From positions 1-39,980 of IMG/VR virus record IMGVR_UViG_3300046170_000328: a DNA stretch of 39,980 nt. One strand, 5' to 3'. Position numbers and translations under genes: made by a program. This stretch comes from a virus. Shown in pieces: positions 1-39,980 of this stretch; position 1 is the stretch's first letter; every line of letters starts with the position of its first letter. Below the pieces are notes generated by a model. It made no database searches, was not told the origin of the DNA, and saw only the letters and a program-made list of their open reading frames with translations.

Positions 1-50
1 TGTTTTGGCTGCAGCAATCGGCCTACAGCGGTTACGACGGGCCGGGTCAC
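1..50 (-). CDS. Small protein spanning the contig ends (N-terminal part)
   Basis: The frame begins with GTG at 50-48, overlapping the TGA of the preceding small gene (GTGA overlap), and runs without a stop to base 1. If the window is circular it continues from base 39980 to a TAA at 39904-39902, giving 42 residues (starts TRPVVTAVGRLL, ends AKIIKDQPA). One His codon is split across the two ends. It would sit directly upstream of the portal gene. Function unknown; the product is basic and soluble. That this is one gene is inferred from frame continuity. Confidence 0.5.
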   Translation of the reverse strand, partial: MTRPVVTAVGRLLQPK

Positions 51-208
51 GCTGTTGCCTCTTCACCGTCTTCAGTCAGCAGTTCAGCGACTGCAAGCCC
101 GGTGATGATGTCATTTTTGGCTAGCTCCAAAGCGCCGACAAGCTCAATGACGCTGAGCCCTTCAGTTTCTGCGATCAGGTCGTCGAGAGCGTTCAGAAAT
201 TCTTCCAT
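47..208 (-). CDS. Small acidic hypothetical protein, 53 aa
   Basis: An ATG at 208-206 opens a 53-codon frame (starts MEEFLNALDDLIAETEG, ends LLTEDGEEATA) ending with TGA at 49-47. The product is acidic and likely helical, with no recognised domain. It lies between the basic 521-aa protein and, across the contig join, the portal. Its stop overlaps the GTG of the next small frame, which suggests translational coupling. No clear ribosome binding site is visible, so the start is the least certain part. Confidence 0.5.
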   Translation of the reverse strand: MEEFLNALDDLIAETEGLSVIELVGALELAKNDIITGLAVAELLTEDGEEATA

Positions 209-259
209 GATGCTGGGGATGGGTTCGGCTTTAACTTAGCAAGAGGCATCAAAACAGGC

Positions 260-463
260 ATGGGCGATCTAGACGTAAGCGGCACGGCGGACAATTGCGT
301 GAGGGTGTGCTTGACAGAGGAAGGGATCACCAGCTGTTGCAACGTGTCGTCGTATCACTTGGTGGAGTCGCACCGTAAGCAGCTGCAGCGAGCGAATGCA
401 AGGAAAGCAGCGGATGCTTATGGCATTAAAAAGCCCCAGCGGCCCGAATCGCTGAGGCTATGA
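260..463 (+). CDS. Small hypothetical protein, 67 aa
   Basis: This plus-strand frame lies within a minus-strand region. The central part (VRVCLTEEGITSCCNVSSYH followed by a basic helix) looks like real protein sequence with a Cys pair. The last residues fall in a terminator-like hairpin used by the opposite strand, so the C-terminus may be only incidental coding. No family recognised. A weak purine-rich stretch precedes the ATG. Composition and length suit a cyanophage orphan gene. Confidence 0.4.
   Translation: MGDLDVSGTADNCVRVCLTEEGITSCCNVSSYHLVESHRKQLQRANARKAADAYGIKKPQRPESLRL
432..459 (-). terminator. Hairpin terminator, minus strand (distal of a tandem pair)
   Basis: AGCC and AGCG at 432-441 pair with CGCT and GGCT at 450-459. 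A run of A at 428-432 becomes a U tract in minus-strand RNA. It lies beyond a similar hairpin at 554-584. Confidence 0.55.
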
Positions 464-553
464 ACCCACTTGCATGAAGCCTGAGAACCCATTAACTCAG
501 GCGACGTGCTGAGCGTAGCAGGTCAGCAGCTGCGGTCGATACGCACTAAAAAA

Positions 554-584
554 CCCCAGCGACTGCAACCGCTGAGGTCTGGGG
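554..584 (-). terminator. Intrinsic terminator of the terminase/basic-protein operon
   Basis: CCCCAG at 554-559 pairs with CTGGGG at 579-584, with an inner AGCG/CGCT pairing. Six A residues at 548-553 give a U tract in minus-strand RNA. The site lies about 30 bp beyond the stop codon of the 521-aa gene, the expected place for an operon end. Confidence 0.7.
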
Positions 585-612
585 CAACCAATGAATGAAG
601 CATCGTAGCAGG

Positions 613-2178
613 TCAGCCCCTGCGGCGTTTGGGCTTGCCTTTGTAGAAGGCTAACGCTCGTTCCTGAGTCCTTTTGGCATTTGCTGCCATCCGTCCCGCT
701 CCCTTTTGGGTGTTGCCTGCTGGATTAAGACTGATCGATCGCTCCTTCGTGATCCGTTTGGCCCTGCTTACCCGCAAGGATTCAGCAGACCTGACCCTCT
801 TAGGCTTTGCTGCTGCGGTCTGACGTTTCGCCTCTGCTTTTGCTGCTCTTTCAGATTTCCTCTGCGCTTTAGGCTTGATCAGCCGTGCTGTTTCAGCCGC
901 TTTTACTTGCTTGGCAGCCTTGCTAATGCTTGCATCAAGCTGCTTGCCTCTGCGGCCTTTCATCGGGATGTTGGCCTCTGCCGTGTCGCCACGCTTCGCC
1001 CTGCTCTTCTTCCCGCCAGTCGCTGGATCCTGGCCCCGTGCTCCTTTCGTCAACCTCCCGCCATAATCTCGGCTGCGCTTATCCGTCACTGATGGCTTTG
1101 ATAGCGCTTTGCCAAGCCGGCCCTTGTCTTCTTTCATCATCCGGCCCCGCAATGCATCAGCCTGCTTCTTCACGCCACGCAATTTCTCCGCAGAACCCTT
1201 CAGGGCTTTGCCTTTTTTGATCACATTATCGATTGCACGATTCATTTTGGTGCGCGGTGATTTTGGACCGGGCTTGATCGTATTTTTAGGGCCAAGCCTG
1301 CCACCAGTTCGCCTGATGTTGCCCTTAGCGACGGGCCTGGCCAGCTTGCCGGTAGCCCGTGCGCTATTGGCCGTTACGCTTTTTTTTTTGGCGCGGGCTC
1401 TGTCCGCTCGCTTTGCATTAAGCCTCGCCATCGCCGCTGCCATTTCAGGCGCTCTTTTTGCGGCTAAAAGTGCTCTTCGCGCCTTTTCAGTTGGCTTGCC
1501 CTTTTGGCCTGTTTTTAGATAGTTCTGAGCGCGGTCCAGGGTCGTGCTTGTTTTAACCTGACGCATATACCGCTTGCTATCTGTCACATTCCCGTAGCGG
1601 GTATTTTCTTTGAGATTTGCCTTGTTTACGGCAGATTTACGCTTAATCCTATTTGCAATCGTGGCCGGTGCATTGCCTTTAGCGCGGGCTTTTTTGGCTA
1701 CTGTGCTGCTAATTCGAGCGCCTTGCACTCGCCGCGCTTTAGGGTTTGCCGGGATCACTGAGCTGCGATCAGCCCTGAGCTTTCGCCGCGTTGCCGTTTT
1801 GATTTCCAGCCTAGCTGTTGCCGCGTCACGAGCGCTTAAATTTGCTGGCTTCGCTGCTCTGCTTTGCGCCAATGGTGCCGCATCTAGCCTTTTTTGCGTT
1901 TCGGCAAAGAATTTTTTCTGTCTGGCTGTTAATTGCGACCGCTTTAAATCTTTACCGGCTTGGACTCGCTTTGCATATTTTTGCCCCTCAGATCTCGGCT
2001 TGGCTTTTAACGTGCCGCCAGGCTTGCCGTTTGTCTTTGCTTTTACGGTCTGAGTTGCCCGCTTCTTGCCGCCAGCAGTCTTCAGCCTGCCTCCGCGAGC
2101 AGTGGCGCCAGTCGTAGCAAATCGCCCACGGTTGTCACGGACGTACTTCCTGCCAGACCTGCCGCCGCGCTTGGCCAT
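613..2178 (-). CDS. Very basic Lys/Arg/Ala-rich phage protein, 521 aa
   Basis: The protein is almost wholly Lys, Arg, Ala, Gly, Ser and Thr, with few hydrophobic runs and no membrane segment. The N-terminus (GRKYVRDNRGRFATTGATAR) resembles N-termini of small basic phage structural proteins. It ends in a polybasic tail (KGKPKRRRG). No catalytic motif is seen. It starts 14 bp after the large terminase stop and precedes a terminator, so it belongs to the packaging operon. A DNA-binding or DNA-condensing role in packaging or in the virion is plausible but inferred. The opposite strand also has long open frames, an expected mirror effect of its composition. Confidence 0.8.
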   Translation of the reverse strand: MAKRGGRSGRKYVRDNRGRFATTGATARGGRLKTAGGKKRATQTVKAKTNGKPGGTLKAKPRSEGQKYAKRVQAGKDLKRSQLTARQKKFFAETQKRLDAAPLAQSRAAKPANLSARDAATARLEIKTATRRKLRADRSSVIPANPKARRVQGARISSTVAKKARAKGNAPATIANRIKRKSAVNKANLKENTRYGNVTDSKRYMRQVKTSTTLDRAQNYLKTGQKGKPTEKARRALLAAKRAPEMAAAMARLNAKRADRARAKKKSVTANSARATGKLARPVAKGNIRRTGGRLGPKNTIKPGPKSPRTKMNRAIDNVIKKGKALKGSAEKLRGVKKQADALRGRMMKEDKGRLGKALSKPSVTDKRSRDYGGRLTKGARGQDPATGGKKSRAKRGDTAEANIPMKGRRGKQLDASISKAAKQVKAAETARLIKPKAQRKSERAAKAEAKRQTAAAKPKRVRSAESLRVSRAKRITKERSISLNPAGNTQKGAGRMAANAKRTQERALAFYKGKPKRRRG

Positions 2179-2192
2179 TGTTCAACGTTTCG

Positions 2193-3593
2193 TTAATACA
2201 GTCTAATGCCGGTGCCACGGCCAGCCCTGCGGTGCAGTGGGTTCAGCTCTCTCCAAACGAGATAGCCTGCCGCGTCGTTCATATGGTCATGGCCAGATTC
2301 CTTGTCAGGCTCCTGCCGCTCGTTATACGCCTGCAGCTCTAGGCATTCGATCAGCCGTTTGCATCGTGGGTTGATCTGGATTCTGATTTCGCCTTTCCCG
2401 TTCTCCAAAGCACCTTGAAAAGCAGAAACCCGATCAGCCACCCTGGGATTGGCTTTAGGCGATTGGTTGCTGATGCCATAGCTCAGAAGTATCTCCAGAT
2501 CAGTCTTGGTTGCGTTGGTTGATCTATTCCCTCCTGAGGCATCTGGGTAGCCGTAAAGCGTGCGGCCTGGATAGCGAGCACAGATCTCCTGCGCCAAGGC
2601 ATCAGTGTCATGGGCCCCGCTGATTTCATCGATGAAATGCAGGGCGTTACCAGACCGGATAGCAATACAGGCATTTGTATTGCCCACATTGAAATCAATG
2701 CCAATTCTCAGCGGCTCTTCTGGATCATCATCAACGTCGGCAACATGCTTGGCACGGTCAAACCTGTCAAAGACAGATCCAGTCGCAAGGTTCTGATATA
2801 CACCATCTAGATACGCCCGGCACTGCTCTTGGGTGTAACGGCTCAGCAGGTCATCGACGAAGCCCGGCCTGAGGTTATGGGCATTATCTGCGGTCTTCAT
2901 CCGTAGCAACGCTCGGCGCTTGCCCTCCCGTGCTGCATCAGTGCCGAACGTTTGGTAATGGAACCCAAACCCTTCTGGCGTTGAGTAGCAGTGGAGCTGG
3001 TTGAAGTTTCCGACCCTGATACGACCCAGAATCTTGTCATAGGCACGCTGAGCGATCGAGGCTTTCGCAGTATCAACCTCATCGATGATTGCGAAGGCCC
3101 AATCGTCGCCCACGATGCGTTGATAATTTTCAAACGACAGGCCAAGGATTGTTGAATCACCGCCTGGGAAGTGCAACGTGTGACTTACATACGGCGCCAC
3201 TCGTGGGGTGTATGGAATGCCGAAACTGTCTAAGAAATCCTCGAATTTTGGCACCCAAATTCTGCGCACCATATCACTGGTGGGCTCTAGGACTGAACCG
3301 AAAAAGCCCTGGTTCAAGGCGGCCAACTTAACGGCAACAGCATGAGCGCAATAGGTCTTGCCGCTGCCATAGCCAGCGCTGATGCCGATCTCAGGGATGC
3401 TGGCCGGCGCTCCACCTTGCGACGATGCGATAGCGCCAAGCCGCTCCACCTCGAAGGCGTTGAGCTGGCCAGGGTTGAGCGTTGCGGCGATGCGTTCTAG
3501 GAGGTCATCAACATCAGCCAAGGCTGCACCGGTGCCAACGGCTGCAACCTGCAGTTCTGCGAGCCTGGCCAGGATTGGGTTATTCCTCTTCAC
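2193..3593 (-). CDS. terL: Terminase large subunit
   Basis: This is the ATP-driven motor that translocates DNA into the prohead and cuts the concatemer. Walker A is GYGSGKT at residues 74-80. Walker B is AIIDEVD with D171-E172. The C-terminal RNase H-like nuclease shows D300 (RIGIDFNVGN), D351 (YPDASGG) and D440 (HMNDAAGYLV). At 466 aa it has normal length and both domains are intact. The start is GTG, overlapping the small terminase gene by 14 bp, which indicates coupled translation. Packaging type (cos or pac) cannot be told from the sequence. Confidence 0.95.
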   Translation of the reverse strand: MKRNNPILARLAELQVAAVGTGAALADVDDLLERIAATLNPGQLNAFEVERLGAIASSQGGAPASIPEIGISAGYGSGKTYCAHAVAVKLAALNQGFFGSVLEPTSDMVRRIWVPKFEDFLDSFGIPYTPRVAPYVSHTLHFPGGDSTILGLSFENYQRIVGDDWAFAIIDEVDTAKASIAQRAYDKILGRIRVGNFNQLHCYSTPEGFGFHYQTFGTDAAREGKRRALLRMKTADNAHNLRPGFVDDLLSRYTQEQCRAYLDGVYQNLATGSVFDRFDRAKHVADVDDDPEEPLRIGIDFNVGNTNACIAIRSGNALHFIDEISGAHDTDALAQEICARYPGRTLYGYPDASGGNRSTNATKTDLEILLSYGISNQSPKANPRVADRVSAFQGALENGKGEIRIQINPRCKRLIECLELQAYNERQEPDKESGHDHMNDAAGYLVWRELNPLHRRAGRGTGIRLY

Positions 3594-4059
3594 TGGGCAC
3601 TAACTCTTGACCGGTCTTGGCTTGAATGCGAAGCAAGACGGTGCGCTCTTGTTCTGGCGTGAGGTTTGCCTCAGCGATGGCTGAGACAGCGGCTTCGATG
3701 CCTTCATTTCTGGCTCGTGTGACGGCTGCGTTGTCGCTGTAGTGCTTACGGTATGACGGGCTATGAGTAAGCATCCATTGCGCTGATTTGCTGTCTCCTT
3801 CTTGAGCACAATTTGTGATGATATTTATGAATTTATGAGCGCCAGCTGCACGACCTTCATTAAGCGCATCTAAAAGAGCTATTTCTTCCTCAGTAGGACT
3901 AGGGCCTTTTGCATTGCCAATCCACTGCTTTAACGCTGCATAACTAACACCAACCGCTGCGGCGATATGTTCTAATGCTGCGCCATATTCTGCAAGATGA
4001 CGAACAGCTTCGATCACTTTTGAGTTTAGTTTGTAATGTCGCCTTCTTAAGTTTGCCAT
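3580..4059 (-). CDS. terS: Terminase small subunit
   Basis: The 159-aa protein has an N-terminal helix-turn-helix (about residues 12-48, with GVSYAALKQWIGNAKG), then a helical oligomerisation segment and an acidic tail (PSEEE). It would recognise phage DNA and present it to the large subunit. It directly precedes and overlaps terL. The family assignment rests on size, HTH and position rather than on a strongly conserved motif. Confidence 0.85.
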   Translation of the reverse strand: MANLRRRHYKLNSKVIEAVRHLAEYGAALEHIAAAVGVSYAALKQWIGNAKGPSPTEEEIALLDALNEGRAAGAHKFINIITNCAQEGDSKSAQWMLTHSPSYRKHYSDNAAVTRARNEGIEAAVSAIAEANLTPEQERTVLLRIQAKTGQELVPSEEE

Positions 4060-4081
4060 TTTAAATAACTATTGCGAAATA

Positions 4082-4423
4082 TTATAGCGCAGGCTCAATG
4101 GTAGCCCAGGTCCTGCCTGAGCGAATTTGGCGGATTGCATCGACTGAAACGTCGTATTGAAGCGCGAGTTCATATGGAGTGAAGACATTATTTCGCAAAA
4201 ACTTTTTGATGTCCGCGACCTCAAAGGGTTGAAGCTTCGCGCTTTTTGGCGCACCGTAGAGACGCTTTCTGTTGATGGGAATTTCAGGTGTGATCACTTG
4301 CTCAGTCCTGAACGGATGATTACAGGCCGGGCATCGACGGTAACGGATGCGGATATCAGCTTTGCGCCTGGTGCATGTGGTGTGGATGACGGGCTCACCG
4401 CAGATTGGGCAATCGATTGGCAT
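4082..4423 (-). CDS. Zinc-ribbon plus HTH regulator, 113 aa
   Basis: Residues 5-35 form a zinc ribbon of NrdR/Ogr-Delta appearance (CPICG, then CTRRKADIRIRYRRCPACNH). The C-terminal half looks like a helix-turn-helix (YELALQYDVSVDAIRQIRSG). This suggests a phage transcription activator or DNA-sequence reader. It lies directly upstream of terS on the same strand, the usual place for a late-gene activator or a terminase-associated HNH-like gene. No nuclease residues were seen. Regulation of late genes is an inference. Confidence 0.65.
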   Translation of the reverse strand: MPIDCPICGEPVIHTTCTRRKADIRIRYRRCPACNHPFRTEQVITPEIPINRKRLYGAPKSAKLQPFEVADIKKFLRNNVFTPYELALQYDVSVDAIRQIRSGRTWATIEPAL

Positions 4424-4430
4424 TTGTGTT

Positions 4431-4529
4431 TTAGGGGTGTGAATGGCCGGGGGATGGATCAGCCCCAGCAGCTGCCCTGTATTTCCGCGTCACGCGGTTT
4501 TGTATTTGCAGGCTCCCCGGCCTGGTCAT
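4431..4529 (-). CDS. Possible 32-aa peptide
   Basis: An ATG at 4529-4527 follows a good AAGGA ribosome binding site and opens a 32-codon frame (MTRPGSLQIQNRV...) ending 7 bp before the zinc-ribbon gene. It is rich in Pro, Gly, Arg and His and resembles no known family. The segment also contains a CCGCG/CGCGG hairpin, so it may instead be a leader with a structured RNA. Confidence 0.3.
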   Translation of the reverse strand: MTRPGSLQIQNRVTRKYRAAAGADPSPGHSHP

Positions 4530-4566
4530 CAGTTGTCCTTCTGTTGTTATAAAAGTTCTCTGTGGG

Positions 4567-4650
4567 TCATTGTTGAGCTAGAAAGGCTCCCAAACACCAA
4601 AAAATGACCGCAAGGATGACTAGGTCGAGTGTGATGTCAGATTTGTTCAT
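4567..4650 (-). CDS. 27-aa single-pass membrane peptide
   Basis: ATG at 4650-4648 overlaps the preceding TGA (ATGA) and has a GGGGGA ribosome binding site just upstream. The product (MNKSDITLDLVILAVIFWCL, then GAFLAQQ) is one hydrophobic helix with a short polar N-terminus. Such peptides act as phage membrane effectors or holin-like proteins, but nothing here identifies its target. Confidence 0.55.
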   Translation of the reverse strand: MNKSDITLDLVILAVIFWCLGAFLAQQ

Positions 4651-4877
4651 GATTCCCCCTGTGGGCGCATGCAGCTTTTGAAGTTATTGACAAAAGCTCT
4701 GACTTCATAAGTGGCTTGCCAGCTGTAACGCCACGAGAATTTCTCTAAGAAATCATCAAGAAAAGCTTGAGCCTCCTCCAACTGGTCATCACGACCTCTG
4801 TCGTAAGCGGTTCGCATGTTCTCTGGGTCACACGGATGAATTGAGTCTTGAATCTGGTCGCAGATCTCGTCAGTCAG
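4647..4877 (-). CDS. Small hypothetical protein, probable CTG start, 76 aa
   Basis: The frame reads LTDEICDQIQDSIHPCDPEN, then MRTAYDRGRDDQLEEAQAF, a coherent acidic helical protein. No ATG, GTG or TTG lies at its head. The only well-placed start is CTG at 4877-4875, six bases after a perfect GGAGGA and overlapping the upstream TGA (CTGA). The alternative is ATG at 4817 (56 aa) with a poor ribosome binding site. No known family; the C-terminus overlaps the 27-aa membrane peptide gene. Confidence 0.55.
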   Translation of the reverse strand: MTDEICDQIQDSIHPCDPENMRTAYDRGRDDQLEEAQAFLDDFLEKFSWRYSWQATYEVRAFVNNFKSCMRPQGES

Positions 4878-5209
4878 TGGGTGTCCTCCATTTGGTTGAT
4901 TGCTTCGATGATCTGTTCCCTATCAGCATCTTCCGCAACAAGACGCTTAAGTTTCTCTACTGGAGTTTCGACGTACTGCCAATGCTTGCCGTTAATGGTC
5001 CCACCAACAAGATCAAAAACGTTGCCACGAACGCCACCCAAAACGTCTCCAAGAACGCAACCATCAATATCGCCGTAGATGTTGCCCTGAACTTTGCCGT
5101 AGACATCGGTTAAAACGTCTTCGACGCACCAAGCGCCGTCCAGCCCCTCAACCACGCTGATGAGACCAAGTAGCTCTTCGCGTGTGATCTGATCAGTCAT
5201 TAGTTGCAC
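4874..5209 (-). CDS. Gly-periodic repeat protein, 111 aa
   Basis: Residues about 34-74 show a four-residue Gly/Val/Ile periodicity (GKVQGNIYGDIDG, then VLGDVLGGVRGNV), which suggests a short beta-solenoid-like or turn-rich stack. A helical C-terminus follows (PVEKLKRLVAEDADREQIIE). Function unknown. The start may be ATG at 5200 (TAATG overlap with the upstream gene) rather than 5209. Part of its sequence shares a 27-bp near-repeat with the ATPase gene at 6511-6537. Confidence 0.7.
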   Translation of the reverse strand: MQLMTDQITREELLGLISVVEGLDGAWCVEDVLTDVYGKVQGNIYGDIDGCVLGDVLGGVRGNVFDLVGGTINGKHWQYVETPVEKLKRLVAEDADREQIIEAINQMEDTH

Positions 5210-5634
5210 TCCGGCTCTGAAGAGTCTTCAACCGTATCTTCACATTGCTTTTCAAGAGCTCTGATCGTGAAACGTTGCGCCTCTATTTCATTGCGAAGAC
5301 GCTTGATGGTTTCTTCAAACTTTTCCTTTTGCTTGGCGAAAGAAACCAAGACTTCGGGAGCGCAAATTTCAAACGACTTGTAAAGAACGGCACTATTAGG
5401 CGGCACGACAATGAACTCAGGGTTCTCTGAGCGATTCTTTAACTTAACCTTATCAGCCAACAAGACAGTCATCTCAGGCTCGACTACCCCAGCCCGATTC
5501 CATGAGTCTTCGTAAAAAATCGCATTGTGCTCCAGCATTAGCGCCAACTGCTGCAGCGAATCGGAGCAGCTGTCGTCGCTAGGAATATGGATGGCGATAT
5601 GCGTTGCGCCATTTGTTTCGATGAGTGCGAACAT
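5200..5634 (-). CDS. Hypothetical protein with C-terminal coiled coil, 144 aa
   Basis: The N-terminal half is mixed alpha/beta (MFALIETNGATHIAIHIPSD). Residues about 98-132 form a charged heptad-like helix (KQKEKFEETIKRLRNEIEAQ) typical of a coiled coil. No domain recognised and no signal peptide. It is followed by the overlapping Gly-periodic gene and preceded by a strong GC hairpin (5687-5699), so it heads a short sub-operon of small accessory genes. Confidence 0.7.
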   Translation of the reverse strand: MFALIETNGATHIAIHIPSDDSCSDSLQQLALMLEHNAIFYEDSWNRAGVVEPEMTVLLADKVKLKNRSENPEFIVVPPNSAVLYKSFEICAPEVLVSFAKQKEKFEETIKRLRNEIEAQRFTIRALEKQCEDTVEDSSEPECN

Positions 5635-5686
5635 AGATTTGTTGATGTGGGATCGGTTAGTAAAGAGATGAAAGCGGGATAGGCCA

Positions 5687-5699
5687 GGGGCGAAGCCCC
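5687..5699 (-). terminator. GC-rich hairpin between small genes
   Basis: In minus-strand RNA, GGGGC-UUC-GCCCC forms a very stable five-pair stem. There is no U tract, so it may attenuate or protect RNA rather than terminate. Confidence 0.35.
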
Positions 5700-5706
5700 G
5701 TAGCGG

Positions 5707-5895
5707 TCATGGTTGGTCGATGTAGTGGATTCGGTAGTAAGAGTCAGAGATGAAGGTGGTTACCTCAAAGGTGCGCTTGCCCTCCCACTCTCGGTTAAGG
5801 GAGTCAACCGCTGTCTTGGCTTTGGCTTCGTCGATGTACCAAGGGCCAAGGGTGACGCCTTCGGTTTGGGGCGCGAAATAACGAGTTGCGGTCAT
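5707..5895 (-). CDS. Small hypothetical protein, 62 aa
   Basis: I chose ATG at 5895-5893 (starts MTATRYFAPQTEGVTLGPW). The frame extends upstream to a TTG at 5949, but the extra 18 residues look non-coding. The body resembles a compact phage orphan fold (YIDEAKAKTAVDSLNREWEG). It lies downstream of the RepA-like ATPase in the same operon. No function recognised. Confidence 0.55.
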   Translation of the reverse strand: MTATRYFAPQTEGVTLGPWYIDEAKAKTAVDSLNREWEGKRTFEVTTFISDSYYRIHYIDQP

Positions 5896-5958
5896 GAATC
5901 TCAAGCGAAGGGGGCCATCTCTGGCGTGATCACAGTGTAGACCATCCAAGGCATTCTG

Positions 5959-7575
5959 TCACCAGTCAACTTGTGGTTCAGCAAAACTAAACGGTGACTC
6001 GCACGGACGGACATCAATCTCTAGGCGCTGATTCGACAACGTGATCATGGGGTTACCCAGCTTTTCGAGCGTGATGCTGTCGGGGTTGGAGCCATCCCGA
6101 ACGACATAACCGCCGGACCAAATGCCGTCGCGGTTTACCTCGACAGGGCTCCCAGGAGCAATTGGATCTTTAAGGAGAGGGTCTCCTTCTTCTTCTCCCC
6201 CCTGAAGGTGTGTTTTTATGGATCTTTTGGATCTTATGGCATTAGATCCAAAAGATCCCTTAGATCCATCCTGGGGCTCTCTCAGGAGATCAGCTGGATC
6301 ATCCTCTGCAGCTAAGGCGAACTCGCTCACTTTCCAATAGCGTTTCGGGCGCCTGCCGGTCGGCTCAGAACGGCTGACAAAGGCCAATCCCATCCCCACA
6401 AGATTGCCAAGCTCGCGGCCAATGTGCCCTGTGGATTTAGCAGGAGTCATGTTGTGAGCGATCTCATCAGCGGGGACATCAGCGCCAAGCTCAGAACGCA
6501 TTTTGAGGTAATCAAAAACGTCACCACGAACGCCACCGAGAGACGCAATTTTTTTGCGAACCAGCTCCACTTGCTGAGAATGCTCAAGGCTGCCCTTTAA
6601 CGTCCAATTCCCCTCTGAGAGGTATTCAGCCTCAACGCCTCCTAGCTCGCTGTAGCCGCGTCCAGAACCGACAAAGCCAACGCGCTTGTCAATACGGGCC
6701 AAGCCTTCGCTTTCATCTCTGACCCAACGCATCAGCACACCCCAGGAGGGGATAGATGTGATGCTGCTGCTGCCTCGGCATTCAGCTACCCAATCCCAAG
6801 TCGTCGGATATTTCTTGGTGTGATGGAGCACAAGAATGGTGGCGCCTGTTTGGCTGAGATCTGCCATCGCTGTTCTGATCGGTTCAGCGAAGCGTGAGAG
6901 GTTCTCCTCTATGCCACAGGGCTCCATCATTGAGCTGAGGCTGTCGATGATGACAAGCGGGAACTGGTAACGCTCGACTTCCTCCCGCATATGGCGGATG
7001 CCGTCCTTAGTGAAGTTAAATTCATCTTTGGTGTCAACGCTGCAAAACAGATCTATGGCGTTGGAGTCCAACTGCTTGGCATCGTTGATCAGCCCCTCGC
7101 GGCGCAAGTAATACTGCCAATTGCCTTCAGATTGGTCTGTGCCGAAAATCAGCACCGGCATCCGCGTTTCGGGAAGTTTTAGATCACGGCCAAGAAACTG
7201 CTCACGTCGATCACGGATAGCAGCAACCAAACCACAGGCGAACGATGATTTGCCAATCTTGGGCTGGCCGATGAGGAAGTTGGCTTGGGCTAAGTGGATC
7301 AGGCCATCGAGCATGAACGAGGGTTCCTCTTCTAGGAGGGTCTCGCCGCCTTTGTAGACGCGCCCTTTGCGTTGACTGCGTTCTGCTCGTTCAAGATATG
7401 CCTTCAGCTCAGCATCTTTGACGTCCTCGTGAATGCCGAGGTCGTATGCCTGGTTTCTCATCAGTGGGAGCCAATCCCGCTCTCGCTCTGTCTTGATCAG
7501 GTGCTCCGCATGAACTGCTAGGTCGTATAGAGCTTGTTGAAGCTTTGGTTTGGTTTCGTCGGGCTTGTTGCTCAT
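5959..7575 (-). CDS. RepA/RecA-like AAA ATPase with winged-helix C-terminus
   Basis: Numbered from ATG at 7575 (AAAGAG ribosome binding site; a TTG at 7587 is less likely), Walker A is GQPKIGKSS at about 103-111 and Walker B is LVIIDSLSSM with Asp at about 211. A sensor-like LVLHHTKK follows. This matches the RSF1010 RepA/KaiC-like hexameric helicase fold used in phage replication. Residues about 340-420 form a winged helix (DVPADEIAHNMTPAKSTGHI), and a low-complexity tail follows. The likely role is a replicative helicase or helicase loader for the phage. No primase domain is seen. Confidence 0.85.
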   Translation of the reverse strand: MSNKPDETKPKLQQALYDLAVHAEHLIKTERERDWLPLMRNQAYDLGIHEDVKDAELKAYLERAERSQRKGRVYKGGETLLEEEPSFMLDGLIHLAQANFLIGQPKIGKSSFACGLVAAIRDRREQFLGRDLKLPETRMPVLIFGTDQSEGNWQYYLRREGLINDAKQLDSNAIDLFCSVDTKDEFNFTKDGIRHMREEVERYQFPLVIIDSLSSMMEPCGIEENLSRFAEPIRTAMADLSQTGATILVLHHTKKYPTTWDWVAECRGSSSITSIPSWGVLMRWVRDESEGLARIDKRVGFVGSGRGYSELGGVEAEYLSEGNWTLKGSLEHSQQVELVRKKIASLGGVRGDVFDYLKMRSELGADVPADEIAHNMTPAKSTGHIGRELGNLVGMGLAFVSRSEPTGRRPKRYWKVSEFALAAEDDPADLLREPQDGSKGSFGSNAIRSKRSIKTHLQGGEEEGDPLLKDPIAPGSPVEVNRDGIWSGGYVVRDGSNPDSITLEKLGNPMITLSNQRLEIDVRPCESPFSFAEPQVDW

Positions 7576-7714
7576 GCTCTTTGTCAAATGTGTTTAGGGC
7601 TTTGTCTGAGGCTTGTTTCCAGATCGCGAAATAATCGATTGATTCGTCGTAATCCGCCAATGGCGCGAGAGCTTGCCAGCGCAGAAGCTGATAAGCACGT
7701 TGATTAGGAGTCAC
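7409..7714 (-). CDS. Hypothetical protein, 101 aa, long overlap with ATPase gene
   Basis: I chose GTG at 7714 (starts TPNQRAYQLLRWQALAPLAD), which overlaps the end of the upstream small gene by 11 bp and has an AAAGGC site. The first about 55 residues look like real protein. The rest (about 165 bp) overlaps the ATPase start in another frame and has the Arg/Ser/Pro-rich look of incidental translation. The true C-terminus may therefore be shorter, or a frameshift may be present. Function unknown. Confidence 0.45.
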   Translation of the reverse strand: MTPNQRAYQLLRWQALAPLADYDESIDYFAIWKQASDKALNTFDKEHEQQARRNQTKASTSSIRPSSSCGAPDQDRARAGLAPTDEKPGIRPRHSRGRQRC

Positions 7715-13972: not shown

Positions 13973-14806
13973 ATGACTGACGAATCCCGTTACCTCAACG
14001 AACTGTCTAGGTTCCCGCTGCTGACCGCAAGCCAAGAAATCCAGCTAGGTAGGCAGGTGAAAAAATATGTCGAGCTTAAGGACTTGCCTAACGATCAACT
14101 GGATGACATCCAGAAACGACAGATTAAGACTGGCCTTAGGGCTAAGGAAAAGCTAATCAAAAGCAATATGAAGTTAGTGGCAAGTGTTGCAAGGAAAATG
14201 TTGGCCAAGGCAAACCCCAAGACCCTGACTTTTTCTGATTTGCTGCAAGAAGGAGCGATTGGGTTGAGTAGAGCGGCAGAACTGTTTGACCCTGAAAGAG
14301 GCTATAAATTCAGCACATACTCATATTGGTGGATTCGGCAATCCATCAGCCGTGCAATATATGGAACTGACAGGATGATTCGCGTGCCTGACTCAATGCT
14401 GAATCGATTCATAAAAGCACAAAAGATCTTGAAAGATTTTCACTTTGAGAATGGGTATTCACCTTCCACTGAGCAAATCACCGAGCTGACAGGATTGCAG
14501 CCAGGTGATTTTCAGTTAATGGCGCAGTCATATCATCATAAATCGTCTGATGATCCGATTTTTGGGAACGATCAAGGGCTATCAATTATTGAAGCATTTT
14601 CTACCGATAACCCTAGAGCCGGAGATTGCTTCGAGACAGACCTAGAAGTAAACGAACAAATCGAAAAAATACGCGCTGCAATGCCACGGCTTGATGATGA
14701 AAGCCAGCAAATAATACGCGATTATTTCGGCCTGGATAATGGCGAAGAGAAGAATCTTTCCCGGCTTGCGAAGAGAAAGGAACTTGCCGGGAGAGCGTTA
14801 GATTGA
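13973..14806 (+). CDS. Phage sigma-70 family factor, region 4.2 frameshifted
   Basis: Region 1.2 is YLNELSRFPLLTASQEIQLG. Region 2 includes FSDLLQEGAIGLSRAAELFD and YSYWWIRQSISRAIYGTDRM, close to cyanobacterial group 1/2 sigma factors. Region 3 includes GYSPSTEQITELTGL, and region 4.1 is near LDDESQQIIRDYFGLD. The frame ends early at RLAKRKELAGRALD, before the recognition helix, but the -1 frame supplies a good region 4.2 (see 14780-14859). It would redirect host RNA polymerase to phage promoters. As written it would lack -35 recognition. The start has no ribosome binding site behind the terminator. Confidence 0.85.
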   Translation: MTDESRYLNELSRFPLLTASQEIQLGRQVKKYVELKDLPNDQLDDIQKRQIKTGLRAKEKLIKSNMKLVASVARKMLAKANPKTLTFSDLLQEGAIGLSRAAELFDPERGYKFSTYSYWWIRQSISRAIYGTDRMIRVPDSMLNRFIKAQKILKDFHFENGYSPSTEQITELTGLQPGDFQLMAQSYHHKSSDDPIFGNDQGLSIIEAFSTDNPRAGDCFETDLEVNEQIEKIRAAMPRLDDESQQIIRDYFGLDNGEEKNLSRLAKRKELAGRALD

Positions 14807-14859
14807 AAAAAGATAAGGCGTTGATAAAACTTAAAAGCTATATTAATTTCAGCTGTTGA
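14780..14859 (+). pseudogene. Out-of-frame sigma region 4.2
   Basis: Shifting -1 after the AAG at 14777-14779 reads GTCRESVRLKKDKALIKLKS and stops at 14857-14859. This matches the S-R-E-x-V-R recognition helix and K-A-L-x-K-L end of sigma-70 region 4.2. A single missing base restores the full factor. Either a sequence error, a mutation or an unrecognised frameshift explains it. Confidence 0.75.
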
Positions 14860-14894
14860 AATCTTCTAGTTTTATTTCTAGATTTAAAATGTGT

Positions 14895-15068
14895 TCAACA
14901 GCCTGGAGCATCACCTTGCTCTTTTTCCGCCAATGTTCTGACCAGTTGGCTGCAAAGCTTCCTGACTTCTGCCTCAGTGCCTTGGGTCAGAACAGATCGT
15001 GCATGACGTTCAACGTCTATCTGTTTCTCTAGGCTGATTGATGGCACTAGCCAATGAGCAAACGCCAT
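14895..15068 (-). CDS. Small helical hypothetical protein, 57 aa
   Basis: ATG at 15068 gives MAFAHWLVPSISLEKQIDVE followed by RHARSVLTQGTEAEVRKLCS; a GTG at 15047 would give 50 aa. The helical, charged product resembles short cyanophage orphan proteins. It is the last minus-strand gene before the sigma gene and overlaps the start region of the opposing small gene at 15114. Confidence 0.55.
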   Translation of the reverse strand: MAFAHWLVPSISLEKQIDVERHARSVLTQGTEAEVRKLCSQLVRTLAEKEQGDAPGC

Positions 15069-15113
15069 ATTTCTGAATGCATTTCATCCATGGTAAGGAG
15101 CACACCGCCAACA

Positions 15114-15251
15114 ATGCAACAGGTTGAAACCACCGTTGGCACGATCTGGCGCGTAACGTTTGCTGGCATCACCCGTGAGCACCAGCAAAAATGGCAGGCC
15201 GAAATCTACTATCAGCAGGCAATGGACGCTTACAACGGGATGTTCAAGTGA
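15114..15251 (+). CDS. Small hypothetical protein, 45 aa
   Basis: ATG at 15114 lies 13 bp after AAGGAG (starts MQQVETTVGTIWRVTFAGIT). Earlier in-frame ATGs at 15054 and 15090 are possible. The C-terminus QQKWQAEIYYQQAMDAYNGM is helical and aromatic. Function unknown. It is convergent with the HNH gene, overlapping its end by 8 bp. Confidence 0.5.
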   Translation: MQQVETTVGTIWRVTFAGITREHQQKWQAEIYYQQAMDAYNGMFK

Positions 15252-15471
15252 TCCAGCGTTCGATCCTGGCCTCACGATCCGCCGACCAAAACGGCTGACA
15301 CCTAAACCACTCACGCCACGGCTGAGCCCCCTTCTGACCGTTGCATCGTGAACAGCAGGCTACAAGGTTTCCGGGGATTGTCTGGCCGCCGGCTGCCTTT
15401 GGGCGCACATGATCTAACGTCGTGTTCCCCGTGGTGAGCTCACCGCCGCAATAGCGCACACATATGATCAA
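15244..15471 (-). CDS. HNH endonuclease, 75 aa
   Basis: A compact HNH domain: CRYCGG-like zinc pair at the N-terminus (VRYCGGELTTGN), LDHVRPKAAGG with the catalytic His, NLVACCSRCNGQKGA with the Asn and second zinc pair, then a helix. The start must be TTG at 15471 or a nearby GTG, because a stop lies just upstream. Such small HNH proteins assist terminases at genome ends or act as free-standing homing enzymes. It lies beside the lysis genes here, so its role is open. Confidence 0.85.
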   Translation of the reverse strand: MIICVRYCGGELTTGNTTLDHVRPKAAGGQTIPGNLVACCSRCNGQKGAQPWREWFRCQPFWSADREARIERWIT

Positions 15472-15505
15472 AAGCCTTCGAGGATGCTGCGCCTAAACCT
15501 GGCCT

Positions 15506-15530
15506 GAGCTGATTTTTTGGGGATCAGCTC
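15506..15530 (-). terminator. Hairpin downstream of endolysin
   Basis: GAGCTGAT (15506-15513) pairs perfectly with ATCAGCTC (15523-15530). It lies 19 bp beyond the end of the endolysin module on the minus strand. No U tract follows, so termination strength is doubtful. Confidence 0.45.
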
Positions 15531-15548
15531 GGCGCCATCGATGAACAC

Positions 15549-15756
15549 TCAGTAATCCCACCGGACCCACAGCCCCCCTTCTCTGCGCCCTAAATGTATG
15601 AAACCCCTTGATGCGGCACGGCCAACACTATGGGGCCAATGCTCCTCGCAGTACGCCTGAACCGCCCAGATGTCAGAATCCTGCAAGTAGAAGTCCACGG
15701 CTCCAACGCCTTTTTGATCGTATAGATGCTCGCTGCGGAATGCACCGCCGACCTGA
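15549..15756 (-). pseudogene. Out-of-frame C-terminal half of endolysin M15 domain
   Basis: Read from 15755 down, this frame gives QVGGAFRSEHLYDQKGVGAV, then DFYLQDSD, ending GFIHLGRREGGLWVRWDY. It contains the His (SEHLY), Asp (AVDFY) and His (FIHLG) expected for zinc binding in M15 peptidases. Skipping base 15756 joins it to the N-terminal part (SGYRPPAINR) in the next feature. Confidence 0.75.
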
Positions 15757-16602
15757 TCGATTAATAGCCGGGGGCCTGTAGCCAGACGTGATGATGACCG
15801 GCCTGCCGCCAAAATTGACGCGAACACGCTCAAGGAATGCCGCCAGCTCAGCGGCCATATCAACCTGATATTGGTGCTCAAAACGCCTGGCCTCTTGACC
15901 CAGCGCAAATTCACCCAGCGTGATATGTGGCGTTAGCCGGGTGCTGAATGGTGAGCCGGGCCGTATTTTCGCAATCTCGCGTGGTTTCTCTTCTGCAGGC
16001 TTATTCTTGACTGCAGCTCTATCCATGATTGAGACCAACTTGCTGGCGTATTCAGGGTCGGTGGCGTAGCCCTCGCTCACAAGCAGCTGCGCGCATTCAT
16101 CGCGTGTCATGGCTCGGTTCACGCCATGATGCTGCCGATAGTCCTTATACCAGCGCGACACAAGATACTCGACGCAGGCAGCCAGCGATGGAAAGTCGAT
16201 GAACTTGTCGGTGATCGTGACCCATTGCCCGCCCAAAAACTCCCGCGTGGTTGCGGCTGTGCCGGATCCCTTCAATCCGAAGTAGTTGTGTTTCCCCGAC
16301 GTGTGTTCGCCCCATCCACTTTCAAGTGCCCATTGAGCTGCTGCGACATCGGGAAACTTTGCCCCGGCATGTCTGGCCGCAGCGAGAACTCCGTCCCAAG
16401 TGTTGTCAAATGCCTGTGGTGGATCTGGTTGCTTTCCAGACTGGCTCCAGACCGCGAACCATCCCCGATCGCGACGCATGGCGATTTCATAGCCATTTTT
16501 GCTTAGATCCGCCTCTAACTCTTGAATCGCTGCGGCCTGATGAGGGAGCGCTTTGTAGTAACGGAAAAGCTGCTCAAGCGTGATCGGCTTAATATTCGTC
16601 AT
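15673..16602 (-). CDS. Endolysin: glucosaminidase plus M15 peptidase (frameshifted)
   Basis: Residues about 65-195 form a glucosaminidase/FlgJ-like domain with WALESGWGEHTSGKHNYFGL (candidate catalytic Glu94), which cuts glycan strands. From about 224 a peptidase M15/VanY-like domain begins (TPHITLGEFALGQEARRFEH, SGYRPPAINR), which would cut the peptide stem. After Arg282 this frame turns into Arg/Ser-rich sequence and the zinc ligands lie in the neighbouring frame. As written the muramidase part is intact but the peptidase is not. It follows the small lysis membrane genes. Confidence 0.85.
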   Translation of the reverse strand: MTNIKPITLEQLFRYYKALPHQAAAIQELEADLSKNGYEIAMRRDRGWFAVWSQSGKQPDPPQAFDNTWDGVLAAARHAGAKFPDVAAAQWALESGWGEHTSGKHNYFGLKGSGTAATTREFLGGQWVTITDKFIDFPSLAACVEYLVSRWYKDYRQHHGVNRAMTRDECAQLLVSEGYATDPEYASKLVSIMDRAAVKNKPAEEKPREIAKIRPGSPFSTRLTPHITLGEFALGQEARRFEHQYQVDMAAELAAFLERVRVNFGGRPVIITSGYRPPAINRSGRRCIPQRASIRSKRRWSRGLLLAGF

Positions 16603-16807
16603 TCCAAGGCGCTTTGATGTGTAGATCGTCTATTTGGGGTAGTGGCATAGCTGGCGGCTGAGATTTGTGCCACAGCTCAACCTCAACGTCAATCCTTGGC
16701 TTTAGCGTTGCCTCGAATTTGCGACGTTGAATTTCGCGCTGGAGCCCCTCAAGCGGTGATCGCGTCGAGAGCCTAAGCAACCACCGCCCGTCGGCAGGGA
16801 TCAGCCC
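16589..16807 (-). CDS. Lysis-region second domain, reached by -1 frameshift, 72 aa part
   Basis: This frame reads GLIPADGRWLLRLSTRSP, then LEGLQREIQRRKFEATLKPR, and ends APWNDEY, a coherent soluble domain with no ATG, GTG or well-placed TTG at its head. It begins at the shift site of the upstream 48-aa membrane gene (A AAA AAG), so the expected product is a 119-aa membrane-anchored fusion. A CTG at 16804, coupled to the TGA, is the alternative start. The end overlaps the endolysin start by 14 bp. Function unknown; location suggests lysis. Confidence 0.6.
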   Translation of the reverse strand, partial: GLIPADGRWLLRLSTRSPLEGLQREIQRRKFEATLKPRIDVEVELWHKSQPPAMPLPQIDDLHIKAPWNDEY

Positions 16808-16947
16808 TTTTTTGCTTTCAATGCACGCAAGATAGAAAAAACTAACTGAACTACAGAATTTGATTTCAGCGTTGGTGATAAAGCAATAATTTCAGATGCG
16901 GCAGCAACGATGATCCACGTGATTGGGGATGTAAGAATTTCTTCCAT
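16801..16947 (-). CDS. Small membrane protein, holin-like, 48 aa
   Basis: ATG at 16947 opens MEEILTSPITWIIVAAASEI, then IALSPTLKSNSVVQLVFSIL and a basic tail. Two hydrophobic stretches are separated by a short loop. Size, position beside endolysin and basic C-terminus suit a small holin or holin-associated protein. The end contains a perfect -1 slippery heptamer two codons before the stop, so a fraction of ribosomes may make a longer fusion. Confidence 0.65.
   Translation of the reverse strand: MEEILTSPITWIIVAAASEIIALSPTLKSNSVVQLVFSILRALKAKKG
16809..16815 (-). promoter_or_regulatory. Candidate -1 frameshift site A AAA AAG
   Basis: In the gene frame the codons are GCA AAA AAG GGC TGA. The heptamer A-AAA-AAG is the most efficient bacterial -1 slippery type. 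GCGGTG and CACCGC about 20-50 nt downstream can form a six-pair stem. The -1 frame stays open for 72 codons. Confidence 0.6.
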
Positions 16948-16977
16948 GCTGTTCAGTGATTGACCTGTGATCTAATC

Positions 16978-17223
16978 CTAAGGCTCGCGGGCTTCAAGGG
17001 CTGTGATTCTGTTGCCCTGTTCGTTCAGGAGCTTATAGATGCCAGCACGATCGGCCTTCATGTCTTGATGTAGTGAATCCAACCGCTCGCCAATCGATTC
17101 CACTGCAACCGTTAGCCTGATGGCTTCATCTCGATTGTTGCGGCTGCGGCTGCTCCAGCCTGCCGCGGTAACTCCCGCGATTCCAATCATTGCCCCTACA
17201 GCTGCAGCGACGATTTCGATCAA
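16978..17223 (-). CDS. Membrane plus coiled-coil lysis-region protein, 81 aa
   Basis: The start is TTG at 17223. A membrane helix (IVAAAVGAMIGIAGVTAAGW) is followed by a polar helix with heptad character (AVESIGERLDSLHQDMKADR, then LLNEQGNRITALEAREP). This is the layout of spanin-like or holin-accessory proteins of phages (membrane anchor with periplasmic or cytoplasmic coiled coil). It lies in a run of small lysis-associated genes between tail fibres and endolysin. Confidence 0.65.
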   Translation of the reverse strand: MIEIVAAAVGAMIGIAGVTAAGWSSRSRNNRDEAIRLTVAVESIGERLDSLHQDMKADRAGIYKLLNEQGNRITALEAREP

Positions 17224-17374
17224 GATCCTGCAACCGCTTCAAGGTCATTTTAGGGGATCCGGCCTTGCCGTCCACAATGGCGCACGCCCTGCGGTAAAAA
17301 AACGAATCGGTCTTCTGGGCCTTTTCAAGCGCAGCTTTAATCGTGACCCAATTTGAGTAGGTGCGATGGTCCAT
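17126..17374 (-). CDS. Small hypothetical protein, 82 aa
   Basis: The first about 45 residues look genuine (MDHRTYSNWVTIKAALEKAQ, then FFYRRACAIVDGKAG). The final 35 overlap the next gene in another phase and are Arg/Asn/Cys-rich, so the functional protein may be shorter or the end frameshifted. The start ATG is 4 bp after the tail-fibre stop. No family recognised; co-transcribed with fibre and lysis genes. Confidence 0.55.
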   Translation of the reverse strand: MDHRTYSNWVTIKAALEKAQKTDSFFYRRACAIVDGKAGSPKMTLKRLQDLDRNRRCSCRGNDWNRGSYRGRLEQPQPQQSR

Positions 17375-17377
17375 CTG

Positions 17378-17959
17378 TTAGGTGGCGATTATTCCCAGCG
17401 CTCGCAATGCTGCCAACGCTGATTCAAGCTTTGCCTCGATCTCTCCGCAATACTCAAGCAGCTCCGCATTTGTTGGCGCTGCAGCGTCTGCGATTGTCAC
17501 TGATCCATCTGGTGTCGGTAGCGTGCCGCTAGTAGCCGCAACTGTTAGGTCTGGAATCGCTGCAGGTTGGCCAGCAGGTGTCGTGCCAAACAGACCCAGG
17601 GATGCACCACTGATTTGCAGCTGAGTTGAGAGCGTGCCAGCTGTTTGCGTTTTCAGCTGTATAGAACCAACCTCTGCACCATCAGTCGGGTCTGAAACGC
17701 TTCCCTCGATCGCTGCATAATCAACGTCAGCAGGGCTCGCGTTATCGTTTTTTGCCCTGTAGAACAACGTGCTGATTTTGTCATTTGCAACGCTTGCGGC
17801 TCCATTCCTGGTGTGATACAGCGTCACATCAGCGCCGGATGCTGAATCAACGGCATTGCACTCAACCTGAAACGCGGTTGACGTGATTCCCGTCGTCAGG
17901 TGGAGCGGATACTCAGGATCTAATTCATGGATGCCAACATTGAAGCCATCAATCCGCAC
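17378..17959 (-). CDS. Tail fibre protein, C-terminal fragment, 193 aa
   Basis: The fibre-like sequence begins VRIDGFNVGIHELDPEYPLH, which resembles the continuing repeat of the upstream fibre protein. It ends in a helical trimerisation-like tail (NAELLEYCGEIEAKLESALA). The only start is a GTG inside the upstream gene. The two frames read as one fibre if a single base near 17972 is skipped. It would be an adhesin or fibre tip; as written it is probably a fragment. Confidence 0.65.
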   Translation of the reverse strand: MRIDGFNVGIHELDPEYPLHLTTGITSTAFQVECNAVDSASGADVTLYHTRNGAASVANDKISTLFYRAKNDNASPADVDYAAIEGSVSDPTDGAEVGSIQLKTQTAGTLSTQLQISGASLGLFGTTPAGQPAAIPDLTVAATSGTLPTPDGSVTIADAAAPTNAELLEYCGEIEAKLESALAALRALGIIAT

Positions 17960-18542
17960 TCGACTTGCCGACAGTACCGGCTGATGATGTCATCAGGTCA
18001 AGAACGCCATCCTCCGCTGTATTGGTTGGCGTCTTGATTTCGGCCCTTACGCTTGCATATTCAGCTGTATTGCCGCCTGAATCTTTGCCTCTAAATTCAA
18101 TATTGCCTATGTTGTCGTCTGCTGCTGGTGACGCTGAATTGCGATAAAGCACAACGTCAGGGGCTGTATCTCCGCCCGTATCATTGTTCTCAATGATCAC
18201 CTGATCAGTTGTATCACTGCCAAAAACATGAAGCTGCGCCGCTGCCGTCCCTGCACCTAGTTGAAACCCAGCGCTTGTAATTGCAGCGACAAAACTTGAA
18301 TTTATCGACAAGCCGATTTCGTTTTGGGCGACTCTATACAGCCCAGTGACACCGCCATCACTCACCCAGCCCAAGGCAGGCGCACCTGCGCTGCCGTTAG
18401 GAAGGCTGCGAAATACTTGGCCGAAAGCCACCGTTTTGTTTTTGTTGACGTTTGCCGCTTCTGATATATCAACGACCGGGATTAGGTCACCAGTCGCAGG
18501 GCTGGTCAGTGAAGCTAATTCTGTGATTTTACGGTCAGCCAT
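17949..18542 (-). CDS. Tail fibre protein, N-terminal part, 197 aa
   Basis: It starts MADRKITELASLTSPATGDL, a common N-terminus of phage fibre proteins that attach to the baseplate or tail tip. Beta-rich repeats follow (PALGWVSDGGVTGLYRVAQN, GFQLGAGTAAAQLHVFG). The end (MTSSAGTVGKSSAD) breaks off where the expected G-x-V-x-I-D-G-x-N-V-G motif appears in the next frame. Host recognition is the likely role. It follows the S74-tailed fibre. Confidence 0.75.
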   Translation of the reverse strand: MADRKITELASLTSPATGDLIPVVDISEAANVNKNKTVAFGQVFRSLPNGSAGAPALGWVSDGGVTGLYRVAQNEIGLSINSSFVAAITSAGFQLGAGTAAAQLHVFGSDTTDQVIIENNDTGGDTAPDVVLYRNSASPAADDNIGNIEFRGKDSGGNTAEYASVRAEIKTPTNTAEDGVLDLMTSSAGTVGKSSAD

Positions 18543-18545
18543 TAA

Positions 18546-19829
18546 TCAAGCCTCCAAAGCGTCAACGCGAGACGTTAGTGTCTCGATCTGGCTGATTGCG
18601 TCTTGCAATGCTGCGGTGAGCAATGGGACCAGCTTTGAATGATCAATGCCTTGATAAACAGGCTCTCCGTTGTCGTCGATTTCGTCTTTGGCGCCGGTTA
18701 CAGACTCAGGGACAACCTCTTGAGCTTCATGCGCCATAAAGCCATCGACAACAATTGACGGCTCTTGAATGAAATTAAATCGTTTAGGTTTTAACTTTTT
18801 GACTCTATCGATGGCATCATTAATTCCAACGATATTTTCTTTTAGCCGATAATCTGAGCCTGTGTTGTAAACGACAGAAGTTGTCGTTACTTCAATTCCT
18901 CCTTTATATCCAGATTGATAGCGGACAGAAAAAACGGTGCCTATTGTATTTCGGTTCACAAGAATTGGGGTGGCTGCCTGGTTGCTCACGTAAAGACTGG
19001 GACCGAGTGCAGTTTTTTCAAATGATGCGCCTGTGTTCGTGTTATTTTTCCCCGGAGTGATTACGCCTGTGCCGCAAAACAAAATGTCACCATCAGCTCC
19101 TAGCGTTAAAACTTCATTGACTGCGGAACCGCCGTTAGTAAAAAATACAAGCCTGCCTTTTTGGTCGTCGCTATCCCCGCCAAAGCCGTCCCCTTGATGG
19201 AAGGCCCCAATTTCGGCCATTGCAGAAATTTCGCCGCCAGACTGTTCACCCTCAAATATGACTTTGCTTTCTCGGCCCCCATCATTATCCTCCTGAGTGC
19301 TGTTTCTAAGGGTTACATAGGGTGCTGTGCTGACTATCTCCACAAAAGTCCCAGGGTCACTGACACCAATCCCCACCCTGTCGGTGCTTGCGTCCGTACA
19401 TAAAAGAGCTGAATTGTTTTGCCCTTCAATCCTCACGTCGAGGTTATTGCCCCCTTCATTGATGACAACATCGCTTGAGCTTGCCGTCACCACGTCGTCA
19501 CCAGCAGCGACGAATTTCAGCTGATTAGCTCCTCCCCTCGTCAGTCCGGTGTCAGTATCTGCCGCAAACGCCAGCGCCGGAGCTGCTGAGCTGCCATCTT
19601 TCAGCAGCCTGCCCCCGTCCAGCGTGCCGAGCGTGACCCAATCTGAATTGGCTGTGTTGCGCTGTTTAAGCAGGTTGTTTGTAGTGTCAACCCACCACAT
19701 AAAGGCAAACGTGGGATTGGGTTCGGTCGCGCTGCTGTTATTGCTAACGATTGCCTGCAGTGTTTGATTCGCATCAGCTCTGAATGCTGCTCCTGATGCA
19801 TTAGCTAAAACGTAGTCGGAGTTCGCCAT
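18546..19829 (-). CDS. Tail fibre with S74 intramolecular chaperone, 427 aa
   Basis: The N-terminal part contains fibre repeats (FAFMWWVDTTNNLLKQRNTA, PALAFAADTDTGLTR). The C-terminus is an S74 chaperone domain: DYRLKENIVGINDAIDRVKK, then HEAQEVVPESVTG, ending in a coiled coil (ISQIETLTSRVDALEA). Such domains drive fibre trimerisation and then cut themselves off at a Ser/Lys site near their start. The gene lies directly after the tail tip gene J, as expected for a side or tip fibre. Confidence 0.88.
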   Translation of the reverse strand: MANSDYVLANASGAAFRADANQTLQAIVSNNSSATEPNPTFAFMWWVDTTNNLLKQRNTANSDWVTLGTLDGGRLLKDGSSAAPALAFAADTDTGLTRGGANQLKFVAAGDDVVTASSSDVVINEGGNNLDVRIEGQNNSALLCTDASTDRVGIGVSDPGTFVEIVSTAPYVTLRNSTQEDNDGGRESKVIFEGEQSGGEISAMAEIGAFHQGDGFGGDSDDQKGRLVFFTNGGSAVNEVLTLGADGDILFCGTGVITPGKNNTNTGASFEKTALGPSLYVSNQAATPILVNRNTIGTVFSVRYQSGYKGGIEVTTTSVVYNTGSDYRLKENIVGINDAIDRVKKLKPKRFNFIQEPSIVVDGFMAHEAQEVVPESVTGAKDEIDDNGEPVYQGIDHSKLVPLLTAALQDAISQIETLTSRVDALEA

Positions 19830-22800
19830 TTAAGTCTCTGCGGTTCCAAATCCAGTCGCTTGATACTGAAAATTACGGTCAATCGCAATGTTAAAGCGGT
19901 TTTTGAACGTAATCGTGAACTGACTAGCGCTGGGGGATGTGATCTCATAATAATCCCCTGCAGCTAGGTTTGATGATGTGATGCCAATCCCAGGCGCCTG
20001 ATAGAACGCTTTTGCAAACGTCACTGTCTTGGCCCCTGCCCCGCTTGCAATCGTTGCGCTGCTTTCCGTGCGTGATTCAAGCTGAACGGTGAAACCCAGC
20101 TCATCAACAATCGGAGTCTGATCGCTGGCGAACGTTTGCAGGTTTGTCCTAAATTGAAACTGCCTGCCGGTGTAGCGGCCTGATTCCATTGGCGTCCATG
20201 CGCCGAAATCTATATCTGATTCTGTCTCGATCTTGTCGCCGTCCTCCAGCAACAAGAAATCGCCGTCCTCTAAAAGGAAAAACTGATCAACAGTAGCCTG
20301 ATCGCTCGTCCTGAAAAACAGATCTGCGCTGGTGTTGTCGGCCAGATCCCCGTCGACATCTGACCACCTATCGATAAATTCTGTTCTGTCATCGATCAAG
20401 GCGTCAGGATAGATCCCTCTTGTGGTTAGCTTCCTCTCGAAAAGTACGCTGAAAACTCCGCCCAGATCAAGCACGTTTTCAAAGTAATATTCACCGCTGG
20501 GCAAGCGCTCGCCAAAAGCGACGATTAAGGACAGGTCATCAACAGATGACAGTTCGTCAAAATCAACAACATCATCGACAGTTGAAACCGTACTAAGGGT
20601 TGAAGCGCCACCTAAGACCAAGCCGTCAAGGTCGCTGTCATAGAAAACACCATCTTTGACTCCTTTGAATGGTGGCGTGTCTTGATCTTCTCTTCTCGTT
20701 TGAATGTCAAGCCTTGGGATAGGCGCCGGCAGGCTGATGACTGCTGATTTTGCATTTGCACTGCGCTGGCCAAATTCGCTCTCAAACTTGACCAGATATT
20801 CACCTTCAATCAGCGGCAAACTTGCGTAATTCGTCCTGGCCTCAACTTTTCTCAACAGCGTGCTGTTTGGCCATGTGGCTGTCCCATCGGTCTGGGATGC
20901 CTGTCTGATCAGCGCAATGAACTTATCCGTATTCAGCGCGGTTTGGGGGATTGCCCACCTCAGCACAACTTGATCACTGCCAGACGCTTGAATGGTCACG
21001 TCTGCCGGATCTGGCGGCAAAACAGTGACACCAGCCTGGCCGGGCTCGATTTCAACGACTGGCACCGTAAACCGCCCAGTCACATAGGGCGAGCGTTTCC
21101 GCAGTGGAGCAACGCCAACGCCTCTCACCCTCACCGTGAGCTGAGTGCCAACACTCAACCCATTGATCTCCAAAAATACGTTGGACGTTGAGACAGCTGT
21201 GTAATTCCCATCGCCGAGCTTGTACTCCAGCTCAAAATCAACAGTCTGGCCAGTTGAACCGCGAGACCATGAAACAACGGCTTGATTCGTTGTTTCGCTA
21301 TTGATCTGGATTTGACGGGCTGAAATATTTAAGTTTGTAGGCTTTGCCGGTGTTTCATTTAATAGTGTTATTGGCTCAAATTCCAGTTTCCCGCCACTGT
21401 CAGCCGCTGAGTAGATGCTGTCGTTGCTTTCAACGCCTGTGATTCCAAATTGACCATCACCGTTGTCAGAAACTGAAAGGCATCTGAATTTTTGCTCTTT
21501 GATGTTGCTCGCGCTGATCGACCATATTGACTGCAACAATGGCGCAGCGCTAAAAGCTTGCACATTCACCACTGAACCCGCTACAGAGAGGATTGGCCGC
21601 GTCTCAACCGATCCATCTGGCAATGTGCAGGTCAGCCGGTCATTCCCTCCACCTGCCAATGCTGCGGTCTGATCGAGCGTGATTGCAGACGTTGTTGCCG
21701 CGCTCACTCGTCCAGCAAGACGCACGCCTTGCCGCATTTCATCCGCTACGGCGAAGATCTGCCCAGGGAAAACGACTGCGCCCTGCAGCCCTGTGGCAAA
21801 GGTCACGACCTCGCCGTCAATCTCCTCAGACAAAAGCGCCCACCGCCCCAGCCGTTGCGCTTGAAACTTTGAGGTAACGCCAAAACCCACCAACTCCCTC
21901 ACCTGATAGCCGTATTTGCTTATTAGCTCCGCATCTTCAACTACAACAACATTTGACTTAAAGAAGTTTGCGGGGTCGTTATACCTAACCCTAATTGATG
22001 TGCTCCTGGTTTTTAGTGATGTTCCTGAATAAGAGAACGCCCCGTTGATAACGTTGCTATTTGTATAAAGATGCACAGCTGAAAGGCTGCTGCCGTCTAA
22101 ATTCCCGTGATCGGCTGTCGCTTGAATCGTGTTTGCCTGCCAATACAACATCCCCCTGAACACACTGGCTAGATCCTGCAAAACGTTGAACGCTTCAGCC
22201 CTGCTGGCTATCACGGTGTTGCAAGCGAAACGCGGCTCTTGTGTGCCGTCTGGGTTTGTAACCAACTGATTTGAATACTGGCTCAATGGGTACAAATCAA
22301 CCCAACTCAGGCTTGACGCATCTACAAAATCACCGGCCCCATATCTGCTGTTCGTGGCCATGTCGTACCAGCAGCAGACGGGGCAGGTCGTCCAGGCTTT
22401 CTTGAGGCTGCCATCAAATGCTCCATCAAAGCCCAGGCTGCCATCAGCACGAACAAACGAATTTGATGGAACTTCAACGATCCGGCCTCGAATCTTGTAA
22501 GCCCTCGTCGGCAAGCTTTTGAACTGCTGCGTAGAGATCGAAAGGCCAGCCACCGCGCAGAATGGATATGCTGTTCTAAGAGATTGGAGCTCGATCAAGC
22601 TGGTCCAAAATATCTGATTGCCCCTGCCGTTTGCAATTGGGATGTCTTGATCAATATCAGTAAAGTTTTGAAATTTAACCTCAAAGTGATTCTCCCCAAG
22701 GTTCACTTTTCTCACTCGGATATTCCACGGGCCTTGGCCGCTCAGGTTGATTCGTGGCGACTTCAGTTGATAGTCACTCACCGCAATGCCTGTGATCGTC

Positions 22801-23288
22801 CTGTCATAAACAGTGTTGAACGCTTCGCCTTGAGCCTGAACGTCGATTGCAATTTGGATGCTGCCGTTAAAAAGCTGGCCTTTCGCTAGCCCTTCCTGGG
22901 CTGTTGAAAACATCCGAGGGATGCTGAGCAACAGCTCAAACGACTCAACGTCTGTATCTGTGATTTGCCTTGTGACCTGACCGGCTCCATAATCCCTGGC
23001 GATGACTTTGTTTTCATCGCTTAGGGTCTCACTGTAGTTTTGGCCAATCTCAACGTTTACATCATTAACCGTTGAAGTGCCGTCCTTCCCCTGCTCTAGC
23101 TGGCTTTGCGTTTTGCCGCCTGGCTTGAAATCGTAGGAGACGTCCTCAGGTGCAAAATTACGGTCTGTTCCGGTCCTGATCGCAGTCTCTTCTAAGAAGA
23201 TCCCTTCATCGCATCCGACCAGACCAGCGATAGGCCCTTCACAAAGAAGATCAACAACGCGAATAACTGAAGTGGAGTTTAATGCCAT
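19830..23288 (-). CDS. Tail tip / host specificity protein J
   Basis: At 1152 aa, the size and sequence match lambda gpJ-like tail tip proteins. The N-terminus is VVDLLCEGPIAGLVGCDEG. There is a central YDMATNSRYGAGDFVDASSL region, and fibronectin type III-like domains lie about 650-860 (PTNLNISARQIQINSETTNQ). The C-terminus carries an acidic repeat (FLLEDGDFLLLEDGDKIE) and a beta-rich end for receptor binding. Its start overlaps the stop of the I-like gene by one base. It is the central adhesin of the tail. Confidence 0.9.
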   Translation of the reverse strand: MALNSTSVIRVVDLLCEGPIAGLVGCDEGIFLEETAIRTGTDRNFAPEDVSYDFKPGGKTQSQLEQGKDGTSTVNDVNVEIGQNYSETLSDENKVIARDYGAGQVTRQITDTDVESFELLLSIPRMFSTAQEGLAKGQLFNGSIQIAIDVQAQGEAFNTVYDRTITGIAVSDYQLKSPRINLSGQGPWNIRVRKVNLGENHFEVKFQNFTDIDQDIPIANGRGNQIFWTSLIELQSLRTAYPFCAVAGLSISTQQFKSLPTRAYKIRGRIVEVPSNSFVRADGSLGFDGAFDGSLKKAWTTCPVCCWYDMATNSRYGAGDFVDASSLSWVDLYPLSQYSNQLVTNPDGTQEPRFACNTVIASRAEAFNVLQDLASVFRGMLYWQANTIQATADHGNLDGSSLSAVHLYTNSNVINGAFSYSGTSLKTRSTSIRVRYNDPANFFKSNVVVVEDAELISKYGYQVRELVGFGVTSKFQAQRLGRWALLSEEIDGEVVTFATGLQGAVVFPGQIFAVADEMRQGVRLAGRVSAATTSAITLDQTAALAGGGNDRLTCTLPDGSVETRPILSVAGSVVNVQAFSAAPLLQSIWSISASNIKEQKFRCLSVSDNGDGQFGITGVESNDSIYSAADSGGKLEFEPITLLNETPAKPTNLNISARQIQINSETTNQAVVSWSRGSTGQTVDFELEYKLGDGNYTAVSTSNVFLEINGLSVGTQLTVRVRGVGVAPLRKRSPYVTGRFTVPVVEIEPGQAGVTVLPPDPADVTIQASGSDQVVLRWAIPQTALNTDKFIALIRQASQTDGTATWPNSTLLRKVEARTNYASLPLIEGEYLVKFESEFGQRSANAKSAVISLPAPIPRLDIQTRREDQDTPPFKGVKDGVFYDSDLDGLVLGGASTLSTVSTVDDVVDFDELSSVDDLSLIVAFGERLPSGEYYFENVLDLGGVFSVLFERKLTTRGIYPDALIDDRTEFIDRWSDVDGDLADNTSADLFFRTSDQATVDQFFLLEDGDFLLLEDGDKIETESDIDFGAWTPMESGRYTGRQFQFRTNLQTFASDQTPIVDELGFTVQLESRTESSATIASGAGAKTVTFAKAFYQAPGIGITSSNLAAGDYYEITSPSASQFTITFKNRFNIAIDRNFQYQATGFGTAET

Positions 23289-24520
23289 TACGCTTTATTT
23301 TGGCTGTCGTCTTTGAATCGATTGTATCCGTTCATTGTAACCTTTAAATCACAAAATTCATTCGCCCTGAAATCAATTATTTTCACTCTAGTATCGATAC
23401 CCCTGTTATCTTCGATTGGCGCATATTTAATGTAATTCATCCATCTATACCTTTGCCCACGCAAAAGCAAACCCTGAACAGTGCCCCTGAGAGTTGCGGT
23501 CACAGGGTCAGGGCCTGATACTTTAGTCGTAACTTCAATTTCATAAGTGATAAAGCCGTCTACGAAGCTTGAGTCTTCTCCACTCACGCGGTCAAACAAT
23601 CCGTCCTGAAGCTCGAAAAACACTTGATAATTATCGGCCCTGTCATCGTCTTCCCCGTCAACTTCGTCTAGTTTTATCGTGTTACCTTGCTGCAACGTCA
23701 AAAACTTTTGAGATGAATTGCCATCTGAAAATTTTACTTGATCATATTCCCATCTTCTGCACCTAATTCCAGACGCTTCAGTTTTGCTGAATCCAATCTT
23801 TTCGCCACCGAACAGAATGGTTTCAGGCCCTGGCGTCTTGATCACATTCCGCAATGGATCAGACTCATCGGTGACGTCTACATTCGCTGAGAGCAGCTGA
23901 GAGCCGATCAGAACCTCACCGTAGGCGACCGGGATCGTCGCGCCAACTCCAACGGTGTTAGCTGCACCGGTGTAGGCGTAAGACTGGCGGCCATCTGTGC
24001 CACGGGTCACGGATTGCGGGCCATCTGTCGACAGGCTGTCACCACTCCCCAAACGATTAGAGCCCAGGTTGCCAATTGTTGGCTGAGGGGAAAGGAGCTG
24101 CGAGACACCGCCGAGGATCAGACTGGCGCCGATTGCGCCAAGCGCCGTTGAGACAGCGATTGGCGCTGCCAAGCCTAAAAGACCAATGGTCGCGCCACCT
24201 GTAAAGAATGCACCTGCTACAAGAGCGGCCCCGATCAAAATCCTTCCCACCCCACCGCCGCTGCCTGCAATCACAGGAGCGACGATCAGGTCATGCTGTC
24301 CAATCGGCAAGCGCAAATCTGGATAATCCAGATCGGTCTCCGCTTGAATCACTCGGTATCCAATGCCGTGCTCATGCGCCGTAATCAGCTCTTGCTGTAG
24401 CTCAGGATGATTGACACAAAGGAGCTTTATCGCTTCTGCAGGAGTCCTCAGATTTGTATATTTATGCTCAACCCCATAACGCTGGCCGAGATCACCCAGC
24501 AACCTGACGGTCTGAATCAT
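23288..24520 (-). CDS. Tail assembly protein I, extended, 410 aa
   Basis: The N-terminal 90 residues form a ubiquitin-like domain (RLLGDLGQRYGVEHKYTNLR) as in lambda gpI. A Gly-rich hydrophobic segment follows (GRILIGAALVAGAFFTGGAT). Beyond that the protein is far longer than lambda gpI, with a beta-rich C-terminal region (TLRGTVQGLLLRGQRYRWMN). It lies between the NlpC/P60 gene and J, as expected. The extension may be part of the tip complex. Confidence 0.85.
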   Translation of the reverse strand: MIQTVRLLGDLGQRYGVEHKYTNLRTPAEAIKLLCVNHPELQQELITAHEHGIGYRVIQAETDLDYPDLRLPIGQHDLIVAPVIAGSGGGVGRILIGAALVAGAFFTGGATIGLLGLAAPIAVSTALGAIGASLILGGVSQLLSPQPTIGNLGSNRLGSGDSLSTDGPQSVTRGTDGRQSYAYTGAANTVGVGATIPVAYGEVLIGSQLLSANVDVTDESDPLRNVIKTPGPETILFGGEKIGFSKTEASGIRCRRWEYDQVKFSDGNSSQKFLTLQQGNTIKLDEVDGEDDDRADNYQVFFELQDGLFDRVSGEDSSFVDGFITYEIEVTTKVSGPDPVTATLRGTVQGLLLRGQRYRWMNYIKYAPIEDNRGIDTRVKIIDFRANEFCDLKVTMNGYNRFKDDSQNKA

Positions 24521-24884
24521 GTCTAAAGACCGCCGCGACTCTGCTCACATAATACTGACGCAATGGTTCAACAGCACTGAGTGAATCTTGCCTCTGATGC
24601 AGGATCTTCTCATTCTCCAGCACTATTGCCGCGTGCATTGGCGCCAGAGTGCCAAGACGCATGATCAAGACATCACCAGGCTTTCGCCGCTCAAATTCAA
24701 CCTGAACGAACCCGCAGGCTTTGGCTTCTGCCAAAAAAATACTCTCACAGCTTTCTAAGTCTTCAGGTCGCTCGAAATCAGGGATGATCACGCCCTTCAG
24801 GCTGAACCACTCGCGGACCAACGAGAAGCAGTCGTTTTGGCCGTAGTCCCACTGTCTGCCGATCAGGGATTGATAGTTGACCAT
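24492..24884 (-). CDS. Tail tip NlpC/P60 peptidase (K C-terminal domain)
   Basis: This is an NlpC/P60 cysteine peptidase domain: GQNDCFSLVREWF carries catalytic Cys19, and PMHAAIVLENEKILHQ carries His84. It corresponds to the second half of lambda gpK, which opens peptidoglycan during entry. Here it is a separate gene whose ATG (after GATGAGAA) overlaps the JAB-domain gene by 22 bp. The end overlaps the I-like gene by 29 bp. Confidence 0.88.
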   Translation of the reverse strand: MVNYQSLIGRQWDYGQNDCFSLVREWFSLKGVIIPDFERPEDLESCESIFLAEAKACGFVQVEFERRKPGDVLIMRLGTLAPMHAAIVLENEKILHQRQDSLSAVEPLRQYYVSRVAAVFRHDSDRQVAG

Positions 24885-25258
24885 TTCTCATCTGGTATTG
24901 AGTAGATGTGCCACGGTAAGCGAGTCCCACGGCAGGCCCGCAGATCTGCAGCGCTGGCAGGCCCTCCCATGGGGTGTGAGTGCAAAATTGCTGACACGGC
25001 CCCCCGCAAGGCAGCTACCGCAAAGTCTCTAGGGTCCATCACAAAGTCTCGCTCAGGGTCATCAGCGATATTTCGGCAAGGCCAAAACTTGCCGCTACAA
25101 ACCACACCGCAAGCCTCTAACGGGGCCAGGATTGCAGCGTAAGTCTCGAAGTCATGTTTGCAATCTGGCGGCAGGGAATCCGCCAAACGGCAACAAGCCT
25201 CTTGGGAAGCGTAATGCACAGCTTTCATACTTCTTCGCGCATTGATCATTTGCCTCAT
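24863..25258 (-). CDS. Tail tip JAB/MPN metallopeptidase (K N-terminal domain)
   Basis: The JAMM motif is visible: PLEACGVVCSG with Glu48, and HSHPMGGPASAADLRAC with His93, His95, Ser102 and Asp105. The rest matches the first domain of lambda gpK. The 131-aa frame overlaps the L-like gene by 107 bp, so the true start is probably later, perhaps a TTG near residue 25 (25186). Splitting of K into two overlapping genes is seen in some siphophages. Confidence 0.85.
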   Translation of the reverse strand: MRQMINARRSMKAVHYASQEACCRLADSLPPDCKHDFETYAAILAPLEACGVVCSGKFWPCRNIADDPERDFVMDPRDFAVAALRGAVSAILHSHPMGGPASAADLRACRGTRLPWHIYSIPDEKWSTINP

Positions 25259-25853
25259 CCGTAGAGTTGTTGTTTAAGTCAAAATATCTTTTTCCTGTAT
25301 AGCCACATTCGACGCCTCGATATTTCCATTGACAATGTTCAACAACTTGCCGCCGAGGCAGCCCAAGATTTGTCAGGTCTAGCTTGCTTGTCAGCTCAAA
25401 TTCAACTAGCTCAGGGTTTTCGCTTGCTACTCGATCGATATACCAGATTTCATCTTCAAACTTTGCGCTAGGGTCTGCCGTTGCATTACCTGCTGAGAAA
25501 TTGACAGCATCAAGGAATTTCTTGCATGTTCTGATCCTTGTGACCTTCGCTTGCAACGGGTTGTAAAGCGCCAATAATGCTGAAATAGAGCTGTTGGCGT
25601 TTGCGATCCTGAAGCTGGGTCGAGGGATTGCGCCTTTACTTGTCACATCAAAGCCTTCAACCTCTACGGGGACAGCTTGGTAAGTCAGGCCGTTGAAGAC
25701 CACATCAGCTAAAAGCTCATTCGTTCCGGCGTGATAGAAAAAAGTCGTGTCGATGCCATTGACTGCAGCTGTCAACTGCAGCTGGAATAGCTCAATGATG
25801 GCAGACGGCTCAAGAGATTGCAGCTGCTCCTGTATTGATTGCGGTGTGCTCAT
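25152..25853 (-). CDS. Minor tail protein L (Fe-S type)
   Basis: The 233-aa protein has the four Cys of lambda gpL-like proteins: Cys174 (VEHCQWKYRG), Cys183 (VECGYTG), Cys205 and Cys212 (QCAKKYESCALRF). It ends with the usual RGLLPFGGFPAARL. In lambda these ligands bind an iron-sulfur cluster at the tail tip. Its start overlaps the M-like gene by 4 bp. Confidence 0.88.
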   Translation of the reverse strand: MSTPQSIQEQLQSLEPSAIIELFQLQLTAAVNGIDTTFFYHAGTNELLADVVFNGLTYQAVPVEVEGFDVTSKGAIPRPSFRIANANSSISALLALYNPLQAKVTRIRTCKKFLDAVNFSAGNATADPSAKFEDEIWYIDRVASENPELVEFELTSKLDLTNLGLPRRQVVEHCQWKYRGVECGYTGKRYFDLNNNSTDEANDQCAKKYESCALRFPRGLLPFGGFPAARLQT

Positions 25854-26188
25854 GCCTCAAATACCTGTTCAAATGATGCCTGAATCGTTGCTCTATTCAA
25901 ATAAGGAATATCCTTGCGCCATTCTTTACAGATAAATTGAGCTGCAGCTGATTCACCGGGGGGTGTGAACGTAAAGCTTTCTTGCCCTCCCCTTGCGTCC
26001 AGAAATGCTTCGATCGTGTCAGCATCGGCTTCCGAGACATTCCACGTGAACAGGTATGACTTCGGGCTTTGATTGATGCCGTAGACCGTTCGTTGGCTGT
26101 AGCCGCTGCCAAATTGAGCAACGCGCACCTTGGGGGCAGAGTTTTTTGATAGGTCATAGGTTGGCGTGATCGCTGGGAAGTTTGCCAT
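25850..26188 (-). CDS. Minor tail protein M
   Basis: The 112-aa protein matches lambda gpM in size and pattern (VRVAQFGSGYSQRTVYGINQ, then WNVSEADADTIEAFLDARGG and FTFTPPGE). It lies between the tape measure and L, the classical order. It forms part of the tail tip cone on which the tube is built. Confidence 0.88.
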   Translation of the reverse strand: MANFPAITPTYDLSKNSAPKVRVAQFGSGYSQRTVYGINQSPKSYLFTWNVSEADADTIEAFLDARGGQESFTFTPPGESAAAQFICKEWRKDIPYLNRATIQASFEQVFEA

Positions 26189-28438
26189 TTATGCCGCGAG
26201 AAGTCCTCCGGGTCGCTTTTGCTTGATCAATTCTGCCTGAACTGCAGCGCCTAGCGCTGCGCCGAGCTGGTTTGCTTGGCGTCCGTCGCCTTCAGCCTTG
26301 GTTCCTGATGCGTCAACATTCACCACCACATTGGCGCCACCGCCGATGCTGCTATTTGGTGCAATGCTGCCACTGCGACCAGGAGTGAAGAGTTCAGGCC
26401 CCCGCTCGCCGACCATGTAAGAATTTCCGCCCATTACGGTGCCGCCTTTGGCCCTGCCCCCGCCAAACAGCTCCCCAAGGAATCCGCCACCGCTGCCAAG
26501 CTGCCCCAACAGACTATTAACGCCAAATTTCAGCAAGATATTTGCCAAGCTCCTCAGCGTGTCTGAAGCAACGTCTGACAGCCGCTTGGTGCCATCGACA
26601 GCAGCAGTCAAGCTGTCAACAATGCTCGTTGAGATCGTCTGACCGATCGAAGCGTAAAGCGCCTTCATCTTTTCGCCTTGCGCTTCGATTTGTGCGTCGA
26701 TTTCTGCTGCCTGAGAGATCGCGGCTTTTACTGCGTTGATCGCAGTTTTTTTGATTTGATCGTCCACTTCAGCGGCTTTTTTAAAGTTTTCGCTAAAGAT
26801 GCCTGAAGTCCTAAAAAGCTCGTCATTTTGCGCTTTAATTAATGCAATATTTCTTTCCCGTGGCTGCAACTGAGATTCTAGTATCCGCTGTACTTCGATC
26901 TCTTTCTTTATTTTGCTTTGTGCTAGCTCGTCATTAGAAAATCTGAGCTCTTGTTCTTTAAGTAGTAGCGCCTGCATCTCTTTTGAGATGTCTTGAGGAG
27001 CCTTGGCCGTGCTGCTGCTGCCACCACCTGCAACATCGCCAATCTGAGCCTGGTTCTGTGCTGTTACGCTCGCGGCTTCTGCTTGAGCAATATCAGCAGG
27101 ATTCGCTGCAATTGCTGCCTTCAATTCATTGATGCGCTTTTGGTTCCTTACAATTTGTTTTGTTAAGTTTGTGCGTTTTCTGCCTGTCGCTTCGTCTCTT
27201 TCAAGCCTCAAAAGGCTTGTATCACCAGCCAATTTGCTTAGCTCTTGTCGCGCTGCAACGACTTCCTTGACGCCACCAGTACGCGCAGCACCAGCAATTT
27301 GTGATGATTTGGATTGATAACGGCCCAATGCAACAACGACAGCCCCGATACCCGCAGCAAGCGCCAGCCACGGAGCTGCAGCCAAAAGCCCGGCGCCACT
27401 TATGAAAGCAATCGCTTTGCCTAAAGCAACAACCCCAGGAGCTGCGATTAATGCTGCGCTGCCTATGCCTGCAATCGCAGCGGCAACGGCTAACAACGGT
27501 TTTGGCAATCCGCCAGCAGTCTTGAGCAGCTTGGTCAGCTCCTGAACGGCTGGGGTTACGGCTGGGAGCAACTCAGTCCCGATTGCATTGCTTAGTTCGC
27601 TGGTTGCATTACTGAACTCTTTGAATTTTGCCGCTGGTGATTCGGCCAAAATCTGCTGAATCTTATCCTTGTTCTTCTCAAATCCTTTCGCCAAGGCGTT
27701 GATCAGAATGTCAGAAGTGATTTTGCCTTCACTTCCAAGTTTTTTAAGCTCGCTGACAGCAACTCCCATCTCATCAGCAACTAAACCCAAGATGCCTGGG
27801 ATTTGCTCGCTGACAGACCTAAATTCATCGCCCGCCAGTCTGCCGCTGCCGAGCGCTTGACTTAACTGAAGGAACGCCCCGCTCGCTGCAGCCGCGCTGG
27901 TGCCGCTTGCAATCGCCGTAGCGTTAAAGCCTTTGTATACCGTTTGGACCTCATCAAGGGTCTTGCCTAGTGGCCTCAGCCTTGCGTAAACATCTGAAAA
28001 CTGGCTTGCCGCTTCGGCCTGCGAGAGATTAAACGTCTTGGCGTTATCTTTTACTAGCTGTTGGATCTTACCAAATTCGCCATATTCAGTCGATAGAGCC
28101 TTCAGCCGTATTTGCGTTTGCTGGAAACTTGCAGCTTGCCCAATCATCCGCTTTGTGAGCGCTGCCACGCCAAGCGACACAATCGCGCCTTTGATCCCCC
28201 CGAGCGCTGACTGGTATTTCTGCGCTGCTTTCGATGCCTTACCAAAAGCAGATTTGGCAATATCACCAAACTGAGCCAGCTTTGTGGTCGCAGCTTCTGT
28301 CGCGGCTTTTTGCAATCTGACTGCTTTTTTCAGCAGGTCTGTTTTTTTAGCTGCTTCATCCGTTGCTTTCTTGAACCGCCCAAGCGATCGGATGCCCTGC
28401 GTGGCATCAACAATTAACTTGACGATCGACTCAGCCAT
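26189..28438 (-). CDS. Tail tape measure protein, 749 aa
   Basis: An N-terminal helical region is followed by the tape-measure core (AAAASGAFLQLSQALGSGRL, then EFRSVSEQIPGILGLVADEM, GSEGKITSDILINALAKGF). Residues about 315-375 are strongly hydrophobic (LALAAGIGAVVVALGR), and long coiled-coil segments follow. The C-terminus includes a Gly-rich loop (GSGGGFLGELFGGGRAKGGT). The length suggests a tail of roughly 110 nm by the usual 1.5 Å per residue rule. It follows the G/GT chaperones. Confidence 0.92.
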   Translation of the reverse strand: MAESIVKLIVDATQGIRSLGRFKKATDEAAKKTDLLKKAVRLQKAATEAATTKLAQFGDIAKSAFGKASKAAQKYQSALGGIKGAIVSLGVAALTKRMIGQAASFQQTQIRLKALSTEYGEFGKIQQLVKDNAKTFNLSQAEAASQFSDVYARLRPLGKTLDEVQTVYKGFNATAIASGTSAAAASGAFLQLSQALGSGRLAGDEFRSVSEQIPGILGLVADEMGVAVSELKKLGSEGKITSDILINALAKGFEKNKDKIQQILAESPAAKFKEFSNATSELSNAIGTELLPAVTPAVQELTKLLKTAGGLPKPLLAVAAAIAGIGSAALIAAPGVVALGKAIAFISGAGLLAAAPWLALAAGIGAVVVALGRYQSKSSQIAGAARTGGVKEVVAARQELSKLAGDTSLLRLERDEATGRKRTNLTKQIVRNQKRINELKAAIAANPADIAQAEAASVTAQNQAQIGDVAGGGSSSTAKAPQDISKEMQALLLKEQELRFSNDELAQSKIKKEIEVQRILESQLQPRERNIALIKAQNDELFRTSGIFSENFKKAAEVDDQIKKTAINAVKAAISQAAEIDAQIEAQGEKMKALYASIGQTISTSIVDSLTAAVDGTKRLSDVASDTLRSLANILLKFGVNSLLGQLGSGGGFLGELFGGGRAKGGTVMGGNSYMVGERGPELFTPGRSGSIAPNSSIGGGANVVVNVDASGTKAEGDGRQANQLGAALGAAVQAELIKQKRPGGLLAA

Positions 28439-28447
28439 GAACCTATT

Positions 28448-28630
28448 CTACCGGCCCCCTCTTTTTGCGCGGTCCATTGCCGCCTGCTCCTTCTCTGCCT
28501 TCAACTCGTAATACGCGGCAAAATGCACCATCTCAGCATCGGTCAGCTCTGTTCGCAGTCTGCTAACGGTCATGCCTAGCTCGCAGGCCAGGTGAAACTC
28601 AAAGAAGAGCCACCCATCCTGCTTCAGTCG
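28448..28630 (-). CDS. Tail chaperone T part, made as G-T fusion by -1 frameshift
   Basis: This frame has no start of its own at the right place and continues the G frame after a -1 shift: RLKQDGWLFFEFHLACELGM, TVSRLRTELTDAEMVHFAAY, ending MDRAKRGGR with TAG at 28450-28448. Position between G and the tape measure, and a DxxLxFE/ACELG-like helix pattern, match lambda gpT and its relatives. The predicted fusion is 176 aa (116 of G plus 60). Confidence 0.82.
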   Translation of the reverse strand, partial: RLKQDGWLFFEFHLACELGMTVSRLRTELTDAEMVHFAAYYELKAEKEQAAMDRAKRGGR

Positions 28631-28977
28631 TTTTTTGCGTCTTCAAGGCTGGCCTCTTCGCCAATACCAAACAGGAACAGCTCCAGATCATTCAGCACGC
28701 TTTCAGGTAACTGCCGCTGCAGCTTTGGTGCATCAGCCGGTGCAAATGCCTTCGATCCGTCCTCAAGCTCTGCCATTTGGCACAACATCTGAGTGCTCAG
28801 GTCCAACGCTTCATCAGTGCCAGCTAGTTGCTGGGATTTCTTGCGGTCTGCCCTTGTGATCGGCTTGAAATACAAACTGATCACAACCTTGCCGTCTGCG
28901 TTCTTTACGTCAAATTTTCGCCGCTGGTTAAGGTCAAATTCCCCAACCAGCAAATCAACAGGGCGATTTCTTGACAT
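28624..28977 (-). CDS. Tail assembly chaperone G
   Basis: The 117-aa protein (FDLNQRRKFDVKNADGKVVI, then LDLSTQMLCQMAELEDGSKA and LPESVLNDLELFLFG) lies between tail tube and tape measure. It ends in SLEDAKND across a slippery A AAA AAC. Size, place and the shift signal identify the siphophage G chaperone that coats the tape measure during tail assembly. Confidence 0.85.
   Translation of the reverse strand: MSRNRPVDLLVGEFDLNQRRKFDVKNADGKVVISLYFKPITRADRKKSQQLAGTDEALDLSTQMLCQMAELEDGSKAFAPADAPKLQRQLPESVLNDLELFLFGIGEEASLEDAKND
28630..28636 (-). promoter_or_regulatory. Programmed -1 frameshift site A AAA AAC (G to GT)
   Basis: In the G frame the codons are GCA AAA AAC GAC TGA, giving the classical heptamer A-AAA-AAC one sense codon before the stop. 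The -1 frame stays open for 60 codons. The same arrangement makes gpGT in lambda and many siphophages. Confidence 0.85.
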
Positions 28978-29006
28978 AGATAGGCTTTCTTTAATAGAAG
29001 CCTAGC

Positions 29007-29429
29007 TTATTCGAGGTTGCCAGTGATAGCGCCGCTCGTCACAAAATTGCAGCTTACGGTCACCAAATCACCAACGGCTGATGAAATCTCAGCGTCTGTA
29101 ATGATGCCAGCAAAGCTCACTGAATCAGAGCCTGGAGTTGTGCCAGTAGTGAACAGCTCAAACGTTGCGTCTGATGGGTCCTCTGCGGTCAAAACGTCTT
29201 CAATAAATGCGGCTTGGCCTGTCGCGTCTGGGTCGTAAACCAGCTCAACAGTTCCAGACCCTGAGATCAAGCTGCCGATATAGCTCCGGGCGGTGTCGCC
29301 GTGCTTCGTCGTATCTAGAGTTTCTTTCGTGATGCTGAGCGACCAGCTGCGGGTACCGACAATAGTTGCATTAGAGCTGCCTGCAGCGTCGAATTGGACG
29401 GCGCCCTGCTCACCTCTGATTGTTGCCAT
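29007..29429 (-). CDS. Major tail tube protein, 140 aa
   Basis: The beta-rich protein (EQGAVQFDAAGSSNATIVGT, then ISGSGTVELVYDPDATGQAA and ITDAEISSAVGDLVTVSCNF) fits siphophage tail tube subunits of the gpV-like group, which stack into hexameric rings. It lies directly upstream of the G/GT chaperones and downstream of the tail terminator. Confidence 0.85.
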   Translation of the reverse strand: MATIRGEQGAVQFDAAGSSNATIVGTRSWSLSITKETLDTTKHGDTARSYIGSLISGSGTVELVYDPDATGQAAFIEDVLTAEDPSDATFELFTTGTTPGSDSVSFAGIITDAEISSAVGDLVTVSCNFVTSGAITGNLE

Positions 29430-29432
29430 TGG

Positions 29433-29858
29433 TCAAAGATCCTCGATAAATTCAAAGGTCACGGAAACCCTTGTTTGGAAAAACGGTTCCGGTTGAGGGG
29501 AATCCACAACTGCAGGGCCGTCAGCAGCGTCAAAGAAGACGCCAGAAACTATGGCCCTATTGTAGAGATCTCGAATACGTTTCCCAATCACGTAATTAGC
29601 GCCAGGCCCAACGCCTTTAGGGGTGAAGATGTTGCATAGCAACACGCCTATGACTTTTGTGCTGCCCCTTGCCGTCAGGCCCTGGCTCAGATATTGGTTC
29701 CCGCCAAATTGAACAAGGCATTGAACCCAAGATGATCGAGCCGTGGGCTTGTCCGGCATGTTGTGAAACACCACAGGGATCGCCGGGGAAAGCGCCAGCT
29801 CAGTCGCAAGCCGGCCCTCAATGATCGATCGAACGGTATTGAGATCAACGGCAGCCAT
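29433..29858 (-). CDS. Tail terminator (gpU-like / DUF4128-like), 141 aa
   Basis: The N-terminal helix and strand pattern (LNTVRSIIEGRLATELALSP) and the C-terminal FFQTRVSVTFEFIEDL resemble siphophage tail terminators, which cap the tube and join it to the head. Its position before the tail tube gene agrees. It overlaps the HK97 gp10-like gene by one base. Assignment rests on order and weak similarity. Confidence 0.75.
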   Translation of the reverse strand: MAAVDLNTVRSIIEGRLATELALSPAIPVVFHNMPDKPTARSSWVQCLVQFGGNQYLSQGLTARGSTKVIGVLLCNIFTPKGVGPGANYVIGKRIRDLYNRAIVSGVFFDAADGPAVVDSPQPEPFFQTRVSVTFEFIEDL

Positions 29859-30223
29859 CAGCGATTCCTACGGCGTATGAGCTCAATTCTGGCGGGGATC
29901 TGAAATGCAGCGATCTCCTTCCCCAAAATATCTGGATAGCCGGGGACCGTCGGCGGGTTTTGCCTGGTCCGGTAAACGCCTTGCCACGATGGCGGGAGGT
30001 TGTTCCCGTAGACCACTGGCTCGGCATAAGGCAAATTATTTTGAATTTCGATTCGTGTTTTGCTGACCTTCACTTGACGCCACCTTCCGCGAAGATCTCC
30101 GGTGTCAACCGGCGTCTTTTCTTTTATCTGACCCTCCCAAACCTTCGCCGCAAAAATGACCAGCTCCTCAAGCTCATCTTCTGCAAGCTTTGAAATGTCG
30201 CCTAAATCGATCTGCCGTGCCAT
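29858..30223 (-). CDS. HK97 gp10-like head-tail protein, 121 aa
   Basis: KTPVDTGDLRGRWRQVKVSK is the diagnostic T-P-V-D-T-G-x-L-R motif of the HK97 gp10/minor tail family. YAEPVVYGNNLPPSW also fits. The protein helps complete the neck between capsid and tail. It is encoded directly upstream of the tail terminator. Confidence 0.85.
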   Translation of the reverse strand: MARQIDLGDISKLAEDELEELVIFAAKVWEGQIKEKTPVDTGDLRGRWRQVKVSKTRIEIQNNLPYAEPVVYGNNLPPSWQGVYRTRQNPPTVPGYPDILGKEIAAFQIPARIELIRRRNR

Positions 30224-30225
30224 AA

Positions 30226-30582
30226 CTATCCTCTCAAAATTAGCTCATAAGTGATTGGCTCATTGTCTTGCTCGATGGTGTCAAACTTTATTACTTCATG
30301 CGAAACACCAGAAATCACAACGCGGTCTTGAGTCGTCGGTACAGCCGCAGCATCAGCCGCTGCAATGATCAGCCGCTTATCACCGGATTGGATCAGCTCA
30401 TTCACTTCTCTAGCTGATACACCCTGCAACACCCCTTTAATTTCATTGCTGCTGATGCTTTCGCTGATCTGCCCTGTCGCCGTGTCGTAGGTGCCGCCAG
30501 AAACGGTCTGAACCGTGACTTCACCGCCCAAGCGCTTCATTGCTTTTTGTACTGCCTTTTGCAGTGAAGTGGCAATGCTCAT
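30226..30582 (-). CDS. Head closure / neck protein, 118 aa
   Basis: From ATG at 30582 (ATGA overlap with the upstream gene) the protein reads MSIATSLQKAVQKAMKRLGG, then SNEIKGVLQGVSAREVNELI, and ends in a beta strand (PITYELILRG). The pattern suits head-closure (gp16/Ne1-like) proteins of siphophages, and the place before the gp10-like gene agrees. The assignment is by order and weak pattern. Confidence 0.65.
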   Translation of the reverse strand: MSIATSLQKAVQKAMKRLGGEVTVQTVSGGTYDTATGQISESISSNEIKGVLQGVSAREVNELIQSGDKRLIIAAADAAAVPTTQDRVVISGVSHEVIKFDTIEQDNEPITYELILRG

Positions 30583-30923
30583 GCGAACACTCGATAGGGA
30601 TTGTTTGGTATTACAGAAAAGGTTTCCCACCCATCGGGTAGGTCGCCAATATAGTTAATGTGAAAGCCGTCAAGAGTTGTTGGGGCAACGGTCTCAGTAC
30701 CGTCTTCATCCCACTCGCCACCAACGGTAATCGTGCCAATGACATCAATAGCGTGGTAGTGTGTGTAAGCCTGTAGCTGTTCTGTTTCGTTACCGTCTTC
30801 ATCAGTGACAGTAGTCATGAAGCCCGCAGTACGAGCAGCATCAAGCCAGGCAGTCTCATCAGTAAACCGGAAGAATGGACCGGGTGCTAGTTCTGTTGCT
30901 GGTTCTAGGATTCCTGAGGTCAT
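30579..30923 (-). CDS. Hypothetical virion-region protein, 114 aa
   Basis: The acidic protein includes PFFRFTDETAWLDAARTAGF, VTVGGEWDEDG-like strands and GFHINYIGDLPDGWETFSV. It resembles small structural or fibre-accessory proteins of cyanophages that follow fibre genes. It lies between the putative head fibre and a neck gene and overlaps the latter by 4 bp. Function unknown. Confidence 0.65.
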   Translation of the reverse strand: MTSGILEPATELAPGPFFRFTDETAWLDAARTAGFMTTVTDEDGNETEQLQAYTHYHAIDVIGTITVGGEWDEDGTETVAPTTLDGFHINYIGDLPDGWETFSVIPNNPYRVFA

Positions 30924-30928
30924 AGTGG

Positions 30929-32689
30929 TTAGGAAGTGATATTTTGCTGGGTAGCGTCAGGAAGACGAGGGGGGAAATACGCAAGGCGAGAGATGTGGCC
31001 GTTTAGAAAGTTGCTTCCATTATGAGTTTGACCAATGTCTAGCTGACTAATGACTGATGGGATATTCGGAGTGTTTGATGTAACTGCAGCAGCCCCATCA
31101 AGAGAGCCAGCAGATCCCGTGGATTTATAACCACCACTAGATTTAAGTCCACTGCTTACAAAGTTACCCAGAATTGCTCTTTGTTGAGAACCGCCAACGG
31201 TCACATCAAAGTTAAATTGATCGCTACCAGTAGAACCAGCAAGAGTAATTCGATTGTCATAGGTGTTGTCACTAAAAGCAAGCGCTACGAGAGCTTTTCC
31301 AGATACTGGGTGTGGATAACCATTAGCCTCAACAAACACCGTCCCTTCACTTTGGTTATACCAAGAGCTGAAGTTCGTCCCTTCAATCGTGCAAAGATCG
31401 GGTGAGCGCGTTACGGTGCTGCCGGATGTGGGGATGTAGGACGTGGGGAAGGAACCGGCTTCTATCTGGGCTCCCCAGATGTAGATAGGGTCTGTTGTAG
31501 CTAGCATGTTGATGTCAAAGAACCTGAAAACTTCATTCCTAGCTCCGCCAACCTTGACGTATCTTTTCCACTCACCGTCAACCGTAGTTGATTGACCTCC
31601 GACTGGAGAAGAATCATTAATGTCTACATTAAAGCTAGTTGTTCCCCCATTTACTGTTTTTGCCCAAAATGATATCGCATAGGTTGTATTAGGAGTACCG
31701 CCTCCTGTAGATCCGATCCGCCATATATTAGGGCTAGAAGAACCACGCGATAATTTACGAACTGACTCTGATACACCTCTTGGCGAAATAATGTTCTCAA
31801 GTGATTGAATTATATTTGAACCAAGCGGTGATCCCGCCACTACGTCAGAACCTAGAGCAGTGTTAGTCCTACTCTCTTCAATCAACAACCCCAAGGACTT
31901 ACCAGTCACGGGGTCATGATCAAAGCGAGGCGCTCCGCTGATTGTTGCACCTGTTGGGATGTAGTCAGTAGCGGTTGTGCCTTCTTCTACTAGTTGGGCT
32001 CCCCAGATATAGACACCAGAGGAACCATCACCTGCAAAAGATATTGCGGTAGCATTACGCATCAAGCCCATCAAAACTGCTTGCGTGGCAACGGACGAAG
32101 GCAATGTCACCGTGGCGCTACACCTGTACCAGCCGTTACCGACCAGCTCGATGGAACCCGTATAACCATTTGTTGTAGAAACAACCGTACCAGCTCCTAT
32201 GTCAAAAACAGCATTCTTAAAGTTGCTAGACTCTCCGATTGATAGCGATATATGGGAGTATTCCGCTGACTTAGCAAACACAGAAAACGTATAACTGGTG
32301 CTTCCAGAAAGTGGCACGCTTATCTTGTCTAGTCTATGCGTGTTGTTGTCGATGGAGTCAACCAGCTTTGTTGCGCTAGATCCACCTAAGGGGTCTAGCG
32401 TTTCTGCTGTGATTGAGTCAGTCGTTCTCCTGTTGGCCCAGTTTGCTTGGTCAAACTCCTCACTGTAAGTCAGCAAGTTCACAGGACTGGTCTTAATCAA
32501 ACCATCACTGTCTACATACGTCCCACTACTGGCACGGCTGAAGGTGATTAGATTGTTGCCGCTAACATCATCCGTCAGTGTTTTAGTTTCTTCAAAATTT
32601 AAGTCAAGAGTTGGATCCTCTTGCTGAATAGCATCCAGTGCAGCCCCACCGCTGCTGGTAATACTGGCCCGTGATGCTGTAAGCCTCAT
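30929..32689 (-). CDS. Putative head fibre or decoration protein with carbohydrate-binding-like modules, 586 aa
   Basis: Two tandem modules end in nearly the same signature, VYIWGAQLVEEGTTATDYIP and IYIWGAQIEAGSFPTSYIPT. This is typical of phage carbohydrate-binding-like (CBM4/9 type) jelly-roll domains. A third, LamG/concanavalin-like domain ends NGHISRLAYFPPRLPDATQ. The N-terminus has LDLNFEETKTLTDDVSGNNL and FSRASSGTYVDSDG. Adhesin-like domains in the middle of head-neck genes suggest a head fibre or neck whisker binding glycans. The position is firm; attachment site is inferred. Confidence 0.75.
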   Translation of the reverse strand: MRLTASRASITSSGGAALDAIQQEDPTLDLNFEETKTLTDDVSGNNLITFSRASSGTYVDSDGLIKTSPVNLLTYSEEFDQANWANRRTTDSITAETLDPLGGSSATKLVDSIDNNTHRLDKISVPLSGSTSYTFSVFAKSAEYSHISLSIGESSNFKNAVFDIGAGTVVSTTNGYTGSIELVGNGWYRCSATVTLPSSVATQAVLMGLMRNATAISFAGDGSSGVYIWGAQLVEEGTTATDYIPTGATISGAPRFDHDPVTGKSLGLLIEESRTNTALGSDVVAGSPLGSNIIQSLENIISPRGVSESVRKLSRGSSSPNIWRIGSTGGGTPNTTYAISFWAKTVNGGTTSFNVDINDSSPVGGQSTTVDGEWKRYVKVGGARNEVFRFFDINMLATTDPIYIWGAQIEAGSFPTSYIPTSGSTVTRSPDLCTIEGTNFSSWYNQSEGTVFVEANGYPHPVSGKALVALAFSDNTYDNRITLAGSTGSDQFNFDVTVGGSQQRAILGNFVSSGLKSSGGYKSTGSAGSLDGAAAVTSNTPNIPSVISQLDIGQTHNGSNFLNGHISRLAYFPPRLPDATQQNITS

Positions 32690-33039
32690 TAGGCAAGCTC
32701 CGTGAGCTCGAGCGTTCCGTCGGTAGAGGCATCGCGGATGATCGCAATATTGGCATCAGAAGGAACGGCAAAGTCAAGACGTTCGTTTTTACCAATAAAA
32801 TGCGATGTTGTCGCACTAGCGGTTTGGGCTGTTGACCCAATCTCAAACCGAATGTCCGCCGAAACTGCCCGTACGCTAATCCGCCGACATGTTGCCGTAA
32901 GCGCTGTGTTTGCGCTGCTGCTGCCTGCTGCAAGCTGCCTAGCGACTCCCGGCAGGCCCAGCGGTTCAACCGCATCAGCGTAAGTGCCATCAGGGCGTCT
33001 GATTGCTGCGATGCTGTCGGCGTTGTAGCTGTAAGGCAT
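32689..33039 (-). CDS. Hypothetical structural protein, 116 aa
   Basis: Beta-rich (RISVRAVSADIRFEIGSTAQ, then IGKNERLDFAVPSDANIAII). The N-terminus MPYSYNADSIAAIRRPDGTY is typical of small adapter proteins. It overlaps the fibre gene start by one base, so it may anchor that fibre to the capsid or neck. Function inferred from coupling only. Confidence 0.65.
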   Translation of the reverse strand: MPYSYNADSIAAIRRPDGTYADAVEPLGLPGVARQLAAGSSSANTALTATCRRISVRAVSADIRFEIGSTAQTASATTSHFIGKNERLDFAVPSDANIAIIRDASTDGTLELTELA

Positions 33040-33042
33040 GTC

Positions 33043-33606
33043 TTAGCTCCTTCTGATTGCGATGTTGCCTGGTCCGCTAATTCTAAGGCCGGTCAAATAG
33101 CGTTCATACAGTGGCGGCACCCGGTCTGCTCCGATTGCGCCAGATGTGAGGTTTGGCGTGATGCTGATGCTGCCGATCGAGAGGCTCTTGTAATCCTCCA
33201 GACCGCTCAAGCTGATGCCGTCTTCGTTGTTGTGCAGATAAACCGCCAGCTCAATTTGAGCCCTTTTGATCTGATCTGGAATTTCGGTGTCAGTGTAATA
33301 ATCCGCCGTGATCGTGAACGGGAAGCCGGTTGAATATCGGCTTGAGTACGTGTCAGGCTTTCGCACCCCTGTTCGCGGCCATTGCAGCGCCTGCGTATCA
33401 GTTGCCCGAGCACCCAGGAACCGCTCACGGTCTAGGCGCTGTGCAGCTGCTGCAAGCGCTCGATTACGTGAATCAGTGTTCCCTGTCCCCCAGTGCTGAA
33501 CATCAGTGCTGACGACCATTGCATCAACCAACGCGTCAGCGTCAGTCAGCGTCAGGTAAGAGTTTGCGTTTGCGGCTCCTGGTGTTGCGACGATTACTAC
33601 TGCCAT
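33043..33606 (-). CDS. Head-tail connector (DnaT-like / gp6-like), 187 aa
   Basis: The pattern ANSYLTLTDADALVDAM, then NRALAAAAQRLDRERFLGAR and QIKRAQIELAVYLHNNED, is typical of the DnaT-like connector family found after major capsid genes. QWPRTGV-like sequence before a disordered loop also fits. It forms the first ring on the portal. Confidence 0.82.
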   Translation of the reverse strand: MAVVIVATPGAANANSYLTLTDADALVDAMVVSTDVQHWGTGNTDSRNRALAAAAQRLDRERFLGARATDTQALQWPRTGVRKPDTYSSRYSTGFPFTITADYYTDTEIPDQIKRAQIELAVYLHNNEDGISLSGLEDYKSLSIGSISITPNLTSGAIGADRVPPLYERYLTGLRISGPGNIAIRRS

Positions 33607-33715
33607 CAGTCGATTCCTTTTTGCTGGTCTCCTCCGGTGCCGGAGCAGCGGCAGCCTTGGCGGTGGCTGCTGCTGCTTCCTGCTCCTTCGCCCTTCTAAA
33701 AGCGTAGAGCCCCAT
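33542..33715 (-). CDS. Small Ala/Lys-rich protein, 57 aa
   Basis: ATG at 33715-33713 gives MGLYAFRRAKEQEAAAATAK followed by an Ala/Pro-rich part and a basic end (RRNTRSRKRKLLPD). It overlaps the connector gene by 65 bp in another phase. Such short M-G-L-Y-A proteins between decoration and connector genes are typical of this phage type; function unknown. Confidence 0.5.
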   Translation of the reverse strand: MGLYAFRRAKEQEAAAATAKAAAAPAPEETSKKESTDGSSNRRNTRSRKRKLLPDAD

Positions 33716-33717
33716 GA

Positions 33718-34080
33718 TTATGCGGCTGCGGCTTTCATCACTGCAAAGTTGAGGACCACGGCCTCACCAGCGGTTGAACCGAGGTTTGAGAGCGTGACAT
33801 CGAAACTTCCTGCAGCAGTGGCGGACACAAACGCCAGATAGAGCCCTGTGCTCGCGCCAGACTGGACGCTGACCAGAACCACGTCACTAGCGGTAACAGA
33901 GCTGTTGGTGACGGTAAAAGTCACCTCAGCGTTACCGGCCAGTGATGCATCATCAGTCGTGATAGCACCTGATGGAGCGTTCACGGTTACGCCTGTTGCC
34001 TTGCTTGTGAGCTGGGTTACAGCCCCACCGGAAACGTAGCCAATGGCCAGCCCGGCGGATGTTTCAAAAAAGCTTGCCAT
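33718..34080 (-). CDS. Capsid decoration-like protein, 120 aa
   Basis: A beta-rich, Ala/Thr/Ser/Val-dominated sequence (VTQLTSKATGVTVNAPSGAI, then VSATAAGSFDVTLSNLGSTA) with few charges. It lies 6 bp after the major capsid gene and has the character of head decoration or head fibre-base proteins. No enzymatic motif. Confidence 0.65.
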   Translation of the reverse strand: MASFFETSAGLAIGYVSGGAVTQLTSKATGVTVNAPSGAITTDDASLAGNAEVTFTVTNSSVTASDVVLVSVQSGASTGLYLAFVSATAAGSFDVTLSNLGSTAGEAVVLNFAVMKAAAA

Positions 34081-34086
34081 GATTGA

Positions 34087-35115
34087 TCAATCCATTGCAG
34101 AGACGACGGTTGCGCGAACGATTCCAATATTTTTGGTTTCGTATACTTTGGTCCAATTGGAAGCAGTTGCCAACTGGGTGCGATTTGGGTTGGAATCAGT
34201 GACATTCCACTTTGCACCTACTGGGTGGTAGATGTAGTGAAGGTCGATTGACATCGCGTCAGACTTTTGCAAGATGTCGCGATCGGTCTCCGTTGAAATC
34301 CCAGCCTGCTCACCAGTTGCGACGCTGCCTTGACTGAACATGTAGGTTGCATATTCAGTAGACGCACCAGACCCAACGGTGTTCACATCGTCTGAAACCA
34401 GAACCCTAAGTCCTAAATAGGTGGGGATGGTCACATCTCCATAGGCGTTAGCGATTGACCCACCGGATGCAGTTGCATCACCGCCGGCAACATCTGTCGC
34501 CTTGACGTAATCAACAGCACGACGCTCAACAAGTTCGTAATAAACTTTTGAGTGCATACAGATCGTGGTCAGCTTTTCGCCTTGATCACCGAGCAATGAA
34601 CGGGCCTGCGAGACCTGACGGGGGCTGAGTGATGTTGGAGTATCACCAGATTCGCCGTCAATTGTCAGATCAAAAAATGCAGATGCTGAGCTGTTGTTAT
34701 TGACCGGGCCAAACACGCCGTTAAGACATGCGAGCATATCTTTCTGGCGCTGATGGTTGACATAATTGGCAACCTTCTGGCCAATGGCAGCCATAGGATC
34801 AGAGCCAGCGGCAAGGGCAGCAAGGTCACGCGATTCCCATGCACGTCCACGGTGCAATACGACGCCAACTTGCTTCTGAGCTGAGATCTTGCTTGGCGTC
34901 AATGAAGAGCTGTCAGACAGAACCTCAAAATCGCCTGGAAGATTCGCGTTGTAAAACGGGACATTAACGAAATCGCCGCCTTCTTGTGCCGCATTAAGTG
35001 CGGCCAATGGTGCAACGACACCGCTTTGCAGAAAGGCATCACGCCGCGTTGATTCTTCGATCAAATACGGGGTGAACACCTCCGGCACAATAATATCCGA
35101 GCGCAAAGTCGCCAT
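34087..35115 (-). CDS. Major capsid protein
   Basis: The 342-aa protein lies after the scaffold gene. It includes TLRSDIIVPEVFTPYLIEES, KISAQKQVGVVLHRGRAWES, an RQVSQARSLLGDQGEKLTTI segment and a YGDVTIPTYLGLRVLVSDDV segment, a pattern typical of HK97-fold capsid proteins of the non-cleaved type. An AGGTTCC-like purine-rich leader (minus strand AGGAGGTTCC) gives a strong ribosome binding site, as expected for an abundant product. Confidence 0.88.
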   Translation of the reverse strand: MATLRSDIIVPEVFTPYLIEESTRRDAFLQSGVVAPLAALNAAQEGGDFVNVPFYNANLPGDFEVLSDSSSLTPSKISAQKQVGVVLHRGRAWESRDLAALAAGSDPMAAIGQKVANYVNHQRQKDMLACLNGVFGPVNNNSSASAFFDLTIDGESGDTPTSLSPRQVSQARSLLGDQGEKLTTICMHSKVYYELVERRAVDYVKATDVAGGDATASGGSIANAYGDVTIPTYLGLRVLVSDDVNTVGSGASTEYATYMFSQGSVATGEQAGISTETDRDILQKSDAMSIDLHYIYHPVGAKWNVTDSNPNRTQLATASNWTKVYETKNIGIVRATVVSAMD

Positions 35116-35191
35116 GGAACCTCCTAAAAATGGTTGTTTATTTTTCGGGCGTAACCCTTGCGGCTCTGCGTAGCTTCACCTTCACTGCATA

Positions 35192-35854
35192 TTAGCGGTT
35201 TGCAGCATTCTTCAACCTCTCGTACAAATCACGATCAGTTTTGAATAGCCTTCCCTGCTCCGTTAAGTCGAAGCTTTCACGACTGAAGGGGTTCTTTGTG
35301 CCCGGTGTGATCTCACCGCTAGCCCTCGACGATGGAGCCCCGCTGCCCTGCGGCTTTGGTGCCTTTTGCATCCATGCCGGTGTTTTGGCCTTTGCCCATT
35401 CCCCTACGGGGGTGCGTTCATAGCCATCAACGACCACGACAGTGCCATCAGGCTCACGCTGTATTTGGTCGCGTTTCAACTGGGTGTTAAGCACCAGTTG
35501 AGGGTCATGCACCACATCAGACAATGCGCTGACGGCTGGTGCCATCAACTCAAGCTCTTGCACTCGCTCGGTCAGCTCCGCAATCCGCTTGTCTTTCTCA
35601 GTAGCTGATTCCCTGAACTGCTGCTCAAGTGCAGCTTTGGCCTCGGCGTATTGGCCTTTGCTTTCCAGTTGGTCTTGCTCAGCCTTTGCCTTGAAGTCAA
35701 TCAGGGCCTGAACGTCAACATCAGCAGCTTTTGCTTTGTTCAGCTTGCCAATCAGCTCATAATTCTTGCGCTCTAATGCTTCAACGCTTTTCTTTAGCGC
35801 CTCAACATCAGCTGTTGGTTGTTCTTGCTCTTGAGACGTAATCTCGTCGGTCAT
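35192..35854 (-). CDS. Capsid scaffolding protein
   Basis: The acidic N-terminus (MTDEITSQEQEQPTADVEAL) is followed by a long coiled coil (residues about 18-105: LKKSVEALERKNYELIGKLN, KDKRIAELTERVQELEL). The C-terminus contains PAWMQKAPKPQGSG and a short basic end. This is the usual build of a siphophage scaffold that guides capsid assembly, and it sits directly upstream of the capsid gene. Confidence 0.85.
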   Translation of the reverse strand: MTDEITSQEQEQPTADVEALKKSVEALERKNYELIGKLNKAKAADVDVQALIDFKAKAEQDQLESKGQYAEAKAALEQQFRESATEKDKRIAELTERVQELELMAPAVSALSDVVHDPQLVLNTQLKRDQIQREPDGTVVVVDGYERTPVGEWAKAKTPAWMQKAPKPQGSGAPSSRASGEITPGTKNPFSRESFDLTEQGRLFKTDRDLYERLKNAANR

Positions 35855-35879
35855 GTGAAACCCGTAAGGCTTATTTACC

Positions 35880-36158
35880 TCACCACTTTACTTTATTCGC
35901 CCAAAAGGCTGCAGAAGTTTTGCCTTTGGCGATGTTTTTCGCATGTCGCGCTTTGAATGATGCGCGTTTTGCTTTATCAGCAGCTGACTCACCTTTACGT
36001 GGCGGCTTTGGCTTTGCACCTTGCATTCCAAACCGAATCAGCTTTGGTTTGCCGTCCGCCTTCACTACTACAGCGTGGCTTTTGCCGCTGGGATGGTTTG
36101 GCGTTCTGATCGGCTTGTCATAGCCGTCAAACGTATGGCCGCCGCGCTTGATGCTCAC
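35880..36158 (-). CDS. Small basic phage protein (K-A-R-H-A-K-N family), 92 aa
   Basis: The C-terminal signature SFKARHAKNIAKGKTSAAFW ANKVKW-type end, together with HPSGKSHAVVVKADGKPKLI, is widespread in phage head operons, but its function is unknown to me. It is strongly basic. It overlaps the following Tudor-like gene by 4 bp. A DNA- or capsid-interior role is plausible. Confidence 0.75.
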   Translation of the reverse strand: MSIKRGGHTFDGYDKPIRTPNHPSGKSHAVVVKADGKPKLIRFGMQGAKPKPPRKGESAADKAKRASFKARHAKNIAKGKTSAAFWANKVKW

Positions 36159-36379
36159 TGCTTTTTTGGTGCTGCCTTCAGCTGTGATCGACGCTTCAGG
36201 ACTGGGTTGCCTGTCGATTCTGATTTGAGTTTGATCACTGGATCATCTGCAGTGCCGACCCTAACGATGTTGCCGCCTCTAGGGCCTTTGATCGCTGCCC
36301 TGGCCCCGCCCATTGCGGTAACAGTGCCAAACGTGCGCTTGCCTTGATAAACCCAGCTGACCCGTTGACCTTTTCTCAT
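36155..36379 (-). CDS. Small Tudor-like protein, 74 aa
   Basis: MRKGQRVSWVYQGKRTFGTV, then GPRGGNIVRVGTADDPVIKL, has the strand pattern of small SH3/Tudor-like barrels (hypervirulence-type Tudor). It ends with a basic tail. ATG overlaps the stop of the 19-aa peptide upstream (ATGA) and its own stop overlaps the next gene. Function in phage is unknown. Confidence 0.7.
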   Translation of the reverse strand: MRKGQRVSWVYQGKRTFGTVTAMGGARAAIKGPRGGNIVRVGTADDPVIKLKSESTGNPVLKRRSQLKAAPKKQ

Positions 36380-36435
36380 TTCTTCTTACCGCCTTTCTTG
36401 GTGCCTTTTGGCTTCTTATAACCGCCGCATTTCAT
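36376..36435 (-). CDS. 19-aa Lys-rich peptide
   Basis: ATG at 36435 gives MKCGGYKKPKGTKKGGKKK and ends in an ATGA overlap with the Tudor-like gene. Basic peptides of this type recur in related phage head operons. The tight coupling supports translation; function unknown. Confidence 0.45.
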   Translation of the reverse strand: MKCGGYKKPKGTKKGGKKK

Positions 36436-36459
36436 AGCTAAGTCGCTGCTGCTCTCATT

Positions 36460-38517
36460 CTACGGTTGCCCATACCTTGCTTTGAGCTGCTTCAATGTCA
36501 GCTCTGAACCATCATTCGCGACAAACTTACGGATTGCATCCTCTGGCCCGTATTTCTTCACCAGCTTGTTCCAATAAGGGATCCTGCTAGGCCCCAAAAC
36601 ATCGCGCTTTACGTTGTCGCCTTGCTCCTGCAACCATTCCCCATAAGACTGATTTGCCGGAACCGTCCGCGTCTTGGCTGCTTTGCTCATCGGCCCTGAA
36701 ATGATGCCCGGCCTGCGTATCGCGCTAGGTGGCGGTTCAGGCATCCCTAGCGCTGCATAATCGATCTCTGGGACGGTCGTTGATCTGCAGTTGTGAGTTA
36801 AGATGGAGTCAGCGCAATAAGTGCCGCTCTCTGTTTCAAAGTTGTAGACATGCCCGCTAAATGGCTCCCAGCCGATCCAGCAGACATCGGCCTGATTGTA
36901 TCCCTGTTCGACGAGGGCATCGGCGTTCGCGGCATCGCGGATCGCTTCGGCATCTCGCCACGTCCCATTAAGCGGATTATTCTTGAATCCGGTCGCAAGC
37001 TGAGAGACAGGAGCGAACAACAGTTCGCCCGCATGGCTCGCGCTAGTGCCGCTGAACGCAAAGCCCTTACCTCCGCTGCCAACATTGCTAAGCGCGGACT
37101 GCCCAACAGCGACGAAACTTTGCGCCGCATGGCTGCTGCTCAATGCCGCAAGGTCGGACCGCTTGAGGCTAAAGCCAAACAGTGTCTTGAGGAGATTGGG
37201 ATTGACTGCGAGGAGCAGTTCCCGATTGGCAAGTACAACTGCGATCTGCTCTGCACTTTGGGCAATCGACACGTCGCCGTGGAAATCTGGGGCGGTGGTT
37301 GGCACTTCTACGGAGAACACCGTCGGCGATTCCCTGAACGTACGGAATACATCCTCAGCAGTGGTTACAGCATTGTTTTTTTGGTTATTTGCAACGGATT
37401 TCGATGGAATGACATTGCTCGTAAAAACCTTGTCGCCAATATGTACGAGATTGGCAGGCTTCCAGCCATCCGCCGTGAGTACAGGATGGTTTGGGGTGAC
37501 TCTGAGCATGTGACCATTGGCGGTCTTGATGACATAGAGCTGGCCCTTGTAAAACCGACGGTAAACCGCCGCGATCCCGCCACTGGTCGTTACGTGAGCA
37601 TCCCCAGGTAAGCAGTTGAAATGTTGCGGGGGTGTTGGCCCCTTGCCGTACTCAAACACCTGCTGGTCTAATGCCCTACAGCGTGCCGAGGTTCGTGAAT
37701 CCAGCGTTGCAACGTATCGGTACCTCTCGGTGGTCTCAACGTTCGCCTTGTAGGTGGCTTGGCTGGTTGCATTTGCCACCTGATTGACGCTTGTCCTAAC
37801 CAACGTGTTCACCTGATGGTTGGCCACTGCTGTGAGCTGCCCGCCTGCCTGCGCTAGTTGCCGCACTGATAACGGCCCAAAATCAGCAAACTTCAGACGG
37901 CCCTTTAGGCGCCTCGCCATTTGTGGCCCTGAATCACCTGCTAAAAACCCAGACTGAACGGTTTTCGTAAACAGCTCAGCTTGAGATTCAGCGATCCCCC
38001 TGAATGCTTTCGATACGGTCGAGCCATTCGGCAAGGTGATTTGAGCGCCCTGCGTTGCTGTCAGCCTGAATGTTGCCGGCGATGGACCTACGGCTTCCAG
38101 CAGGTCATCAGACAAAACGTTCAGCCCGATCTCAATGGGGTCCGTCATCACGACAGCACGGGCAAAAGCAGGATCGATCTGCAGGGCTCTGACCTGATCA
38201 GCCAGCCGCTCTGGCACCATCTCCAGCAGCTGCGCCCTGATGAACTGCTCCTCGAATGTGGCCAGCCCCTGCAGCTCACCTGCCAGCAACGCGGAGCTTT
38301 CGCCAGCCCAGTTGTCGAGGCTTTCCCGTAGCTGCCTGACGATTTCTCTCAGCCTGGTTTGACGGTCAAAGGCTCGCTCATCTTCGACCAGGATCTGCAG
38401 CTCCGCGACAGCCTGCAAAATCAATCGGTTGTAAGCAATCGCGATCTGTTTGGCCTCAGCATTGCTGAACCTGTTCAGATCGACGGCATGACGATAGAAC
38501 TCAGACGGGGTGCTCAT
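36460..38517 (-). CDS. MuF/gp7-like head morphogenesis protein interrupted by an intein
   Basis: The 685-aa precursor has a helical N-terminal half (extein residues 1-301), including HQVNTLVRTSVNQVANATSQ and LDSRTSARCRALDQQVFEYG, and a C-extein (577-685). Together they match Mu gpF/SPP1 gp7 proteins, which sit at the portal vertex. The diagnostic H-x-N-C-R motif is rebuilt by splicing HFN (299-301) to CRSTTVPEID (from 577). Residues 302-576 are an intein. The spliced protein would be 410 aa, normal for the family. Its start overlaps the portal stop (ATGA). Confidence 0.92.
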   Translation of the reverse strand: MSTPSEFYRHAVDLNRFSNAEAKQIAIAYNRLILQAVAELQILVEDERAFDRQTRLREIVRQLRESLDNWAGESSALLAGELQGLATFEEQFIRAQLLEMVPERLADQVRALQIDPAFARAVVMTDPIEIGLNVLSDDLLEAVGPSPATFRLTATQGAQITLPNGSTVSKAFRGIAESQAELFTKTVQSGFLAGDSGPQMARRLKGRLKFADFGPLSVRQLAQAGGQLTAVANHQVNTLVRTSVNQVANATSQATYKANVETTERYRYVATLDSRTSARCRALDQQVFEYGKGPTPPQHFNCLPGDAHVTTSGGIAAVYRRFYKGQLYVIKTANGHMLRVTPNHPVLTADGWKPANLVHIGDKVFTSNVIPSKSVANNQKNNAVTTAEDVFRTFRESPTVFSVEVPTTAPDFHGDVSIAQSAEQIAVVLANRELLLAVNPNLLKTLFGFSLKRSDLAALSSSHAAQSFVAVGQSALSNVGSGGKGFAFSGTSASHAGELLFAPVSQLATGFKNNPLNGTWRDAEAIRDAANADALVEQGYNQADVCWIGWEPFSGHVYNFETESGTYCADSILTHNCRSTTVPEIDYAALGMPEPPPSAIRRPGIISGPMSKAAKTRTVPANQSYGEWLQEQGDNVKRDVLGPSRIPYWNKLVKKYGPEDAIRKFVANDGSELTLKQLKARYGQP
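36790..37614 (-). other. Intein coding segment, 275 aa
   Basis: Cys1 (37614-37612) starts block A, CLPGDAHVTTSGG. Block B is HMLRVTPNHPVLTADGW with the T-x-x-H pair (341, 344). Block F is GHVYNFETESGTYCADS. Block G is ILTHN with terminal His575-Asn576, followed by Cys+1. All splicing residues are present. No LAGLIDADG or HNH motif is seen in the intein frame. The middle part (about 365-545) is Ala/Ser-rich with a DFHGD motif. The opposite strand of this segment encodes the endonuclease. Confidence 0.93.
36850..37611 (+). CDS. Antisense homing endonuclease (HTH plus Vsr/EDxHD-like) nested in the intein
   Basis: The 253-aa protein has a helix-turn-helix at about 14-45 (IVSLFDEGIGVRGIADRFGI), a helical linker, and a nuclease core at about 103-182: KYNCDLLCTLGNRHVAVEIW, GGGWHFYGEH, ERTEYILSSGYSIVFLVI. 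Candidate active-site residues are Glu106, Asp132, Glu145, His152 and His157, as in Vsr/EDxHD-type homing enzymes. It ends TVNRRDPATGRYVSIPR, with TAA exactly opposite intein residue 2. HEN codon k lies opposite precursor residue 557-k. No ribosome binding site or promoter is obvious. It probably cuts intein-less MuF genes to spread the intein. Confidence 0.85.
   Translation: MPAKWLPADPADIGLIVSLFDEGIGVRGIADRFGISPRPIKRIILESGRKLRDRSEQQFARMARASAAERKALTSAANIAKRGLPNSDETLRRMAAAQCRKVGPLEAKAKQCLEEIGIDCEEQFPIGKYNCDLLCTLGNRHVAVEIWGGGWHFYGEHRRRFPERTEYILSSGYSIVFLVICNGFRWNDIARKNLVANMYEIGRLPAIRREYRMVWGDSEHVTIGGLDDIELALVKPTVNRRDPATGRYVSIPR

Positions 38518-39980: not shown

Follow-up and report, generated by a model that had tools for sequence, protein, structure and literature searches.

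Mobile inteins such as PI-SceI and TliVMA consist of HINT halves at a conserved insertion site and carry their homing endonuclease within the element, in frame as a domain of the intein. In split inteins, reportedly described by Dassa and colleagues in 2009, free-standing EDxHD nucleases are encoded between the two halves. The EDxHD homing endonuclease family has been described (PMC3943268), and enzymes of the I-Bth0305I type (PDB 3r3p) reside in group I introns or are free-standing. Group I introns in Porphyra carry a His-Cys box homing endonuclease gene on the complementary strand (PMC2585584). Closest in concept among published work is the HNH endonuclease hidden in ShiLan-type insertions, which lies in another frame of the same strand and is accompanied by no splicing domain (PMC11855218). 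That paper cites an intein preprint on a non-canonical architecture with regard to overlapping frames (bioRxiv 10.1101/2025.01.02.630785). The UPWr_S phage paper mentions the intein as well as separate homing endonucleases, but no antisense enzyme.

The element analyzed here, a phage MuF intein whose DNA also encodes a nuclease on the other strand, is assembled from components of known kinds. With PI-SceI and TliVMA it shares the HINT halves, the conserved insertion site and an element-borne endonuclease, but the latter is a separate protein, encoded antisense and overlapping the splicing domain itself. Its nuclease is like I-Bth0305I in catalytic-domain profile and fold, but is overprinted on an intein. 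The pairing of this nuclease class with an intein recalls the split inteins, whereas the present intein is a single unbroken chain that the nuclease gene overlaps. As in the ShiLan-type insertions, a nuclease is hidden in another frame of an in-frame phage-gene insertion, but it is antisense and of the EDxHD class instead of a same-strand HNH enzyme, and the insertion is a real intein with a splicing domain. The Porphyra introns are alike in that the endonuclease gene runs opposite to the host gene; they are RNA introns, however, with the gene in a peripheral P1 extension and no overlap of two proteins. The arrangement differs from all families compared in where the endonuclease is encoded, which is not in frame with the intein, not between the halves of a split one and not in a second frame of the intein's own strand. 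No antisense nuclease in an intein was found in the papers that could be searched, which did not include the preprint named above. On the evidence of sequence comparison and structure models, the locus is very probably a mobile intein with its homing endonuclease gene overprinted in antisense, with the element predicted to splice and the nuclease to cleave.

The DNA was taken from virus record IMGVR_UViG_3300046170_000328, and the window, the whole stretch analyzed, comprised 39,980 bases. On its minus strand an ORF at 36460-38517 encodes a MuF minor capsid/head morphogenesis precursor of 685 aa, matching PF04233 at 1.6e-11, above the Pfam cut-off. Residues 302-576 of this ORF form a complete HINT intein of 275 aa (36790-37614), inserted at HFN/CRS between the N-extein (37615-38517) and the C-extein (36463-36789). 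The preliminary description had placed a complete intein in the MuF protein and proposed family searches of both proteins; its coordinates hold, and the intein N-terminal model TIGR01445 scored above its cut-off. The intein has a nucleophile at residue 1 (C1), TxxH in block B (T40-x-x-H43), a C-terminal Asn (H274-N275) and, at the +1 position where Cys, Ser or Thr is required, a Cys. C1, H43 and N275 were invariant in 60/60 diverse inteins, T40 was nearly so, and Cys+1 was almost always present among the relatives.

The N-terminal half of the HINT domain (residues 1-70, 37405-37614, minus strand) contains blocks A and B with TPNH at 40-43, and the C-terminal half (residues 237-275, 36790-36906, minus strand) contains blocks F and G and ends in THN. 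AlphaFold2 modeled these as two confident halves (about residues 1-69 and 237-275, mostly pLDDT > 90), with block means of 81-97 within residues 1-70. The middle, about residues 130 to 235 (36910-37227, minus strand), mirrors the HTH/helical part of the nuclease and was predicted to be disordered (mostly pLDDT < 50). A Foldseek search with the model returned the VMA, RadA, GyrA and RecA inteins, as expected of a HINT fold. One ORF spans both halves, unlike in split inteins, whose halves lie in separate genes, and between blocks B and F, where canonical bifunctional inteins carry an endonuclease in frame, lies the middle predicted to be disordered, the nuclease being antisense. Judging by motifs and model, the intein would splice itself out and leave normal MuF. 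Longer inteins (about 320-380 aa) were observed in L022-L026, L092 and L102; they are extended where the nuclease N-terminus is encoded, apparently by an added HTH region.

The plus-strand ORF (36850-37611, 253 aa) covers 92% of the intein segment in the same-codon register. Its product had been proposed to be an HTH protein with a Vsr/EDxHD-like nuclease domain, and this was borne out by an HTH at residues 10-46 (36877-36987), an EDxHD/Vsr/DUF559-like catalytic domain at residues 104-181 (37159-37392) with D132 (37243-37245) and E145 (37282-37284), and a C-terminal domain at residues 186-253 (37405-37608), all on the plus strand. A single-sequence query gave only a weak REase_MTES_1575/DUF559 match, and the assignment to known families was made because the family profile matched PDB 3hrl (2.7e-6) and the EDxHD homing endonuclease I-Bth0305I (3r3p, 2.4e-4). 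Among the nuclease relatives Pfam detected the HTH, and REase_MTES_1575 in 32/86. Far from being lost in homologues, R52, Y129, D132 and E145 were conserved in 86/86 diverse relatives, while E106 was kept in 83/86 and H152 in 78/86. The AlphaFold model had a mean pLDDT of 95 and was high throughout except for the first ten residues; residues 186-253, which face HINT blocks A and B, reached about 93-98. Foldseek paired the model with I-Bth0305I (probability 0.98, TM 0.59 on target, E 0.03) and also with Holliday junction resolvases, the best matches having E-values of only about 0.01-0.03. Profile, fold and conserved active-site acidic residues describe a PD-(D/E)xK-type catalytic domain related to I-Bth0305I. 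The intein motif FHGD (111-114) and the nuclease active-site sequence VAVE (142-145) are exact antisense counterparts, at 37273-37284 of the window.

The two ORFs share codon boundaries, so that every codon of the nuclease is a single intein codon read in reverse complement, residue r of the nuclease lying opposite residue 256-r of the intein. The nuclease ATG is the complement of intein His255 CAT, and its TAA stop is the complement of intein Leu2 TTA. The preliminary description had reported this exact register, plus-strand TAA codons opposite Leu TTA codons 2 and 272, and about 24 Ser and 20 Leu codons without TCA, TTA or CTA in between. The two TTA codons are indeed the only stop complements among the 275, and the approximate tally proved exact, with 20 Leu and 24 Ser codons and none of the three avoided triplets; given the codon usage of neighboring genes, the chance of this pattern is about 2e-6 for this copy alone. 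Across the family, antisense stops occurred at 6/43,931 intein-core codons compared with 1,442/67,725 codons in the exteins of these genes, a depletion of more than 100-fold. With the core delimited by a residue-25 limit, 172/177 distinct complete inteins had no antisense stop in it. The five others were accounted for by MuF genes with two inserts taken for one (L047, L154), a stop just beyond the residue-25 limit (L201, L204) and a nuclease with a single stop (L223). Rather than being freely broken in homologues, the plus frame was open in 144/145 cluster representatives; the exception was the lineage of L223 and L224, in which the intein is intact and the nuclease frame has a single stop, a decaying copy as expected in a homing cycle.

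The per-frame comparison of substitution rates that had been suggested was performed over the overlap in 25 close homologues by tree-based substitution counts, pairwise counts having been redone on the tree because they are not independent. The nuclease had a dNN/dNS of 0.11 (0.09-0.15) and the intein a dNN/dSN of 0.29 (0.21-0.38), and both frames are under purifying selection. In the same tree-based counts, events at intein codon position 1 divided by those at position 3 gave 2.74 for the disordered middle, 0.83 for blocks A/B in the HINT N-half and 0.23 for the final 20 residues of the intein, beyond the reach of the nuclease ORF. Intein codon position 1 is nuclease position 3, so that changes in the intein middle fall on the third position of the nuclease, and the codon position that varies switches precisely where the nuclease starts. 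Arg52 of the nuclease is preserved via five codons, whose intein complements read Ser, Ala or Pro. These contrasts show that the nuclease is more constrained over most of the overlap and the intein where the splicing blocks sit, with both constrained at blocks A/B. Of the earlier proposal that two overprinted genes constrain each other, selection on both stood, but the mutual constraint is uneven, and the intein middle (about 130-235) resembles disordered filler whose sequence is molded by the nuclease. Genuine double coding is seen where the HINT N-half faces the nuclease C-terminus and in a short segment at the opposite end. The claim that both proteins keep their motifs where they face each other agreed with the models, in which blocks A/B and the nuclease C-terminal domain are both folded.

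Intein codon choice builds the nuclease stop, start and, in most lineages, Shine-Dalgarno sequence. Leu2 of the intein was TTA or CTA, the nuclease stop, in 104/114 (17% in exteins), and the His of HVYN was CAT, the nuclease ATG, in 99/108 (42% in exteins). The Leu of HVYNL was CTC in 65/78, compared with 20% in exteins and 34% in the intein core; together with the Asn codon AAC it writes GAGGTT, which places GAGG 8 nt before the nuclease ATG. Shine-Dalgarno-like words preceded 75/173 nuclease starts versus 16 in shuffles, some of the starts having been picked automatically and being possibly wrong. In the subfamily of the window itself, Phe replaces the HVYNL Leu and the Shine-Dalgarno sequence is lost, and a search for a sigma-70-like promoter near the plus ORF found none; for these two reasons its expression is putative.

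The 80 loci nearest to the N-extein comprised 70 seamless empty sites, 6 with the intein and 4 that were cut. Empty alleles had an insertion gap of 0 and exteins up to 99% identical, and the element is thus an in-frame, seamless insertion in a conserved site, as is typical of inteins. Some pairs of loci resembled each other far more in the intein than in the exteins; between L041 and L044 the inteins were 96% identical in DNA, compared with 66% for the exteins. Empty sites together with this mismatch of intein and extein similarity show that the intein moves, and it is probably the nuclease that spreads it. A free-standing, unconstrained relative of the nuclease was present in Acinetobacter phage P1068 (L067:2306-3199), convergent with an uninterrupted MuF gene (LPM/CKCRA) whose end it overlaps by 7 bp; it has 12 stops in its own antisense frame. 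This suggests, without proving, that a stand-alone MuF-targeting nuclease in the same orientation preceded the nested form. Close MuF relatives with HFG/CRS, in which Gly replaces the Asn before the site, were all empty (L257-L259, L262, L265, L269, L272, L278, L280 and L281); such alleles could be resistant to homing or to splicing.

Both proteins matched in 68/75 of the first loci, always in the same-codon antisense register. Nuclease-only searches yielded 248 nuclease ORF matches with an intein opposite in this register and 5 without, a tally in which the first loci are included and a contig may be counted more than once; the hosts included Pseudomonas, Gemmatimonadales, Planctomycetota, Firmicutes, Actinobacteria, Chloroflexi and Peregrinibacteria. 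As phages and prophages of many bacterial phyla share the arrangement, a working protein has long been encoded by each strand. Apparent inteins without a nuclease (L068, L069, L071, L075) reflected the detection limit of a single query, and a profile search found the nuclease opposite each (E <= 1e-39). The possibility of other host genes at junctions lacking CR was likewise dismissed, since 8/10 tested N-exteins matched MuF, 5 of them above the cut-off; the remaining 2/10 gave no match.

In the mechanism that we propose, MuF would be made as a precursor from which the HINT intein excises itself, as its motifs and fold predict. The plus strand would be transcribed and translated from the ATG at the block-F His codon into the HTH and EDxHD/Vsr-like nuclease. 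In mixed infections this enzyme would cut intein-less MuF alleles near the HFN/CRS codons, and repair would copy the 825 bp in, as the clean empty sites and the intein/extein incongruence suggest. The nuclease stop is written in intein codon 2, so that the cutter gene lies wholly within the element it would spread. Most of the intein middle is predicted to be an unfolded mirror of the nuclease, and in the models the HINT N-half and nuclease C-terminal domain are two folds from the same base pairs. By running opposite to the late operon, the nuclease gene may be expressed apart from capsid production.

In GC-rich genes, long antisense frames in the same-codon register are frequent, and the plus ORF could on this ground be a chance open frame arising from the codon bias of a functional intein. 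We rejected this reading on the Leu/Ser codon pattern, the more than 100-fold stop depletion relative to exteins of the same genes and the tree-based counts (nuclease dNN/dNS 0.11); the pLDDT of 95, the start, stop and Shine-Dalgarno codon choices and the 12 antisense stops of the free-standing homologue argue in the same direction, leaving it a negligible probability. If both genes are real, the nuclease might still be merely sheltered in the intein and serve to interfere with competing phages or to process DNA, as some phage homing-type nucleases have side roles. We regard this as unlikely, because the ORF end coincides exactly with the intein boundary, the nuclease-intein association is nearly exclusive, and the empty sites are clean and the inteins incongruent with their exteins. 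An active nuclease that spreads DNA while the intein no longer splices, or is tolerated unspliced in MuF, would be in line with a middle evolving almost solely under nuclease constraint. The invariance of C1, H43 and N275 in the 60 diverse inteins and the near-constant Cys+1, the position ratio of 0.23 in the last 20 residues and the modeled HINT halves make it very improbable.

Under the preferred reading of a mobile intein with an overprinted homing endonuclease, the elements would amount to a new architecture for mobile inteins. We think it reasonably likely that they form a large, old and unreported class of MuF inteins in tailed phages, with a wholly antisense homing endonuclease, two folded and selected enzymes on one DNA segment, nuclease start, ribosome site and stop set through synonymous intein codons, and nuclease expression freed by the opposite strand from the late capsid operon. 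Discussions of antisense overprinting of two folded proteins in full codon register usually draw on isolated or doubtful examples; the present one is conserved across about 145 sequence clusters and offers an internal control (the final 20 residues of the intein), empty alleles and assays that can be run separately on each protein. Questions on overlapping genes become directly testable, among them how the same base pairs serve two folds, which of the frames is older and where an intein can vary freely. The phage records opened also reveal an annotation gap. Both proteins are co-located on opposite strands, for example in Salmonella phage VSe103, and the nuclease strand is mostly unannotated. 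In Snoke, an 'intein-containing capsid morphogenesis protein' is annotated and the nuclease is absent from the annotation, and only one record, that of Salmonella phage PK2, lists a protein on the nuclease strand, an antisense hypothetical protein at the nuclease position. Both frames are broken in Salmonella phage GE_vB_HIL (L070, an UNVERIFIED record), which may be a sequencing error. One MuF gene (L047/L128, IMGVR_UViG_3300040801_000142) apparently holds two inteins, each with a nuclease match opposite, and L154/L180 may also hold a second, weaker copy.
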